In this document: positions 1 through 64,000 of the stretch, in pieces | Numbering within the stretch: position 1 is the first letter of the stretch | Layout: each line of letters begins with the position of its first letter | Assembly (NCBI RefSeq): GCF_003885105.1 | Contig: NZ_QWZQ01000008.1 | Location: 1 to 64,000 of the forward strand | DNA length: 64,000 bases | DNA from: Lactiplantibacillus garii | GTDB lineage: Bacteria > Bacillota > Bacilli > Lactobacillales > Lactobacillaceae | Direction of reading: 5' to 3' | Translations under genes and position numbers: made by a program | The notes under the pieces: generated by a model | Databases searched by the model: none | What the model was told of the DNA's origin: nothing | The model's input: the letters and a program-made list of their open reading frames with translations, nothing else

Positions 1-183
1 CACTAACTCCAGCGTTCGCGTGATTTGTCTACGTCTAATCCCCTAAAACTTAAATTAGTATAGCACAATTTTATTAATAAGCCCAGTTATTTTTATATGG
101 GTTCAACTATTTTACACGTTAACCAGTGTGCTAATTCTTAAACAAAGCTCGCCGTCCAATGATTAATTCTAAAACCAAGCCAT

Positions 184-213
184 AAAAAATGATGCTATCC
201 TAAAATAGCATCA
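184..213 (-). terminator. Intrinsic terminator downstream of the 250-534 gene
   Basis: On the minus strand GATGCTAT and ATAGCATC form an 8-bp stem (191-198 with 205-212) around a 6-nt loop, followed by a run of Ts at 184-189. It lies just past the stop of the small minus-strand gene and fits as its terminator. Bases 1-183 hold no gene that I can support. Confidence 0.8.
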
Positions 214-249
214 CTTTTACAAAGATAACGACACTTACCCCAAGAGCCC

Positions 250-534
250 CTAATCAGGCGTCCGTTTAGATAAATGTTTATTTAAATACTTGACCATATC
301 CGCTTCGTGCTTAAAAATTCGTGGGTGTTTCTGCTTATGCAGTCGCACGGCGATCTCATTGATTTTGACGCGACCTGTCCAAGTATGACTATACTTTACG
401 ACCACGCGATTATTCCGATGGTCCTTACCGAATTTCAACACGTAAACGCTGTCTGGCACCATCAGCGGTCGGATATATGTTTTATCGTACTCATAATGCT
501 GCGATCGCAGAAACTGTTTCGTGCGTTTTAACAT
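250..534 (-). CDS. Small basic protein of unknown function (94 aa)
   Basis: A 94-residue cytoplasmic-looking protein without signal peptide or membrane segment and rich in Lys, Arg and His. I do not recognise its family. The central part (residues 25-65) alternates hydrophobic and charged residues as in a small beta-rich fold, and the tail is helical and basic, so nucleic-acid binding is possible but not shown. It looks real because the ATG at 534 is preceded by a GAAGGAGA ribosome binding site, an extended -10 (TGGTATAAT on the minus strand, 617-625) lies upstream, and a terminator follows the stop. It is a monocistronic unit. Confidence 0.65.
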   Translation of the reverse strand: MLKRTKQFLRSQHYEYDKTYIRPLMVPDSVYVLKFGKDHRNNRVVVKYSHTWTGRVKINEIAVRLHKQKHPRIFKHEADMVKYLNKHLSKRTPD

Positions 535-616
535 GTCGGTGATCTCTCCTTCACAACGTGAAATTGATTAAATGATAAATTAATTCCTTACGAACATTTT
601 ATTCATATCTGAGTTA

Positions 617-625
617 ATTATACCA
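617..625 (-). promoter_or_regulatory. Extended -10 promoter for the 250-534 gene
   Basis: The minus strand reads TGGTATAAT, a consensus -10 (617-622) with the TG extension. No good -35 is visible at the usual distance. Transcription would start near 610 and give a 5' leader of about 75 nt. Confidence 0.5.
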
Positions 626-784
626 GATTTTAAACATATATTGTACCAATAGACGGCCAGATAAGCAACAAAGCCGCAGCTAAAGCTTGAAGATTTACTA
701 AAGTTACGTTACCGGATGCAAAACTCCAGTGATGTATGTTAAGATTACCACGGTGTCAGGTTAATACTCAGGGGGAACTTAAAC

Positions 785-1075
785 ATGATTTTAATTGAAA
801 AAATTTATCGTCGCGGTCACGAAACGCTATCCAGCGTGGATCAAATTGAAAAGTTTCAAACAAACGACGGTTACATCACACCCAACCAAATATTAGCACG
901 TGAAATCGGTGCTGATCACGAAAATTGTTTTTATAAAAACGCCGAGGGCAAACGTAAAAAAGTCGTGGCCGAAAAAGATGATACCGGCACGTGGCACCTC
1001 AAGACAATTGGGACTACCGCCCCCGCCACCGACGGCCTCTTACAGTTGCCGCACATGGAAAACGTCTGGGGCTAA
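785..1075 (+). CDS. DUF3892-like small protein (96 aa)
   Basis: A 96-residue soluble protein. The pattern of an Asp-Gly-Tyr-Ile turn followed by an Asn-Gln-Ile-Leu-Ala helix and a Lys/Arg-rich strand resembles the small DUF3892 family, whose role is unknown; the match is by eye only. The start at 785 follows a GGGGGAA ribosome binding site eight bases upstream, and a strong terminator follows the stop. The C-terminal 25 residues (Thr/Pro/Ala rich, then a leucine patch) lie outside the region I compare to the family. It stands alone between the divergent 250-534 gene and the decayed HAD gene. Confidence 0.6.
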   Translation: MILIEKIYRRGHETLSSVDQIEKFQTNDGYITPNQILAREIGADHENCFYKNAEGKRKKVVAEKDDTGTWHLKTIGTTAPATDGLLQLPHMENVWG

Positions 1076-1108
1076 AATGCCACCCGCGATTTAAATGATC
1101 CACCGTCA

Positions 1109-1141
1109 GCAGTTGCCCACCATGCGGGTAACTGCTTTTTT
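1109..1141 (+). terminator. Intrinsic terminator of the 785-1075 gene
   Basis: GCAGTTGCCC (1109-1118) pairs with GGGTAACTGC (1126-1135), 10 bp, followed by six Ts. Confidence 0.85.
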
Positions 1142-1200
1142 AGGCCCACGTTGCCAAACACTTAGCTAACGCTGCCGGGTTTGCCGCGCACGTTTGCGCA

Positions 1201-1326
1201 TCAGCCGAAACAGCTAGTCCGGGTTGACTGGTGACCCAAACGCCGTGATGTCGAAATTGCCCTCCCCACTATGCTCAGCGTGTCGTTAAAACTAAGGGTC
1301 CCATCAATATCAAAAACAAAGTCCAT
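1201..1326 (-). pseudogene. 5' remnant of a HAD-superfamily phosphatase
   Basis: From an ATG at 1326 with a GGAG ribosome binding site, the minus strand encodes 41 residues beginning with the HAD motif I signature FDIDGTL, including the nucleophile Asp6 and the acid Asp8, and then meets a TGA at 1201. Full Cof-type HAD phosphatases have about 250-270 residues, so only the first sixth remains. After about residue 20 the sequence no longer follows the family, which suggests an internal deletion as well as loss of the 3' part. The preserved start and ribosome binding site suggest recent decay. It is not expected to be active. Confidence 0.65.
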
Positions 1327-1429
1327 TTCATACTCTCCTTAATAACCGTCATCGTTCAACCGTTCTTTACCAGTTATGTATTTACAAGTTGTCAATTAAA
1401 CTATCAATGTACCCGTCAAAGGGGGCCCG

Positions 1430-1460
1430 TTGCACCATCACACTCACCTTGTGTCATAAT
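1430..1460 (+). promoter_or_regulatory. Promoter for the 1482-1679 ORF
   Basis: TTGCAC (1430-1435) and an extended -10 TGTCATAAT (-10 hexamer CATAAT, 1455-1460) are separated by 19 bp. Transcription would start near 1467, which rules out upstream start codons and bears on the start of the next gene. Confidence 0.4.
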
Positions 1461-1481
1461 ATAGTGAATGGAGATGACAAC

Positions 1482-1679
1482 ATTGTTAACTTACGCAACG
1501 CAAGCTTTAAATCACAACCTATCCGTGACCTGCACCTCGTGACCGGCCAATCACTGGATATTCGCACAATCACTCCCGTGGATGCTGCAACGGCTGAATG
1601 CGAATCTTCTAGTAGCTCCTCACGGTACTTAGTCCGACTTGACGCGATTACGTTTGTCGAAACGAACCCCGTCATTTAA
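1482..1679 (+). CDS. Small protein of unknown function with probable ATT start (65 aa)
   Basis: The reading frame is open from 1389, but the likely promoter at 1430-1460 would start RNA near 1467. The only ribosome binding site is GGAG at 1470-1473. Eight bases after it, in frame, stands ATT (1482) instead of ATG. The 65-residue product is polar with a five-Ser run near residue 45 and no signal peptide. I do not recognise the family. A terminator follows directly, supporting a transcribed unit. Alternatives are a GTG at 1464, which has no ribosome binding site and may lie upstream of the transcript, or a gene that lost its ATG by mutation. Confidence 0.4.
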   Translation: MVNLRNASFKSQPIRDLHLVTGQSLDIRTITPVDAATAECESSSSSSRYLVRLDAITFVETNPVI

Positions 1680-1695
1680 ATTAAGTCTGACCACT

Positions 1696-1724
1696 GCGTT
1701 TCCGGCAATCGGAAACGCCTTTTT
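1696..1724 (+). terminator. Intrinsic terminator after the 1482-1679 ORF
   Basis: GCGTTTCCG (1696-1704) pairs with CGGAAACGC (1710-1718), followed by CTTTTT. The 9-bp stem has a 5-nt loop. Confidence 0.85.
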
Positions 1725-1884
1725 ATTACGGAGTGGGTTCTTTTTTCAAGTATTTATCATTGTTTAATAATATTTATACGTAATTTCATATATAATGGAA
1801 AGGGTGTACTTAACGTATCGACGTTACATTTGATAAATTAGCCAAACCAATTTCCTATTATTGAACACAGAGAGGACATTAGCC

Positions 1885-2901
1885 ATGAAGTACCTAACGT
1901 TTGCCATTCCGAGCTACAACTCCGAGGATTACCTTCAGCGCTGCGTGGATTCATTGCTCAAGGGTGGTGACAGGGTCGAAATTCTAATCATTGACGACGG
2001 ATCGACTGATCAAACCGCCACGATTGCCGATAATTACGCGGCCCAGTATCCAAATATTGTGAAAGCGATTCACCAAAAAAACGCCGGCCACGGGGGTGCC
2101 GTTAACAACGGGCTCGCCCACGCCAGCGGAAAATACTTCAAAGTTGTTGATTCCGACGACTGGTTGGATGAAAAGGCCCTTCAATCCGTACTGGACCACC
2201 TTGAGAGCTGGGATAAGCACGGTCAAAACGTGGACATGCTCGTTTGCAACTACGTTTACGAAAACTTTTACCAACATAAGAGCTTTGTCGTTAACTACCG
2301 CCACGTTTTCCCAACCGATCAAATTTGTGGTTGGGATGACACCAAGCGTTTCGGTGTGACCCAGTATCTCATCATGCATTCGCTGATTTTTAAAACCAAT
2401 ATTTTACGGCGCAGCGGCGTACAACTGCCCGAACACACCTTTTACGTGGACAACCTGTTTGCCGACAAACCATTACCACTTGTCCATAAGATTTGCTACT
2501 TAGATTTAGACCTGTACCGCTACTTTATCGGCCGCGCGGACCAGTCCATCAGTGAAGACGTCATGATCAGTCGGATCGACCAACAAATTCGGGTCACGAA
2601 ACTGGTGGCGGACTGTACGCAGCATAACGACAACCCGTCTCCCAAATTACGGACCTACCTCGTGCGGAGTGTCTCCGTCATGTTAGCCGTTTCATCCGTA
2701 CATTTACTCCTGATGGGGACCGAAGAGGCTTTAGAAAAACGGCACGACATGTGGCAATACGTTAAAAAACTGGACAAACGACTATACTGGCGCTTACGCC
2801 TGCACTCCGTCAGTGCTTGGACCTACATTCCCACCAAACTCGGTCGTTTTCTGACCGTAGCGGGTTACCGGACTTCCCGCTTGCTGGTAAAATTCCAGTA
2901 A
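1885..2901 (+). CDS. Family 2 glycosyltransferase
   Basis: A GT-A fold glycosyltransferase that moves a sugar from a nucleotide-sugar donor to an acceptor, probably a cell-envelope glycan; the substrate cannot be read. The N-terminal half carries the family 2 nucleotide-binding motif IDDGSTD near residue 35 and the DSDDW metal-binding motif near residue 90. The C-terminal third is basic and hydrophobic and may contact the membrane. The open frame runs back to a TTG at 1861, but the ATG at 1885 is preferred: AGAGAGG lies upstream of it and the family's first strand begins there. A consensus -10 (TATAAT, 1791-1796) lies upstream. A P-type ATPase gene follows after 40 bp with no terminator between, so the two are probably cotranscribed. 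Confidence 0.85.
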   Translation: MKYLTFAIPSYNSEDYLQRCVDSLLKGGDRVEILIIDDGSTDQTATIADNYAAQYPNIVKAIHQKNAGHGGAVNNGLAHASGKYFKVVDSDDWLDEKALQSVLDHLESWDKHGQNVDMLVCNYVYENFYQHKSFVVNYRHVFPTDQICGWDDTKRFGVTQYLIMHSLIFKTNILRRSGVQLPEHTFYVDNLFADKPLPLVHKICYLDLDLYRYFIGRADQSISEDVMISRIDQQIRVTKLVADCTQHNDNPSPKLRTYLVRSVSVMLAVSSVHLLLMGTEEALEKRHDMWQYVKKLDKRLYWRLRLHSVSAWTYIPTKLGRFLTVAGYRTSRLLVKFQ

Positions 2902-2941
2902 AATGTCGTTCAATTGAACTAGCTCGGAGGTGTTAACTATA

Positions 2942-5293
2942 TTGGAAGCTAATTCTCAGCAATCGTCCATTTCCCAAACGGGACTCAGCACGGCCGAGGT
3001 TCAAAATCGGGTCAACCGCGGTCAAGTCAACCGCTATAATAGTCCCGAGACCCCGACGACCGCTGCCATTATTAAACGAAACCTGTTTAGCTGGATCAAC
3101 CTGTTTTACCTGATTGTCGCCGTCGGGCTGATCAGCGTCCGAGCGTATACCAACTTACTCTACCTGGTTATTATCACGATCAACCTGGTAATCGACATCC
3201 ACCAAGAGTTGCACGCCAAAAAATTAATTGACGAGTTATCAATTTTATCCAATAAAACGACGGTCGTTTTGCGTGACGGGCAGTTTTCAGAAATTCAGTT
3301 CACCGACGTCGTATTAGACGACGTGATTCAGCTCACGGCCGGTAATCAAATTATCGCCGACGCCACCGTCCTCACCGGCAACGTGGAAGTGAACGAATCC
3401 CTTCTTACCGGTGAAGCCGATCCCATCATGAAACATCCCGGCGACGATTTATTATCTGGCAGTTTTGTGGTCAGTGGTAAGGCATTGACCCAGGCCACCA
3501 AAGTTGGTAAGGATAGTTTTGTGGCTGGCATTTCGATTACGGCGCAAAAAAGTGACGGGGTGGCTTCTGAAATTATGCGTACCATACGTAAAATCATTCG
3601 GATCACCAGTTACCTCGTCTTTCCAATCGGAATTTTATTAGTTTTAGAGGCCCTCTTTCTACGGGATCAAACGACCACCTACACCGTGGTTAGTACCGCG
3701 ACCGCCCTATTAGGCATTCTTCCCATGGGGATGGAATTATTGATCAGTGTCTCGTTCATCTCTGGTCAGGTGTTGCTATCCCAGCGCAAAGTCTTAGTCC
3801 AAAACTTGTACTCGTTAGAAAACTTAGCCCGTACCGACATCGTTTGTTTGGACAAAACCGGTACGATCACCGAGGGACGCATCTCGGTACAATCAATGAC
3901 CGTCGTGGATGCCAGCTTGCCGTTTGATTTAACGACTGGCATCCAGGCCTTTTTGGCAGCCACCGAGGATAACAACGCCACCTTTACCGCGCTGCACCAA
4001 TACTTTGGGGCCGCTTCTGACCCCAACTTAACGGTCACCGCCACCACCCCGTTTTCCTCGGAACGAAAATGGAGTTCGGTCACGTTCAGGGGTAACGGTA
4101 CTCTAATTTTTGGAGCGCCGGAAGTACTGGTACAACACCATTTAGACCAATTACCGCCAGAAGTGACAACGGCGGAAAAAGCTGGCAAACGGGTACTCTG
4201 CATGGCGTACGCCGAAACGACGCCGGCAAATAACCAGTTACCGAATAACCGCATCGTAGCCGCCCTCGTTTTGGAAGACATTATTCGTAAGGACGTAGCC
4301 GACACCTTCGCCTACTTCGACAGTGAAGACATCGCCGTTAAGATTATTTCGGGCGATAACCCGATTGCCGTCTCGCAAATTGCTAAGCAGGCGGGTATTC
4401 AGCAGTACCAAGAGTACGTTGACATGTCCCAGATTACGAGTGAAGCGGAGTTGGAAGCGGTGGCCACCAAATACGCGATTTTTGGCCGGGCCACTCCTTC
4501 CCAGAAGAAACGGTTGATCCAAGCCATGCAGTCTCAGGGCCACAAGGTCACGATGGTGGGTGACGGGGTCAATGACGTGTTAGCACTTAAGGAAGCTGCT
4601 GGCAGCATTGCCATGAATAGTGGCAGTTCCGCCGCCAAACACGTTGCCCAGGTCGTTTTACTGGATTCAAACTTTAAGGTGTTACCACACATCATCAAGG
4701 AAGGCCGGCGCGTGATTAATAACTTGACGCGGGTCGGGAGCATTTTCTTTGTAAAGTGTTTGTATTCAATCGCCCTGTCAATTTTTTGCCTACTGATCAA
4801 CATGCCGTTTCCGTTTTTACCGATCCAGATTTCAATGATCGACGCGCTGGTCGAAGGCTACCCAACCTTCTTCCTCCAGTTCGAGGTCAACAACCACAAA
4901 CTGGGCAACCGTTCCATTATCTGGGCGTTAAAACGGGCCATCAACTTCGCCATCATGATTACGGTTGGCCTCGTCATCACGTACGGCGTTGCGCAGTGGA
5001 CTGGTATTAGCAGTACTCAAACCACTAGTTTAATGTTCTTCTACACTGGTTGGGTCACCCTGTACGCGTTGGCCAAAGCCTGCTACCCCTTCAACGCCTT
5101 CCGGACGGTACTACTCGCATCGTCCGTGATTGCGTTTTTCGGGGGCTCGTTCATTTTGCAAGGCGTTATCAGTCTCCAATTTTTATCACTTAATAACTTC
5201 TTCTGGACCGTCGGCGTCACCCTGTTAGCCAGCCAAGCTTTTTACTGGCTGCTACGCGGGTTACGACCGTGGTTACCGTGGATGAAATCATAG
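2942..5293 (+). CDS. P-type cation-transporting ATPase
   Basis: A polytopic membrane pump of about 783 residues. In order: an N-terminal cytoplasmic segment, two membrane segments (about 50-95), an actuator domain with the TGE loop near 157, two membrane segments (about 220-290), the phosphorylated Asp in DKTGT near 305, the nucleotide-binding domain, the GDGVND hinge near 540, and a C-terminal membrane bundle. There are no N-terminal metal-binding Cys motifs and no CPC in the fourth membrane segment, which reads PMGM, so it is not a copper or cadmium type. It recalls CtpE-like cation pumps, but ion specificity is undecided. A TTG at 2942 lies 11 bp after GGAGG; a GTG at 2930 overlaps that site and is less likely. 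Confidence 0.88.
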   Translation: MEANSQQSSISQTGLSTAEVQNRVNRGQVNRYNSPETPTTAAIIKRNLFSWINLFYLIVAVGLISVRAYTNLLYLVIITINLVIDIHQELHAKKLIDELSILSNKTTVVLRDGQFSEIQFTDVVLDDVIQLTAGNQIIADATVLTGNVEVNESLLTGEADPIMKHPGDDLLSGSFVVSGKALTQATKVGKDSFVAGISITAQKSDGVASEIMRTIRKIIRITSYLVFPIGILLVLEALFLRDQTTTYTVVSTATALLGILPMGMELLISVSFISGQVLLSQRKVLVQNLYSLENLARTDIVCLDKTGTITEGRISVQSMTVVDASLPFDLTTGIQAFLAATEDNNATFTALHQYFGAASDPNLTVTATTPFSSERKWSSVTFRGNGTLIFGAPEVLVQHHLDQLPPEVTTAEKAGKRVLCMAYAETTPANNQLPNNRIVAALVLEDIIRKDVADTFAYFDSEDIAVKIISGDNPIAVSQIAKQAGIQQYQEYVDMSQITSEAELEAVATKYAIFGRATPSQKKRLIQAMQSQGHKVTMVGDGVNDVLALKEAAGSIAMNSGSSAAKHVAQVVLLDSNFKVLPHIIKEGRRVINNLTRVGSIFFVKCLYSIALSIFCLLINMPFPFLPIQISMIDALVEGYPTFFLQFEVNNHKLGNRSIIWALKRAINFAIMITVGLVITYGVAQWTGISSTQTTSLMFFYTGWVTLYALAKACYPFNAFRTVLLASSVIAFFGGSFILQGVISLQFLSLNNFFWTVGVTLLASQAFYWLLRGLRPWLPWMKS

Positions 5294-5317
5294 TTTACAC
5301 AGTTTTATTAAAAAGAT

Positions 5318-5356
5318 GCTTGTCATAATATTATAAATATTATGGTGAGCTTTTTT
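5318..5356 (+). terminator. Terminator of the glycosyltransferase-ATPase unit
   Basis: A 14-bp AT-rich stem with G-U pairs (5318-5331 with 5337-5350) is followed by TTTTTT. Confidence 0.75.
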
Positions 5357-5468
5357 GGTATAATAACATGAGATTGTTTTAAATAGTTATCAAACTATTT
5401 TAGATTACTTATAAATTTCATAGCCTATAACAACAATCTTCGGGTTAAGTGTAAAAGTCTGATTAACT

Positions 5469-5486
5469 ACGACCTCCGGAAGTCGT
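5469..5486. promoter_or_regulatory. 18-bp dyad upstream of the lipoprotein gene
   Basis: ACGAC-C-TCCGGA-A-GTCGT is symmetric apart from one position in each arm. It lies about 90 bp before the lipoprotein start in an otherwise AT-rich intergenic stretch (5357-5576). It could be an operator or the stem of a 5' leader hairpin. No partner regulator is visible nearby. Confidence 0.3.
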
Positions 5487-5576
5487 TAAAAGACGGGCGT
5501 TAGGTTTTAAATCGGGAATCATTAAATAAATGTTATTAAAAAAGTGGGGACTTTTTTCTAACTGGAGGAGTTTTCT

Positions 5577-6155
5577 ATGAAAAAGGTAATCGCGGGGGCT
5601 GCTGTTGTCGCATCGCTGTTTTTATTGGTGGGTTGTGGAAATGGCTCTAAACAAAACACGGAATCTAAAACGAATAGTAGCAGTTTGGTTGCCAAGAAGA
5701 AACGAGCCAAAGAGTCATCTAAAAAGCGGGCCAAATCTGAAAGCAAAGCCAAAGCCATTTCGGTAAGTAAAGTAAAGGCAGAGTCCGAGAGTAGAGCAAA
5801 GGCATCTTCTGAAAGTAAAGAAAAAGCTTCCAGCATTTCAATTTCACGGTCCGTTGCCTACTCTCAATCCGTTTCTTCGTCCAACGCAGCGGCCTACTCT
5901 AGTTCTGTTGCCGCTAGCCAAAGTGCACAGACACAGCAAAATAATGCGCAACAGTCAACAACTCAACAATCTAGTACAAAATCCACTAGTCAAACCAATG
6001 CTACGCCGCGTCAATCCAGCCAGACCCAATCATCAACTAAATACCGCACACGTCAGTCCAACATGCCTGGAACAAATCATGCACCGGGAGCCAATCCTGA
6101 TGGTACTCCAGACGCTTGGGTTCAAGGCCAATTGGAAGATGCAGGTTTGGATTAA
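5577..6155 (+). CDS. Ser/Lys-rich surface lipoprotein of unknown function
   Basis: A 192-residue exported lipoprotein. Residues 1-20 form a signal peptide ending in the lipobox LVGC, so it should be lipidated on Cys20 and anchored outside the membrane. Residues about 25-90 alternate Ser with Lys, Ala and Glu and look like a long charged helix or wall-spanning stalk. Residues 90-160 are Ser/Gln/Thr-rich and low complexity. Only the last 30 residues (Asn/Pro/Gly, ending in an acidic helix) look folded. I recognise no catalytic domain. The ATG follows a clean GGAGGAG. It is followed after 95 bp by another exported protein and then the integrase, so it may belong to an acquired segment. Confidence 0.75.
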   Translation: MKKVIAGAAVVASLFLLVGCGNGSKQNTESKTNSSSLVAKKKRAKESSKKRAKSESKAKAISVSKVKAESESRAKASSESKEKASSISISRSVAYSQSVSSSNAAAYSSSVAASQSAQTQQNNAQQSTTQQSSTKSTSQTNATPRQSSQTQSSTKYRTRQSNMPGTNHAPGANPDGTPDAWVQGQLEDAGLD

Positions 6156-6250
6156 AACTCATACTTGCTCAACAAAATGGTCAGTACGAGTTAGGCGTAT
6201 TATGAGGGATCATTCTTATTGGGGAATGGGAATAATTGGAGGAGTTACAA

Positions 6251-7156
6251 ATGAAAAAGAGTATTAATTGGCTAGCGGTAGTAACCGCAACACTAGGTAT
6301 TACAATGTTAACTTACGAAACAACTGCTAGCGCTAAGCATCACGCTACTACGGTCCCTACTTCACTTCGGGGTCATTGGTATCACTATAATTCTACCTAC
6401 GGATTATATGACCAGGTGAAAGCAACTAAATACCACTTTTATACTCGCGGAGCTACCGGCGTTAGTTGGCATAAGTTATCCGGTAAAAAGTTCCCTAAAG
6501 GCAACTTTGGGTATCCACAAATGGCTACTAAAAAGTATCATGGAGCATACCTTGTCGGAAAATTTGGCACTGATGGCGGACCACTTTGGAAAAAAGTCAT
6601 GCACAATGGTCATGCAACGTTACGCGCCAGTCGTCCTGCTACCGCCGAAGATGTTGGTGGCCCTACTAAGTACTATTACAAAACTAAAAAAATTGCTAAG
6701 CAACCCGTTGTTCCGTTTAAAACGGCTAAAAGTAACGACTTTTCACACTCCAAGTATCGGACAGCGTACTTACAGGCTGATTATGGTCCGATGACACTTT
6801 ACACTAGTCTTGCGAACGCAAAGAAAAAACAAGGCTCAACCATTACCATCAGCAGTCTTTATAAAAAATATTCCGCGCGTTGGGATAAAAAAGACGACAA
6901 CTATGACCGTGTTCGCGTAAATGGCAAAGCCTACTTTGCCAAGGATACACCAGGAATCCAGACCTACAATTCCTGGCGTGAAGGCAAAATCATATACTCG
7001 CCCTATTCACCTAGTTCAAAATCAAAAATTGTAATAAAACACGGTGATAAGACGTCTAAGGCAAAGTATTGGTTTAAATCAGTTCGTACTAAAGGCGGTT
7101 CATTAGCCACCGATACCTGGACTAAGAAGAACGGCGCTTGGATACGGGATTATTAA
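6251..7156 (+). CDS. Secreted protein of unknown function (301 aa)
   Basis: Residues 1-30 form an export signal: basic MKK, a hydrophobic core, then a likely cut after the Ala-Ser-Ala near residue 28. The mature part is rich in Tyr, Lys, His and Gly, strongly basic and without Cys, resembling extracellular proteins of lactobacilli with small Trp/Tyr-rich beta repeats. I do not recognise a named family. The start at 6251 follows GGAGGAG; an in-frame TTG at 6236 lies upstream of that site and is rejected. A weak terminator follows. With the preceding lipoprotein it makes a pair of exported products next to a lone recombinase. Confidence 0.75.
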   Translation: MKKSINWLAVVTATLGITMLTYETTASAKHHATTVPTSLRGHWYHYNSTYGLYDQVKATKYHFYTRGATGVSWHKLSGKKFPKGNFGYPQMATKKYHGAYLVGKFGTDGGPLWKKVMHNGHATLRASRPATAEDVGGPTKYYYKTKKIAKQPVVPFKTAKSNDFSHSKYRTAYLQADYGPMTLYTSLANAKKKQGSTITISSLYKKYSARWDKKDDNYDRVRVNGKAYFAKDTPGIQTYNSWREGKIIYSPYSPSSKSKIVIKHGDKTSKAKYWFKSVRTKGGSLATDTWTKKNGAWIRDY

Positions 7157-7172
7157 AATAAATTTATAATCC

Positions 7173-7194
7173 GCCCCTAATCGGGCTTTTATTT
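7173..7194 (+). terminator. Weak terminator after the secreted protein gene
   Basis: A short GCCC/GGGC stem (7173-7176 with 7183-7186) is followed by TTTTATTT. The stem is only four strong pairs, so termination may be partial and allow some readthrough towards the integrase. Confidence 0.45.
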
Positions 7195-7269
7195 AGATCG
7201 TTAAAAGAACATACGTTTGGTGTTGTATGCAATACCCTGCTATAACTAAATTAGAAAGGAAGTAATTCT

Positions 7270-8424
7270 ATGAGAGGATCAGTACGTAGACGTGGTAACC
7301 GTTGGTATTACGCTTATGAAGGCCCAACCATTGACGGAAAACGGCAACGAATTGAGCACGTCGGTGGTAGCACCCGTGATGAGGCTGAGCGCGCTTTACA
7401 CAAGGCTATTGATGAATTTGAGCGCGGCGGTGTAGCTACCAATCTTACAGAGATGAGCGTTGCCGACTACTTCGATTATTGGCATGAGAACTTCGTTGTA
7501 AAAACACTAAAATATAACACTCAAACTAATTATCGAAACATCATCAACAACTATATAAAACCTGGGATTGGCATGTATCGCATGAAGTCAATCGGACCCG
7601 CGGCCATTCAAAAATTTATCAATGAGCTGCCAACTGATAAACTTTCAAAGCACACCATTGAGATCATCGTTTCTGTATTGCGCAAAGGCTTTAAAATGGC
7701 AGTTTTCCCCTATCAACTGATTCGAGAGAACCCTGCTAACTACGTTGTAAAACCAACCAATAACAATGATGATGAAATCACCGCGCAGGCCGCCCGGGAC
7801 AAGTTAAAGATTATTACAATGGATCAGTTCAAAACTATCCTGAAATTAGTTCCCGAATCCAATCCACTTTATTTACCATTGATCATCAGCTTTAATACTG
7901 GTCTTCGTCGCGGTGAAGTGTCCGGGCTTACCTGGGATAATATTGACTTTGACAATAAGACCCTCACGGTCAACAAACAGATGATCATGAAAAAGAATAC
8001 GTTTGACATTACTTCACCCAAGACCAAGGCCAGCTATCGAACCATTGCGGTTGGATCCACATTATTAACCACCCTGAAGCGATTCCACACGTATCAGAAA
8101 GAAAACAAGGTTAAATATGGCCCCTATTATTACGACAGTGCGTTCGTCTGCACTAAGGCAAACGGTAAGCCCATCACCCCGAACGTGATTAAATACTACA
8201 CCGGAAAGTTATCCGATAAATTGGACTTCCCGTTCAACTTTCATTCTTTACGGCACACACACGCAACCATGCTACTTGAAAACGGGGCTAAGTATAAGGA
8301 AATTCAGCAGCGGTTAGGCCACTCGCGAATTTCCACGACACTTGATACCTACTCCCACGTCACTAAGAAAATGAAGCGGGACACCGTCGACATCTTCGAA
8401 AATATGCTTAAAAATAACGGTTAA
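7270..8424 (+). CDS. int: Tyrosine recombinase, phage/ICE integrase type
   Basis: A 384-residue site-specific recombinase of the size and order found in integrases of temperate phages and conjugative elements. It has an N-terminal arm-binding domain (about 1-55, starting with a basic Arg-rich strand), a SAM-like core-binding domain (about 62-160) and a catalytic domain (about 180-370). The catalytic residues are all visible: Arg213 (GLRRGE), a Lys near 251-253, His325 and Arg328 (HSLRH), His351 (GHS) and the nucleophile Tyr361. It therefore looks intact. The ATG at 7270 follows GAAAGGAAG. No excisionase, repressor, structural phage or transfer gene is present, so it is a solitary integrase. 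Four TTGGCAAA arm-like repeats lie just downstream. Confidence 0.93.
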   Translation: MRGSVRRRGNRWYYAYEGPTIDGKRQRIEHVGGSTRDEAERALHKAIDEFERGGVATNLTEMSVADYFDYWHENFVVKTLKYNTQTNYRNIINNYIKPGIGMYRMKSIGPAAIQKFINELPTDKLSKHTIEIIVSVLRKGFKMAVFPYQLIRENPANYVVKPTNNNDDEITAQAARDKLKIITMDQFKTILKLVPESNPLYLPLIISFNTGLRRGEVSGLTWDNIDFDNKTLTVNKQMIMKKNTFDITSPKTKASYRTIAVGSTLLTTLKRFHTYQKENKVKYGPYYYDSAFVCTKANGKPITPNVIKYYTGKLSDKLDFPFNFHSLRHTHATMLLENGAKYKEIQQRLGHSRISTTLDTYSHVTKKMKRDTVDIFENMLKNNG

Positions 8425-8458
8425 AAAGATGATAGACAAATATTTGAAATATGTATTA

Positions 8459-8509
8459 TTTGCCAACAATTCAGGTTCAATGTTGGCAAAATGTTGGCAA
8501 ATTGGCAAA
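8459..8509. repeat. Arm-type integrase binding repeats / attachment-site flank
   Basis: TTGGCAAA occurs at 8483-8490, 8494-8501 and 8502-8509, and inverted (TTTGCCAA) at 8459-8466. Two of the copies lie in a perfect 11-bp tandem repeat, ATGTTGGCAAA (8480-8490 and 8491-8501). Short direct and inverted repeats between an integrase gene and the end of a housekeeping gene are typical of integrase arm sites. The core crossover site would then lie near the lepA terminator. Confidence 0.55.
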
Positions 8510-8535
8510 ATAAAAGAGCTCCGCTTGCGCGGAAC
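8507..8535 (-). terminator. lepA terminator
   Basis: On the minus strand GTTCCGC, a GCAA tetraloop and GCGGAGC form the stem, followed by a short T-rich tract (TCTTTTATTTT). It ends the lepA transcript and may be the integration target of the recombinase. Confidence 0.65.
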
Positions 8536-8539
8536 CCTA

Positions 8540-10375
8540 TTACGACGGCTTTTCTTCTTCGTCGGTTTTTAAAACGGCCATAAACGCTTCTTGCGGGATC
8601 TCAACCCGACCGACCGCCTTCATCCGTTTTTTACCGGCCTTTTGTTTCTCTAACAGCTTCATCCGCCGAGTTCGGTCACCACCGTATAAGTGGGCGGTAA
8701 CGTCCTTCCGGTAAGCCTTGATGTTCGTCCGGGCAATGACCTTCGAACCAATCGTGGCTTGGACGGGAATTTCAAAGTTTTGCCGGGGAATAATGGTCTT
8801 CAACTTGGAAGCAATCTCCCGACCACGGGCCGCCGCGAAGTCCCGGTGCGCAATGAAACTCAACGCGTCGACCTGGTCCCCGTTTAAGAGGATGTCGATT
8901 TTGACTAAGTCACTTGCCCGGTAACCATCGATATCGTAATCGAGTGACGCGTAACCGCGAGTGTTGGACTTCAACTTATCGAAGAAATCAAAGATAATTT
9001 CGGATAACGGAAGGTAGTAAATCACGTTGACCCGGTTATTATCCAAGTATTCCATCGTGTCAAACTCGCCCCGTTTACGCTGAGCCAGTTCCATGACGGC
9101 CCCAACGTATTCGTTTGGCACCATGATCTGCGCCTTCACGTACGGTTCACGGATTTCTTTGATGGACGACGCTTCCGGCATTTCGGCCGGGTTCTCAACG
9201 TCCTTTTCACTCCCATCGGTCATCATGACGTGGTAAGTGACCGACGGCGCGGTCGTAATCAAGTCAAGGTTGAACTCCCGTTCGAGCCGTTCCTGAATCA
9301 CGTCCATGTGTAGTAATCCTAAGAACCCACAACGGAAGCCAAATCCCAGCGCTTGGGAAGATTCGGCCTCAAATTCAAGGGCGGCGTCGTTGAGCTTTAA
9401 TTTTTCCAAAGCTTCCCGTAGATCCGTGAACTTGGCGTTATCGGTTGGGTAGATTCCGGCGTAGACCATCGGGTTCATTTCCCGGTAACCGGACAAGGCT
9501 TTCTCCGCCGGCCGGTCCGCGTTAGTCACGGTATCCCCGACCCGGGTATCCTGAATGTCCTTGATGCTGGCGGTAATGTAACCAACGTCACCGGCCATTA
9601 AAAAGTCGCGAGACAACGGTTTGGGTGAGTTGACTCCCACTTCGGTCACTTCGTACTCACTGCCACTGTTCATTAACCGAATCTTATCACCGGGGCGGAC
9701 AATGCCCTCGTGAATCCGAACACTTAAAACCACACCGCGATAATCATCGTAGACCGAGTCAAAGACTAAGGCCTTCAACGGTGCGTCTAAATCACCCTGC
9801 GGTGCCGGTACCTTGTGAACGATTTGTTCCAGTAGTTCTTCGATCCCAATACCGGCCTTAGCGGAAGCCAACACGGCGTCGGAAGCGTCGATGCCAATGT
9901 CGTCCTCAATTTCTTTACGGACCTTTTCGGGTTCCGCGGACGGCAAGTCAATCTTGTTAATAACCGGGACAATTTCCAAGTCATCGTCAATCGCTAAATA
10001 AACGTTCGCTAAGGTTTGGGCTTCAACCCCCTGCGCCGCGTCCACGACCAACACGGCCCCTTCACAAGCCGCTAAACTTCTAGACACTTCGTACGTAAAG
10101 TCGACGTGTCCAGGCGTATCGATCAAGTGAAAAATATAGGTTTCCCCGTCCTTGGCCTGGTAATGCAATTCAACCGCGTTTAACTTAATGGTGATTCCAC
10201 GTTCCCGTTCCAGATCCATTGAGTCCAGCACTTGGTCCTGCATTTCACGTTTAGAGATGGTATCCGTTAATTCAAGAATCCGATCCGCCAATGTTGATTT
10301 ACCATGATCAATATGGGCGACGATTGAAAAATTACGGATGTGTTTTTGTCGATCCTGCATTGTCGCTTTATCCAT
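8540..10375 (-). CDS. lepA: Elongation factor 4 (LepA)
   Basis: A ribosome-associated GTPase that can back-translocate stalled ribosomes. The 611 residues match the usual family length. The GTPase domain carries the P-loop AHIDHGKST near residue 20, the DTPGH switch near 85 and NKIDLP near 140. Beta-barrel, EF-G-like III and V domains and the LepA-specific C-terminal domain follow, ending in a Lys/Arg-rich segment and an acidic tail. It lies 3' of the dnaJ and dlt genes on the same strand, an order common in lactobacilli. No ribosome binding site stands out beyond a weak GAAAG upstream. I see no oddities in the protein. Confidence 0.97.
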
Positions 10376-10454
10376 TGATTTTCCTACTTTCTTCCTAATT
10401 CCTAATCCTTACAATTATACCAACTAAAGCGCCGAATCACAATTTATCCGTTAA

Positions 10455-10488
10455 ACCCAAAATCGCACCGACCAGTGGCCAGTGCGAT
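10455..10488 (-). terminator. Terminator of the dlt operon
   Basis: A 12-bp stem including two G-U pairs (10462-10473 with 10477-10488) lies 10 bp beyond the dltD stop. The tract after it (TTTTGGGTTT on the minus strand) is T-rich but interrupted. Confidence 0.7.
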
Positions 10489-10497
10489 TGATGGTTA

Positions 10498-11784
10498 CTA
10501 TTTAGTTTCAAACGAACCTAATTCATCCGGATCCAACTGTTGCCACTTGGTCGAATAGAATTTATCGTTGATCTTGTACTTCGGCTTAGTGGTGTTGGCC
10601 TTGCTTAAGAACGGGTTGACCTTTTGATCAACCGCTAACCACCCACGCCAGCCTAAGTGAATCGTATCGGTCATGAAGTAATCCTGGTTACCGTCCTGCG
10701 TTAGGTCAACAATGTTGTTAAATCCTTGGCTGGTTAATTGGTAACGGATCTTCTGATCAAACTTAGCGATCATGTCCATTGACAACCCGGTGTAGTCCGA
10801 CCACCGTTGGTTGATTGGTGGAATGATGAATAGGACGTCGGTATGCGTCTGGGCAAACTGGTTTAAGACTAACTGGAAATCGGCAAATTCGGGCGACTTC
10901 GTGTAGTTCAAATGCGTTTGCGACCCCTTTAAACGCTTATAATTACGTTTTAACTGGGTCTTCCAAAATTGATTACTGATCTCTAAGCTGTTGGAAGTGG
11001 TTTGGGCTTTCCCAATCTTGCCGGCTAAAGCATCTAGCTTATTGTAGTTATAAGTAGACGGCAATTGTTGTGCCTGCTGATTAACGGTATTCAAGTTTTT
11101 ACTTGCAATCCCGAACCGGGAGAAGAATTCATCTTCACTACCTAACACCCGCGCCTTGTAGTTGATGTAGGCCATTTGCGCACTTGTGGGTCTAAACCCA
11201 GCGGCTACGCGCGCCAGAGCATCCGCTAAAGTCTTATCGGACGAACCGGAAGGCATTTGTAACAAACGTTTGGCCGCGTAACGGTCCATCTCAGTATTTT
11301 TCTCCGTTTGTAACCAGTCGGTCGTTTGAAGTGGTGAATAGTAGTAAGCAAACGCGTCTTTCCGCGTCCCCTGGGGAACAAACCACTGGGGCGAAATTAC
11401 GAAGACGGCCTTCTTATTTGTAATCTGTTTTTTTACCGATTGCATCACGAAGTACTGCGTCAAAGATTGGGTTCCCCGTGATCCCAGCAAGAACGGCCGG
11501 TAATTACGGTGATACTTTTCTGCCAATACGGACGGGTGCATCGGGTCGAACCGGGACCATTCGGAGGAACCAAAGAACGGCACGTAACCGTCTTCCAGGG
11601 ACTGACGTTTGATTTGTCGGCCCTTCAAAACGTTAGCGGATAACGAGACCGCCGCCTTTTCTTCGGTATCCTTGGACACGTGGTTTAATCCGAATGAGAA
11701 CGGTGATAACAGAACGGCCAGTAATAAGATTGCCGCCAAAATAATTGGCCCAAAAATCTTAAAAAGGCGTTTGGAAACACTCAT
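10498..11784 (-). CDS. dltD: DltD, D-alanyl transfer protein
   Basis: The extracellular membrane-anchored enzyme of the dlt pathway, thought to take part in the last step that places D-alanine on lipoteichoic acid. The 428 residues start with one membrane segment (about 8-30). An SGNH-like domain follows, with the nucleophile Ser in FGSSEW near 73 and the Asp/His pair in TDTIHLGW near 380. The start codon overlaps the end of dltC by four bases, indicating translational coupling. It is the last gene of the dltE-X-A-B-C-D unit, and a hairpin terminator follows. Confidence 0.95.
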
Positions 11785-12017
11785 TGCATACTCTCGACCT
11801 TAGCAACAATTTTAGCCGGTGTGTCCCATTCTGACCGTTCGAATTCTGAGACCGGCACTTCAATACCTAATTGATTTTGTAATTCCAATAAGAGTTGAAC
11901 GGAACCCATTGAATCGAGGATTCCTTCGTCAAATAAGTTGGTGTCCATGTTGCCGGACACGTCTTCACCAGTTAAATCTTGTAAGATTGATAAGACCGTT
12001 GCTTTTGTATCATCCAT
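11781..12017 (-). CDS. dltC: DltC, D-alanine carrier protein
   Basis: A small acyl-carrier-type protein (78 aa) that holds D-alanine on a phosphopantetheine arm between DltA, which loads it, and DltB, which takes it towards the membrane. The attachment Ser is Ser36 in the GILDSMGS motif. It has the expected length and acidic character. It is preceded by a GGGAG ribosome binding site, lies 25 bp after dltB and overlaps dltD by four bases. Confidence 0.97.
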
Positions 12018-12042
12018 GGTAAATTACTCCCTTAATTAAATT

Positions 12043-13260
12043 TTATGGCCGGGGCGCGAAGAATAACGTGTCCAGGAATCCTGAGAAAATCAGGAAACTA
12101 AAGCAAACCACGTTAAACGTTAAGAAGATGGCAAAGTATTCCGTAAACTTATTGGACGGAATCTGTTCCTTGTGCTTCTTCTTGTAGCGTAGCCAGGCAT
12201 CGTTGATCACCATGGCAAACCCATGGAAAAGACCGTAAACGATGTAGTACCACGTTTCCCCGTGCCAGAACCCCATAATCAGCATGTTGATCACGTAACA
12301 GACGTTGGCCGTCGTGATCCGGCTCTTGAAGATCTTATGCTTCATGGCAAAGAATACCATCCGCATGTAGATAAAGTCCCGGAACCAGAATGACAGCGTC
12401 ATGTGCCAGCGATTCCAGAAATCCTTAATGTTCTTAGACTTAAAGGGTTGGTTGAAGTTCATTGGCGTTTCAACCCCCATTAAATAACTGACCCCGACGG
12501 CGAACAAACTGTAGCCGGCAAAGTCAAAGAACAGGTCCATACTGTAAACGTACATCACACCTAGCAGCGCCCACGAAACCGTGCCGTGAGCCTGCAGTGC
12601 GGCGTGTTCCACAACGGGTAACATCCGCGTCCCAAAAATGTACGCCAAGATAAACTTGTAAAAGAACCCCAAGAAAATGTAGCGCACACCCTTCTCAACT
12701 AAGCCCAAGTACTTTTCACGGGTCGGCACACTATCGTAGTCTTTAACGAAACGCCGGTAGCGGTCGATGGGCCCGGATGAAATGGTTGGGAAAAACAGTA
12801 AGAACTGACCAAACAGTACCGGGTGGAACTCTTTGATCACACCATCACGCGTTTCCATGATGGTTTGAACCACTTTAAAAGTCAGGTAGGAAATCCCTAA
12901 GAAGCCAATGATCGAGCTGGCTCCGTGGCTGACCGCCGGCGTAATTTTAACCACGGCCAACGGCGCAATCGCCAAAATGACACTCACGACAAAGACCCAA
13001 CCCTTATTGGGTGAATCCGGTCGCTGGCGATACTTGGAATACAGCCACACCAACGTGATCTGGTAAATCAAGTAGCAGATCAATGCGATCCCGGTATGCC
13101 ACTTGACACCCCCGAAGGTTAGCAATAGGAACACGAATGAGATGATTGATTCATAAACGTGCGATCGCCGACCGTAGAGTAAACCAATCATCAACGGTAA
13201 CAACGCAATAAAGAGCAGTACAAAGTACGTTGGGTTACCGTATGGGTCAAAAGACATCAT
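12043..13260 (-). CDS. dltB: DltB, MBOAT family D-alanyl transporter
   Basis: A multi-pass membrane O-acyltransferase (405 aa, about 11 hydrophobic segments) that accepts D-alanine from DltC and passes it across the membrane. The MBOAT signature is visible, including the conserved His in the FWHGETW segment near residue 335 and the NRWHMTLS/FWFRDF stretch near 285-300. The start overlaps the dltA stop (ATGA), and two ATG codons stand in tandem at 13260 and 13257. Confidence 0.96.
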   Translation of the reverse strand: MMSFDPYGNPTYFVLLFIALLPLMIGLLYGRRSHVYESIISFVFLLLTFGGVKWHTGIALICYLIYQITLVWLYSKYRQRPDSPNKGWVFVVSVILAIAPLAVVKITPAVSHGASSIIGFLGISYLTFKVVQTIMETRDGVIKEFHPVLFGQFLLFFPTISSGPIDRYRRFVKDYDSVPTREKYLGLVEKGVRYIFLGFFYKFILAYIFGTRMLPVVEHAALQAHGTVSWALLGVMYVYSMDLFFDFAGYSLFAVGVSYLMGVETPMNFNQPFKSKNIKDFWNRWHMTLSFWFRDFIYMRMVFFAMKHKIFKSRITTANVCYVINMLIMGFWHGETWYYIVYGLFHGFAMVINDAWLRYKKKHKEQIPSNKFTEYFAIFLTFNVVCFSFLIFSGFLDTLFFAPRP

Positions 13261-14783
13261 TCTGGGTTAACCTCTTTAATGATCGACTTGACATCAATTT
13301 TACCGTTAGGCGTTAATGGCAAGCTCTCTTTGTAAACGAACCGTTGGGGAATCATGTATTCCATCATCATTCCCTGCAAGTCCTTCTTGATGGCCTTAGT
13401 GAGGGCGAAGTCACTTTCAAAATCGTTCGGCTTCGGCACGACGTAGGCAATCATTTGTGTCACTTTATGCTCTTTATTATACTTTGGTACCGCCACAGCC
13501 TGTTTAATGTGCTGCTGGGAGCCTAAGAAGTGGTCAACTTCTTCTAATTCAATTCGGTAACCGTTCATTTTGATTTGGAAATCGACCCGGCCACGGTACC
13601 GGAATAACCCGTCCGCGTCCATCGTCCCAATATCACCGGAATGGTAGGCCCGCTGACCGTCTAACGTAAAGAAAGCCTTGGCCGTCTTCTCGGGGTTATG
13701 CAAGTAGCCCTTTGAAACGCTTGGTCCGGAGATAATCAATTCACCCTCGGTACCGTTAGCAACCTCTTTGCCAGCTTCGTCCACGACCATCATCTTGGTG
13801 TCGGCCTTAGCATAACCAATGGGTAACCGGTCAAACTTCGCCAACGCGGCGGTGGTAATTTCAACTTGGGTAACGGCCACGCAAGTTTCGGTGGGACCGT
13901 ACGTATTAAAGATGCGGGCGTCTGGGAAACGTTGCTTCAGCGTTGCCGCCGTTTTATGGGTCAACTCTTCCCCACAGAATAAGAAGTGCGTTAAGCTCGG
14001 TAAATGTTCGGCGTCAAACTTCGGTTCCAATAAGCAGATGTCCATAAAGGACGGGGTCGAAACCCACACGTTGATCGGTAAGGTTGGCAACGCGGCGAAC
14101 AATTGTTTAAAATCGTCGGTTACCGCTTTTGGTAACGCGTAGAGTGTCCCACCCATGGCTAACGTCGGGTAAAGGTCCATGACGGATAAGTCAAAGGAAT
14201 ACGGTGGTTGTGAGAGTGAATTAGGTTGCTTTGGTAGCCCAAAATCGTCACCCAGCATCCAGTTTACGTAACTTAATAGGTTAGCGTGACTGATTTCCAC
14301 ACCCTTCGGCTTCCCGGTCGTTCCGGAAGTGAAAATAATGTAGTAATCATCGTCACCTTCCGCCGCGTGGTCCGCCTGGTAGTCAACCGGCGTGTTAAAG
14401 ATCGTCATCAACTGATCCGGCGTAATGACCGGAGTCGTTCCCACGCCAGTTGGCAGGTCAACGACCGCAATGGCCGCGGCCGGTTGCGCAATTTCATTGA
14501 TCATCGTCAGGCGTTCGTTTGGCGAATGCGTGTCGATTGGAATGTAGGCCCGACCAGACTTGACCACGCCCAGGAACGTCGCAATCATTTCAAAGGTTTG
14601 ACCCCCAAACACAATGATTGGTGCCTTAGCCGGTAAATCTAGCGTGTCTAAGTGCGCTGCTAGCGCGTCTGAATAAGCTTTTAAGTCAGCATAAGTGTGC
14701 TGAACACCCTGCACGTCGTAAACCACCTTAGATGGTTGTGTCCGTGCATAATCATCGATTGTTTTGATGATATCTTTAATCAT
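13257..14783 (-). CDS. dltA: DltA, D-alanine--DltC ligase
   Basis: An adenylate-forming cytoplasmic enzyme that activates D-alanine with ATP and loads it onto DltC, the first step of teichoic acid D-alanylation. The 508 residues match the family. Visible motifs are the A3 P-loop FTSGTTGKPKG near 152, the A5 NTYGPTE near 295, YHSGDIG near 383 and the C-terminal catalytic Lys in TPNGKID near 493. It starts 40 bp after dltX and overlaps dltB. Confidence 0.97.
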   Translation of the reverse strand: MIKDIIKTIDDYARTQPSKVVYDVQGVQHTYADLKAYSDALAAHLDTLDLPAKAPIIVFGGQTFEMIATFLGVVKSGRAYIPIDTHSPNERLTMINEIAQPAAAIAVVDLPTGVGTTPVITPDQLMTIFNTPVDYQADHAAEGDDDYYIIFTSGTTGKPKGVEISHANLLSYVNWMLGDDFGLPKQPNSLSQPPYSFDLSVMDLYPTLAMGGTLYALPKAVTDDFKQLFAALPTLPINVWVSTPSFMDICLLEPKFDAEHLPSLTHFLFCGEELTHKTAATLKQRFPDARIFNTYGPTETCVAVTQVEITTAALAKFDRLPIGYAKADTKMMVVDEAGKEVANGTEGELIISGPSVSKGYLHNPEKTAKAFFTLDGQRAYHSGDIGTMDADGLFRYRGRVDFQIKMNGYRIELEEVDHFLGSQQHIKQAVAVPKYNKEHKVTQMIAYVVPKPNDFESDFALTKAIKKDLQGMMMEYMIPQRFVYKESLPLTPNGKIDVKSIIKEVNPE

Positions 14784-14823
14784 TAGTAATTTCCCCCAAA
14801 CAATAAATTAACGCGTCCACCTA

Positions 14824-14973
14824 CTAAAATTCATTGTAAATGAACTTGGCTTGGTTAATCCCACTGTACCCGTATAGGTAAACCAGAGCCAGCATGACAG
14901 CAAAATAGAATACTGTTAGCGCAATGAATTGAACGACCGGACGTTGAAACCAGCTTTTCAATTTTGCGAACAT
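14824..14973 (-). CDS. dltX: DltX, small membrane protein of the dlt operon
   Basis: A 49-residue protein. A basic N-terminus (MFAKLKSWFQRP) leads into one membrane helix (about 15-34) and a short extracellular tail ending in KFIYNEF, which matches the conserved C-terminal motif of DltX. DltX is reported to be needed for D-alanylation and to act as a D-Ala acceptor or relay with DltB and DltD. An excellent AGGAGGTG ribosome binding site precedes the ATG. It lies between dltE and dltA. Confidence 0.92.
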   Translation of the reverse strand: MFAKLKSWFQRPVVQFIALTVFYFAVMLALVYLYGYSGINQAKFIYNEF

Positions 14974-15009
14974 GCCTTCACCTCCTCAAATCATTCGTCC
15001 CAATTGTGG

Positions 15010-16182
15010 TTATAAGCCACCGTTCATTAACTCACTAAAAATTTTATTGGCCGCAAACTCGATACTAGCGGAACGCCGCCGGTAATTACTGAGTAAAACG
15101 ACCCCGGTCTTCCCATCCGCCGAGAGGTGCACGTCGGATTCATAACCGTAGCCGAGACCGTGCGACCGGATGCCGTTACTGATGTTGTAGACCCCACCAC
15201 CGTATTCGCCGGTGGCCGTCCGGGTATGCAACGTCAGGACGTTGGGTTTGGTAATTAGTTTTCCCTTCAAAATGGCACTTTCAACCTTAAATAGGTCGGC
15301 CGCACTCATATAAATCTGGCCGGTCCCCAGTTCGTTATGCATCTGCGCCTTCGTTTCAGGCATTCGGTGCTGATACTTTGGAACGACCTGTTTAGCACTC
15401 GCCTTGTAACCGATCGTCGCACCGGTCCCCATCCCGTCGATCACGAAGCCGGTTTGCTTCAGACCAAGTTTATGGATAATATTTGACTTAACAAAATGTT
15501 GGTAGGATTGCCCGGTTTCTTTGCGAATAATTCCAGCCAATAAGACGTAATTAACCGCCGAATAGTTGAAAATACCAACCTTTTGCTTGCGGTAAACCAT
15601 ATGATTCAGTGCGTACGTCACCGTTTTCGCTTCCGATAACGGTTTGGTAGAACCCGTCTCCAGCCAGTACCCGGTCGTCATATCTAACATTTGGCGAATC
15701 GTCGTCTGCCGGCCAATTGCCACCGTCGGGTAATACTTTGTGATGGGATCACTAAGCTTAACTTTCCCAGCCTGGACCAGTTGCATAATCCCAACCGCCG
15801 TTAGTGATTTTTGAATGGATAGAATCTGGTATTTAGAAGCCGGGCCGTTTTTTACTTCGTTAGCACGATTCGCGTAACCAAATCCCTTGTGATAAATCAC
15901 GCGGTTATCCTTGACCACCAGAGCCGTCCCTACAAAGTGACTCAACTTTAACGTCTTAGTAATTTGTTGCTTTGGTGACTTGGCCGTTAAAAATTCTGTC
16001 CGGTTTACTTTTCGACTAAGTTGCGAATTCTTCCTAGCGACGGCCCGCGCCGTTTTTTTATGCTTACGTTGTGCTTGTTCAATCCGTGCCGTGCGGGAGT
16101 GGTGTCGAACATACCACGTTCCAGCACCCCCAAGCACGAGTAGCCCTAGCAAGACCACCATTAAACCCTTGTTTATTTTCAA
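15010..16182 (-). CDS. dltE: DltE-like serine hydrolase (PbpX2/beta-lactamase fold)
   Basis: A 390-residue exported hydrolase with an N-terminal anchor (about 5-23), a basic linker and a penicillin-binding/beta-lactamase fold. The catalytic Ser122 and Lys125 are seen in the SxxK motif (SIQK). Tyr207 begins the second motif as YSAV rather than the YxN usual in carboxypeptidases. In Lactiplantibacillus plantarum the homologue at the head of the dlt operon (once pbpX2) was shown to be a D-Ala esterase acting on D-alanylated lipoteichoic acid. The same position here, 36 bp before dltX with no terminator between, supports that name. A muropeptide carboxypeptidase role is the alternative. Confidence 0.8.
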   Translation of the reverse strand: MKINKGLMVVLLGLLVLGGAGTWYVRHHSRTARIEQAQRKHKKTARAVARKNSQLSRKVNRTEFLTAKSPKQQITKTLKLSHFVGTALVVKDNRVIYHKGFGYANRANEVKNGPASKYQILSIQKSLTAVGIMQLVQAGKVKLSDPITKYYPTVAIGRQTTIRQMLDMTTGYWLETGSTKPLSEAKTVTYALNHMVYRKQKVGIFNYSAVNYVLLAGIIRKETGQSYQHFVKSNIIHKLGLKQTGFVIDGMGTGATIGYKASAKQVVPKYQHRMPETKAQMHNELGTGQIYMSAADLFKVESAILKGKLITKPNVLTLHTRTATGEYGGGVYNISNGIRSHGLGYGYESDVHLSADGKTGVVLLSNYRRRSASIEFAANKIFSELMNGGL

Positions 16183-16350
16183 ATTTTTAACTTCCCCACT
16201 AGTTTGTTAATCACGGACTGCGTTGACCCGTACCCAGGTGCGTGACGAGTACGCTAAGTTCAAGAATAATTTTAACAATCATTCCCACGAATCCCCAACT
16301 TTCACTTGAAAAGTACAAAAACCTGCACTTGCGCCCGAAATGGCAACGCC

Positions 16351-16380
16351 ACTGTAACGATTTTGTAACATAACCGTCAA
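16351..16380 (-). promoter_or_regulatory. Promoter of the dltEXABCD operon
   Basis: The minus strand shows TTGACG (16375-16380), an 18-bp spacer and TACAGT (16351-16356). Transcription from here gives a leader of about 160 nt before dltE. A second possible extended -10 (TGCTAGAAT, 16427-16435) lies further upstream. Nothing else in 16183-16538 (about 350 bp) is supported as a gene. Confidence 0.5.
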
Positions 16381-16538
16381 ATCATCCCCCCACGAAAATT
16401 CAGCGTTTATTGACCTCCTTGACTAATTCTAGCACTGGTCCAAAGCCTAGATACAGCAGAACGAAACACTTTATGACAATTCAACTACCCAGAAAAGTTA
16501 GTTAATAAACGGGCGCGTTCGCTTTACGTTCGTCAGCA

Positions 16539-16581
16539 CAAAAAAGAACCGTCTAACTGCTACGTTGCAATTAGACGGTTC
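16539..16581 (-). terminator. Terminator after dnaJ
   Basis: GAACCGTCTAA (16546-16556) pairs with TTAGACGGTTC (16571-16581), 11 bp, and six Ts follow on the minus strand. It ends the hrcA-grpE-dnaK-dnaJ unit. Confidence 0.9.
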
Positions 16582-16628
16582 CTAATTTAAATTAAGTCGT
16601 GTACATAACTGGAAAGCTTAAGGAAATC

Positions 16629-17774
16629 TTAAACGCCCCGTAATTTATCAAATAAGGAACTTTTACCGTTACCAGCGACCGTTTTACCACTCGCCTTCGC
16701 AAACGTCTTTAACGCTTCTTTTTGTCCCTTATTTAAGTGGGTCGGCGTTTCAATGGTCACCGTGACCCGTTCGTCACCGTTACCATTACCGCGCAAACGT
16801 GGCGCACCCTTGCCGCGCAAACGGAAAGTGGTTCCGGTCTGCGTCCCAGCCGGAATCTTGAGCTTAACGTCACCGTGCACGGTCTTAACTTGCACTTCGT
16901 CACCTAACGCGGCTTGCACAAAGTCGATTGGTAATTTGAAGTAGATGGTCGCACCGTCCCGTTCAAATTCGTTGCTTGGTTCCACCCGGAAAATAATGAA
17001 CAAGTCCCCGTAAGGACCACCGTTAGCCCCGGCTTCACCCTGGTTTTGAAGGCGCATTTGCTGCCCTTCTTCAACCCCGGCCGGTACGGTGACCTTGATG
17101 GAGTGACTCTGTTCAGTATGACCAGAACCACCACAGGTCGCGCACTTTTCCTTGATTTCTTTCCCGGTCCCGTGACAAACGTCACAGACTTGTTGGCTCA
17201 TCATACGACCCAAAGGCGTATTCGTTTGAACTTGAATGTACCCACTGCCGTGACACTTTGAACAGGTCACCGGGGACGTTCCCGGCTTGGCACCGGAACC
17301 GCCACAAGTTTCACACTGTTCCTCACGGTTATACGTGATATTGGTCTTCTTACCAAAGATCGCATCCTCAAACTTCAACGTCATTTCATATTGTAAATCC
17401 CGGCCCTGTTGGGGTGCCGTTGGGTTGGGCCGGCGAGTACCGCCGCCACCGCCAAAGAATTGACTGAAAATGTCGTCGAAACCGCCGCCACCGCCGCCAA
17501 AACCGCCAAAGCCTTGACCGCCAAAACCGCCGGCACCGCCACCGAAGCCTTGTTGTTGGCCGGCTGACCCAAACTGATCATACTGCGCCCGTTTTTGCGG
17601 ATCACCTAACGTTTCGTACGCTTCGTTGACAGCCTTAAACTTGTCCTCCGCGCCGGGTTCGTGGTTCAAATCGGGATGGTACTTTTTGGAAAGCTTGCGG
17701 TACGCTTTCTTGATTTCATCCTGACTAGCGTCCTTTTCAACGCCCAGAACCTTATATAAGTCTTGTTCTGCCAT
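16629..17774 (-). CDS. dnaJ: Chaperone DnaJ (Hsp40)
   Basis: The J-domain cochaperone that delivers substrates to DnaK and stimulates its ATPase. The 381 residues show the J domain with the HPD tripeptide near 33-35, a Gly/Phe-rich linker (about 75-115, nearly pure Gly/Phe/Gln), four CxxCxGxG zinc motifs (about 150-210) and the C-terminal substrate-binding domains. An AGGAGG ribosome binding site precedes the ATG. It is the last gene of the heat-shock unit and is separated from dnaK by an internal terminator, so it should be expressed below dnaK. Confidence 0.98.
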
Positions 17775-17827
17775 CGTAACCTCCTAATGATCCCTTTAAA
17801 GTCTCATTAATACTAGCATATTTAACA

Positions 17828-17863
17828 CAAAAAGGCCAAGACCCCGCGGCCCTGGCCTTTTTG
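17828..17863 (-). terminator. Hairpin between dnaK and dnaJ
   Basis: CAAAAAGGCCA and TGGCCTTTTTG form an 11-bp stem with a GC-rich 14-nt loop, followed by a short T tract. It probably acts as a partial terminator or processing site lowering dnaJ expression relative to dnaK. Confidence 0.75.
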
Positions 17864-17874
17864 TTTAAACGGGT

Positions 17875-19740
17875 TTACTTCTTGTCCTTATCTTTATCTA
17901 AGTCTTCGAAGTCGCCGTCAACCGTGTTGTCGTCACCCTTATTATCATCAGCGTTACCCGCAGTTTGACCGTCGGCTCCCGCTTGAGAACCTTGGGCCTG
18001 TTGCGTTTGTTGATAAAGTTTAACGGATAAGTCTTGCACGATCTTGTTCAAGTCATCCTTTTTGGCCTTCATTTCATCAACGTTGTTGTCATCTTGAGCT
18101 TTCTTCAAAGCATCGCGGGCGTCTTGCGCCTTCTTGACTTCTTCGTCAGAAACTTTGCCTTTGAGTTCCTTCAACGTCTTGTCGGTCGTAAAGATCAATT
18201 GGTCAACTTCGTTCTTCAAGTCAACTTCTTCTTTACGCTTCTTATCGGCGTCTTCGTTTTCCTTGGCTTCCTTGACCATTTGATCAATTTCTTCGTCGGA
18301 AAGACCCGATGAACTCTTGATGGTAATCTTTTGTTCCTTGTTCGTGCCCATATCCTTAGCGGAAACGTTCACGATCCCGTTCTTATCAATATCGAACTTA
18401 ACTTCGATTTGAGGAACCCCACGAGGAGCAGCTGGAATATCCGTTAATTGGAAACGACCCAGCGTCTTGTTGTCAGCAGCCATTGGCCGTTCACCTTGTA
18501 AGACGTGGATATCAACGGCTGGTTGGTTATCCGCAGCGGTACTAAAGACTTGGGACTTGCTAGTTGGGATGGTCGTATTGCGATCAATCAACTTCGTGAA
18601 GACCCCACCCATGGTTTCAATCCCAAGGGAAAGTGGCGTAACGTCAAGTAACACAACGTCCTTAACGTCACCGGTAATGACCCCACCTTGAACGGCGGCC
18701 CCTAAAGCAACCGCTTCGTCAGGGTTGATTGAGTGGTTGGATTCTTTACCAGTCCACTTTTCAACGGCGTCTTGCACGGCTGGAATCCGAGTAGACCCAC
18801 CGTTTAAGATCACAACGTCTAAGTCACTAGCTTGTAAGTTAGCATCTTTCAAGGCGTTTTCAACCGGAATCCGGGTCTTTTCAACCAAGTCTTCGGTCAA
18901 TTCGTTAAACTTAGCACGGGTCAACGTGGTTTCCAAGTGTAACGGGCCGTTAGCACCAGCGGAGATAAATGGCAAGCTGATTTGAGCTTCAGAAACCCCG
19001 GAGAGGTCCTTCTTAGCCTTTTCAGCAGCGTCCTTTAACCGTTGCAAGGCCATCTTGTCTTGTGACAAGTCAACACCGTTATCGGCTTTAAAGCCGGCTA
19101 CTAACCAGTCAATGATCTTTTGGTCAAAGTCGTCACCACCAAGGTGAGTATCACCATTAGTTGATAACACTTCAAAGACTCCGTCGCCTAATTCCAGGAT
19201 GGAAACATCAAAAGTCCCACCACCAAGGTCATAGACTAAGATTTTTTCATCTTTATCGGTCTTATCCAAACCATAGGCTAACGCAGCAGCCGTTGGTTCG
19301 TTGATGATCCGTTCAATGTTTAAGCCGGCAATCTTACCAGCATCCTTAGTTGCTTGCCGTTGGGCATCGTTAAAGTACGCCGGAACGGTCACAACGGCCT
19401 TTTCAACCGTGTCGCCTAAGTAATCTTCAGCAAAGCCCTTGATGTATTGTAAAATCATCGCGGAAATTTGTTGCGGCGTGTAGTCCTTACCATCAATGTC
19501 TACTTTGTAGCCCGCTTCACCCATGTGACGCTTGATTGAAGAAACGGTGTTCGGGTTCGTGATGGCTTGCCGCTTGGCAACTTCACCAACCTGCGTTTCA
19601 CCATCTTTAAACGCAACGACTGATGGGACCGTCCGGCCACCTTCAGGAGTCGTGATAATTTTAGGTTCATTACCTTCAAGAACGGCAACTGCTGAGTTAG
19701 TCGTTCCGAGGTCGATACCGATAATTTTATTACTTGCCAT
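17875..19740 (-). CDS. dnaK: Chaperone DnaK (Hsp70)
   Basis: The ATP-driven cytoplasmic chaperone that binds unfolded peptides and works with DnaJ and GrpE. The 621 residues carry the N-terminal GIDLGTTNS phosphate-binding motif, [10 protein letters not shown] near 170, NGGSTRIP near 310, a substrate-binding domain and a helical lid. The Gln/Gly/Asp-rich acidic tail ends in Asp/Lys repeats. The N-terminal domain has the 24-residue gap typical of Gram-positive DnaK. The start follows an AGAGG site. Confidence 0.98.
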
Positions 19741-19780
19741 AAATTAACAAACCTCTTTTATTTAATATTTGATTTCAAAG

Positions 19781-20383
19781 TTATTGTGCCACAACGACCA
19801 TCGCCGCGCGTAACGTCCGGTCCTTGAAAAGGTAACCCTTTTGCAGAACTTGAACGACCGTGTCAGCCGGATGGTCCTTGTCAGCGGGAACCGTTTGAAC
19901 CGCTTGGTGAACGTTGGGATCAAACTTTTCACCGTCAGCGGGAACTTCGGTAACGGCGTGCTTCTTCAAAGCGTCTTGTAAATGGCCGTAAACCATTTCA
20001 ACACCCTTCTTAAGTTGTTGCGCCGCCTCATCGTCCGCCTGGGTCGCTAACGCCCGTTCCAAGTTATCTAAAACGGGTAGGACGTCTTTGGCCAACGATT
20101 GACCGTCGTATTTAAGGATGGCGGCCTGCTCCTTCTTGTTGCGGTTTTGCATGTTCACAATTTCCGCTTGCGCTCGAAGTAGTTGGTCATCCTTTTGATC
20201 AAGTTGGTCCTTTAAGCTTTGGATCTGCTCATCACGCGGATCTTTAGCCGTTTGTTTATCCGCTGCACTCGATGCTGTTTCACTGGCAGTCGAAGTTGCG
20301 GCTTGACTAGCTTCACTAGTCGTACTGGTTGCCGTTGAAGTTTGTTCTTCAGCCGCTTCAGCACTCTTTGTTTCTTTAGCCAA
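19781..20383 (-). CDS. grpE: Nucleotide exchange factor GrpE
   Basis: The exchange factor that releases ADP from DnaK. The C-terminal 140 residues are the conserved coiled-coil and beta-wing domain. The first 60 residues are a Ser/Thr/Ala/Glu-rich disordered extension. The start is uncertain. An ATG at 20392 directly abuts the AGGGAG ribosome binding site, whereas a TTG at 20383 lies nine bases after it, so the TTG (200 aa) is preferred. An upstream GTG at 20407 overlaps the hrcA stop. Translation is likely coupled to hrcA. Confidence 0.93.
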
Positions 20384-20403
20384 TGCTTTCATCTCCCTGT
20401 CCG

Positions 20404-21447
20404 TCACTCGTCAAAGTACCGGTAATAATCTAATAATTTGCGGGCAAGTTCCCGCTGGAACGCGCCCATCAGTCCAATCATCCGGGAATACGGCATGGCG
20501 GTCGGCCCCAGGATGGCAATCATCCCTTTACCGTGCCGGTCAACGTCGTAAGTCGCGGTGATCAAACTATAATCCTTTAACAAATCGTTGGTGATCTCAT
20601 TACCGATACGAACCTGAATGTGTTGGCCTGGTGGGCCAATCACGTTCGCTAGGCTATCCGTTTGGTCGAGCAACGAGTACAATGACTGTAATTCCTTAGG
20701 GTTCTGCTGATTGGTATAATTGAATAAGTTCAATTTACCACCCACGTAAAACCGCTCGGAAGCTGCCTTGGACAATACACTGCCAAAAATATCAAGGAAC
20801 CCGTCAGGATCTTGCAAATACTTTGCGAGTTTTAACGGAATTTCTTTCTGTAATTTTCGCAGGACGTCTTGTAACGGCAGCCCAATCAACTGATCATCAA
20901 TGAACCGCACGACCGGTTCCAATTCGTCACCGGTCAAGTCATTAGGAATCGTAAACGTTTGGTTTTCAACGTCCCCGTTATTCGTCACGAGAATCGCCAT
21001 CACCTGGTGATTACCTAGTGGAACTAGGCGAAAACCACTCAACCGACTGTCCTTTAACTCGGGCCGCAGCGTAAACGTCGTGTAACTTGTCAATTGTGAC
21101 AAGATATCGGCGGATTGCGCCACGATTTCGTCGATCTTATGAAATTCACCACCCAACGAATGTTGAATGACTTTCAGGTCCTGACCATCAACCTTTTCAG
21201 GTTTCAGGATATGGTCAACGTAGTACCGGTACCCCTTGATGGACGGAATTCGACCTGAAGATAGGTGCGTTTTAACGATCAACCCCAGATCCTCGAGTCG
21301 GGCCATCTCGTTACGGATGGTCGCGGAGCTGACTTTCATTGGCAACTCTTGAACGAGGGACTTGGAACCAACGGGGTTACCGCCTTCGGTATAGTCACGG
21401 ACAATCGCCTTTAAAATTAGGCTTTGTCGTTCAGTTAACGTGATCAT
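20404..21447 (-). CDS. hrcA: Heat-inducible repressor HrcA
   Basis: The repressor that binds CIRCE operators and shuts off dnaK and groE type operons; its folding depends on GroEL, which makes it the heat sensor. The 347 residues have an N-terminal winged helix (about 1-75, with the SSATIRNEM recognition helix near 40), a GAF-like middle and an inserted dimerisation domain. The ATG at 21447 lies very close to its GAGGTG site; GTG at 21450 is an alternative. Two CIRCE elements upstream show autoregulation. It is first in hrcA-grpE-dnaK-dnaJ. Confidence 0.96.
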
Positions 21448-21456
21448 CACCTCTTT

Positions 21457-21483
21457 TTAGCACTTAACATAATGGAGTGCTAA
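21457..21483. promoter_or_regulatory. CIRCE operator, proximal copy
   Basis: TTAGCACTT, nine bases, GAGTGCTAA. One base differs from the consensus left arm. It lies within 10 bp of the hrcA start, so it can also affect translation initiation. Confidence 0.95.
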
Positions 21484-21596
21484 CACAGTTACTAATATAA
21501 CAACCCTTCGAATGAAAGTCAAGGAAGGACAAAGTATTTTTAGGAAGCAATCAACTTTCAACCCTGTCCCGCTCATCCTTTCGCACAACCTATATA

Positions 21597-21623
21597 TTAG
21601 CACTCTTATCATCAGAGTGCTAA
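21597..21623. promoter_or_regulatory. CIRCE operator overlapping the hrcA promoter
   Basis: A perfect TTAGCACTC-N9-GAGTGCTAA. On the minus strand the left arm provides a -35-like TTAGCA and the bases after the right arm a -10-like TAATAT at 18-bp spacing. HrcA bound here would cover the promoter. Confidence 0.95.
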
Positions 21624-21662
21624 TGATAAACGCGCTGACCGTAAAAACAATTGGAACAAAAC

Positions 21663-21714
21663 GATAAGCCGCGTAAATTACTCAAAATAAACTGAGCAAT
21701 TTACGCGGCTTATC
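21663..21714. terminator. Long hairpin terminator between alsD and hrcA
   Basis: A near-perfect 22-bp stem (GATAAGCCGCGTAAATT paired with AATTTACGCGGCTTATC, extended through CTCA/TGAG) with an 8-nt loop. On the minus strand it ends in CGTTTTG. It separates alsD-ribF-truB from the heat-shock unit. Confidence 0.75.
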
Positions 21715-21773
21715 TTTCCGTTACAACGGTGTCCAAACGGGGACCAAAAATCACTTTGTTCCACGCTCGATAA

Positions 21774-22487
21774 TTACCGTTCCGCCTTATTAATGGCGTG
21801 GTCGATCGTTTCATTATCAAATTCTTCTTGTAAATAGGCTTCGTTATCAATCGGTAAGTGCACGTGAAAGTCCGCAAAGTGCTGAACTTTTAAAACGGCC
21901 TGATCCACGTCAAACGCTAACAAGTGTCCGCCGAGCTGGTGATCCTGACTTAGAAAGTGCAGGTGAAACCCACCCACCGTGGCGCCCTGAAAGAGGTGTG
22001 GCGCGTAGTAGCCAATGATGGTCCCCTTTACGTTATCACCACTAAATTCGGGCTGCGTAGCGGTTGCCTGAACCAGGGTCTTGTACGGCGGTTGTTGACG
22101 GGGAGCAACGCGGGTCTTAATGTGTTTAAACGTTCCGTCGACACGGATCGCCGCAAAGACGTTCTTTAACCGGTAATCCTTGACAACTTGCGTTTCAAAG
22201 TCGGCCTGGGCCACGTCCGTTAACGGCGCGCTCACGTCGGGCTTTTCAAAATGCACCGACGCAAACGGCAACGTTTCGTGCGCTTCAATTTCACGCACTT
22301 GACCGTCTTCTCGCGCCTGGTAGGCGTGCCCGTCTAAAATAATCACTTCACCGTTCAGGCCGTCAAGCGTGCCGATCCCGGTATCACCGTGGCTTAGTAA
22401 CTCACCAGCCGTAATTGTGCCGTCAAATAAACCGGGCACTAATAACCCTAACGTTCCGTGCTGAAAAATCGTATCCGTCGTTGCCAT
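21774..22487 (-). CDS. alsD: Alpha-acetolactate decarboxylase
   Basis: Converts 2-acetolactate to acetoin and CO2, diverting pyruvate away from acids and from branched-chain amino acid synthesis. At 237 residues it has the family length, with the zinc-binding HLHF and GGH motifs near 185-200 and the N-terminal GTLG/LFDG signature. Its start overlaps the ribF stop by one base (TAATG), so it is translationally coupled to a riboflavin kinase gene, an unusual partner. No alsS lies in the window. A long hairpin follows. Confidence 0.95.
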   Translation of the reverse strand: MATTDTIFQHGTLGLLVPGLFDGTITAGELLSHGDTGIGTLDGLNGEVIILDGHAYQAREDGQVREIEAHETLPFASVHFEKPDVSAPLTDVAQADFETQVVKDYRLKNVFAAIRVDGTFKHIKTRVAPRQQPPYKTLVQATATQPEFSGDNVKGTIIGYYAPHLFQGATVGGFHLHFLSQDHQLGGHLLAFDVDQAVLKVQHFADFHVHLPIDNEAYLQEEFDNETIDHAINKAER

Positions 22488-23494
22488 TACGCTTCCTCCG
22501 TTTTAGTTGAATTTTTTCCTGCGAGCGTGACTAACCGGGGCTCCGCGGTAAACGGGTGAGCCGCGTAGTAGTCCCGGGTCCCCTGTTCGTCACGTTTTAA
22601 CTGTGCAACCAGTTCGTCGGCACCGGCAAATTTGACCTCGCCACGCATCCGGTGAGCCCACCGCACCGTAACGGTCTGCCCGTAAATATCCCCGCTAAAA
22701 TCGAGTAGGTTAATTTCAATGGTAATGGGCCGGTCGTCGCCAAACGTTACGTTACGACCAACCGAGGCCATCCCCATCACCCACCGCGTCCCAACTTGGA
22801 CCATGGTCGCGTAAATACCAATGCCCGGCACCCGGGTATTACTACTGTGGGCCACGTTAGCCGTGGGAAAACCGAGGGTGCGTCCGCGCGCTTCACCGTG
22901 GACCACTTTCCCGGCCGTTTCGTACTGGTAACCCAGTAACTCATCGGCTAAATCAACGTCACCCGTATCGAGTGCCGTTCTGATCCGGGTTGAACTAATC
23001 TTTTGTGCACCCAAGACCGCTTTAGGGACCTCGATGATGTCAAAGCGGCCGCGAGCATAGCCGCCGAGTTTTTGCATATTGGCCGTATCCGCCGGTCCGT
23101 ACGTGTAGTCGAACCCCGCAACGACCGTCTGGGCGTGGAGATCAACAATCAGCTCGTCCACGAACGTTTGTGGGGGTAACGCCCCCACGGCTGCGTCAAA
23201 GTGCAACACGTACAGTAAATCGACTCCCATTTCCGCCATGAGCGCCGTTTTTTGTGCGACCGTCGTGAGGTACCGCACGTGGTCGGGATCCGCCCGTTTA
23301 AAAACGACGGACGGGTGTTGATCAAAAGTCATCACGGCCAGTTGGGCGTGTTTAGCTCGCGCCGCTTTACGAGCAGCCGCAACGACTTGCTGATGGCCGC
23401 GGTGCACACCGTCAAAGAAGCCGAGGGCCAAAACACTTGGTCCCGCCGGAATCAAACGTCGATCCACCGGGTACTGTAAATTAATCACCTGCAT
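22487..23494 (-). CDS. ribF: Bifunctional riboflavin kinase / FAD synthetase
   Basis: Phosphorylates riboflavin to FMN and adenylylates FMN to FAD. The 335 residues have an N-terminal nucleotidyltransferase domain (FFDGVHRGHQ near 27, SSTRIR near 162) and a C-terminal flavokinase domain (about 185-310, with GFPTAN). It lies 12 bp after truB in the usual Firmicutes order and overlaps alsD. An AAGGAG ribosome binding site precedes the ATG. Confidence 0.97.
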   Translation of the reverse strand: MQVINLQYPVDRRLIPAGPSVLALGFFDGVHRGHQQVVAAARKAARAKHAQLAVMTFDQHPSVVFKRADPDHVRYLTTVAQKTALMAEMGVDLLYVLHFDAAVGALPPQTFVDELIVDLHAQTVVAGFDYTYGPADTANMQKLGGYARGRFDIIEVPKAVLGAQKISSTRIRTALDTGDVDLADELLGYQYETAGKVVHGEARGRTLGFPTANVAHSSNTRVPGIGIYATMVQVGTRWVMGMASVGRNVTFGDDRPITIEINLLDFSGDIYGQTVTVRWAHRMRGEVKFAGADELVAQLKRDEQGTRDYYAAHPFTAEPRLVTLAGKNSTKTEEA

Positions 23495-23506
23495 GAAAAG
23501 AACTCC

Positions 23507-24430
23507 TTAATTGACCGAGAACATTTTAAACGGTTTATACCGTCGTTCGTCTGGTCGGTAACTATATAGACATTTTAGGCTGTCTTGGTAAATTAACGCA
23601 ACCATTGGGCTCGCAGCGGGATCACTAAGCTGCAGATCCGCCGCGGTCAGCCACACCCCGTTTTTAACTTTGGCCCAGATGGCGGCATTAATAACGACCC
23701 GGGGATACTGGCGCAGCGCCTGGTCGATCGGTTTAAGTAAATCACCCGCGGTCCCGTTAGCAACGTGGTCGGTAATCTGTTCAAAGGTCACGGTTTCGTC
23801 TAACGTGAAGCCCCCGCTCTTTAGCCGGGTCAAGTCACTCATTACCGCTGGCACTCCTAACGCCTTGCCAGCGTCAACCGCTAACGTCCGGACGTAGGTT
23901 CCCTTACTGCAATCGACCGTAAAGTAAATCGTCTGGGTCTGGTGTTCTGAATCGTACGTCGCCGGCTGGCGTTGCTTAAAACTGGTAATCGTCACGTGCC
24001 GCACCGGCCGTTCAACGGTTTCACCGTTGCGCGCGTAATCGTAGAGGCGCCGACCATTGACTTTAACGGCCGAAAACATTGGTGGAATCTGCGTCAATTC
24101 GCCCGTCATCTGCGTCAGAACCGCGTCGATCCGTTCTTTGCTGAACGGTGTGGTGATTGGTTGACGCTCAACTTCTTCACCATCAAGATCCTCGGTGGTG
24201 GTTGCAAAGCCCAGCGTAATGCTCCCCTGATACCGTTTGCCGGACGCCACTAAAAATTGAACGACCTTCGTGGCGTTACCGATACAGATGGGCAACACCC
24301 CGTCTACGTTGGGATCCAACGTTCCCGAATGCCCCACCTTGCGCGTTTGATAAAGCTTGCGGACCTTTGCGACACAATCAAAACTGGTCATCCCGCGGGG
24401 TTTATAAAGTGGTAAAATTCCGTCTGTCAT
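23507..24430 (-). CDS. truB: tRNA pseudouridine(55) synthase
   Basis: Isomerises U55 in the T loop of tRNAs. The 307 residues have the catalytic Asp in GHSGTLDP near residue 39, the GIL/KPRGMTS start, and a C-terminal PUA-like region. In Firmicutes truB normally follows rbfA directly, but here about 6.7 kb of aromatic amino acid genes lie between them and truB has its own promoter. AAAAAGGAG precedes the ATG. Confidence 0.97.
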   Translation of the reverse strand: MTDGILPLYKPRGMTSFDCVAKVRKLYQTRKVGHSGTLDPNVDGVLPICIGNATKVVQFLVASGKRYQGSITLGFATTTEDLDGEEVERQPITTPFSKERIDAVLTQMTGELTQIPPMFSAVKVNGRRLYDYARNGETVERPVRHVTITSFKQRQPATYDSEHQTQTIYFTVDCSKGTYVRTLAVDAGKALGVPAVMSDLTRLKSGGFTLDETVTFEQITDHVANGTAGDLLKPIDQALRQYPRVVINAAIWAKVKNGVWLTAADLQLSDPAASPMVALIYQDSLKCLYSYRPDERRYKPFKMFSVN

Positions 24431-24531
24431 TAAAAACTCCTTTTTAACTAGTTCTAGTTTCTTCTATATTAGTAGTCCTGATAATTCCTAGACCCATATT
24501 CGGTAATGATTCATTATTCCAAACGTTTTTC

Positions 24532-24567
24532 AGTATACCACATCAGCCCCAATTGCAAGCGCTTAAA
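24532..24567 (-). promoter_or_regulatory. truB promoter overlapped by a cre-like site
   Basis: The minus strand has an extended -10 TGGTATACT (TATACT at 24532-24537) and a -35-like TTGCAA or CTTGCA 15-16 bp upstream. TTGCAAGCGCTTAAA (24553-24567) matches the cre consensus for CcpA at all but one fixed position and covers the -35, so carbon catabolite control of truB-ribF-alsD is possible. Confidence 0.5.
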
Positions 24568-24600
24568 TATGCAAAAAGCCGCAGCGTTCACTTGAACACC

Positions 24601-24643
24601 AAAAGCTCCGCCGCGCCCCCTCATGGGAACCACTCGGCGGAGC
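24601..24643 (-). terminator. Terminator of the aromatic amino acid operon
   Basis: GCTCCGCC (24605-24612) pairs with GGCGGAGC (24636-24643). The loop holds a further GC-rich stem, and TTTT follows on the minus strand. It lies 60 bp past aroK. Confidence 0.8.
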
Positions 24644-24702
24644 AAGGTCTAACTCAGCGTGACCAGTGCTAAGCGATTATTGATATTCAGTTACCCATTA
24701 TT

Positions 24703-25224
24703 TTAAGCCTGCGCGGCAACCCGCCGTTCACCTAACCACGTTTGAATCCGCGTCACGATCTGCTGGGGCGCTAACTGGTCCGTTTGGATCACCAGGTCAG
24801 CAGCCCGGGCGTATAACGCGGCCCGCCGTTGTTTTAAAGCCAGCAATGCCTGCGTATCCAGCTCGTTGACTAATGGCCGTTGATCGTCGTTTTGGACCCG
24901 TTGTAAAATCGTTTGATCACTCGCTTCTAGCCAAATCACCGGTACCGGACTTGCCGTCAGAATGGCGGCATTACTATCGATTGTCGGTGTTCCGCCACCC
25001 GTTGATAAAATTCCCGGTTGGTGGATCGCATTGGCTAGTGTTCGCTGTTCAAGTTGACGAAAATAAGCCTCCCCGTGCTGGTCAAAGATTGCCGTGATTG
25101 GTTGGCCGGCCCGTTGAACGATCAGGTCGTCCAGATCCGCGTGTTTTGTTGCTAAGGCCGCGGCTAATAACCGCCCGACCGTTGTTTTCCCACTACCCAT
25201 GAACCCAATTAAAATTGCTCGCAT
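24703..25224 (-). CDS. aroK: Shikimate kinase
   Basis: Phosphorylates shikimate with ATP, the fifth step towards chorismate. It is a P-loop kinase of 173 residues with Walker A GFMGSGKTT at the N-terminus, the shikimate-binding DLD near 33 and the GGG segment near 78. The start is the ATG at 25224. Its AGGAGG ribosome binding site lies inside the last codons of tyrA, so the two are coupled; the open frame extends further upstream but only within tyrA. It is the last gene of the operon. Confidence 0.96.
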   Translation of the reverse strand: MRAILIGFMGSGKTTVGRLLAAALATKHADLDDLIVQRAGQPITAIFDQHGEAYFRQLEQRTLANAIHQPGILSTGGGTPTIDSNAAILTASPVPVIWLEASDQTILQRVQNDDQRPLVNELDTQALLALKQRRAALYARAADLVIQTDQLAPQQIVTRIQTWLGERRVAAQA

Positions 25225-25225
25225 C

Positions 25226-26323
25226 TTAATTCCTCCTAACGATCTCGTAACCGGCTGACCGCAGTAATTCGGCCGCCGAATCCCGCGTGTCGGCGTTACC
25301 AAACGTGACCTGTAAAACGCCGTCAACTTCTTCGCGGATCTCTAAAATATGAATATTGACTAAACTCAGTTGGGCACTGGCCAGGCGTTTGGTGACGTCG
25401 GCAATTGCCCCGACCCGGTCGGGAACGTTCAAAAACAGGTCAAAAAAATTAGGTAAGCTGCCGAGGTGTTCCGGTCCCAAGTGGTCGCGGGTCACCTTTG
25501 CCGCCGTAAAAAATTGCTTGATTGCGGGCGCATCACCAGCACTGATCGCCGTTTGAATCTCCCGTAATTTATCAATATAATCCTGTAATTGGTGGGTTAC
25601 GAGTTGGCCGTTTGCCAGTAAGATCGCCGTCCACATGGTCGGGTCCGAACTTGCGATCCGCGTCATACTTTTGAAGCCCCCCGCAGCGAGCCGTAACCCT
25701 AGCGGTGAGTCGGCTAACGCGGTATGGGTCTGGTTGACCAACGCCGCGGCCACAACGTGTGGGACGTGACTAAGTTGACCGACGATCCGGTCGTGTTGTC
25801 TGGGCGTGACCGTTAGCCATTTAACCCGCGTACCCGCTAATAGGGTTTGTAATTGTGCGACCGCGTCCGCAGCCGCCAATCCCGGGACGAGAAAATAAAA
25901 GGCGTTTTCAAACAGATCCGCCCGCCCCGCGGTCACCCCGGACTTATGGGACCCCGCCATCGGGTGCCCACCGATGAAGGTCACGCCCCGTTGTCCGAGT
26001 TCGCGACTCGCCGCCATGACGGTCCGTTTCGTACTGCCAACGTCGGTCACAATAACGTTCAGCTTTAAAGTCAGGGTCGCGAGTTGCCTAAGGTCAGCGC
26101 AGATCACACTCACTGGTCCGGCTAAGATGATCACGTCGGCGCTCCGTGCACTTTTTGAGAAATCGTGACTCACTTCATCAACGATCGTTTGTTGCCGCGC
26201 GTAGTTTAAGCTGGCCGCGTTGACGTCACACCCCACTAGGTATACCGCCGGGTGAGCGGCGCGGATGGCTAAGGCCAGCGAACTCCCAATCAGGCCCAGC
26301 CCCTTGATCAAAACCCGGGTCAT
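25226..26323 (-). CDS. tyrA: Prephenate dehydrogenase with ACT domain
   Basis: Oxidatively decarboxylates prephenate to 4-hydroxyphenylpyruvate on the tyrosine branch. The 365 residues show a Rossmann domain with GLGLIGSSLA at the N-terminus, a helical dimerisation domain with the catalytic GGHPMAGSH near 118, and a C-terminal ACT domain (about 295-362), which in the family binds tyrosine for feedback inhibition. The start overlaps the end of aroA by four bases. Confidence 0.96.
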   Translation of the reverse strand: MTRVLIKGLGLIGSSLALAIRAAHPAVYLVGCDVNAASLNYARQQTIVDEVSHDFSKSARSADVIILAGPVSVICADLRQLATLTLKLNVIVTDVGSTKRTVMAASRELGQRGVTFIGGHPMAGSHKSGVTAGRADLFENAFYFLVPGLAAADAVAQLQTLLAGTRVKWLTVTPRQHDRIVGQLSHVPHVVAAALVNQTHTALADSPLGLRLAAGGFKSMTRIASSDPTMWTAILLANGQLVTHQLQDYIDKLREIQTAISAGDAPAIKQFFTAAKVTRDHLGPEHLGSLPNFFDLFLNVPDRVGAIADVTKRLASAQLSLVNIHILEIREEVDGVLQVTFGNADTRDSAAELLRSAGYEIVRRN

Positions 26324-27630
26324 GACACCGCCTCCCCGCTGGGTAACAGTCGCTGCAGGTCGGCAAAGAATCCGGGGTACGAGATGTTGATTGCTTCCGC
26401 TCCGGATAGCGTCGTGGGTGTCGATAACCTCAGGGCGGCAATTGCCATCATCATGCCAATTCGGTGGTCCCCATGACTATCAAAGTTTGGCGTTTGTAAC
26501 TGCCACGCTGGTCGACCATCGATCACAAAGCCGTCTGGTTGCTCGGTAATCTGAACCCCCAACTTGGATAGTTCCGTCACAATGGTCGCGATTCGGTCGG
26601 TCTCCTTGACCCGCAGTTCTTCGGCACCGCTGATCACGCTGATGCCATCGGCGGTCGCCGCCAACAGCGCGACCAGCGGTAATTCATCGATCACCGCCGG
26701 AACGTCCTTGGCCGTTAATCGAATCGGCTTTAAAGTGGAAAAGGCAATCTCAACGTTTCCCAGTGGTTCACCCGGGTTAGTCAGCCGTTCAACGCTAACG
26801 TCCCCGCCCATCCGTTTTAAGACCGTCAAGAAACCACTGCGGGTCGGATTTAACCCGACACGTTCCAAGCGGATCCGCGAACCCGGCACGATACTAGCCG
26901 CCGCCATGAAAAATGCTGCTGATGACAAATCCCCGGGTACCGTGAGCGTTTGACCAACTAGTTGCGGGTGCGGTTGAACCGTGATCGTACGGCCATCGGC
27001 GGCCGTTTCAAGTTGTCCGCCAAAAACGCGTAACAGCCGTTCAGTATGGTCGCGGGTCGGCAATTTTTCCACGATGGTACTGGGGCCGTCCGCGGATAGT
27101 GCGGCTAAGATCAACGCACTCTTAACCTGGGCACTCGCCACGGTCATTTGAACGTTGGTTGCGTGTAACGGCCGGCCGTGGATCGTTAAGGGCAAGTGAC
27201 CGGCCGTTAGCTCAATTGCCGCCCCCATCGTCGCTAACGGCTCACTGACGCGGGCCATTGGCCGTTGACTCAAAGAAGGGTCACCGACCAACGTCGAGTC
27301 AAACGGCTGACCAGCTAATAGTCCGGTCAGTAACCGGGTCGCCGTGCCGGCGTTGCCCATGTCGAGGGGGACCGTGGCGGCAGTCAGGCCGTGACGCTCC
27401 CGACCAGTTACCGTGACGGTCGTACCTTGACGCGTGATTGGCACCCCGAGGGACCTTAACGCGTTTAACGTCGATAAACAATCGTCCGCGGTCAAGAAGT
27501 GCTTCAGGACCGTCTGCCCGGAGCTGATTGCACCGAGCATTAGTCCGCGGTGGGAAATGCTCTTATCCCCCGGTACCGTGAGCCGACCGTGTAGCCCGTT
27601 GAACGGGCGCGTATTTAACTTAATTTTCAT
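26320..27630 (-). CDS. aroA: 5-enolpyruvylshikimate-3-phosphate synthase
   Basis: Transfers the enolpyruvyl group of PEP to shikimate-3-phosphate. The 436 residues carry the substrate-binding GDKSISHR motif near 22, the GNAGT motif near 95, the late Asp/Glu catalytic region (DELPL near 312) and RVKETDR near 345. The ATG at 27630 is preferred because AGGTGAT lies just before it; a GTG at 27639 is also open. The ribosome binding site lies in the 3' part of the preceding broken gene. Confidence 0.96.
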   Translation of the reverse strand: MKIKLNTRPFNGLHGRLTVPGDKSISHRGLMLGAISSGQTVLKHFLTADDCLSTLNALRSLGVPITRQGTTVTVTGRERHGLTAATVPLDMGNAGTATRLLTGLLAGQPFDSTLVGDPSLSQRPMARVSEPLATMGAAIELTAGHLPLTIHGRPLHATNVQMTVASAQVKSALILAALSADGPSTIVEKLPTRDHTERLLRVFGGQLETAADGRTITVQPHPQLVGQTLTVPGDLSSAAFFMAAASIVPGSRIRLERVGLNPTRSGFLTVLKRMGGDVSVERLTNPGEPLGNVEIAFSTLKPIRLTAKDVPAVIDELPLVALLAATADGISVISGAEELRVKETDRIATIVTELSKLGVQITEQPDGFVIDGRPAWQLQTPNFDSHGDHRIGMMMAIAALRLSTPTTLSGAEAINISYPGFFADLQRLLPSGEAVS

Positions 27631-27639
27631 TTTAATCAC

Positions 27640-28167
27640 CTAATTAATTTGATAAAGGCACCACACCATCGACGGTGTGAAACGCTTAATGATTTTTTCA
27701 TTCGTCTGCAGGGTCACATTTTTTTCGTTGGTCAAAACGTAAGCGGCCCCGTTTTGCCGATAAGCTTAGTACGCCAAGTATTTACTGGCACAAGTTTGGA
27801 CACTGACGTGACTGACGACCCGTTCTAACAACTGCGCCGTGGCCGCGTGCGTGTAACCAATCCGGTTATCGGCCCCGATACGCTGGACCACGACGATCGG
27901 GTCCAGCACGGTCATAAAACAGTCCCGTAACGTTAACTGTTCAAGCAACGCGTAGTGGATGTCGCCCCAACCAGCCTTTAACGTTGATGATTTAAAGGCC
28001 GCCGGGATGACTAACTCGTCACCGTGATAACCGGCTAACGTCGTCAAAATTTCCTCAAAGCTGGGATGCCCGCACACGGTTGCTTGGCCCGCGTACTTTA
28101 CCTGGTTATAATGCTCGGCGGCGGCAAAGCTATCGGTCGCCGCCGGCCCTAACGTGTGGATCACCAT
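27640..28167 (-). pseudogene. Prephenate dehydratase-like (BacA-like) gene with in-frame stop
   Basis: The N-terminal reading shows an LGP start and a two-lobe binding-protein pattern like the catalytic domain of prephenate dehydratases and the BacA prephenate decarboxylase family, without an ACT domain; the assignment is by pattern and context. From ATG 28167, 133 residues are followed by TAA at 27766-27768. Reading on in the same frame gives 41 more protein-like codons to a TAG at 27640, directly before aroA. One substitution (TAA from CAA, AAA or similar) would therefore explain the break, and the intact product would have 175 residues. The truncated form may still fold partly. aroA translation could suffer polarity from the 120 untranslated bases. 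Confidence 0.6.
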
Positions 28168-28176
28168 CGCGGCCAC

Positions 28177-29346
28177 CTAATACTGCCGCAGTTCGTCGCG
28201 GTACGTGGCAACTTGTAACCGCAGGCGGTCTAGGTTACTACCGTCAAAGGTCGCGGTCAACGCTTTCGCTAATTCGATTGCGACAACACTTTGGACAACC
28301 AGTGATGCTGGTACGATGGCGGTGGTATCGGAACGTTCCACGCTCGCTTTTTGAACGACCTTGGTTTGAACGTCAACACTTTGTAACGGCTTATAAAGCG
28401 TGGGAATCGGCTTCATTGCCGCCTTAACAATAATCGGCATCCCGTTGGTCATTCCGCCTTCAAAGCCACCTAAGTGGTTACTTAACCGGGACCAACCGTC
28501 CGTCGCGTTCCAATCGATCTCATCCATGACCTGACTACCCAAACGCTTGGCAGCTTCAAAGCCGTCACCGATCTCAACGCCCTTCATGGCGTTCACGCCC
28601 ATGACCGCCGCGGCCAATTGTCCGTCAAACTTGGTATCCCAATTGGTGTAACTTCCTAACCCGGCGGGAACGTTTTCGGCAACCACCCGGATCACACCCC
28701 CCAGCGTATCGCCGGCCTTCTTAGTAGCCGTAATCAAGTCGTGGATCGATTGGACCTGACTCTGATCCGTAATGCGCAAGTCGTTAGCGGTGATTCGTTT
28801 TTGAAGGGCTGCGACGTCCAAGCCCAATTCCGAGTCCGCTGGTAGCTGGCCAACCTGTTGAACGTAACCAACCAGGTGAATGTCAAATTGTGCTAAGAGC
28901 TGCTGGCAAATACTGCCAATGGCCACCCGCATCGCCGTTTCGCGGGCGGAAGACCGTTCCAAAACGTTGCGCAGGTCGCGCTGTCCGTACTTCATCCCAC
29001 CCACCAGGTCGGCGTGACCGGGCCGTGGCCGGGTCACCTTGCGCAAGGTGTTCTCGGCGGTCGCCGGACTAACCGGATCCATAATGGCCGACCAATGCGC
29101 GTGGTCGCGGTTTTTAATCGTGAGTGCTAACGGTGAGCCCAAAGTCACCCCGTGACGCAGGCCCCCGGTCACCGTCACTTGATCGTGTTCGATCTGCTGA
29201 CGGTTGCCCCGACCAAAGCCTCCCTGACGTGCAGCTAAGTTGGCGTTGACAGCGTCAATATCAATTTCTAGTCCGGCCGGGAGCCCAGTCAGGATCCCGG
29301 TCAATTGGGGGCCGTGGGACTCCCCGGCAGTGACGTAATTAATCAT
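28177..29346 (-). CDS. aroC: Chorismate synthase
   Basis: Removes phosphate from 5-enolpyruvylshikimate-3-phosphate to form chorismate, using reduced FMN as cofactor. The 389 residues have the GESHG signature near residue 8, RPRPGHADL near 105, the RSSARETAMR motif near 136 and the C-terminal DTTAVPA-like motif (here SDTTAIVPA). The start overlaps the transporter-mutase fusion gene by eight bases. It is the second gene of the operon. Confidence 0.97.
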   Translation of the reverse strand: MINYVTAGESHGPQLTGILTGLPAGLEIDIDAVNANLAARQGGFGRGNRQQIEHDQVTVTGGLRHGVTLGSPLALTIKNRDHAHWSAIMDPVSPATAENTLRKVTRPRPGHADLVGGMKYGQRDLRNVLERSSARETAMRVAIGSICQQLLAQFDIHLVGYVQQVGQLPADSELGLDVAALQKRITANDLRITDQSQVQSIHDLITATKKAGDTLGGVIRVVAENVPAGLGSYTNWDTKFDGQLAAAVMGVNAMKGVEIGDGFEAAKRLGSQVMDEIDWNATDGWSRLSNHLGGFEGGMTNGMPIIVKAAMKPIPTLYKPLQSVDVQTKVVQKASVERSDTTAIVPASLVVQSVVAIELAKALTATFDGSNLDRLRLQVATYRDELRQY

Positions 29347-30781
29347 GTTCCTCTTCCTTTCCGTGCAGCTGGGCTTGATAAGCCCGTGAATTCGTCATAA
29401 TGGCTTGATAGATTGCTTGTAAGTACGGGGTGTGTGCCATTCGCTGACTACGTTGAGCCACTTGGGACAAGACCCTGGCCTCCCGCTGCTGATCCAAGAT
29501 GGGCAACTGCTCCCGCATTTTTAATTGACCAATGGCAGTCACGGTATCAAAGCGTTCGTTTAGTAGTGCGACAATTTGTGAATCAATTTGATTGATTCGT
29601 TGTCGTTGCTGAACTAATGAGCTTTGCGGGCGCAGTGCCAGCGCGGTCATTAGTACGAGCAAAACACCCGCCAACCCAATCACCAAGTCGAACCGTAACG
29701 CGGCGGCCAAGCTTTGTTTAGATAACCAGCCGGTGATCAACGGGATCGTAAACGAAGCGATACTCCCAAAGGTGAAGTACAATCCGGTCACACCACCCTT
29801 CACGTGGGGGTATAACTTAATGAACAAGTTCAACCCAACTTGCATCACGCCCCCGGCCGCGGTAAACCCAAAGATCAGGGCGGCCAGCATCGATAACCAG
29901 CTCAGTGAACTGTAACTAACAATTAGCAGGGCAACGAGGGAACCAACGTTCATTTCCACCATCAATTTCGTTTCAGCCACGCCCCGGCGTAACAACCAAA
30001 AAAGAACGAACACCCCGCAAATCGAGCCAACACTGTAAAGCGACAACAATCCGTGGGCTAAAACTGGACTGAACCCAAAAGTTTTAGTGACAAATAAACT
30101 GATCCACTGGGTGTACAAAATCATTAGCGCCATTGAGGTGTAACCGTACCCCGCCAGTCCGATTGCCGCAATTAAGCGCCGCGGTTTGGAAAGCTGCTGC
30201 TGCTTAGCCATTAAACTAGGATCCGACTGATTACGCGGTGGAAAAGTCTGCCGGTTCAACAAGACGGCGTTAACAAGCAAAACTGCGGCGGCAACTAGGA
30301 AGGACCAACCGTACCACCAGCCGTTGGAATCCAACAACGCCACTAGTAACGGCAAGAGAAATTCCCCAGCGGAAATGAAAGCTTTTAATAAGACGTTTGC
30401 CGAGCCTTGGCGTCCGCCCATCTCGATAAAAGTGGTGTACGTTCCGGCATCGAGCGCTGAATTGGCAACGCCAGCCAAGATGGCTAATCCGTATGCGACT
30501 TGAATGTTGGTGACGAACGCCATTCCCACGAAGAAAACAAAGTAACTGAACATCCCAACGTTGCAAAAAATCTTACGACCAAAGTGGTCCGATAAATTAC
30601 CGAGAATAAAGTAAGCTAATAACCGACCGATTCCCACCCCAGAAACGACGTAAGAAACGGTTGCCAGGGGTGTTTGCCAGTGTTGGCTTAACGACTGCAT
30701 ATTTTGTGCGAGGATCAATAACCCTAATCCATGCACGAAGTAGTTTAAGTACAAGCTTAGTGAGAGTGTTTTTCGATTCAT
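29339..30781 (-). CDS. MFS transporter fused to AroQ-type chorismate mutase
   Basis: Residues 1-390 form a 12-segment major facilitator transporter, with the loop 2-3 motif GNLSDHFGRK near residue 60. Residues about 395-475 are an all-helical chorismate mutase of the AroQ class: Arg-x-x-Ile-x-x-Ile-Asp, LLNERF, GQLK and the Gln-Gln-Arg-Glu segment that holds active-site residues. The mutase converts chorismate to prephenate in the cytoplasm. The transporter's cargo is unknown; its link to an aromatic pathway suggests a shikimate or aromatic compound. I see no stop or frameshift at the junction. It is first in the operon, with an AAAGGAG ribosome binding site and an attenuator upstream. Confidence 0.85.
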   Translation of the reverse strand: MNRKTLSLSLYLNYFVHGLGLLILAQNMQSLSQHWQTPLATVSYVVSGVGIGRLLAYFILGNLSDHFGRKIFCNVGMFSYFVFFVGMAFVTNIQVAYGLAILAGVANSALDAGTYTTFIEMGGRQGSANVLLKAFISAGEFLLPLLVALLDSNGWWYGWSFLVAAAVLLVNAVLLNRQTFPPRNQSDPSLMAKQQQLSKPRRLIAAIGLAGYGYTSMALMILYTQWISLFVTKTFGFSPVLAHGLLSLYSVGSICGVFVLFWLLRRGVAETKLMVEMNVGSLVALLIVSYSSLSWLSMLAALIFGFTAAGGVMQVGLNLFIKLYPHVKGGVTGLYFTFGSIASFTIPLITGWLSKQSLAAALRFDLVIGLAGVLLVLMTALALRPQSSLVQQRQRINQIDSQIVALLNERFDTVTAIGQLKMREQLPILDQQREARVLSQVAQRSQRMAHTPYLQAIYQAIMTNSRAYQAQLHGKEEEHD

Positions 30782-30811
30782 TTTCTCAGACTCCTTTAAT
30801 GTGTAAACGGG

Positions 30812-30986
30812 AATAAAAAAAGCCAGCTAGATTCAAAGAATCTAACTGGCTCACATTAAGACGTCTTTAATGCGGTGATTAATTCCAGCTAGACCTTTGC
30901 GTGTCTAGCTGGCCAAGACAAAGATGACTTCGCTAACCTTAGACACGGACGTGTGTGCCGTCCGTATCTACAGTGCGATGCGGACG
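30812..30986 (-). promoter_or_regulatory. Multi-hairpin transcription attenuator of the aromatic operon
   Basis: RNA segments in 5' to 3' order, as plus-strand coordinates: A 30977-30986, B 30959-30968, C 30940-30951, D 30900-30912, E 30885-30894, F 30838-30851, G 30821-30834, then seven Us. Pairings are A:B (9 of 10), B:C (10 bp with one G-U), C:D (8 of 8), D:E (10 of 10), E:F (9 with one G-U) and F:G (14 with one G-U, terminator). Alternating sets A:B+C:D+E:F and B:C+D:E+F:G exclude each other. Segment A begins one base after the leader peptide stop codon, so a ribosome ending translation would cover it and favour termination. Confidence 0.8.
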
Positions 30987-31049
30987 CTACCTAAAGTAAA
31001 CTAAGCCGAAATAATACGCGTTGGTTGGTAATTGTCGTTGCGTCATCAT
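30987..31049 (-). CDS. Aromatic amino acid leader peptide (20 aa)
   Basis: A short ORF with sequence MMTQRQLPTNAYYFGLVYFR and a TAG stop. Five of the last nine residues are Tyr or Phe (codons 12-14 and 18-19). A GGAAAGGAAAG ribosome binding site lies 4-6 bases before the ATG, and a strong promoter starts RNA about 25 bases further upstream. It is followed at once by the chain of alternative hairpins and the terminator. The peptide itself probably has no function; ribosome stalling at its Tyr/Phe codons would report the charging of tRNA-Tyr and tRNA-Phe and switch expression of the chorismate operon. Confidence 0.75.
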   Translation of the reverse strand: MMTQRQLPTNAYYFGLVYFR

Positions 31050-31081
31050 TATCTTTCCTTTCCGTTTAAGTGATTGGTTAT

Positions 31082-31110
31082 ATTAAAGCATTCTCATTTT
31101 AATCCGTCAA
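31082..31110 (-). promoter_or_regulatory. Promoter of the aromatic amino acid operon
   Basis: TTGACG (31105-31110), a 17-bp spacer and TTTAAT (31082-31087) with a TGC extension on the minus strand. It is close to consensus. A further hairpin (31147-31174, CCCGGTCCG/CGGACCGGG) lies upstream without a T run. Confidence 0.85.
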
Positions 31111-31207
31111 CCTCTAATCTATTTTTAACGTTATGATTTTTCTTCACCCGGTCCGTTACCGCCGCCGGACCGGGATTCAGTCACCGTTAAAATTATTTTA
31201 ACCGGCC

Positions 31208-31238
31208 GAAAAAGTCCCCACGAAAAATCGTGGGGACT
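31208..31238 (-). terminator. Terminator after rbfA
   Basis: GTCCCCACGA (31214-31223) pairs with TCGTGGGGAC (31228-31237) around a TTTT loop, followed by TTTTT. It ends the rimP-rbfA transcript and isolates the aromatic operon. Confidence 0.92.
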
Positions 31239-31252
31239 AAGTTCGTCAGCAA

Positions 31253-31606
31253 CTATTCCTGACGTTTTAAGTTATTGATCAGTTCATCGATCCGGCTCCC
31301 GTATTGAACAGACTGATCCCGTTCAAAAGTGAGTTCTGGCGTCTTGTAAATGCTTAAGCGTGACCCAAGTTCACTCCGGATCAAGCCCTTCGCTTTTTCA
31401 AGCCCAGCAGCCGTTTTTTCACCGTCCGACGCTTTATCGGACAGGATACTGTAGTAAATGGTGGCTTGTTGCAAATCGCCCGTTACGGTCACACCAGTGA
31501 TGGTGAGGCCCGCAACCCGCGGATCGCGAACACGCTTTAACAAGATATCATCAACTTCACGTTGAATTTCCTGTTCTAGCCGACCAACTCGATAATGTTG
31601 TGCCAT
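31253..31606 (-). CDS. rbfA: Ribosome-binding factor A
   Basis: A small KH-like protein (117 aa) that helps mature the 30S subunit and 16S rRNA 5' end, important in the cold. The RVGRLEQEIQREV start, the DPRV segment near 28 and the C-terminal LTFERDQS region follow the family. It lies 24 bp after infB and ends the operon. GGAGGTAAAC precedes the ATG. Confidence 0.96.
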   Translation of the reverse strand: MAQHYRVGRLEQEIQREVDDILLKRVRDPRVAGLTITGVTVTGDLQQATIYYSILSDKASDGEKTAAGLEKAKGLIRSELGSRLSIYKTPELTFERDQSVQYGSRIDELINNLKRQE

Positions 31607-31630
31607 CTAGTTTACCTCCAATTAAGGTGT

Positions 31631-34195
31631 TTATTCAATCGGAACTTCCTTCATAACGTAAGCTTCAATGACGTCGTTGACCTTGATATCGTTGTAGTCT
31701 TCGATCCGTAAACCAAGTTCAAAGCCTTGTTTAACTTCCTTAACGTCATCTTTGAAGCGCCGTAAGCTGGCAAGTTTCCCGTCATAGATCACGACACCGT
31801 CACGAATGACCCGGACACCGGAATCGCGGTGGATGACACCATCAGTGACCATCCCACCACCGATCGTGCCGACCTTCGAAACCTTGTAGATTTCACGAAT
31901 TTCAACTTGACCAGTGATCTGTTCTTCGTACTTCGGTTCGAGCATCCCCTTCATCGCGCTTTCGATTTCATCAATTGCGTTGTAGATGACTTGGTGTAAA
32001 CGAATGTCAACGTCGTCGGTATCCGCTTGTGATTTGGCTTGCGGCGTTGGGCGAACGTTGAATCCGATGATAATGGCGTTACTTGCTTCCGCTAAGGCCA
32101 CGTCACTTTCGTTAATGGCACCAACGGCCGTGTGAATGATGTTGACCCGCACGCCTTCAACGTCGATCTTCCGTAAACTACCCGCTAAGGCTTCTACGGA
32201 ACCTTGAACGTCGGCCTTGATGATCACGTCAACTTCCTTCAGTTCACCCTGCTTCATGGAATCAAACAGGTTGTCCAAGGTCACGTGGGCCGTAGCTTTC
32301 CGTTCGTCCATCAGAGCCTGTTTAGCCCGTTGTTCACCGGCTTCGCGGGCCGTCTTTTCGTCGTCAAAGACCACGAAACGGTCCCCGGCATCTGGCACGT
32401 CGTTTAAACCAGTAATTTCAATTGGCGTTGACGGTACGGCTTCTTTGATCCGCTTCCCGTGATCGTTCGTCATCGTCCGGACTTTACCATAGGTATTCCC
32501 AACGACGATTGGATCACCAACGTGCATCGTTCCTTGTTGAACGAGTAAGGTGGCAGTGGAACCCTTCCCACGGTCCAAACTAGCTTCCAAAACGGAACCA
32601 GCAGCGTTTTGCTTCGGGTTCGCCTTTAATTCCAACACTTCGGCTTGTAACAAGATCATGTCCAATAATTCGTCTAAGTTCTTACCAAATTTAGCAGAAA
32701 TTTGAACAAAAATCGTGTCGCCACCCCAGTCTTCAGGAATCAAACCGTATTCAGTTAATTGTTCCATGACGTGGTTCGGGTTGGCACCCGGCTTATCGAT
32801 CTTATTAACCGCTACGATAATTGGTACCTTGGCCGCCTTGGCATGGTTGATGGCTTCGATAGTTTGTGGCATAACCCCGTCATCAGCCGCAACGACTAAG
32901 ACGGTAATGTCGGTAATGTCCGCACCACGGGCCCGCATTTCGGTAAAGGCCGCGTGTCCCGGGGTATCCAGGAAGGTGATTGTCTTGCCGTCGTGCTTAA
33001 CTTGATAAGCCCCGATAGCTTGCGTGATCCCACCAGCTTCACCGGCTGTCACGTGGGTATGCCGTAACTTATCAAGCAGGGTCGTCTTCCCATGGTCAAC
33101 GTGCCCCATGACGGTAACGACCGGTGCCCGTGGTTCCAAGTTTTCGGTGTTTTTGTTTTCATCATCAAAGAACTTGTCCAAGTCGGTCACGTCGACCGTC
33201 ACCTTTTCCTCAGCGTCAATCCCGTAATCGGCCGCTAAGACTTCAATGGTTTCCTTGTCCAAGGATTGGTTTTGGTTGACTGCCACACCCAGCATGAATA
33301 ACTTTTTGATGATTTCGGCTGGTTCACGGTGCAAAATCTTACCCAAATCTTGGGCGTTCATGCCGACCGTGTAAACCAGTTTTTCTGGCAACGGCTTATC
33401 CTTACGCACCGGTGCCGGCTTGTTATTCACTTGTCGGATCCGTTGGTTCTTATTATTGCGGTTATTCCGGTTGTTGCGGTTATTCCGACGGCGATTATTG
33501 TTGCCGCCACGGTAACGACCGCCGCCACCGTTATTGTTACTGCTTAAGCTACCGCCAAAACGACCGCTCCCATTCCGGGAACTGTTGGTTGTCCGGTTAC
33601 CATTGCCGTTGTTTGAACGGTTTTGGTTATTGGAATTGTTAGAGCGGTTTTGGCCACCATTGTTGGAACGGTTTTGCGCTCCGTTACTCCGGTTTTGACC
33701 GTTATTGGAACGGTTATTATTCGGCCGACTGCTGTTATTAGAACGGTTAGCATTGTTGTTGCGAGAATTATTGCTACCGTTACTCCGAGTACTATTCGTC
33801 GTCCGGTTACCACCGTTGGTACGGTTAGTATTGTTGGACCGGTTGCCGTTATTGGAACGGCTTTGACTATTATTCGAACGACTCTGATTGTTATTATTAC
33901 GATTATTATTCAAAGAATCACCACTCTGTTGATGACGCGAGTTGGATTGCTGCTGGTTAGCAGTTCGTGTCACAGTTTTGGCTGCGGATTGGGCAGCGTG
34001 GCTAGTCTGACTAGCCGTGTTAGATTTAGGATGGGTAACCGCCGAAGCGGGCATTTTTAATTGCCGGGCTTCGTTGTCACCGAGTGTCGACATATGATTT
34101 TTGACGGAGAATCCCAATTGTTGTGCGCGTGCAATCAACTGCTTACTTGGGACGTTGAGCTCCTTCGCTAATTCATAAATTCGCTTTTTCCCCAT
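31631..34195 (-). CDS. infB: Translation initiation factor IF-2
   Basis: The GTPase that brings initiator tRNA to the 30S subunit. The 854 residues start with an IF2-N helical domain (about 1-50). A linker (about 75-265) follows, made almost wholly of Asn, Arg, Ser, Gly and Gln in repeats such as NRSNN and NGGQ. A second IF2-N domain comes near 275-330, then the G domain (GHVDHGKT near 365, DTPGHAAF near 410, NKIDKP near 465) and domains II to IV. The linker is the unusual part. It sits between ylxQ and rbfA in the conserved order. Confidence 0.97.
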
Positions 34196-34209
34196 ATCTT
34201 CACCCTCCT

Positions 34210-34515
34210 TTAGTGCGTCATGATCGCCACCATTTTCTCGGCAAACCCCCGGTCGGTGATTGCGTACACCGTCCGTTTATTGCCGGCCGCCGCGTTTAAT
34301 TCCGCTTTGGTAAAAGTATCGATCACTGGAACGTCATAAGATTGGGCCTTATCATGAAACTTTTTGGCAGTCGTGGGACCGGCATCACTCGCGATAAACA
34401 CGAGCTTGGCCGACTGGTTACGGATGGCGGCTAGGGTCAACCCTTCACCAGCTATCTGCTTTTTGGCACGCCGAGACAGGCCCAGTAGGTTTAAACAAGC
34501 TTGATTAGGCGTCAT
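34210..34515 (-). CDS. ylxQ: L7Ae-family ribosomal protein YlxQ
   Basis: A 101-residue L7Ae/L30e-like RNA-binding protein, probably binding kink-turn RNA; the exact target is unknown. The [15 protein letters not shown] segment and the ASDAGPTT turn are typical. The start at 34515 follows a GGAAC site inside ylxR; an upstream in-frame ATG at 34554 lies well inside ylxR and is rejected. The gene overlaps ylxR by 11 bases. Confidence 0.9.
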
Positions 34516-34804
34516 TGCCGAAAAGTTCCTTTCGGGCCTGTTGATGATCAACATAGGCCACTAACTCCTCGTAAAAGTCCGCGTTAACCTTAATACCAAA
34601 GGCCTTATCAAAGGTCTTTTCCTTTTGGGCACGCTTAGCGACTTCCACGTCTAAGGCAATGTAAGCCCCGCGACCCGGCTTTTTACCGGTTGGGTCAACG
34701 GACACCTCATCCTGCTTGTTCTTAACAACCCGGACTAAGTCTTTCTTGGGATGCATCTCACCCGTTACGATGTCCTTGCGTAACGGCACTTTTCTTTTTT
34801 TCAT
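34505..34804 (-). CDS. ylxR: YlxR/RnpM RNA-binding protein
   Basis: A 99-residue basic protein of the YlxR family, reported in other Firmicutes to bind and modulate RNase P and to influence transcription. It has the typical Lys-rich start, DLVRVV near 22 and the GRGAYI motif near 45. It lies between nusA and ylxQ, preceded by an AGGAGG site. The C-terminal 30 residues extend past the core. Confidence 0.92.
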   Translation of the reverse strand: MKKRKVPLRKDIVTGEMHPKKDLVRVVKNKQDEVSVDPTGKKPGRGAYIALDVEVAKRAQKEKTFDKAFGIKVNADFYEELVAYVDHQQARKELFGNDA

Positions 34805-34835
34805 ATCCCAGACCTCCTTTAGTTACTTTGCTTAC

Positions 34836-36056
34836 TTATTCGTCATCACTGGCAGATGCGGCTGCGTCGTCGGCTGCTTCCGTTGAAGCGGCTGGTGTAT
34901 CGGCACCCTCACTGTCAGTGGTTGCGTCAACTGCTTCTGAGACCGGTGCGTCGTCTTCAACCTGGGAGTCGTTCCCAGTTTCAGCCGCCGCAACGTTATC
35001 AGGGTTTGCTTCCATTATATCAGAAGCTTCGGTTTCCGATTTAATATCGATCTTAAATCCGGTCAACTTAGCGGCTAAGCGGGCGTTTTGGCCCCGCTTG
35101 CCGATGGCTAACGATAATTGGTAATCGGGAACGACGACGGTACAACCGCGTTCGTTTTCGGGATCAAAGATAACGTCCAAAACTTCAGCCGGGTTCAACG
35201 CGTTCGCGATGAAGACCGCCGTATCATCCGTCCATTCAACGATGTCCATGTTTTCACCGTGAAGTTCGTTAACGATGGTTTGCACCCGTTGCCCCTTTGG
35301 TCCCACGCAGGTTCCCACGGGGTCCACGTTAGGGTTATTCGAACGAACGGCTACCTTGGCCCGGTCCCCCGCTTCACGCGCAATCGAAACAATTTCGACG
35401 ATGCCGTCAAAAATTTCAGGAACTTCTTGTTCAAACAACCGTTTCAACAAGTCCGGTGCGGTCCGTGAAACGAACACTTGCGGCCCCTTCGTTGCGTTTT
35501 CAACTTTAGAAACGTAAACCTTGATTTTATCGTGAATCCGATAAGTTTCACCTGGTAACTGATCGGAGCGTCCCATGACGGCTTCGACCTTTCCTAAACT
35601 CACGTACACGAAGCGGTTGTCCTGCCGTTCCACTTCCCCAGTCACGATTTCATTTTCGTACTGGCTGTATTCGTCGTAGATGATCCCGCGTTCGGCTTCA
35701 CGCACCCGCTGCATGATGACCTGCTTAGCCGTTTGGGCAGCGATTCGCCCAAAGTTCTTTGGCGTTACTTCAAAGCGAATGTCATCACCAATTTCGTAAG
35801 CTTTGTTAATGGCCAACGCATCTTGCAAACTAACTTCCAACCGGGAGTCAAAGACGTCTTCAACAACTTCTTTAACCGCGTAAACGTGAATATTACCCTT
35901 AACTTGGTCAAAGTCAACTTCCACGTTTTGCGCCTGGCCGTAATTCCGTTTGTAGGCGGAGACCAGCGCGGCTTCCAAAGCATCGATCACGACTTCTTTT
36001 TTGATGCCTTTTTCTGATTCAAGGGTGTCTAAGGCCCCTAATAATTCCTTACTCAT
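34836..36056 (-). CDS. nusA: Transcription termination/antitermination factor NusA
   Basis: Binds RNA polymerase and nascent RNA to promote pausing and termination at weak terminators. The 406 residues contain the N-terminal RNAP-binding domain, an S1 domain (about 135-200) and two KH domains (about 230-345, with GPKGQRVQ near 255 and IGKRGQNARLA near 320). A strongly acidic, Ala/Asp/Glu/Ser-rich tail of about 60 residues follows. It is second in the rimP-nusA operon and may control it through the leader terminator at 36583-36610. Confidence 0.97.
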   Translation of the reverse strand: MSKELLGALDTLESEKGIKKEVVIDALEAALVSAYKRNYGQAQNVEVDFDQVKGNIHVYAVKEVVEDVFDSRLEVSLQDALAINKAYEIGDDIRFEVTPKNFGRIAAQTAKQVIMQRVREAERGIIYDEYSQYENEIVTGEVERQDNRFVYVSLGKVEAVMGRSDQLPGETYRIHDKIKVYVSKVENATKGPQVFVSRTAPDLLKRLFEQEVPEIFDGIVEIVSIAREAGDRAKVAVRSNNPNVDPVGTCVGPKGQRVQTIVNELHGENMDIVEWTDDTAVFIANALNPAEVLDVIFDPENERGCTVVVPDYQLSLAIGKRGQNARLAAKLTGFKIDIKSETEASDIMEANPDNVAAAETGNDSQVEDDAPVSEAVDATTDSEGADTPAASTEAADDAAASASDDE

Positions 36057-36076
36057 GAGTAGACTCCTTTACTAAA

Positions 36077-36553
36077 TTAGAACTTCACCGCTAAGCGGGC
36101 TTGTGAGATTTGTTTCCGGTCAACCGTAATGGTCTTGTGCCGGGTTTTATCTAAGTAATCAAGCGTTAAGGTTTCCGGCGTAACTTCCTTTAAGTCGCCC
36201 TCAAAAACCTTTTTACCGTCAACTTTTTGGTATAAACCGATGTGGACGTATTGGCCCACGGCATTTTCATAATCGGCTTCCCTTTTTAACGGCCGTTCCG
36301 CGCCAGGTGAAGAAACTTCCAAGAAGTAGGCCTGGGGAATCGGGTCCGGATCCATCGTATCTAATTTTTCACTTAATTCATCACTAACCATTGCACATTC
36401 TTCAATGTTAATGCCGCCTGGTTTATCGATATAAATTCGCAGGTACCAACTCTGGCCCTCACGAACAAATTCTACATCAACGAGTTCAAATTGGTGAGCA
36501 GTGACGATCGCCTGTGCGATCGGCTGAATCGTCTCAACAACGTTATTGCTCAA
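36077..36553 (-). CDS. rimP: Ribosome maturation factor RimP
   Basis: A 158-residue 30S assembly factor. It shows the GGINIEECAMVSDELSE segment and the EVSSPGAERPLK motif of the family. The start is a TTG at 36553, seven bases after AGGAGG. The longer open frame to 36598 would begin inside the leader terminator and is rejected. It is the first gene of rimP-nusA-ylxR-ylxQ-infB-rbfA. Confidence 0.93.
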   Translation of the reverse strand: MSNNVVETIQPIAQAIVTAHQFELVDVEFVREGQSWYLRIYIDKPGGINIEECAMVSDELSEKLDTMDPDPIPQAYFLEVSSPGAERPLKREADYENAVGQYVHIGLYQKVDGKKVFEGDLKEVTPETLTLDYLDKTRHKTITVDRKQISQARLAVKF

Positions 36554-36582
36554 GATTGCGCCTCCTGTCCAGATTAGTCCAA

Positions 36583-36610
36583 TAAAAAGAGTGAGCATCG
36601 CTGCTCACTC
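36583..36610 (-). terminator. Leader attenuator before rimP-nusA
   Basis: On the minus strand GAGTGAGCA (36602-36610) pairs with TGCTCACTC (36589-36597) around a 4-nt loop, followed by TTTTT. It lies between the operon promoter and rimP. A competing hairpin, ACTCG-TTAA-CGAGT (36607-36620), uses the same GAGT bases, so the two cannot form together. Confidence 0.75.
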
Positions 36611-36636
36611 GTTAACGAGTTTTAAATTACATTTAT

Positions 36637-36665
36637 ATATTAGCATAATTATGGCAAAACCGCAA
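36637..36665 (-). promoter_or_regulatory. Promoter of the rimP-nusA operon
   Basis: TTGCGG (36660-36665), a 17-bp spacer and TAATAT (36637-36642) with TGC extension on the minus strand. Transcription would start near 36630, so the leader terminator is reached within about 50 nt. The stretch up to 36831 holds no gene. Confidence 0.7.
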
Positions 36666-36831
36666 CTTTACGCCGTTTACTCCCGTTATTTTAGCAAAAA
36701 TTAATGAAAAACCAGCGTTAATTTTGACCCGTCGTCATCAATAATGACTAAAAATGATTTTAACTCACCGGGTCACGCTCAGTTCTGACTAGTACGGAAC
36801 CAGTTAATCACGTCCCAAAAATCCGGTAACT

Positions 36832-36879
36832 AAAAACGGGTCACCGCTGAAACTCGACTGAGCTTCGACGGTTACCCGT
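36832..36879 (-). terminator. Terminator after polC
   Basis: ACGGGTAACCG pairs with CGGTGACCCGT (36836-36846 with 36869-36879, one mismatch) around a 22-nt loop, followed by TTTTTAG on the minus strand. Confidence 0.75.
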
Positions 36880-36899
36880 AATGACACGACTTTAAAATT

Positions 36900-39800
36900 T
36901 TAGAATAGTGACAACTGGTTCTCATCAGGAAGGTCGTTTAACACGCCGTTTTCGGTCATGAAATCGATCAGCGTTTGAGAAACCTTGCCCCGTTTAGACA
37001 AGTCTTCCTTAGACAAAAACGGCTTATCGGCCCGGGCAGCGACAATCTGCTTGGCAACGTTCAACCCTAGACCAGGGACGGCCCGGAACGGCGCAATTAA
37101 CGTATCACCGTCAATCAGCCAGTCCGACGCGTCCGACTTATACAGGTCGACCATCTTGAATTTAAACCCGCGTTCCAACATTTCGTTGGCCAGTTCCAAA
37201 ACCGTTAGCAGGTTCTTTTCCTTCGCGGAAGCGTCCATCCCCTTATCGGTAATGACTTTCATTGCGTCCTTAGTCGCGTCCTTACCGTTAGCCATGGCAA
37301 CTAGGTCAAAGTCGTCGGCCCGTACGGAGAAGTACGCGGAATAATAAACCAGTGGGAAGTACACTTTGAAGTAGGCCACCCGCAACGCCATCAAAATGTA
37401 GGCGGCGGCGTGGGCCCGCGGGAACATGTACTTGATTTTTAAGCACGATTCGATGTACCAGTCGGGCACGTTAGCGTCCTTCATAGCCTGTTGCCATTCG
37501 TCGGGGATCCCACGACCCTTCCGCACGTGTTCCATAATTTGGAAGGACATGTCGGATTCCATTCCGTAGTGGATCAAGTCGGTCATGATGTTATCCCGAC
37601 AACCAATAACTTCGGCCAGTGTAACCGTGCCGTCCTTGATCAGTTCTTCAGCGTTGCCCAACCACACGTCGGTCCCGTGGGACAACCCCGAAATTTGAAG
37701 CAATTCGTTAAAGGTCGACGGGTGGGTTTCTTCCAACATTCCGCGCACAAACCGGGTCCCAAATTCCGGAATACCAAGGGTCCCAGTCTTCGAAAAGATC
37801 TGGTCTTCCGTCACCCCCAAAACTTCGGGGCTGGAGAAGATCTTCATAACGTTGGGATCAACCGGCGGAATACTTTCCGGCTTGATACCGGAAAGGTCTT
37901 GTAACATCCGGATCATCGTCGGGTCATCGTGCCCCAGAATATCGATTTTCAAAATGTTGTCATGGATCGAGTGGAAATCAAAGTGGGTCGTTTGCCAAGC
38001 GGCGGTCTGGTCATCGGCCGGGTACTGGACCGGCGTAAAGTCGTAAATATCCATGTAGTCCGGCACAACGATGATCCCCGCCGGGTGTTGACCGGTCGTC
38101 CGTTTGACCCCGGTCATTCCCTTCGCCAACCGGTCAATTTCGGCCGTGCGAATGTTTTGCTCGGTATCCCGTTCATACCCCTTAACATAACCATAACCGG
38201 TCTTGTCGGCCACCGTACCAATCGTCCCCGCCCGGTACACGTTCTTTTCACCGAACAGTACCTTAGTATAATTGTGGGCGATTGGTTGGTAGTCCCCGGA
38301 GAAGTTCAAATCAATATCGGGGACCTTGTTCCCATAAAACCCTAAGAACGTTTCGAAGGGAATGTTTTGACCGTCACGTACCATGTTCGTGCCGCACTCC
38401 GGGCAGTCCTTCGGCGGTAAATCGTAACCGGAACCGTACTCGTTATTGGTATAAAATTTCGAATACTGGCAGTTTGGACAGCGGTAGTGTGGTGGCATCG
38501 GGTTAACTTCGGTGATCCCGGATAAAGTCGCGACCAAACTGGACCCGACCGATCCCCGGGAACCAACTAAGTACCCGTCCTTATTACTCTTAAACACTAA
38601 TCGTTGGGCAATCAGGTAAATAACCGAGAACCCGTTACCGATAATACTCTTTAGTTCCTTATCGACCCGGGCCTGAACGATCTCGGGTAACGGATCACCG
38701 TACCAGGCGTGGGCCCGGTCCATCGTCAGCTTCTTGATTTCAGCTTCGGCACCGGCCATCCGGGGCGTATACAGTTTGTCCTTAACGGGGCGCACAAACT
38801 CAAACTGGTCGGCAATGGCCCGCGGTGTTTCAACGACGATCTCGTGGGCGGTTGCTTCACCCAAGAACCGAAAATCGGCTAACATTTCGTCCGTAGTGCG
38901 GAAATGCACATCCGGCCACTCGGTCCGCTTGCGCCCTAAAGCAATTTTAGGCTGGGACTTGATCAAAACGGTTCGGTAGATCTTATCTTCTTTATTCAAG
39001 TAGTGCACGTCACCGGTCGCCGCGACCGGAATGTGTAGTTCGTGGCCTAAATCGACCATGTTCTTAATAATTTCTTCAAGGTGTTGGTTATCCGCAATTA
39101 AGCCGCTTTCGACTAAATCGGCGTAAACACCCTTCGGCTGAACTTCTAAAAAGTCGTAATAGCTGGCTTTTTGTTTGGCCTCGGCGCGGCCCTTTTGCAT
39201 CATCGCGGTAAAAACTTCCCCGTTATGACAACCGGAACCCACTAGTAGACCATCACGGTACTTGTTCAGCACGCTTCGCGGTACCCGTGGCACTCCGGCA
39301 AAGTATTCAACGTTGGACAACGAGACGATTTTAAATAAGTTTTTTAGCCCGGCCTGCGTCGTCGCGTACAGGGTGGCATGAAACGGTCGGGCGTGTTTAT
39401 ACGCGCCGTTTTCACTCATGTGATCATTCAACTGATTATGCCGTTGCACTCCGTAACGGTCCTCGGCGTCCTTGAGGAAAATGTGGTTTAAGTGCCCCGT
39501 TGACTCGGCATCGTAAATCGCTCGGTGATGGTGCTCCAAATTAACGTTAAACTTCTTGGACAGTGAGTCCAGCGTGTAACGCCGAAAATCCGGGTATAAC
39601 CAGCGGGCCAACGTCAAGGTGTCGATGATGGGGTTCGTGATTGGGTCCATGTGGTGCCGGGCGTAACCGGTATTCATAAAGCCCATATCAAAAGTAACGT
39701 TGTGCCCGACGATGATGGCGTCGCCGTAAAATTCACGGAATAACCGGAAAACCTCTTCTTCCGATTTAGACCCCCGGACCATTTCGTCGGTAATACTGGT

Positions 39801-41219
39801 CAAATTAGTTGTCTGCGCGGAAAGGTGGAACCCGGGATCAATAAACTCTTCAAACTGATCAACGACGTTCCCCTTTTCCATCTTAACAGCTGATAGTTCA
39901 ATGACCCGGTCGTAAATCGCGGATAACCCGGTCGTTTCGGTATCAAAAATGACGTAAGTCGAATTTTTCAGGTCGACCGGCGCGTCGTTATAAGCAATCG
40001 GTACCCCATCATCGACCATGTTGGCTTCAACCCCGTACAAGATCTTAACGTGGTTCTTCTCACCAGCCGCAAACGCTTCGGGGAAAGCCTGGGCACCGGC
40101 GTGATCGGTGATTGCAATGGCCGGCATCCCCCACTTGCCCGCTTGTTTAACGTAGTCGCTGATACTGTTAGTCGCATCCATGGTACTCATATTGGAATGC
40201 ACGTGCAGTTCGACCCGTTTATCATCGGCGGGCGCCTTATCTTGGCGACTCGCGTGACTCGTTTCGTTGATGTCATAAGCGTTAATGGTCAGGTCCCGCA
40301 TGAAACTATCTTCTTGAACCGACCCCCGGACCCGGACCCACATACCGGTATTAAGCGCGGCAAATTGGGCTTCGTCGTCGGCGTTTCTGGAGAATTTCTT
40401 AACCACCATTGACGAACTATAGTCGGTAATCTTTAAAATTAACAGCTGCCGTTGCGACCGCAGCGTCCGGACTTCCATGTCAAAGACGTAACCTTCAACG
40501 ATGACTGACCGTTCTTCTTCCGTAATTTGAATCAGTTGTTTTGCCGGTTCCTGTGGGTTGATTTGTTTTCCTAACTGGACCGGACCGTCAACGGGTGCCG
40601 GATTATCCGCCTGCTTGGCCCGCTTTTCATTAGCTTTTTTAATGGCGGCTTCGGCCTTTTTAGCCAGTTCCTGATCCGACTTGGCCTTTTGAGCGTGAAA
40701 TTCCTGAATTTTAGCCTGTGACGCGGTTTCGTCGATCATCGTATGAATCGAAAACTTCGGAAAACCGAGTTGTTGATACGTACTTTCGATGGGGCCAAGC
40801 GCCTGGTTGGTCAAGAAGTTCTGGATCACTTCATTTTCGGCTAACAGAATCACCCGGCCGTCGTCTAACGTGGGAACGTTGCTATTACACAGGGATTGGA
40901 CTAGGGGTGAAGAAATCCCACTATTTTGAACGATCCACTCCCAATAATCGGCTAACGCCCGCGCATTCAATTCCTGGTCATCGGTCGTAAAGACCATGGT
41001 AACGTTGGCTATGTCTTTAAACGCCATCCGTAATTTATTTTGAAACGTCATAAATTCGGTATATGGCAATACGTGTTGGAAATGCAAATGAAATTCCCAA
41101 ACTTTTGAGGCCTGGTGAACGGTCAGCTTAGTGACGGCGGCGTCTTCAAACGCTGCTTCCTTGGGCATCTCAATTTGTTCGAGGAGTTTCTCAAACATTT
41201 CCTGCTGATTTAAGCTCAC
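36900..41219 (-). CDS. polC: DNA polymerase III alpha subunit, PolC type
   Basis: The main replicative polymerase of low-GC Gram-positives. The 1439 residues follow the PolC order: an N-terminal tau-interacting domain, an OB domain (about 240-320), the split PHP domain (ELHVHSNMS near 335), the inserted 3'-5' exonuclease (FDTETTG near 425, ending near 590), the second PHP part, a Cys4 zinc site (CPNC ... CPEC, about 955-990), the polymerase palm with DIDLNFSGD near 1015, and fingers and C-terminal parts. Its length is typical. It follows proS after about 135 bp with a terminator between. Confidence 0.98.
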
Positions 41220-41250
41220 ACGTGCTCCTCCTTTGTTTCAACTACCTAAC

Positions 41251-41289
41251 TAAAATCACCTAGTTTCTAAGTTGCCGAAACTAGGTGAT
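41251..41289 (-). terminator. Terminator between proS and polC
   Basis: TCACCTAGTTTC (41256-41267) pairs perfectly with GAAACTAGGTGA (41277-41288), followed by TTTTAG on the minus strand. Confidence 0.8.
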
Positions 41290-41356
41290 TTCCGCATCCA
41301 CTAAAGATTAAGTGTACGCATTTTTTAGTCAACATGCAACGCTTAGGGTGCGGTGA

Positions 41357-43066
<1,710 letters not shown>

Positions 43067-43106
43067 CTACTAAACGTCTCCTTATAGTTCCATTTTAATC
43101 AGTGAC

Positions 43107-44384
43107 TCAGAAAAAATAACGTTGAATATCATTCCAAGTAACTAAGATCATTAATAACATTAATAGGCCAAAACCAATCAGGGTAATGACACTTTCGGTT
43201 TCAACCCGCAGCGGTTTGCCACGGATACCCTCCACAATGTTCAGTAATAGTTTACCACCATCAAGGGCCGGAATTGGCAACAAGTTAACAATTCCAAGGT
43301 TGATTGAGAGGACTGCCAGCAAGTAGATCACCTGGCGGACCCCCGATTTGGCGGCCTGTGACGTCGTCGCAAAAATTGCGACTGGGCCACCTAAATCGTT
43401 CAAACTAAATCCATGGGTCACCATTCGTCCCAACACTTGGAAAATTTGCTTGGTGATGCCCCACGATCCGGTAAAGCCGTACGCCAACTTCGCGCCCAAA
43501 CTCTTATTGGTCGTGGTGTCCCACACGACTCCGATTTGACCAATGCGATTACCAGAAACCGTTTTAGCCGCTGGTGTGACGGCCACCGTCTTGGCCTGGC
43601 CGTGCCGCTTGACCGTCAAGTCCATCTTTTGCTTGGGACTATCCTGAATCAGGATTGAAATGGATTGCGCACTGGTCATCTTTTTACCGTTGACCGCGGT
43701 AATCTGGTCCCCCGCCTGAATGCCGGCCTTACGGGCTACCGAGTTAGCCGTGGTACTAGCCACGTTGGTTGTAACGGTGGTGACGCCCCCCTGCATAAAG
43801 GCCAGGATGGCGAACGTAATGATGGCCAGAATGAAGTTATTCATCGGCCCGGCAAAGTTGGTCAACATCCGCTGCCAAAGTTTTGCCGATTGAAACTGAA
43901 CGTCGACCGGTGCAATTTGCACCTCGGTGCCGTCACTTTCAATGATGGTAGCGTCGTGGTCGACTTGGTAACGTTTAACTTCGCTTTCGTCACCGTTCTC
44001 GTAACCTTCGATCCATAAGCCTTTTTCCAGGTCACTAGCGGTTACCGAGAGCGGAATGCCGTTGAACAAGGTCGTTTTTTTACTGGCATTGATCGAGTGG
44101 ACCAACCCATCGTCACCAATCATTAAACTGACCGGGGTACCGGGTTTTAATTCTTCATCTTCGTCGTCGGCCACCCCGGCCATCCGCACATACCCCCCAA
44201 TTGGGAGGAACCGTAACGTGTACGTCGTAGCATTGCGCCGAAACGCGACCGCTTTCGGCCCCATCCCAACGGAAAATTCCCGGACCAGGATACCGGACCG
44301 TTTTGCAAAGTAAAAGTGGCCGAATTCATGGACGATGACTAGAATCCCGAAAACGATAATGAACGTAATAATTGTAACTATCAA
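43107..44384 (-). CDS. rseP: Site-2 intramembrane zinc metalloprotease RseP/RasP
   Basis: Cleaves membrane-embedded substrates such as anti-sigma factors and remnant signal peptides. The 425 residues show the zinc-binding HEFGH motif in the first membrane helix (near 19-23), a PDZ domain with the AGIQAGDQI loop near 220, the second catalytic motif PIPALDGGKL near 375 and a last membrane helix. It lies between cdsA and proS in the conserved order, with AGAAAGGAG before the ATG. Confidence 0.96.
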   Translation of the reverse strand: MIVTIITFIIVFGILVIVHEFGHFYFAKRSGILVREFSVGMGPKAVAFRRNATTYTLRFLPIGGYVRMAGVADDEDEELKPGTPVSLMIGDDGLVHSINASKKTTLFNGIPLSVTASDLEKGLWIEGYENGDESEVKRYQVDHDATIIESDGTEVQIAPVDVQFQSAKLWQRMLTNFAGPMNNFILAIITFAILAFMQGGVTTVTTNVASTTANSVARKAGIQAGDQITAVNGKKMTSAQSISILIQDSPKQKMDLTVKRHGQAKTVAVTPAAKTVSGNRIGQIGVVWDTTTNKSLGAKLAYGFTGSWGITKQIFQVLGRMVTHGFSLNDLGGPVAIFATTSQAAKSGVRQVIYLLAVLSINLGIVNLLPIPALDGGKLLLNIVEGIRGKPLRVETESVITLIGFGLLMLLMILVTWNDIQRYFF

Positions 44385-44426
44385 ATAAACGCTCCTTTCT
44401 CCCAGGATGACTGGGGGTGTTCAGCG

Positions 44427-45212
44427 TTAAAAGAGGCCGAATAAATGTGCGATGGGGAAAACCAGCAACATACTATCAAAACGGTCTAAGATACCACCGT
44501 GTCCGGGTAAGATCTTCCCCGAATCCTTGACACCGTAATAACGTTTCAAAGCCGATTCAACTAAGTCACCAAATTGCCCAACGATTGACAAGACAATGGT
44601 AATTAAAATCATACTGAACGCGTTAGCGTAACCCACGTGAAAACCGATGGCAAACGCCCCGGCAATAACCACACCAATGATACTACCACCAATGCAGCCT
44701 TCCCAGGTCTTATTGGGACTGATTGGCGTAACTTTGTGCTTACCAAGCTTACGCCCAACCATGTAAGCCCCACTATCAGTCGCCCACACGATGAACATTA
44801 GGAAAAGTAACATATAAACACTTACGCCACGGGCCGCCGTGAAATAGTTAAAGCCCATGCCGATGTACAACATTCCTAACGTTAACACCCCGGCGTCGTC
44901 AAACGAAAAGCGATTGCGTGACCACACCGTGTGCAATAGTAACAAGATCACTAAGAAGTACACCACGTACTCTTTATTGAGCTGTGCGGGTAACCCGTTA
45001 AACCACTTGTTAGGAGCAATTTGAATCATGACCGCTAACATGCTGACAATGGCTTCAAATGAAATCAGCAGTTTCTTGCGCATAATTAGCAGTTCACTCA
45101 TGGCAACTGCCCCTAAAAACATCGCGACGATATCCAGCGTCACGCCCCCGATAAAGATTACCGGGATAAAAAGAATCAAAGCGATAACCGCCGTAATGAC
45201 CCGTTGTTTCAT
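44427..45212 (-). CDS. cdsA: Phosphatidate cytidylyltransferase
   Basis: Makes CDP-diacylglycerol from phosphatidic acid and CTP, the branch point for phospholipid synthesis. A polytopic membrane protein of 261 residues with the C-terminal signature around PGHGGILDRFDS (about 238-250) and the SPNKTWEG segment near 165. It lies 14 bp after uppS. Confidence 0.97.
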   Translation of the reverse strand: MKQRVITAVIALILFIPVIFIGGVTLDIVAMFLGAVAMSELLIMRKKLLISFEAIVSMLAVMIQIAPNKWFNGLPAQLNKEYVVYFLVILLLLHTVWSRNRFSFDDAGVLTLGMLYIGMGFNYFTAARGVSVYMLLFLMFIVWATDSGAYMVGRKLGKHKVTPISPNKTWEGCIGGSIIGVVIAGAFAIGFHVGYANAFSMILITIVLSIVGQFGDLVESALKRYYGVKDSGKILPGHGGILDRFDSMLLVFPIAHLFGLF

Positions 45213-45226
45213 CCTACAAAACTCCC

Positions 45227-46006
45227 TTATTTTTTATCCGTCAACCCACCAAAACGGCGGTCACGGCTCTGAAAATCCGCGATGCACGCTTGTAAAGTTG
45301 CCGCTGTAAAATCTGGCCACTTAACGTCCGTGAAAACCAGTTCACTGTACGCAATTTGCCAAAGCAAAAAGTTTGAGATGCGTTCCTCACCACTCGTCCG
45401 AATCAGCAAATCCGGATCGTTGTATGGTGCAAGTGGTGCCGTCATCAAAGCTTGATCGACCGTTTTTTCCGTAATATCGGCGGGTTGCAATTGCCCCTCC
45501 GCGACGGCCCGCGCAATCTTTTGCACTCCGGTGACCATTTCAGCACGGGAACCGTAGTTCAGTGCAAAATTAAGCACCATCCCGTCACAGTCCTTCGTGT
45601 CTTCGATTGCATCGTGAACTGCCTTTTGGGTCGCAGCTGGCAGTTTATCCGTATAACCCATGACGGCTACGCGGACGTTATTTTTAATCAGATCCGGCAC
45701 GAAGGTGTCAAAAAAGTTAACGGGAAGTTGCATCAAGTAATTGACTTCGTCACTCGGCCGCTTCCAGTTTTCCGTTGAAAAAGCGTATAACGTTAACACT
45801 TTAACCCCGAGGTCACTGGCCGCCACCGTAATTTTTTTAACGGTGTTCATGCCTTCCTTGTGGCCCGCAATTCGTGGCAAATGCCGCGCCTTGGCCCAAC
45901 GCCCATTCCCATCCATAATAATCGCAACGTGCGCAGGCACCCGCTGGGGGTCTAGTTGCACGTCGGTCTTATCCGCGGGATCATTTTTATTAAAAAAAGC
46001 GAACAA
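45227..46006 (-). CDS. uppS: Undecaprenyl diphosphate synthase
   Basis: Condenses isopentenyl diphosphate units to the C55 lipid carrier for cell-wall and teichoic acid precursors. The 259 residues carry the IIMDGNGRWAK motif near 30 with its catalytic Asp, STENWKRP near 80 and the C-terminal RTSGEERISNFLLWQ near 205. The start is a TTG at 46006, six bases after GGAGG; the frame extends to another TTG at 46021 that overlaps that site. Confidence 0.95.
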   Translation of the reverse strand: MFAFFNKNDPADKTDVQLDPQRVPAHVAIIMDGNGRWAKARHLPRIAGHKEGMNTVKKITVAASDLGVKVLTLYAFSTENWKRPSDEVNYLMQLPVNFFDTFVPDLIKNNVRVAVMGYTDKLPAATQKAVHDAIEDTKDCDGMVLNFALNYGSRAEMVTGVQKIARAVAEGQLQPADITEKTVDQALMTAPLAPYNDPDLLIRTSGEERISNFLLWQIAYSELVFTDVKWPDFTAATLQACIADFQSRDRRFGGLTDKK

Positions 46007-46206
46007 ATCGCACCTCCACAAAAATAGCTTAACTAAGCACTATTTTACCAAAAAAAGTCTGATTTAACTATCTTCTGCTAAAAAAGGCCCGGCTTTCTCG
46101 TAATTTAAAGGTAATTTTAACGTAATGTTACGCTAATTGTACACCGCCCGGGCACGAGTTGCGCGCTATAACCAGCGCGGGCGGTGACCAGCCGTGGCAA
46201 TTATGC

Positions 46207-46245
46207 TAAAATCGAAGTTACGCGGGTGTGTTAACCAACCACACC
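46207..46245 (+). promoter_or_regulatory. Promoter and dyad before the 46281 gene
   Basis: An extended -10 TGCTAAAAT (TAAAAT at 46207-46212) has a weak -35-like GTGACC 17 bp upstream. Just after the expected start site, GGTGTG (46225-46230) and CACACC (46240-46245) form an inverted repeat around TTAACCAAC, a possible operator. Confidence 0.5.
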
Positions 46246-46280
46246 AGTATGATCAAAATCACGATTAAAGGATGTCAAAC

Positions 46281-46952
46281 ATGCAAGAATTAAGCTACAC
46301 TTCAACCGATACGTTGGCCGGTCCGGTCAGCGCGACCCAGTGGGACGGCCAATCATTTTCAACTTACATTGCCAGCGTGCTGCCGCTCGAAGCCAGCCTA
46401 CTGTCGATGGTGGTCGAAACTTTGAACGCCAAAAATAGTCCGGTCATCACGGTTGCAATCGAAGCCGTTGAACACCAATTTCAGGATATGGCTAAAATTA
46501 AGGAAGAAGTTGACCAGGCTGCACACCAACTACGTGCGCTCCGTTTAACGACTGATTTTGATGGCAGCCACGCCACGGTAACGGCGCTGGCAAACTTAAA
46601 CTACGACGCCGCACGGGGCCAAATAACGATCGAAGTGGCTCCGGCCGCGTTGCTGGCGTTCGCCTGGGTCAAACGGACCTTTGAAGCCTTTGCCAGTGCG
46701 CCGTGGCGAGAATTGGAATCCCGCCATACTCAGCTGACCTACCTGTTTATTGCTAATCAGCAAACACCCCACGGTAAAGTGGGCCTGTCCCGTTCCGCAA
46801 TGGCAACTCAGCTTGGCATCAGTCGCGGATTACCCGATAAATTTATTGGCAAACTAGTTGCCGCTAAAATCAAGAGCGAGTTTGATGCACATCACTGGTT
46901 CACCGACTTCGCACTAACCGCTAACGTGGGTGGCTACCAACTAATTTGGTAA
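46281..46952 (+). CDS. Unknown protein with winged-helix-like C-terminus
   Basis: A 223-residue soluble protein on the opposite strand, wedged between uppS and frr. The N-terminal half alternates Ala/Leu/Thr-rich helices and strands. The C-terminal part (about 130-220) reads like a helix-turn-helix or winged-helix domain, with an LSRSAMATQLGISRG helix pair followed by basic helices, loosely recalling plasmid Rep or regulator domains. I cannot name a family. The ATG at 46281 is chosen because AAAGG lies nine bases upstream; the ATG at 46272 abuts that site. Its own promoter and a strong terminator make it a separate unit. A DNA-binding regulator is possible. Confidence 0.6.
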   Translation: MQELSYTSTDTLAGPVSATQWDGQSFSTYIASVLPLEASLLSMVVETLNAKNSPVITVAIEAVEHQFQDMAKIKEEVDQAAHQLRALRLTTDFDGSHATVTALANLNYDAARGQITIEVAPAALLAFAWVKRTFEAFASAPWRELESRHTQLTYLFIANQQTPHGKVGLSRSAMATQLGISRGLPDKFIGKLVAAKIKSEFDAHHWFTDFALTANVGGYQLIW

Positions 46953-46968
46953 CTCACCATCAAATAAA

Positions 46969-47005
46969 GCCCCATCCGCTCAAGGCCGCGGATGGGGCTT
47001 TTATT
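46969..47005. terminator. Bidirectional terminator between the 46281 gene and frr
   Basis: GCCCCATCCGC (46969-46979) pairs with GCGGATGGGGC (46988-46998), followed by TTTTATT. It serves the plus-strand gene and probably frr. Confidence 0.9.
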
Positions 47006-47020
47006 AATAGGGCTAGTGAA

Positions 47021-47584
47021 TTAGCCTTCCAAGATTTCCTTTTCCTTGTCAGCAACGATGCTATCCACCGCTTTACCAGCTTGGTCGGTAATCTTTTGGT
47101 TTTGTTCTTCTAATTGGTGTAACTGGTCATCGGTAAACTGACCATCCTTGTTACCCTTCTTTAAGGCTTCCATGGCGTCACGACGGACATTCCGTACGGC
47201 AACCTTAGCCCGTTCACCTTCGGCCTTAACGTCCTTAGCAAGCTCCTTACGGCGTTCTTCCGTTAATTGTGGAATCACTAACCGAATAGCGGTCCCGTCG
47301 TTGGCAGGACTAATGCCTAAGTCGGAAGCTAAAATGGCTTTTTCGATTTCCTTTAAGGCACTCTTATCAAACGGTGTGACCATTAAAACCCGTGGTTCGG
47401 GTACGGTGATGGCGGCCATCTGGTTCAAAGGCGTCTGCGCGCCGTAGTAGTCCGCCGTGATTCGGTTCAGTAAGGAAGCGTTGGCACGACCAGCCCGAAT
47501 ATTACCGAGTTCGCGTTGCAAAGCGGCTTCCGCTTTTTTCATCCGTTCCTGTGCATCTTTTAAAATTGGTTCTGTCACTGCCAT
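47021..47584 (-). CDS. frr: Ribosome recycling factor
   Basis: Splits post-termination ribosomes together with EF-G. The 187 residues have the long three-helix bundle with the [14 protein letters not shown] segment near 25 and the C-terminal EKEILEG. The start at 47584 follows AGGGGG; the frame continues upstream but only into pyrH. It lies one base after pyrH. Confidence 0.97.
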
Positions 47585-47585
47585 G

Positions 47586-48350
<765 letters not shown>

Positions 48351-48408
48351 TTATTAATAACCGTTATAGCACCGCACGGCACGACTGGTAAAAATTAACC
48401 GTATTCAC

Positions 48409-48449
48409 AAAAAAAGGGACCATGGCAAGGCTTCACCATAATCCCCCTT
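48409..48449 (-). terminator. Terminator after tsf
   Basis: An imperfect hairpin (AAGGG/CCCTT base with an ATGG/CCAT top) is followed by seven Ts on the minus strand, about 10 bp past the tsf stop. Confidence 0.7.
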
Positions 48450-48460
48450 CAGTGTGTTAA

Positions 48461-49339
48461 TTAGTCTTTGATTTGACCCATAACTTCGTCGACGAAGTTA
48501 TCAGCCTTCTTTTCGATTCCTTCACCAACTTCAAAACGAATGAAGGTGTTGACCTTACCACCCTTTGATTCAACAAAGTGTGAAACGGTTTGGTCAGAAT
48601 CCTTAACGAATTCTTGATCGTCCAAGCTAATTTCTGAGAGCCACTTGTTCAAACGGCCTTCGACCATCTTTTCAACGATCTTTTCAGGCTTACCTTCGTT
48701 TAAGGCTTCCTTAACTAACACGTCCTTTTCGTGTGCTAACGTTTCAGCAGGCACTTGTGAACGGTTGACGTATTCTGGGTTGATGGCAGCGACGTGCATA
48801 GCAACGTCCTTGGCAGTTGCTTCGTCAGCACCGTCTAAGACTACCAAGACACCGATTTGGCCGCCATTGTGCAGGTATGAGCCAAAGTTTTGGTCGTCAC
48901 CCTTTTCAACCACGTGGAAACGCCGGAGACTGATCTTTTCACCAGTCACTTGGGTCGTTTCGATGATGTCATCCTTCACCGTACCGTTAGCCGTCTTTAA
49001 AGCTAACGCGTCGTCAACGGACTTTGGTTCTTCGGTGGCAATTTTGTCGGCAAGTTCAGCAACTAAAGCCTTGAACTTATCAGTTGAAGCAACGGAGTCG
49101 GTTTCACAGTTAACTTCCACGATGGCAGCTTTATTACCCTTAATGGCAACGGCAGTCATCCCTTCGGCAGCAACGCGGCCGCTCTTCTTTTCAGCTTTGG
49201 CAACGCCCTTTTCACGTAAGACGTCAACGGCTTTTTCCATGTCGCCTTCAGTTTCAACTAACGCCTTCTTGGCGTCCATCATACCAACACCGGTTTTGTC
49301 ACGGAGTTCTTTAACTTGTGCTGCAGAAATCTTTGCCAT
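48461..49339 (-). CDS. tsf: Elongation factor Ts
   Basis: Nucleotide exchange factor for EF-Tu. The 292 residues have the N-terminal UBA-like domain ([16 protein letters not shown] near 11), the coiled insertion and the Gly-Ser-Tyr segment near 150. It follows rpsB after an intervening hairpin, with AAAGGAG before the ATG. Confidence 0.97.
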
Positions 49340-49373
49340 AGTTTACTCTCCTTTGAGTAGCTCATTTTTTAGA

Positions 49374-49428
49374 TAAAAGGCTGCCCTCAAAATCAGGCCG
49401 ATAAGGTCCGCGATTTTTAAGACAGCCT
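49374..49428 (-). terminator. Attenuating hairpin between rpsB and tsf
   Basis: AGGCTGTCTTAAAAATC and GATTTTGAGGGCAGCCT form a long imperfect stem with a 17-nt loop, followed by TTTTATC on the minus strand. Because tsf has no clear promoter of its own, this probably gives partial termination and sets the S2 to EF-Ts ratio. Confidence 0.6.
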
Positions 49429-49444
49429 AATTATTTCGAATTAA

Positions 49445-50245
49445 TTATTTGTCAGACTTTTTGTCATTGTCGCCTTCAACGGCTTCAACGATGTCTTCCA
49501 ATGAGTCAGCAGACTTTGCGTCCTTGTCACCCTTGAATGAGTCTTCGGTAACGTCTTCGTCTTCACCCTGACGACCTTCGATGACAGCGTCAGCCATCTT
49601 AGAAGTAATCAAACGAACGGCACGGATAGCGTCATCGTTTGATGGGATGATAACGTCGATGTCATCTGGATCAGTGTTGGTATCAACCATCGCCACGATC
49701 GGAATGTTCAACTTTTGAGCTTCCTTAACCGCGATTTGTTCCTTGCGAGGGTCAACGATAAAGATAACGTCTGGAATCCGAGGCATGTCTTCGATACCGC
49801 CAAGGAATTTTTCGAGCTTAGCCCGTTGTTTCATCAATAATGAAACTTCCTTCTTAGGTAAACGATCGAAAGTACCGTCTTCTTCCATCTTCTTTAAATC
49901 TTTAAGACGCTTGATCCGAGTTTGGATGGTGTTCCAGTTGGTCAAAGTCCCACCTAACCAACGGTGGTTAACGTAGTATTGACCGGCACGGGTAGCTTCT
50001 TCTTCGATTGAGTCTTGGGCTTGTTTCTTAGTCCCAACGAAAAGAATAACACCATCGTCAGCCGCAGCATCCTTAACGAAGTTGTAAGCTGAATCGATCA
50101 TCTTAACCGTCTTTTGTAAGTCAATGATGTAGATCCCGTTACGTTCCGTAAAGATGTAAGGCTTCATCTTAGGGTTCCAGCGACGAGTTTGGTGACCAAA
50201 GTGGACACCGGCTTCAAGCAATTGTTTCATAGAAATAACAGCCAT
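49445..50245 (-). CDS. rpsB: 30S ribosomal protein S2
   Basis: A structural protein at the 30S head-body junction, 266 residues, with the N-terminal [18 protein letters not shown] signature, the coiled-coil near 110-150 and [17 protein letters not shown] near 195. The last 40 residues form an acidic, Asp/Glu/Lys-rich tail. A TTGGAGG site precedes the ATG, and a structured leader and strong promoter lie upstream. Confidence 0.98.
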
Positions 50246-50280
50246 GATAAATGTTCCTCCAAAAATTTGTTTTGCTCATC

Positions 50281-50338
50281 CCCACCGCTCACTTGGTTAC
50301 GGAACCCTCCCGGGCACAACCGCAACCATCACGCTGGG
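50281..50338 (-). promoter_or_regulatory. Structured 5' leader of rpsB
   Basis: In the RNA, GGTTGCGG pairs with CCGTAACC (50320-50327 with 50295-50302). This stem is enclosed by CCCA-G-CG paired with CG-G-TGGG (50332-50338 with 50281-50287), leaving an asymmetric internal loop of TGAT and AAGTGAG. The form resembles r-protein binding leaders and suggests feedback by S2. No terminator is present, so control would act on translation. Confidence 0.5.
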
Positions 50339-50366
50339 TGTGAAATTGGTTTTAACACCGAAAATT

Positions 50367-50395
50367 AGTATAACGAATATTCGGGGCCCTTGCAA
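50367..50395 (-). promoter_or_regulatory. rpsB promoter
   Basis: TTGCAA (50390-50395), 17 bp, TATACT (50367-50372) on the minus strand. Confidence 0.85.
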
Positions 50396-50469
50396 GCTAT
50401 TTTACCGGGAATTTGTGATTTGGCCGAAGTGTGATAAAATACTATTTCGCATAGGAGGCTCAACTCAAC

Positions 50470-51192
50470 ATGATAAAAGCCATCATTTTTGATCTTGACG
50501 ATACGTTGTACGATCAAAAATCGCCCTTCGTGGCCGCCCTGTCCCAAACTTTTTCCCGGACATTGACGACCGACGAAGCGGCACAAGTTTTTAAACGGTT
50601 TCATGATTTTAACGATCAAACTTTTAACCAGGTCAAAAATCAAGAACTCAGTCTCGAAGCTTGGCAAACTGCCCGTGTTAGACACGCGTTAGCTAAGTTA
50701 ACCACGGACACCATCAGTACCGATTGGGCAATCCAATTTGAAATGGCCTACCAAACCGCGCTAAAACATATTCAACTGTTTAGCGGCCTGCCAGGCACAT
50801 TGACTCGGCTCAGTCGCTGTTTTGAAATCGGCATCATTACTAACGGGCCGGCCCAAATTCAGCGCGACAAACTACGCCAGCTACAAATTCAGCACTACGT
50901 CCACCCCGACCACATCTTCATTTCCGAAGAATTGGGCATCGCCAAACCGGACCCGTCAATTTTCACCACCTGGGCACACCAAGTTGGAATCAAAGCCAAC
51001 GAAGCCGTGTACGTTGGTGATAACGCCTCGCTCGACATGACGAGCGCTAAACACGCCGGTTGGCAAACGTTTTGGTTTAATCACCGTCAAAATGATCAGG
51101 TCAAACCAACGGTGATTCCCGACCAAATCATCCAGAGTCCCGCGGAACTTAACGAATTATTACTTGCTTTAGTTCAAGCGGCGACCCTGTAA
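50470..51192 (+). CDS. HAD-family phosphatase (YfnB/YjjG-like)
   Basis: A soluble haloacid dehalogenase-type phosphatase of 240 residues. Motif I is FDLDDTL with the nucleophile Asp at residue 9, the cap is helical (about 15-90), motif II is IITNGP near 121, Lys of motif III is in IAKPDP near 158, and motif IV is GDNASLD near 181. It resembles pyrimidine or noncanonical nucleotide phosphatases such as YjjG and YfnB; the substrate is unproven. AGGAGG precedes the ATG and a -10 TAAAAT lies upstream. It is divergent from rpsB. Confidence 0.88.
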   Translation: MIKAIIFDLDDTLYDQKSPFVAALSQTFSRTLTTDEAAQVFKRFHDFNDQTFNQVKNQELSLEAWQTARVRHALAKLTTDTISTDWAIQFEMAYQTALKHIQLFSGLPGTLTRLSRCFEIGIITNGPAQIQRDKLRQLQIQHYVHPDHIFISEELGIAKPDPSIFTTWAHQVGIKANEAVYVGDNASLDMTSAKHAGWQTFWFNHRQNDQVKPTVIPDQIIQSPAELNELLLALVQAATL

Positions 51193-51239
51193 TTCACGAA
51201 ATATTTACCCATTTGTATTTATTTTAACATGGACACCGA

Positions 51240-51281
51240 ACGCCCCGACGCCAGTCATTTGGTTATGTCGGGGCGTTTTTG
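51240..51281 (+). terminator. Terminator of the HAD gene
   Basis: ACGCCCCGAC (51240-51249) pairs with GTCGGGGCGT (51267-51276), followed by TTTTT. Confidence 0.9.
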
Positions 51282-51283
51282 GG

Positions 51284-51321
51284 CAAAAAAAGTACCGCTA
51301 CCTAACCGATAGCGGTACTTT
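51284..51321 (-). terminator. Terminator of ldhD
   Basis: AGTACCGCTA (51291-51300) and TAGCGGTACT (51310-51319) form a 10-bp stem, followed by seven Ts on the minus strand. Confidence 0.9.
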
Positions 51322-51341
51322 CAACTTAATTTTATCAGAAA

Positions 51342-52340
51342 TTAGTCAAACTTAACTTGGGTGTCAGCTTTACCAGTTTCGATGAATTGTTTGTTGTTGT
51401 CCATTGAGATGTGCACCATGTTGTGAACGGCTGGTTCCGTGTAGAACGCAGTATGTGGTGTAATCAAAACGTTGTCACGTTCGAACAAGTTCATGAAGAC
51501 CTTGTCATCAATGGTTTGACCTTCAAGGTCCTTGTTGAAGATCTTAGTTTCGTATTCATAAGTGTCAAGGGCGGCACCGGCAACCTTGCCAGAGTCTAAG
51601 GCCTTGATCAAGTCTTCTGAATCGATGAGCGTCCCACGGGCAAAGTTCAAGATGTAAGCACCATCTTTCATCTTGCTGAAGGCGTCCGCATTTAACATGT
51701 GGTAGTTATCCTTCAAAGCAGGAACGTGTAAAGTAATGACGTCAGCTTGGGCGTATAATTCGTCCAAGGTATCAACGTACATACCTTCTTTGTCAAGTTC
51801 AGCGTTACGGTAAACATCGTAACCGATGACCTTAGCACCGAAGCCCTTGAAGATGTCAATAGCGGCGCGACCGATCCGGCCAGTACCAATAACACCAACA
51901 GTCATCGTGTTTAATTCTTTGGAAATGTTTGGTGCCCAACGGAAGTCTTGCTTAGCTAACTTCTTGTTGAATTTTGGCGTTTGACGTAATAATTGCATCA
52001 ATTGGGTTACTGACAATTCAGCAATCGCATTTGGTGAATATGCAGGTACGTTAGAAATCTTCAACCCACGTTCCTTAACAGTTGGGACGTCGACGTTGTC
52101 GACACCAACGTTACGAAGTGAGATGTTCTTAACACCTTCGTCAGCTAATTTGTTTAAAACTGCGGCGGTGTAATCCTTTTGTTGGTATACATCGGCACCG
52201 TCAAAGCCCTTAGCTAATTCGGCAGTTTCTTCAGTAAGTAAGTCTGGAACTAATTTTACTTCAACGTCTGGGTTTTCTTTCATCCAAGTGTCGAAGAAAG
52301 GACGTTCGTCATCACGTACAGCATATGCAATAATTTTCAT
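51342..52340 (-). CDS. ldhD: D-lactate dehydrogenase
   Basis: Reduces pyruvate to D-lactate with NADH, regenerating NAD+ in fermentation. It belongs to the D-2-hydroxyacid dehydrogenase family, 332 residues. The Rossmann motif GVIGTGRIGRAA is near 152, the catalytic Arg is in NFARGTLID near 235, the Glu is near 264 and the His is in ITPHTAFYT near 296. The ATG at 52340 follows AGGAGG; the frame upstream is rejected. An extended -10 (TGTTATAAT, 52376-52384) makes it a monocistronic unit with its own terminator. Confidence 0.94.
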   Translation of the reverse strand: MKIIAYAVRDDERPFFDTWMKENPDVEVKLVPDLLTEETAELAKGFDGADVYQQKDYTAAVLNKLADEGVKNISLRNVGVDNVDVPTVKERGLKISNVPAYSPNAIAELSVTQLMQLLRQTPKFNKKLAKQDFRWAPNISKELNTMTVGVIGTGRIGRAAIDIFKGFGAKVIGYDVYRNAELDKEGMYVDTLDELYAQADVITLHVPALKDNYHMLNADAFSKMKDGAYILNFARGTLIDSEDLIKALDSGKVAGAALDTYEYETKIFNKDLEGQTIDDKVFMNLFERDNVLITPHTAFYTEPAVHNMVHISMDNNKQFIETGKADTQVKFD

Positions 52341-52424
52341 TACAAGAATTCCTCCTATATATTGATACATTAGATATTATAACAGTAAATATCAGAAAAA
52401 GTATGCAAAATCGTGAAAACTTTG

Positions 52425-52712
52425 CTAAATTTTCACATTGTGAACTGCCAAGTATTTTAGCTTGGCAGCTCTAGTCTGATGTTTAAAGGCATATTCAGCT
52501 TTCAAGGCTGAAGACTTGTCACTGAAAACTTCATGATAAATTAATTGTAAAGGTCGGCGGGTCTTGGGACGGGTATACTTCGCCCCCTTCCCCGCGTTAT
52601 GGGTTGCGAGACGGCGCTGAAGATTGTCCGTAAAGCCACCGTACAAAGTGTTGTCGGCACACAGTAGCACGTAAAAATAGTACGGTTTAGACGTCGTTGT
52701 TTTAGTTGCCAT
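52425..52712 (-). CDS. GIY-YIG nuclease domain protein (YazA type)
   Basis: A 95-residue single-domain GIY-YIG nuclease of the UPF0213/YazA group. The motif is degenerate: YFYVLLC near 12-18 and TLYGGFTDN near 22-30, with Arg near 33 and the C-terminal Glu near 69. Its role is unknown; such proteins may be DNA repair nucleases. It overlaps the preceding methyltransferase gene by 11 bases and is coupled to it. Confidence 0.88.
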
Positions 52713-53454
52713 AGAGGAGCTGGTGCACCTCTTTTCCGTACGTTCCGTCCGCCTGATAAACCGTTAAGGGCGGCATGATCCGCACACCGTTGGGTTTACC
52801 ATCTTTGATCATTTCGAGTAAGACCATGTTTGCTTCGCGGTCGGCCTTAGGGTGTACGAACCGAATACGCTTGGGCGCTAAGCGGTGCGTTTTCATCGTC
52901 TGGAACAAGTCGTCAAGCCGTTCTGGCCGGTGAACAAAGTAGGCCTTCCCATTCATCTTCAGCAGGTCACTGGTGACCGCCATAATTTGGTCAAGACTCG
53001 CCGTTCCTTCGTGGCGGGCAATCGCTAAATGGGGATTGGGATTTTTGACACTTTGCGGTTGATTTTTAAAGTACGGCGGATTACACAGAACCGTATCCAC
53101 CGAATCTTTGGCAAGTTTGTCCGTTAAGTTTAATAAGTCAGTGTTTAATACCGTCATTTGCTGTTCCAAGTGGTTTAACTGGACGCTCCGTTTAGCCATG
53201 TCCGCCAGCCGGGGCTGCAGTTCAACCGCGGTAATGTGTCCCCGAGTTTGCTCACTAACAAACAGGCCGACCGCACCGTTACCGGCACATAAGTCCACGA
53301 TTTGGCTGCTAGCGGCCCTGGCAACCTGGGAAAAAGCCCCTAACAAAACGGCGTCCAGTGAAAAAGCAAACACGTGTGGACTTTGAATGATTTGAATGTT
53401 TTTACTATATAGTTGATCAATACGCTCATCGGCGTTTAACGTAATTTCGGCCAT
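52702..53454 (-). CDS. tRNA1(Val) adenine-37 N6-methyltransferase family protein
   Basis: A class I SAM-dependent methyltransferase of 250 residues. The SAM-binding [11 protein letters not shown] is near 48-58 and the NPPYF motif, characteristic of N6-adenine methyltransferases, is near 124-128. It matches the TrmN6/YabB group that modifies tRNA; the exact site in Firmicutes is inferred. It lies directly before the GIY-YIG gene, a pairing common in Firmicutes. Confidence 0.9.
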
Positions 53455-53564
53455 TTGCCGCCACCTCTCTATAACGTCCCTGCAAGCATACCATACAATC
53501 TACTTGCAGAATTCATAAAATTTCGTCATACTGTGAGCAGTTATTTAACGAAAGGAAGATCGTG

Positions 53565-54200
53565 ATGTTTTATTCATTTATGCGCGGCCTCGTTCGGCTG
53601 ATCATCACCATCATTAATGGACGTCCCCGCTATCAGGGTCGCGAAAATCTCCCCGAAGGCACGTACATCCTCGTGGGACCGCACCGTACTTGGTTTGATC
53701 CGCTCTACTACGCCTTAGCCGGAAGTCCCATGAAATTTAGTTTTATGGCGAAGGAGGAGCTGTTTAAGAACCCCGTGTTACGTTTCATCTTAAAACACGC
53801 CAACGCGTTTCCGGTCGACCGGAAACATCCCGGCCCCTCCGCAATCAAGACCCCGGTTAAATTTCTGCGTAAGGGCGAGTTGTCCTTGATCATGTTTCCG
53901 TCCGGTACCCGGCATTCCCAACAACTTAAGGGTGGCGCCACCGTCATTGCTAAAATGGCCGGTGTTCCGCTAGTACCCACGGTCTACCAGGGTCCCTTAA
54001 CCTTTAAGCGACTTTTTAGCCGGCAAAAAATCACCGTCCGTTTTGGCAAGCCAATCTACATTGACCGTAAGCTCAAACTAGACGAGGCGGGCCAAAAAGT
54101 GATTGAAACTCAGATGCTGGCCGCATTTGACGAACTTGATCGACAGATTGATCCCAGTTTTAAATACGTGGATCCAGCTAGTCAAAAGCAATCACACTAA
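53565..54200 (+). CDS. plsC: 1-acyl-sn-glycerol-3-phosphate acyltransferase
   Basis: Adds the second acyl chain to lysophosphatidic acid to make phosphatidic acid, at the membrane. The 211 residues have the HX4D catalytic motif (HRTWFD) near 35-40, the glycerophosphate-binding FPSGTR near 110 and a hydrophobic N-terminus. GAAAGGAAG precedes a GTG-ATG pair and the ATG at 53565 is chosen. The product feeds CdsA. Confidence 0.92.
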   Translation: MFYSFMRGLVRLIITIINGRPRYQGRENLPEGTYILVGPHRTWFDPLYYALAGSPMKFSFMAKEELFKNPVLRFILKHANAFPVDRKHPGPSAIKTPVKFLRKGELSLIMFPSGTRHSQQLKGGATVIAKMAGVPLVPTVYQGPLTFKRLFSRQKITVRFGKPIYIDRKLKLDEAGQKVIETQMLAAFDELDRQIDPSFKYVDPASQKQSH

Positions 54201-54273
54201 GTGCCGTGCTTTATAAACTTTAGAAAAAGTACGTCATTATTATAGTAGAAATCAAGCTTAAATTTGCTTTAAA

Positions 54274-54313
54274 TAAAAAAAGTGCCGGAAAATAATTTCC
54301 GGCACTTTTTTTA
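54274..54313. terminator. Bidirectional terminator plsC / yneF
   Basis: AAAAAAAGTGCCGGAAA and TTTCCGGCACTTTTTTT form a perfect stem with an ATAA loop. Confidence 0.93.
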
Positions 54314-54327
54314 TTTAAAACGTTACC

Positions 54328-54564
54328 CTACTTGCTGTCGTTACGTGAAGCAGCTTTCATGGAATTTAACATTTGGTGCAATTTCTTTTCGGATGGGCGT
54401 TGACCCATTTGCATCATCATGCTGCGCAACATCTCTTCGCTGATTGGTGGGTTTTGCTTTAAGTAGTTTTGCATGTAGTGCCGCGCACCAAAGAAACCAC
54501 CGGTTAAGCCAACTAAGACACCCACGATCACGATTAAGATCCAAATACCAGTAGACACAGTCAT
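54328..54564 (-). CDS. yneF: YneF family membrane protein (UPF0154)
   Basis: A 78-residue protein with an N-terminal membrane helix (about 6-28, ending in GGFFGARHYM) and a cytoplasmic amphipathic tail containing NPPISEEMLRSMMMQMG, the signature of the family. The function is unknown. A GGGAGGGGAATGAC-like ribosome binding region precedes the ATG. Confidence 0.93.
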   Translation of the reverse strand: MTVSTGIWILIVIVGVLVGLTGGFFGARHYMQNYLKQNPPISEEMLRSMMMQMGQRPSEKKLHQMLNSMKAASRNDSK

Positions 54565-54661
54565 TCCCCTCCCTTATTACAGTCTTCAATAAACTAGTCT
54601 ACACAAATTAATAATAAAAGAAAAGGAAAATTTGTCGATTGACAAATTTTCCTGAAACCGG

Positions 54662-54901
54662 TTAATCGTTCCGTAATCCCCGTTCGCGTTGAACGCGGCG
54701 AACTTTTTCCGGCGTTACTTCGTTACCTTGCTTATCAAAGACTTGCAACGATTCCACTTGTTGACGGAATCCAGCCCGAAACTCTTTTAAGTACTTTTGC
54801 CGTAAGTCCTTACGTTCAATTTCTTCTAATTCAGTTAGCCCTTCGGCTTTCGCCTTATGAGCTAGTTCATTGATTCGATCAAGTAATTCTTTTGAAATCA
54901 A
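54662..54901 (-). CDS. DUF896 family protein (YnzC-like)
   Basis: A 79-residue soluble helical protein of the UPF0291/DUF896 family. It has the paired-helix pattern RINELAHKAKAEGLT followed by LRQKYLKEFRAGFRQQ; related B. subtilis YnzC and YneA-operon genes sit near lexA. The start is a TTG at 54901, eight bases after GGGAG. It is divergent from lexA, and the LexA box in between may also control it. Confidence 0.9.
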   Translation of the reverse strand: MISKELLDRINELAHKAKAEGLTELEEIERKDLRQKYLKEFRAGFRQQVESLQVFDKQGNEVTPEKVRRVQRERGLRND

Positions 54902-54975
54902 TTCAACAGCTCCCTTCAAAACAAGAATAGAATACACGAAAAATGACCCTAAATCAAACAAAAGATTTTGTCAAC

Positions 54976-55015
54976 CGAACATTTGTTTGAAAGCCGTGAA
55001 AAGCTATGCTACAAT
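54976..55015 (+). promoter_or_regulatory. lexA promoter with LexA (SOS) box
   Basis: CGAACATTTGTTTG (54976-54989) fits the Gram-positive LexA box pattern CGAAC-N4-GTTYG. It overlaps the -35 TTGAAA (54987-54992); a 17-bp spacer leads to TACAAT (55010-55015) with TGC extension. This indicates autorepression. Confidence 0.85.
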
Positions 55016-55056
55016 TGGGTTAAATAATTAATGAAAATAATAAATGAGGTGCCAAG

Positions 55057-55686
55057 ATGAGTAAAACATCGGAAAGCAAACAAATGGCCGTTCTGCGTTT
55101 TATTTATGAACGTGTCAATGAAAAAGGATACCCGCCAACCGTTCGCGAAATTGGCGAAGCCGTTGACTTATCTTCGACTTCCACCGTCCATGGACACATT
55201 GCACGGTTAGAAAAAAAGGGCTTTATCCAAAAGGATCCCACAAAACCACGGGCCATTGAAGTGACCGCTGCCGGTTTCGAAGCCTTAGGCGTTGAAACCA
55301 CGCCCCACCAAATTCCAGTATTAGGGACCGTCGCTGCGGGGCAGCCAATTCTTGCCGTGCAAGAAGCCACCGACTATTTCCCGATTCCAAAGGATTTAGA
55401 ATCCTTTGGGGGTGACTTGTTCATGCTCACCATTCGGGGTGAAAGTATGATTAACATCGGTATTTTAAATGGTGACCAGGTCATCGTGCGCCGCCAAAGT
55501 TCGGCGGACAACGGTGATATCATTATTGCCATGACCGACGAAAACGAAGCCACGTGTAAGCGATTCTTTAAAGAAGCCGACCATTACCGGTTGCAACCAG
55601 AAAACGATACGATGGCACCAATCATTTTAAATAACGTTGCCGTTCTAGGTAAGGTCGTTGGCCTTTACCGTGATATGCTCTACTAA
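55057..55686 (+). CDS. lexA: SOS repressor LexA
   Basis: Represses DNA-damage genes and cleaves itself when RecA is activated. The 209 residues have an N-terminal winged helix (about 1-70), the Ala94-Gly95 cleavage site in TVAAGQP, the catalytic Ser130 in RGESMI and Lys168 in TCKRFF. GAGGTG precedes the ATG. Confidence 0.98.
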
Positions 55687-55699
55687 ACTTGATTATTTA

Positions 55700-55735
55700 A
55701 CGCCCAATCTACCTTGGATTGGGCGTCTTTTTTTG
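55700..55735 (+). terminator. Terminator of lexA
   Basis: ACGCCCAATC (55700-55709) pairs with GATTGGGCGT (55717-55726), followed by CTTTTTTT. Confidence 0.93.
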
Positions 55736-55837
55736 ATAGTGACCCGTAAAGTTCACAGCCACCCCACCCGTCTTTAACTTTTTACGATTTTACCAGATAT
55801 TTTCTAAATCGTTACCGGAGAGCGAATGGTTCAATGG

Positions 55838-55843
55838 TATAAT
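55838..55843 (+). promoter_or_regulatory. -10 element of the 55878 gene
   Basis: TATAAT with a TGG extension (55835-55843); no clear -35. It lies over an in-frame ATG at 55842, which therefore cannot be the start. Confidence 0.6.
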
Positions 55844-55877
55844 GATTATACTATTTCAAACATCAGGAGTTGGTCTC

Positions 55878-56510
55878 ATGTTATTTTTAGCCATTATTGG
55901 CCTCATTGTTTTTTTACTCGCGCTCTTTTCCGTCATCTCTGCTCGGCAAAACGGCGGGGGGTGGAAATTTCTAACGGGAGTCGCGGTCGTCAGTGTGCTA
56001 GTCACCGGCTACGCCATCATCAAGTTACCCTACTGGCCGTATAACCAGTCAGCAACTTCCACTGCTAAAAAAACGACTTCCAGCACTGCTAGTTCGAGTG
56101 TCAAGTCAAGCAGCAGTGCCAAGCTAGGCTCTTCACAGGCCATCTTTAACGAAGACAGTCAAAAACGGACGGCTGCGACCACGAAGCTCAAAGAAGAAAA
56201 TATTCTTAAACAGTTGCAGACCAACTATAAGGACATTGGGACCGTTGCCTTTGATAAAAAGACTAAGACCTTTACGATCACGCCTACTGGTAAAAAATAC
56301 GTCAAATCGTTAAAGATCATCAAAGCACACCCGGACGATAATCAAAAAGCCATTACCACCATTACGTCCAATTTTAAATCCCTGTCCAAATCCTTAAAGA
56401 AAAACCTAGCTGCCGGTTACACGATCCGGTTGTTAGAACCCGGAAAAACTGACCGCACTTTAATCAGTCTGAAGGACGGCAACGTGATTACCAACAACTT
56501 AAACAAATAA
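55878..56510 (+). CDS. Membrane-anchored protein of unknown function (210 aa)
   Basis: Two N-terminal hydrophobic helices (about 1-22 and 32-55) are followed by a Ser/Thr/Lys-rich linker (about 60-95) and an extracellular-looking alpha/beta domain (about 105-210) with the ITPTGKKYVKSLK strand-helix. I do not recognise the family; similar two-helix plus small-domain proteins in lactobacilli are unannotated. The ATG at 55878 follows AGGAG and lies 35 bp after the -10, whereas the earlier ATG is inside the promoter. It is monocistronic. Confidence 0.7.
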   Translation: MLFLAIIGLIVFLLALFSVISARQNGGGWKFLTGVAVVSVLVTGYAIIKLPYWPYNQSATSTAKKTTSSTASSSVKSSSSAKLGSSQAIFNEDSQKRTAATTKLKEENILKQLQTNYKDIGTVAFDKKTKTFTITPTGKKYVKSLKIIKAHPDDNQKAITTITSNFKSLSKSLKKNLAAGYTIRLLEPGKTDRTLISLKDGNVITNNLNK

Positions 56511-56511
56511 T

Positions 56512-56556
56512 AAAAAGCTTGATTATACCAACTTATTGGTATGACCAAGCTTTTTT
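56512..56556. terminator. Bidirectional terminator between the 55878 gene and mvaS
   Basis: AAGCTTGATTATACCAA pairs with TTGGTATGACCAAGCTT (one mismatch), flanked by A and T runs. Confidence 0.88.
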
Positions 56557-56557
56557 G

Positions 56558-57733
56558 TTATGCCCATTTATCTAGGTATTGTCGTTGTTCATCGTGTTGA
56601 CCCGTTAATACGAAACGGTGCGGGTCGCTGGCGTAGTCCAATTCCTGATCATCCGCCTTCCAAGCTAATTGTGACTTGAACAACTGCTCGTACTCGGTAA
56701 CACTGACCCGTTGACGTCGCGCTAAGCATTGCGGTAACCCGGTATCTAACCCGTTGGCATAGTCAGCCTGAAGGACTCCGGTATAAAATTCCCCTTCGGC
56801 GCCAGATCCGTAGCTAAACAGACCTAGCCGATCGCCGGCTTCAAGCTTCGGATCCGTCAACAACTGTGACAATAAGCTTAAATAGAGTGAGCCCGTGTAC
56901 AAGTTACCCACGTACCGGTTTAGTTTCCGCGCACATTCAAAATGGGCGACCCAGGACTCCTGCTGCGTTTCACTGACTAATGGCAAGGCGCTCCGCAACG
57001 CCTTAAGTCCCATTTTTGTATAGGGCAAGTGAAACACTAAGGCGGTCAAATCGCTGGCACTAGTCCCCGTTGACTCAAGGTAACCCTTAAAGACGTCTTG
57101 AAAGTAATCAATATAAATATTTGAAGAGAATTTACCGTCAACCAACGCTTCTGTATGGTACAGTGGCCGCCAAAAGTCCATGACGTCCTCACTCAGTAAC
57201 GTTGATTCCGTTCCCAACGCTAAAATTTGCGGATCAGCACTGATTAGCATCGCAACGGCGCCGCCACCCTGGGTTGGTTCGCCGGGGGTGTTCAGTCCGT
57301 ACCGGGCAATGTCCGCGCCGATAACGAGGGCTTTTTTATCCGGGTGTACCCGGACGTGTTCCTGTGCGAGCTGAACTCCCGCCGTTCCAGCGTAACAAGC
57401 TTCCTTCATTTCAATTGTTCGGGTTCGACGGTTTAGTCCGAGCAGGTGCGCAACGTAAATTGCACTGGCCTTTGAATTATCAATACCCGATTCAGTTGCC
57501 ACAACCAATAGGTCAATGGCCTGAATATCTTCCGCCGTCAGCATCGGGTACGCCGCGTTGGCAGCAAGTGTCACGATGTCTTGACTCGGCGGGATGGCCG
57601 CCATTTGGGCCTGCCCAATCCCAATCAAATACTTATCCGGTTCCGCGCCCCTTGCGCGTGCAAGTTCCGTCATGTCCACGTATAAATGTGAAGATGCAAA
57701 GTGCATCTTATCAATTCCGACCTTCACGTTCAT
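56558..57733 (-). CDS. mvaS: Hydroxymethylglutaryl-CoA synthase
   Basis: Condenses acetyl-CoA and acetoacetyl-CoA to HMG-CoA for the mevalonate pathway, which supplies isopentenyl diphosphate to UppS. The 391 residues follow the bacterial MvaS form: Glu80 in ATESGID, the nucleophile Cys113 in EACYAG, the His in FHLPYTKMG near 235, and GSGAEGEF near 309. The start at 57733 follows GGAGGAATG. It lies 30 bp after a small unknown gene, with which it is probably cotranscribed. Confidence 0.96.
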   Translation of the reverse strand: MNVKVGIDKMHFASSHLYVDMTELARARGAEPDKYLIGIGQAQMAAIPPSQDIVTLAANAAYPMLTAEDIQAIDLLVVATESGIDNSKASAIYVAHLLGLNRRTRTIEMKEACYAGTAGVQLAQEHVRVHPDKKALVIGADIARYGLNTPGEPTQGGGAVAMLISADPQILALGTESTLLSEDVMDFWRPLYHTEALVDGKFSSNIYIDYFQDVFKGYLESTGTSASDLTALVFHLPYTKMGLKALRSALPLVSETQQESWVAHFECARKLNRYVGNLYTGSLYLSLLSQLLTDPKLEAGDRLGLFSYGSGAEGEFYTGVLQADYANGLDTGLPQCLARRQRVSVTEYEQLFKSQLAWKADDQELDYASDPHRFVLTGQHDEQRQYLDKWA

Positions 57734-57762
57734 TCCTCCATTTGTTAATACCAATTTCTTAT

Positions 57763-58155
57763 TTAGTCAAGCTTCCCCAGTGATCCCAAGTAGTGAAAAT
57801 CAGGATCATTGCCGTGCTTGAAACAGCTAAACGCCCGGGTACTTTCATTATGAAAAGTGACCACAATTGCCGGGGTGGCCCACGTAGACGCGGCCCAGAA
57901 AACGGCGCCGTCCATCCCGCGATTATCATTCGGATAACGGTGGTATCCGCGCTGTTCGTCCCAAATAATTCCGTGCGTGTTGACCCAGTCTTCCGCTAGT
58001 CCGGCTTCCAGTTGAACCATTACGTCGGCGTTATCGCGAATCAGCGCCGCCATTTTTGACCAGTCCAATTGACGATCATGTTGTTTAGGCAATTGGTACC
58101 GCGTTCCTAACGGTGTGTGGTGCAAACTTATTGGGTCAAAATCAATAAAATCCAA
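57763..58155 (-). CDS. Unknown soluble protein upstream of mvaS (130 aa)
   Basis: A 130-residue acidic, Trp- and His-rich protein without export signal. It reads as alpha/beta, with a central DNADVMVQLEAGLAEDW helix and aromatic-rich strands (GYHRYPNDNRGMDGAVFWAA region, residues about 70-90). I cannot assign a family. It has an AAGGGGATGATC ribosome binding region and is followed after 30 bp by mvaS, so it shares that transcript. A link to isoprenoid metabolism would be speculation. Confidence 0.65.
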   Translation of the reverse strand: MDFIDFDPISLHHTPLGTRYQLPKQHDRQLDWSKMAALIRDNADVMVQLEAGLAEDWVNTHGIIWDEQRGYHRYPNDNRGMDGAVFWAASTWATPAIVVTFHNESTRAFSCFKHGNDPDFHYLGSLGKLD

Positions 58156-58312
58156 TTGATCATCCCCTTTTCTTTAAGTTACCCTTTTTAAGTATAGCAT
58201 GCCTGAATTAAAATTTCGGTAAGTAATCCCTTGACCTGAAACGGGTTCCATAAGGTACATTAATGATGCGCCAAGAAAACGCTAACATTCATTTCGTTCA
58301 GGAGGTCATCTT

Positions 58313-58699
58313 ATGTGGTTTTGGCACCGAAAACAATCTAAACAACTTACCGCACCCGTCCGCGGGCACCACGTTCCGCTATCCAGTCATTCGTCGTTAC
58401 TTTTGGCCATTCACCCCACTGATTTGGCCGTTTACGCCCCACTAAACGGAGAAGTTCGGGCACTGACCAGCAGCAGCTTGCGTCTGGTTGGCCTGGACGG
58501 GCAAACTTACCGGCTTGCATTATCGACTAATACGGGGTACTTTAATTGGCAGGTTCGGGTTGGCGACAGCGTTTCACCGCTAAACTTATTAGGAACCCTG
58601 AGTCAAAAACTACCCACGAATGCGGTAGTGACGTGTGAACGTTTAAGTACCAAGCAGCGTACCCGTCTCAACCAACCGGCCTACGCCGTCAACTATTAG
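58313..58699 (+). CDS. PTS EIIA(Glc)-like domain lacking the active histidines
   Basis: Residues about 13-105 follow the EIIA-glucose fold: LAIHPTD and YAPLNGEV match the start of the family, and the DGQTYRLAL and VRVGDSV strands match its centre and end. The phosphoryl-accepting His of the LIHVGIDT motif is replaced by Ala69, and the second His of the THAI motif by Ser54, so phosphotransfer should be impossible. The N-terminus has MWFWHRKQSK in place of a linker, and no EIIB/EIIC is attached. AGGAGG precedes the ATG. It may be a regulatory or vestigial domain. Confidence 0.7.
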   Translation: MWFWHRKQSKQLTAPVRGHHVPLSSHSSLLLAIHPTDLAVYAPLNGEVRALTSSSLRLVGLDGQTYRLALSTNTGYFNWQVRVGDSVSPLNLLGTLSQKLPTNAVVTCERLSTKQRTRLNQPAYAVNY

Positions 58700-58721
58700 T
58701 GACTAAATTTACAAATTCTGA

Positions 58722-58758
58722 CCACCACCTAACTGAATCCATTAGGTGGTGGTTTTTT
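58722..58758 (+). terminator. Terminator of the EIIA-like gene
   Basis: CACCACCTAA and TTAGGTGGTG form a 10-bp stem with a 9-nt loop, followed by TTTTTT. Confidence 0.9.
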
Positions 58759-58759
58759 C

Positions 58760-58990
58760 GTACTCTTCAGATCTTTAACGGTTTAATTTGGACACCGCAT
58801 TGCCGTTCGACATCGAATTAATGTGGCCTGGTTTTTTAAAGTCAGTGTTTTTTCAGATGAATTTGTAACCGCGCTCACCCATCATAGTACACAGTCTTTC
58901 TTCTGATTTCCTAGTAAATCTAGTTGTCAAACTAATAAAAAACGGTAAAATTAGTAAATAGGAATGCCGATTTAACGGTGTTCTGTTAGT
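58760..58990 (+). promoter_or_regulatory. Probable CRISPR leader
   Basis: An AT-rich gene-free stretch of about 230 bp directly before the first repeat; its last 90 bases are especially A/T rich. The array's degenerate last repeat is at the other end, so this side is where new spacers would enter and where transcription should start. Confidence 0.6.
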
Positions 58991-59750
58991 GTGTTCCCCG
59001 TGTATACGGGGGTGATCCCAATTACAATTTACTCACCCGGACGAACTTGCTGTGTTCCCCGTGTATACGGGGGTGATCCTTGGCAGGTATGACCTGAATG
59101 CTTCGCCATTATGTGTTCCCCGTGTATACGGGGGTGATCCTAAACGTTAGCTAAATTGAACGGCGTCCGGGTCGTGTTCCCCATGTATACGGGGGTGATC
59201 CCTGTTAAGAGCCACAAGCCTTTTATGCAAGATGGTGTTCCCCGTGTATACGGGGGTGATCCCCAGTATGACAAATTGGAAAATTATTTCAACGTGTGTT
59301 CCCCGTGTATACGGGGGTGATCCCGGCAGCTCACAAAGCAGCGGTCAACCAAGCCAGTGTTCCCCGTGTATACGGGGGTGATCCCTACGGAGCCACACTT
59401 CTTGGCAACCTCCTGAAGTGTTCCCCGTGTATACGGGGGTGATCCTCGAGGTGCCAGTTTTTTGGTGGTAAAGCCAGTGTGTTCCCCGTGTATACGGGGG
59501 TGATCTTGATTCCCTGATCGTAGCCATCGCTAAGTACCTGTGTTCCCCGTGTATACGGGGGTGATCCTTGGATTAAGACCTACAAAACTGACGGCGTTTC
59601 GTGTTCCCCGTGTATACGGGGGTGATCCTACCGGCTGCAGTCGAGATTTTACAAAATCCTAGTGTTCCCCGTGTATACGGGGGTGATCCTTTCCGGTGAA
59701 CTACTTCATATTCATAAAGGTTGTGTTCCCCGTGTATACGGGGGTGATCT
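58991..59750 (+). CRISPR. Type I-E CRISPR array, 13 repeats and 12 spacers
   Basis: The 28-bp repeat begins GTGTTCCCCG and ends GGGGGTGATCC, with the hairpin CCCCG-TGTATA-CGGGG, which is the type I-E pattern. Repeats start at 58991, 59052, 59113, 59174, 59235, 59296, 59357, 59418, 59479, 59540, 59601, 59662 and 59723. Every spacer is exactly 33 bp (61-bp period). Repeat 4 has G10 changed to A; repeats 9 and 13 end in T instead of C. All spacers differ. No cas gene lies in the window on either side, so the effector must be elsewhere or lost. Confidence 0.98.
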
Positions 59751-59862
59751 CCATCACGGCCATTCCAAGTTGAAGACCGAGGCGTAAGGACTGTGACATA
59801 ATCAGCCTCTGTATAAGCGAATGAATTAAAAAGACAAGAATGGTATTTTTAGAGTTTTTTAT

Positions 59863-59911
59863 AAAAAATAAGAGCCTCGACAAACACTGATTTGTCAAAG
59901 CTCTTATTTTT
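59863..59911. terminator. Terminator of tRNA-Ser, facing the CRISPR array
   Basis: AAAAATAAGAGC pairs with GCTCTTATTTTT around a 24-nt loop that has its own GACAAA/TTTGTC stem. T runs exist on both strands, so it can also stop transcription leaving the array. Bases 59751-59862 contain no further repeat. Confidence 0.85.
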
Positions 59912-59927
59912 ATAATCGTTATGTTAA

Positions 59928-60014
59928 GGAGAGTACAGGATTTGAACCTGCGCGCCGGTATTAGCCGGTTCGCCGGATTTCGAGTCCGGTGCATTACCAC
60001 TCTGCCAACTCTCC
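59928..60014 (-). tRNA. tRNA-Ser (anticodon CGA)
   Basis: An 87-nt class II tRNA with a 7-bp acceptor stem (GGAGAGT/ACTCTCC), D loop, anticodon stem CCGGA/TCCGG with loop CTCGAAA (anticodon CGA, reading UCG), a long variable arm (CGAACCGGCTAATACCGGCG) and the T loop GTTCAAATC. CCA is not encoded, and the base after the acceptor stem is T rather than the usual G73. Promoter elements TTGTTC (60052-60057) and TATACT (60030-60035) lie upstream on the minus strand, spaced 16 bp. Confidence 0.96.
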
Positions 60015-60171
60015 ATGTGGTACTTGAATAGTATAGCATAATTTGTGGTAAGAACAAATAAATATTCAGAAAAAGCATTGTTTATTTACTATTTCTATCA
60101 GAAAAGTAATTATAGCAATGTCCTCAGCTGCACTGTCGGGAAATTTAGATAGCATCAATACCTAAACAGAG

Positions 60172-60351
60172 CTAATGCCAATAGAAACCGGTTAAATTTA
60201 AGCGACAATAATTTAGAATTTTTTGTAATCGTATTCCATTTTCTATCAAATCATGCGAATTTGATTTTTCAATTTCATCAAGAAAGGTCCTTTCAATTGC
60301 TTCCCAGTGTTCCTGAGAAATCGGCTTCAAAAACCACACTTTTAAATTCAT
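60172..60351 (-). CDS. Small protein of unknown function (59 aa)
   Basis: A 59-residue soluble, mostly helical product from the ATG at 60351, with aromatic-rich ends and a charged middle. I do not recognise it. A GGAG lies 15 bases upstream of the ATG, rather far, so the start or the gene itself is uncertain. The base composition is A/T-rich compared with the neighbours. It may be a remnant of a larger gene or a recently acquired small gene near the CRISPR and tRNA locus. Confidence 0.35.
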   Translation of the reverse strand: MNLKVWFLKPISQEHWEAIERTFLDEIEKSNSHDLIENGIRLQKILNYCRLNLTGFYWH

Positions 60352-60494
60352 AAGAATTATCAGCCGCTCCAATAATAATTACGCCTAAAAGTATAGCACG
60401 CAAATCGCTAAGTAAAGTGTTCGTTAGCTTGCTTAGCTAACCATTTTGTATTGGATTATGCTATTCTTAGAATAATAAATAAGGAGGATGGCAT

Positions 60495-60824
60495 ATGGCA
60501 AAAATGTTAGTAACCACCACCGAAAACATTCCCGGACACCCCTACACCGTCATCGGTGAAGTCTTCGGGTTAACTACCCAGTCCAAGAACCTGATGCGTA
60601 ACATCGGGGCCGGCTTAAAGGGCATCGTCGGCGGTGAAATTAAGGACTACACTAAAATGCTTGATGAGTCCCGCAACGTCGCCGTTGACCGCTTGCGGGA
60701 AAACGCAGCCGAACTCGGGGCGGACGCGGTTGTGATGATGCGGTTTGATTCCAGTTCAATCAGTCAAGACATGCAATCTGTCGCCGCTTACGGAACCGCC
60801 GTTAAATTTACAACTAGTGATTAA
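60495..60824 (+). CDS. YbjQ family protein (UPF0145)
   Basis: A 109-residue soluble protein of the YbjQ/heavy-metal-binding-like family, which forms pentamers in known structures; its role is unknown. The TTTENIPGH start, [26 protein letters not shown] helix region and the [17 protein letters not shown] strand are typical. AAGGAGG precedes the ATG. It is monocistronic with a shared terminator. Confidence 0.92.
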
Positions 60825-60872
60825 AAAACAACGTGTTCAGCCCGCTATGGTTGAACACGTTGTTTTAGCCTA
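60824..60872. terminator. Bidirectional terminator ybjQ / DUF2316 gene
   Basis: AAAACAACGTGTTCA pairs with TGAACACGTTGTTTT around an 11-nt loop. Confidence 0.9.
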
Positions 60873-61164
60873 AAACACCCTTTTGAATTCGTTGTTGATT
60901 TAAAAACCAATACTCGCTCGGCGCCCCGGTCAAACGAGTATACGGGAGTGGACGTTCACCCTGCTCCTGAATTTGGGTGTTTAAGTAATTACGCAAAATC
61001 CAAGGTTCTTCAATATGTAGGACGTTAAGCTCCATGACATCCTCAACGTGAGTCGGCGTCGTTTGCAAGTCGTCCGCAACCTGATCCAAAGTTAGACCGG
61101 AAAGCTCGTAATTTGCACGTAACTCCTGCTGGGTAGAAACCTGTTCAGTTTTCGTTAATGACAT
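60865..61164 (-). CDS. DUF2316 family protein
   Basis: A 99-residue protein of a family common in lactobacilli and of unknown function. It has a helix-turn-helix-like first half (ELSGLTLDQVADDLQTTPTHV) followed by the conserved EEPWILRNYLN segment near 52-62. The HTH-like part suggests DNA binding, which is inference. The ATG follows GGGAAG. Confidence 0.82.
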   Translation of the reverse strand: MSLTKTEQVSTQQELRANYELSGLTLDQVADDLQTTPTHVEDVMELNVLHIEEPWILRNYLNTQIQEQGERPLPYTRLTGAPSEYWFLNQQRIQKGVLG

Positions 61165-61379
61165 TCAGTAACTTCCCTTCAAAATAGATTGTGTCAAATG
61201 CACACTTCCAGTCTAACGCCTTAAGTCAAAAATGCAATCGTTTTCTCCAGGCAGTTATTAGCATAACTTAGTGGCTCTTGTTAATTCGTCATACACCCAA
61301 GTTAAGTTGGTACTATCCAAACTGAGGTCGGCTCAATTGTAAAAGTTGCAAGCCCGTTCGAGCCGCATCGATTTTAAAT

Positions 61380-61510
61380 TGCTATATACAAGATGCCGAT
61401 ATTATTCGATTAGGTCAAAACAAAAATTGCCAATCATCCAAATTAAAAAGAAGTAAAATTTAACCTTGTTATTAAGTCCTAACCCCATCATCTGATACTT
61501 GTATATAGCA
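61380..61510. repeat. 13-bp inverted repeat in a gene-free stretch
   Basis: TGCTATATACAAG (61380-61392) is repeated perfectly inverted as CTTGTATATAGCA (61498-61510), 105 bp apart. The region between is A/T-rich and non-coding on all frames I read. It could be paired operator sites, the ends of a small non-autonomous element or a large RNA hairpin. The whole of 61165-61520 has no supported gene. Confidence 0.5.
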
Positions 61511-61520
61511 GTATGCTATA

Positions 61521-61570
61521 AAAAATAACGTTCAAAAATCCCTCAGGAGATTTTTGAACGTTATTTTTTA
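61521..61570. terminator. Terminator of the recJ-apt unit
   Basis: AAATAACGTTCAAAAATC pairs perfectly with GATTTTTGAACGTTATTT around an 8-nt loop. T runs lie on both sides; the stem overlaps the apt stop. Confidence 0.9.
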
Positions 61571-62086
61571 GAATTCCATTAAGCTCAGAATATCGTAATC
61601 TTTAATTTTATCGCGACCGTGCAAGTCTTTTAACTCAACGAGGAAGGCCGTTCCCACCACGTTACCGCCTAGTTCTTCGACTAGTTCGATCGTGGCTGAG
61701 ATGGTTCCGCCGGTTGCCAACAAGTCGTCGGTTACTAACACGTTTTGGCCGGGTTTAATTGCATCTTTATGCAGGTAAAGGGCTGATTGACCGTATTCCA
61801 AATCATAGGTTGCCTTGACGGTTGGCCGTGGCAACTTCCCCTTCTTACGGGCAGGTGCAAAACCAATGCCGAGTTCGTACGCCACCGGGCAACCAACGAT
61901 AAAACCGCGCGCTTCGGGACCGACGATCATGTCGACCTTCTTATCGCGGGCGAATTTGACAATTTGATCCGTGGCTTCCCGGTAAGCTTCACCGTCCGCC
62001 ATCAGTGGTGAGATATCCCGAAAAATGATCCCTGGTTCGGGATAGTCCGGCACACTGGCCACGTATTTTGTTAAGTCTAATGCCAT
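61568..62086 (-). CDS. apt: Adenine phosphoribosyltransferase
   Basis: Salvages adenine to AMP using PRPP. The 172 residues have the PRPP-binding motif [13 protein letters not shown] near 118-130 and the FARDK/ARGF region near 45-65. It lies 18 bp after recJ, the common Firmicutes pair, and is the last gene of that unit. Confidence 0.97.
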
Positions 62087-62104
62087 TGCTTATTAACAGC
62101 TCCT

Positions 62105-64000
62105 TTAATTCTTCACTGCAGCCTGGTTTTTCACCCATACTTGTAGCGCTGCAGATTTACTATATAAAAGCGTTTCTTCAGCGACGATCTGTTGTTCGCG
62201 CAGCTGATAACTAGGGGCGTGATGTAAATCCGCTTTGGTCGGATTCGAAACGCCATTCATGACACCATCACTTATTTTAACAAATCCCACCTCAAAAAAC
62301 ACCTGAATCATAAAAATAAGCAAATTTCGTTCAATGTGCAAGTGTTTAGCCACCGCCGTTAACTGGTGGTGAATATCCACGTTGTGGTGGTTGACCGTAA
62401 ACTTAAACAGCTTGGCAAACTGTTCCCGACTTGGCATCCCCGCCAAGTAGACCGACTCCTGCCGGTACAAGTACAGGGTCAGCTGATTGAGCGGTAAGGA
62501 CGCTAACACCGCCGTTAAGTCTGCTAACGTATCGGGACAATCGACAATGAATACCGCCGCGTCCGTGGCAATCGCACTTAAATCACTCGTCGAATCACCA
62601 ACAAACACGGCTTGTGCGTTGGCGCCGAGGTAACCCTGCAATTTCTCCATCAATTTTTGGTGGAAAAACAGGTACACCCCGGGGGCCTGGAAATTATGCG
62701 CGGATAGGTGCTGCGTCCGGGCATCGATAACCTGGGCACCCGTTACCGCCACGTCCTTGATCATGATCTGGGGTTTTGTTTGCCCGTTCCAAGTATTGGA
62801 GCTGAGCTCACCAACCACCGCCACGTCGCTCGGACTTGCCTGCACGGGCGCTAAAGCCGAGCCGAACGAAAACCCAATCGCGTCCACGTTGGCTTGACCA
62901 TCACTCAGCTGGAGTTTTAAGTGTTGATGGTCACTCCCAATTGCGCGGGCCTGCGGAATGGCCGTCGGGTGAAGTTCAAACAAGGGGGCCGGGTTGTCGG
63001 TCCCAAACGGTGCCAGCCGTTGTAGATCCTTTAACGTGGCCAGCGTAGCGTCTTTGATTGCCAGTTCACCATCAATTGGTAAACTCGCGGGACCCGCTTC
63101 ACCAAGGTGCTGAGCCGTCGCGGCGCTCTCGAGGGCGTCTTTGAGCGTGGTCAACTGATCACGCATGACACTCAACCCCACGGCCATGTGGTGCCCACCA
63201 AACGCTACCAAGTCATCACGGACCGGATTGATTGCTTTAAACAGGTTATAAACTTCCACACTACGGCCACTACCCTTTAAACGTCCGTTTTCGTCCTCGT
63301 TTAAAACGAGGGTCGGCTTCCCGGTTGCTTCCACCACGTGACTAGCCACGATCCCCAGCACCCCTTCGTGCCAGTTTTTGCCCGTGATTACCAGTGTCTG
63401 GCGGGCCGCGTTCTCAGGTAACTGGGCCTGCTCTAACGCACTAGCCGCAATCGTTTTGACTAACCCTTGCCGCTTTTCATTTAACATATTGACCTGCGTC
63501 GCTAAGGCAGTTGCCCGGTCGTCATCTAGCGTGGTCAGTAGTTCCACACCACTCTGTGCGGACTGTAACCGCCCCAGCGCGTTTAACCGCGGTGCAATGC
63601 CAAACCCGATACTCGTTTCGTTCAACTGGTCGGGCGCTAAGCCCGCGGCCTTGATCAGCGCCGCTAAGCCCGGGCGGGTCGTTTGCCGAAGAACTTTTAA
63701 TCCGAGCGTGACGAGGGTTCGATTTTCACCCGTCAAACTAACCAAGTCGGCCACCGTTCCAATGGCGGCTAAGTCCATTAATTCCTCGGGGATTTCTTCC
63801 AACAGCGCCGTTGCCACTTTAAACGCGACCCCGGCACCAGAGAGTTCTCCGAATTCATAGTGTCCCTCAGGATGCCGTGGGTGCATGATGGCGTACGCGT
63901 GGGGCAGCTCAGCGGGTAATTCGTGGTGGTCGGTCACCACCACGTCGATTCCCCGTTCCTGGACCGCGTTGATTACCGCGTTACCGGCAACCCCGTTATC
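62105..64000 (-). CDS. recJ: Single-strand DNA exonuclease RecJ (5' end beyond the window)
   Basis: Degrades single-stranded DNA 5' to 3' in recombination and repair. The visible 631 residues begin before the DHH motif (VVVTDHHELP) and include the DHHA1 domain with the GGHHMAVGL motif near 250 of the visible part and the OB domain. A C-terminal extension of roughly 150-200 residues follows, as in lactobacilli. The N-terminal DHH part with the first Asp motif and the start codon lies past 64000, so the coordinate is an edge, not a real start. Confidence 0.95.
   Translation of the reverse strand, partial: DNGVAGNAVINAVQERGIDVVVTDHHELPAELPHAYAIMHPRHPEGHYEFGELSGAGVAFKVATALLEEIPEELMDLAAIGTVADLVSLTGENRTLVTLGLKVLRQTTRPGLAALIKAAGLAPDQLNETSIGFGIAPRLNALGRLQSAQSGVELLTTLDDDRATALATQVNMLNEKRQGLVKTIAASALEQAQLPENAARQTLVITGKNWHEGVLGIVASHVVEATGKPTLVLNEDENGRLKGSGRSVEVYNLFKAINPVRDDLVAFGGHHMAVGLSVMRDQLTTLKDALESAATAQHLGEAGPASLPIDGELAIKDATLATLKDLQRLAPFGTDNPAPLFELHPTAIPQARAIGSDHQHLKLQLSDGQANVDAIGFSFGSALAPVQASPSDVAVVGELSSNTWNGQTKPQIMIKDVAVTGAQVIDARTQHLSAHNFQAPGVYLFFHQKLMEKLQGYLGANAQAVFVGDSTSDLSAIATDAAVFIVDCPDTLADLTAVLASLPLNQLTLYLYRQESVYLAGMPSREQFAKLFKFTVNHHNVDIHHQLTAVAKHLHIERNLLIFMIQVFFEVGFVKISDGVMNGVSNPTKADLHHAPSYQLREQQIVAEETLLYSKSAALQVWVKNQAAVKN

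Follow-up and report, generated by a model that had tools for sequence, protein, structure and literature searches.

A conserved chain of alternative RNA helices behind a Tyr/Phe leader ORF, a likely ribosome-mediated attenuator of an aromatic amino acid operon

The operon and its leader

The locus lies on the minus strand of the window, by which we mean the whole 64,000-nucleotide stretch of DNA that was analyzed. A leader region follows rbfA and precedes an operon of aromatic amino acid genes, composed as follows.

29339..30781, minus strand: MFS transporter-chorismate mutase fusion, the first gene behind the leader (Pfam MFS_1 and CM_2)
28177..29346, minus strand: aroC, chorismate synthase
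27766..28176, minus strand: prephenate-dehydratase-like ORF (weak assignment), ending earlier than its relatives at an in-frame TAA
24703..27639, minus strand: aroA, tyrA and aroK

The ORF at 27766-28176 looks truncated; the frame behind its TAA still matches that of relatives. The dehydratase-like proteins of the window and of loci L146, L148 and L171 could be named only weakly, with a Pfam PDT match for L148 alone and below cut-off, and no solved relative was found for them.

The leader was read directly on the minus strand, from 31049 to 30812, and together with its upstream signals it comprises the following elements.

31082..31110, minus strand: promoter-like TTGACG-17-TTTAAT, read by eye (-35 TTGACG, 31110-31105; -10 TTTAAT, 31087-31082)
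31053..31060, minus strand: likely Shine-Dalgarno sequence AAGGAAAG of the leader ORF, read by eye
30987..31049, minus strand: leader ORF MMTQRQLPTNAYYFGLVYFR with its stop codon, 20 codons, with gene-matched codon content in relatives
30988..31007, minus strand: segment Z within the leader ORF (covariation and RF02863 consensus structure)
30977..30986, minus strand: segment A (A:B pairing)
30959..30970, minus strand: segment B, partner of A or C (chain finder and covariation)
30940..30951, minus strand: segment C, partner of B, D or Z (chain finder and covariation)
30930..30934, minus strand: box C' (AAGTC), partner of GGCTT in Z (Z:C covariation)
30900..30912, minus strand: segment D, partner of C or E (chain finder and covariation)
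30885..30895, minus strand: segment E, partner of D or F (chain finder and covariation)
30838..30852, minus strand: segment F, partner of E or G, 5' arm of the terminator (chain finder and covariation)
30820..30834, minus strand: segment G, 3' arm of the terminator, followed by a T-tract (chain finder, covariation and terminator scan)

The presumed sensing codons of the leader ORF are Tyr12, Tyr13 and Phe14, and Tyr18 and Phe19. Segment Z consists of GGCTT (31007-31003) and TTAGGTA (30994-30988), whose partners are the 3' half of C and box C'. An earlier, sequence-only reading had described a 20-codon Tyr/Phe ORF, a six-link chain of segments A to G and a terminator; all three were confirmed in the window, and the coordinates it gave for the segments were correct. 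It had also claimed a near-consensus promoter, which is readable by eye but was missed by the promoter scan, which requires an A at position 2 of the -10 element and whose output consisted of two other weak promoter-like sites. The terminator scan returned the terminator at 30852-30820 with its T-tract (1 found versus 0.5 expected from shuffles).

The only match in the window at an Rfam threshold was a tRNA at 59927-60014. Two weaker candidates were set aside: RF04312 (trpB motif; 26.4 bits against a threshold of 59, and up to 42.0 in L200), which apparently reflects a shared hairpin-terminator layout, and RF02583 (24.4 against a threshold of 166, E of 0.00055), which was treated as chance.

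Conservation of the helices

The chain was analyzed with an independent chain finder to which the segments were not supplied, at three thresholds and with 300 dinucleotide shuffles. The finder recovered the six claimed links of the window at the places listed above: A:B (9 bp), B:C (15 bp with flanks, 12 in the core), C:D (8 bp), D:E (10 bp), E:F (11 bp including G-U) and F:G (15 bp). Six links were reached by 0/300 shuffles at any of the three thresholds; the shuffle maximum was five links at the loosest one (7/300) and at most four and two at the stricter ones. The chain score was 151.9, versus 83.0 for the best shuffle at the loosest threshold. The fold z-score of the leader was -7.1, and its minimum-energy state combined B:C, D:E and F:G, i.e., the termination state. 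Among 54 related loci that were checked (L157 was skipped), 51 had chains above all 50 shuffles. Chains that were not clear of shuffles were those of L213, L227 and L168 (50 shuffles each), L020 (34/200 as high) and L316 (7/100 as high).

Relatives were collected from 23 named loci, a genus search and a family search, yielding 83 upstream regions. The family search found a relative at E <= 1e-100 in 105/397 genomes, and 40 of its 77 hits without a locus were fetched. The leader finder accepted only leaders with four or more aromatic residues and with an A:B stem; it found no leader in 7/83 regions (L083, L084, L099 and L105-L108), and 66 distinct leaders were obtained. Two of these (L022 and L082) were dropped as misplaced, leaving 64, of which L103 was positioned by hand; exclusion of L020, L096, L097, L098 and L101 as divergent or degenerate gave alignment A1, with 59 leaders including that of the window. 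This selection is biased to well-formed members, so that the paired percentages below are upper estimates. Two loci that did not enter A1 carry peculiarities of their own. At L083, an MFS gene without a detected leader, a transposase-like coding sequence was seen by eye and the terminator hairpin is left; at L022/L101 the leader looks degenerate, and the MFS gene matches the query only up to a point short of the chorismate mutase part.

Both alternative states are conserved in A1. The readthrough state (A:B, C:D and E:F) had 91.7% of cells paired versus 27-36% when slid by 1-3 columns, with double-sided changes in 16 pairs, and the termination state (B:C, D:E and F:G) had 92.4% versus 27-42%, with double-sided changes in 26 pairs. 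By helix, double-changed pairs numbered 7 in A:B, 6 in B:C, 3 in C:D, 8 in D:E, 6 in E:F and 11 in F:G, and one further such pair was a terminator loop pair. Both E:F and F:G covary, i.e., a mutually exclusive antiterminator and terminator. Segment A also lies next to the leader stop codon: counted downstream from that codon's first base, it starts after 3 nt in 52/59 leaders, 4 nt in six and 8 nt in one. In a second alignment of 33 leaders from other families, which does not extend to E:F and F:G, A:B, B:C, C:D and D:E were kept (87.4% and 90.3% paired versus 26-51% slid).

A further helix is likely, though it is inferred from sequence alone, in which Z, made up of the last leader codons and the stop codon, has C and the following box as its partner. 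The consensus of RF02863, which distant relatives match, contains a stem joining the end of the leader ORF to the RNA after B. In A1 a first part of Z, GGCTTTGC (codons Gly-Phe-Ala) with GCAAAGTC, was 86.6% paired with double changes in five pairs, and a second part, TTTAGGTA with TGTCTAA, was 76% paired with zero double-sided changes; the whole structure was 81.0% paired versus 32-49% slid. Double-changed cells numbered 16 versus 6.0 in shuffles (0/500 as many). The count of five double-changed pairs was equalled in 134/500 shuffles of A1, and slides of -1 and -2 gave as many double-changed cells as the true register (17 and 22 versus 16).

As a stronger test, we paired the Z of each leader with its own C region or with that of another leader (2000 permutations). 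The mean energy was -14.8 kcal/mol for own pairs versus -12.0 for swapped ones in A1 (z -8.6, 0/2000), and -16.4 versus -12.1 kcal/mol in the second set (z -9.9, 0/2000), with z of -0.4, -2.0 and -1.2 for three controls. The same test was weak for B:C and C:D in the second set (z -3.9 and -2.2). Neither the swap tests nor the shuffle tests correct for the relatedness of the leaders, and in the window itself Z is a modest helix, consisting of GGCTT:AAGTC and a 7-mer that includes G-U pairs. The pairing of Z with C would explain why a Gly/Ser codon stands among the sensing codons and what purpose the conserved box after C serves. The sequence-only reading had missed this seventh helix, and its scheme is incomplete in that respect.

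Distribution and codon content of the leaders

Covariance model R1 matched 215/397 Lactobacillaceae genomes, in 27/40 genera, at E <= 0.01, and 148/295 genomes of the order. Its four matches among 398 genomes of a phylum sample were the window's own genome, one genome of the order and two that are apparently spurious. The phylum-level matches outside the class, L214 and L215, were set aside, no such leader or chain being visible by eye. Model R2, built from the 33 leaders of other families, matched 49/76 genomes of one family, 135/227 genomes of the order at E <= 0.001, and 17/180 genomes of the class, including four from outside the order. The genomes searched with both models include those that supplied them.

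The window's genome holds three copies of the leader. Beside that of the window, copy C68 precedes a gene for a TrpX-like binding protein (tail QFAFSFFFR) and copy C114 a class I aminotransferase gene (tail SFYFWYFR); the chains of both were above all 200 shuffles. Each copy suggests an annotation. The ABC binding protein behind C68 (L002, 457-1425, minus strand), with its Phe-only tail, may serve phenylalanine rather than tryptophan, and the aminotransferase behind C114 (L305, 196-1386, minus strand), whose leader has Phe, Tyr and Trp codons, is probably an aromatic aminotransferase.

Distinct leader tails were grouped by the gene behind them, which was identified by BLAST against reference proteins. 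The comparison shows that leader codons track these genes, with aromatic codons before aromatic genes and Ile/Leu/Val codons before ilvA, ilvB, ilvE and genes of branched-chain transporters. Aromatic codons outnumbered Ile/Leu/Val codons in 113/113 leaders before aromatic genes versus 0/16 before branched-chain genes. In a composition-blind subset (92/95 loci), for which only position and ribosome site had guided the choice of peptide, the figures were 57/57 versus 0/16. In both counts the leaders before branched-chain genes had branched-chain codons in 16/16.

By individual gene, both Tyr and Phe occur in 46/46 distinct tails before MFS(-CM) genes and in 7/7 before aroC; before aroE, Tyr is found in 10/10 and Phe in 9/10, and before TrpX-like genes Tyr in 33/42 and Phe in 40/42. 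Dehydratase-like genes are preceded by Phe without Tyr in 3/3. On the branched-chain side, leaders contain Ile and no aromatic residue before ilvA (3/3) and before branched-chain binding protein genes (8/8), Leu, Ile and Val before ilvB (2/2), and Ile before ilvE (3/3, with Phe further up in two). Two genomes outside the order show FYFSYF before a DAHP synthase gene versus FFFSDFR before a prephenate dehydratase gene. One counterexample was met, the canonical prephenate dehydratase of L285, whose leader (LYFSYFR) contains Tyr.

Several assignments qualify these counts. DAHP synthase in L316 and L318 was assigned by resemblance; the clear dehydratases by Pfam (L317, L319 and L285) all score below the NCBIfam equivalog cut-off, and the TrpX-type binding proteins and the branched-chain binding protein of L223 below the curated one. 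The peptides of L213 and L168 were entered by hand in the gene-grouped count and excluded from the composition-blind count. The Fisher test left out the DASS (2), polar-amino-acid transporter (6), lactate dehydrogenase (1) and unassigned (6) leaders, and loci L313-L319, which came later, are absent from it; its p-value is nominal because the leaders are related.

The sequence-only reading had proposed that homologous leaders keeping the terminator but losing the A-E complementarities or the Tyr/Phe codons would refute it. On the sequence side of this test, homologous leaders keep all six complementarities with compensatory changes, and the Tyr/Phe codons are kept before MFS(-CM) genes. The latter figure is partly built in, as the finder required at least four aromatic residues; the choice of leader by position only agrees with it. 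The placing of the element in lactobacilli and its restriction to Tyr/Phe proved too narrow, since it also occurs in other families and with Ile/Leu/Val leaders.

Several further genes behind such leaders are of interest in themselves. A transketolase (L314) follows a Tyr/Phe/Trp leader (YYYFGWFS), fitting supply of the aromatic pathway; a D-2-hydroxyacid dehydrogenase (L274) follows a Phe-only leader (VFFNSNFR) and is perhaps a phenyllactate enzyme. For the DASS-family and polar-amino-acid-type transporters behind Tyr/Phe leaders (L221, L273, L199 and L208), aromatic substrates are predicted.

Proposed mechanism, rival explanations and known systems

The leader is likely a ribosome-mediated transcription attenuator responding to how far Tyr- and Phe-tRNA are charged; this rests on comparative evidence, without expression or stalling data. 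The leader ORF, the segments, the covariation of the helices, their conservation and the gene-matched codons are shown by comparison. Translation, stalling, ribosome footprints, kinetics, the outcome for expression and readthrough upon scarcity of charged tRNA are inferred. The proposed mechanism has three states, a logic resembling that of E. coli trp, and the RNA segments would fold on a first-come-first-served basis while leaving the polymerase. Without a ribosome, A:B would form and Z would take C, leading to D:E and F:G and a stop of transcription. A ribosome stalled at the Tyr/Phe codons would cover Z and leave A free, so that A:B, C:D and E:F could form; E:F would use up F, the terminator could not form and the operon would be read. 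When the leader is fully translated, the ribosome at the stop codon would cover both Z and A, giving B:C, D:E, F:G and again a stop. The direction of the switch in the sequence-only reading, with stalling giving readthrough and full translation giving termination, fits this anatomy and is supported, with expression untested. Its plain parity, by which an untranslated leader would be read through, is amended: with Z such a leader is predicted by modeling to terminate.

Equilibrium folding of the window's leader with ribosome masks gave the terminator in all seven settings, and the termination state was the more stable one in 59/59 leaders, by a median of 19.4 kcal/mol. The cost of leaving A:B, C:D and E:F had medians of 9.8, 11.9 and 9.4 kcal/mol (path search, upper bounds). 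As the terminator wins at equilibrium, any switch must be kinetic, through folding in transcription order, and the two-state switch first envisaged is amended in this sense. A coarse helix-level kinetic model with assumed rates, meant as a plausibility check and not as proof, reproduced the three outcomes. At k0 1e5 and 50 nt/s the terminator fraction was 0.94 without a ribosome, 0.32 with a stall at codon 13 and 1.0 with the ribosome at the stop codon. Deletion of Z lowered the first value to 0.33, and deletion of A:B, C:D or E:F returned the stalled case to 1.0; each of these four elements was needed. The model switch holds only at slow assumed rates, k0 3e4 to 3e5, and is weak already at 3e5: in the stalled case the terminator rose to 0.66 at that value and to 0.52 at 25 nt/s, and the antiterminator was lost at k0 1e6 or above. 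Stalls at codons 18-19 led to termination in this model.

Four other explanations were weighed. One is the two-state chain of the sequence-only reading, with six helices, no Z and an untranslated leader that frees A and is read through. It accounts for the covariation of the six helices, and the modest Z of the window and those Z statistics that do not exceed controls speak for it. Against it, own Z:C pairs beat swapped ones in two sets while the three controls were near zero, the enterococcal Rfam consensus draws the Z stem, and the coarse kinetics minus Z and without ribosome resemble the stalled case; we consider it unlikely. Alternatively, the leader could be a T-box or metabolite riboswitch in which the ORF is fortuitous; in Firmicutes, genes of this kind are indeed under T-box control, as with S. 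suis trpX (PMC9382623). This is highly improbable: no such match was found at Rfam thresholds in the window or 20 related loci, nor anything around the window's leader at E up to 10, and the codons of the ORF switch with the gene.

Arrest by the nascent peptide, in which the peptide would sense a ligand in the exit tunnel as in the TnaC or Erm type, is suggested by tails that are alike between leaders, with a Gly/Ser in the middle and often Arg before the stop. The residues vary by gene, however (IISIIR, LLLISVIR, QFAFSFFFR), no fixed arrest residues were found, and the last residue is variable in A1 (R 31, K 11, S 7, M 4, I 2, G 2, Y 1, Q 1); pairing in Z can account for both the Gly/Ser codon and the AGA-TAG end. 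We regard arrest as very improbable. The same holds for a trans-acting small RNA with an incidental ORF, which would follow the Rfam filing of the enterococcal members: RF02863 is typed as an sRNA gene, and L226, L200, L204, L209 and L206 score above its threshold. The downstream genes that can be named are nevertheless mostly amino acid genes with matching leader codons (six distinct leaders are unassigned), and the transcript of a terminated leader would itself resemble an sRNA.

If the attenuator reading holds, Tyr/Phe, Phe and Ile/Leu/Val genes appear to share a single leader-peptide scaffold within an order of bacteria associated with food, the gut and hosts, and the leader codons predict the substrates of poorly annotated transporters. 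It would also be a natural strand-exchange relay, each link of which is open to mutation and rescue, and it lets one ask how ribosome-mediated attenuation works where the polymerase may outrun the ribosome. The polymerase of B. subtilis is reported to outrun its ribosomes. A bolder reading, which we consider less likely than not, is that of a general, re-codable amino acid sensor of Bacilli parallel to the T-box, in which one ancestral seven-helix scaffold would have been copied to many operons and re-tuned through a few codons, and the relay, as a kinetic first-come-first-served chain, would buy time for a ribosome lagging behind a fast polymerase. If true, strand exchange would answer the problem that uncoupled transcription poses to classical attenuation.

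On comparative evidence the element is real and conserved, and we view it as a new form of ribosome-mediated attenuation, its regulation being inferred. The sequence-only reading knew of no such domino chain in lactobacilli; we likewise recognized no description in the full-text literature searched, where most subscription papers are absent. Aromatic genes of low-GC Gram-positives were treated by Panina et al. 2003 (cited in PMC2494555). The nearest entry is RF02863, "Enterococcus sRNA 2410," which represents the same RNA; relatives that precede aroE and other genes score above its threshold, and its consensus draws Z:C and A:B. It differs in being filed as an sRNA gene and in a printed consensus without the D-G relay. 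No RF02863 match was listed for the window itself, and L228, L213 and L210 match below threshold. Rfam holds part of the family under this name, and RF02863 is probably its terminated leader and not a free sRNA.

For operons of this kind, T-boxes or TRAP are the usual assumption in Firmicutes. The T-box shares with the proposed attenuator the reading of tRNA charging for Firmicutes amino acid genes; it binds tRNA directly, and no T-box match was found for the window's leader. The earlier statement that Firmicutes mostly rely on T-boxes or TRAP must be amended, as leader-peptide attenuators have been reported there: histidine leader peptides before hisZ/hisS* in bacilli (PMC2965389) and the leucine-rich ilv attenuator peptide of S. 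aureus (PMC5794164). These concern other genes and species, and no chain of comparable length was noted in them. The uORFC-13-1 aroF motif, from Acholeplasma and environmental sequences (24 unique sequences; PMC8632094), also has a Phe-codon leader before a DAHP synthase gene and a terminator; it differs in that the terminator and one other paired substructure are described.

The classical counterparts are the trp and pheA attenuators of E. coli, in which ribosome-mediated attenuation involves three pairings. Shared features are a short leader ORF with codons for the end product and a terminator and antiterminator that exclude each other. In E. coli a pairing coding segment also brings about termination without translation; for the window the corresponding Z:C pairing is supported, and this outcome is predicted by modeling only. 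The family described here differs from them by its seven pairings instead of three, with relay steps between ribosome and terminator, by its lineage, and by the use of one scaffold for several amino acids.
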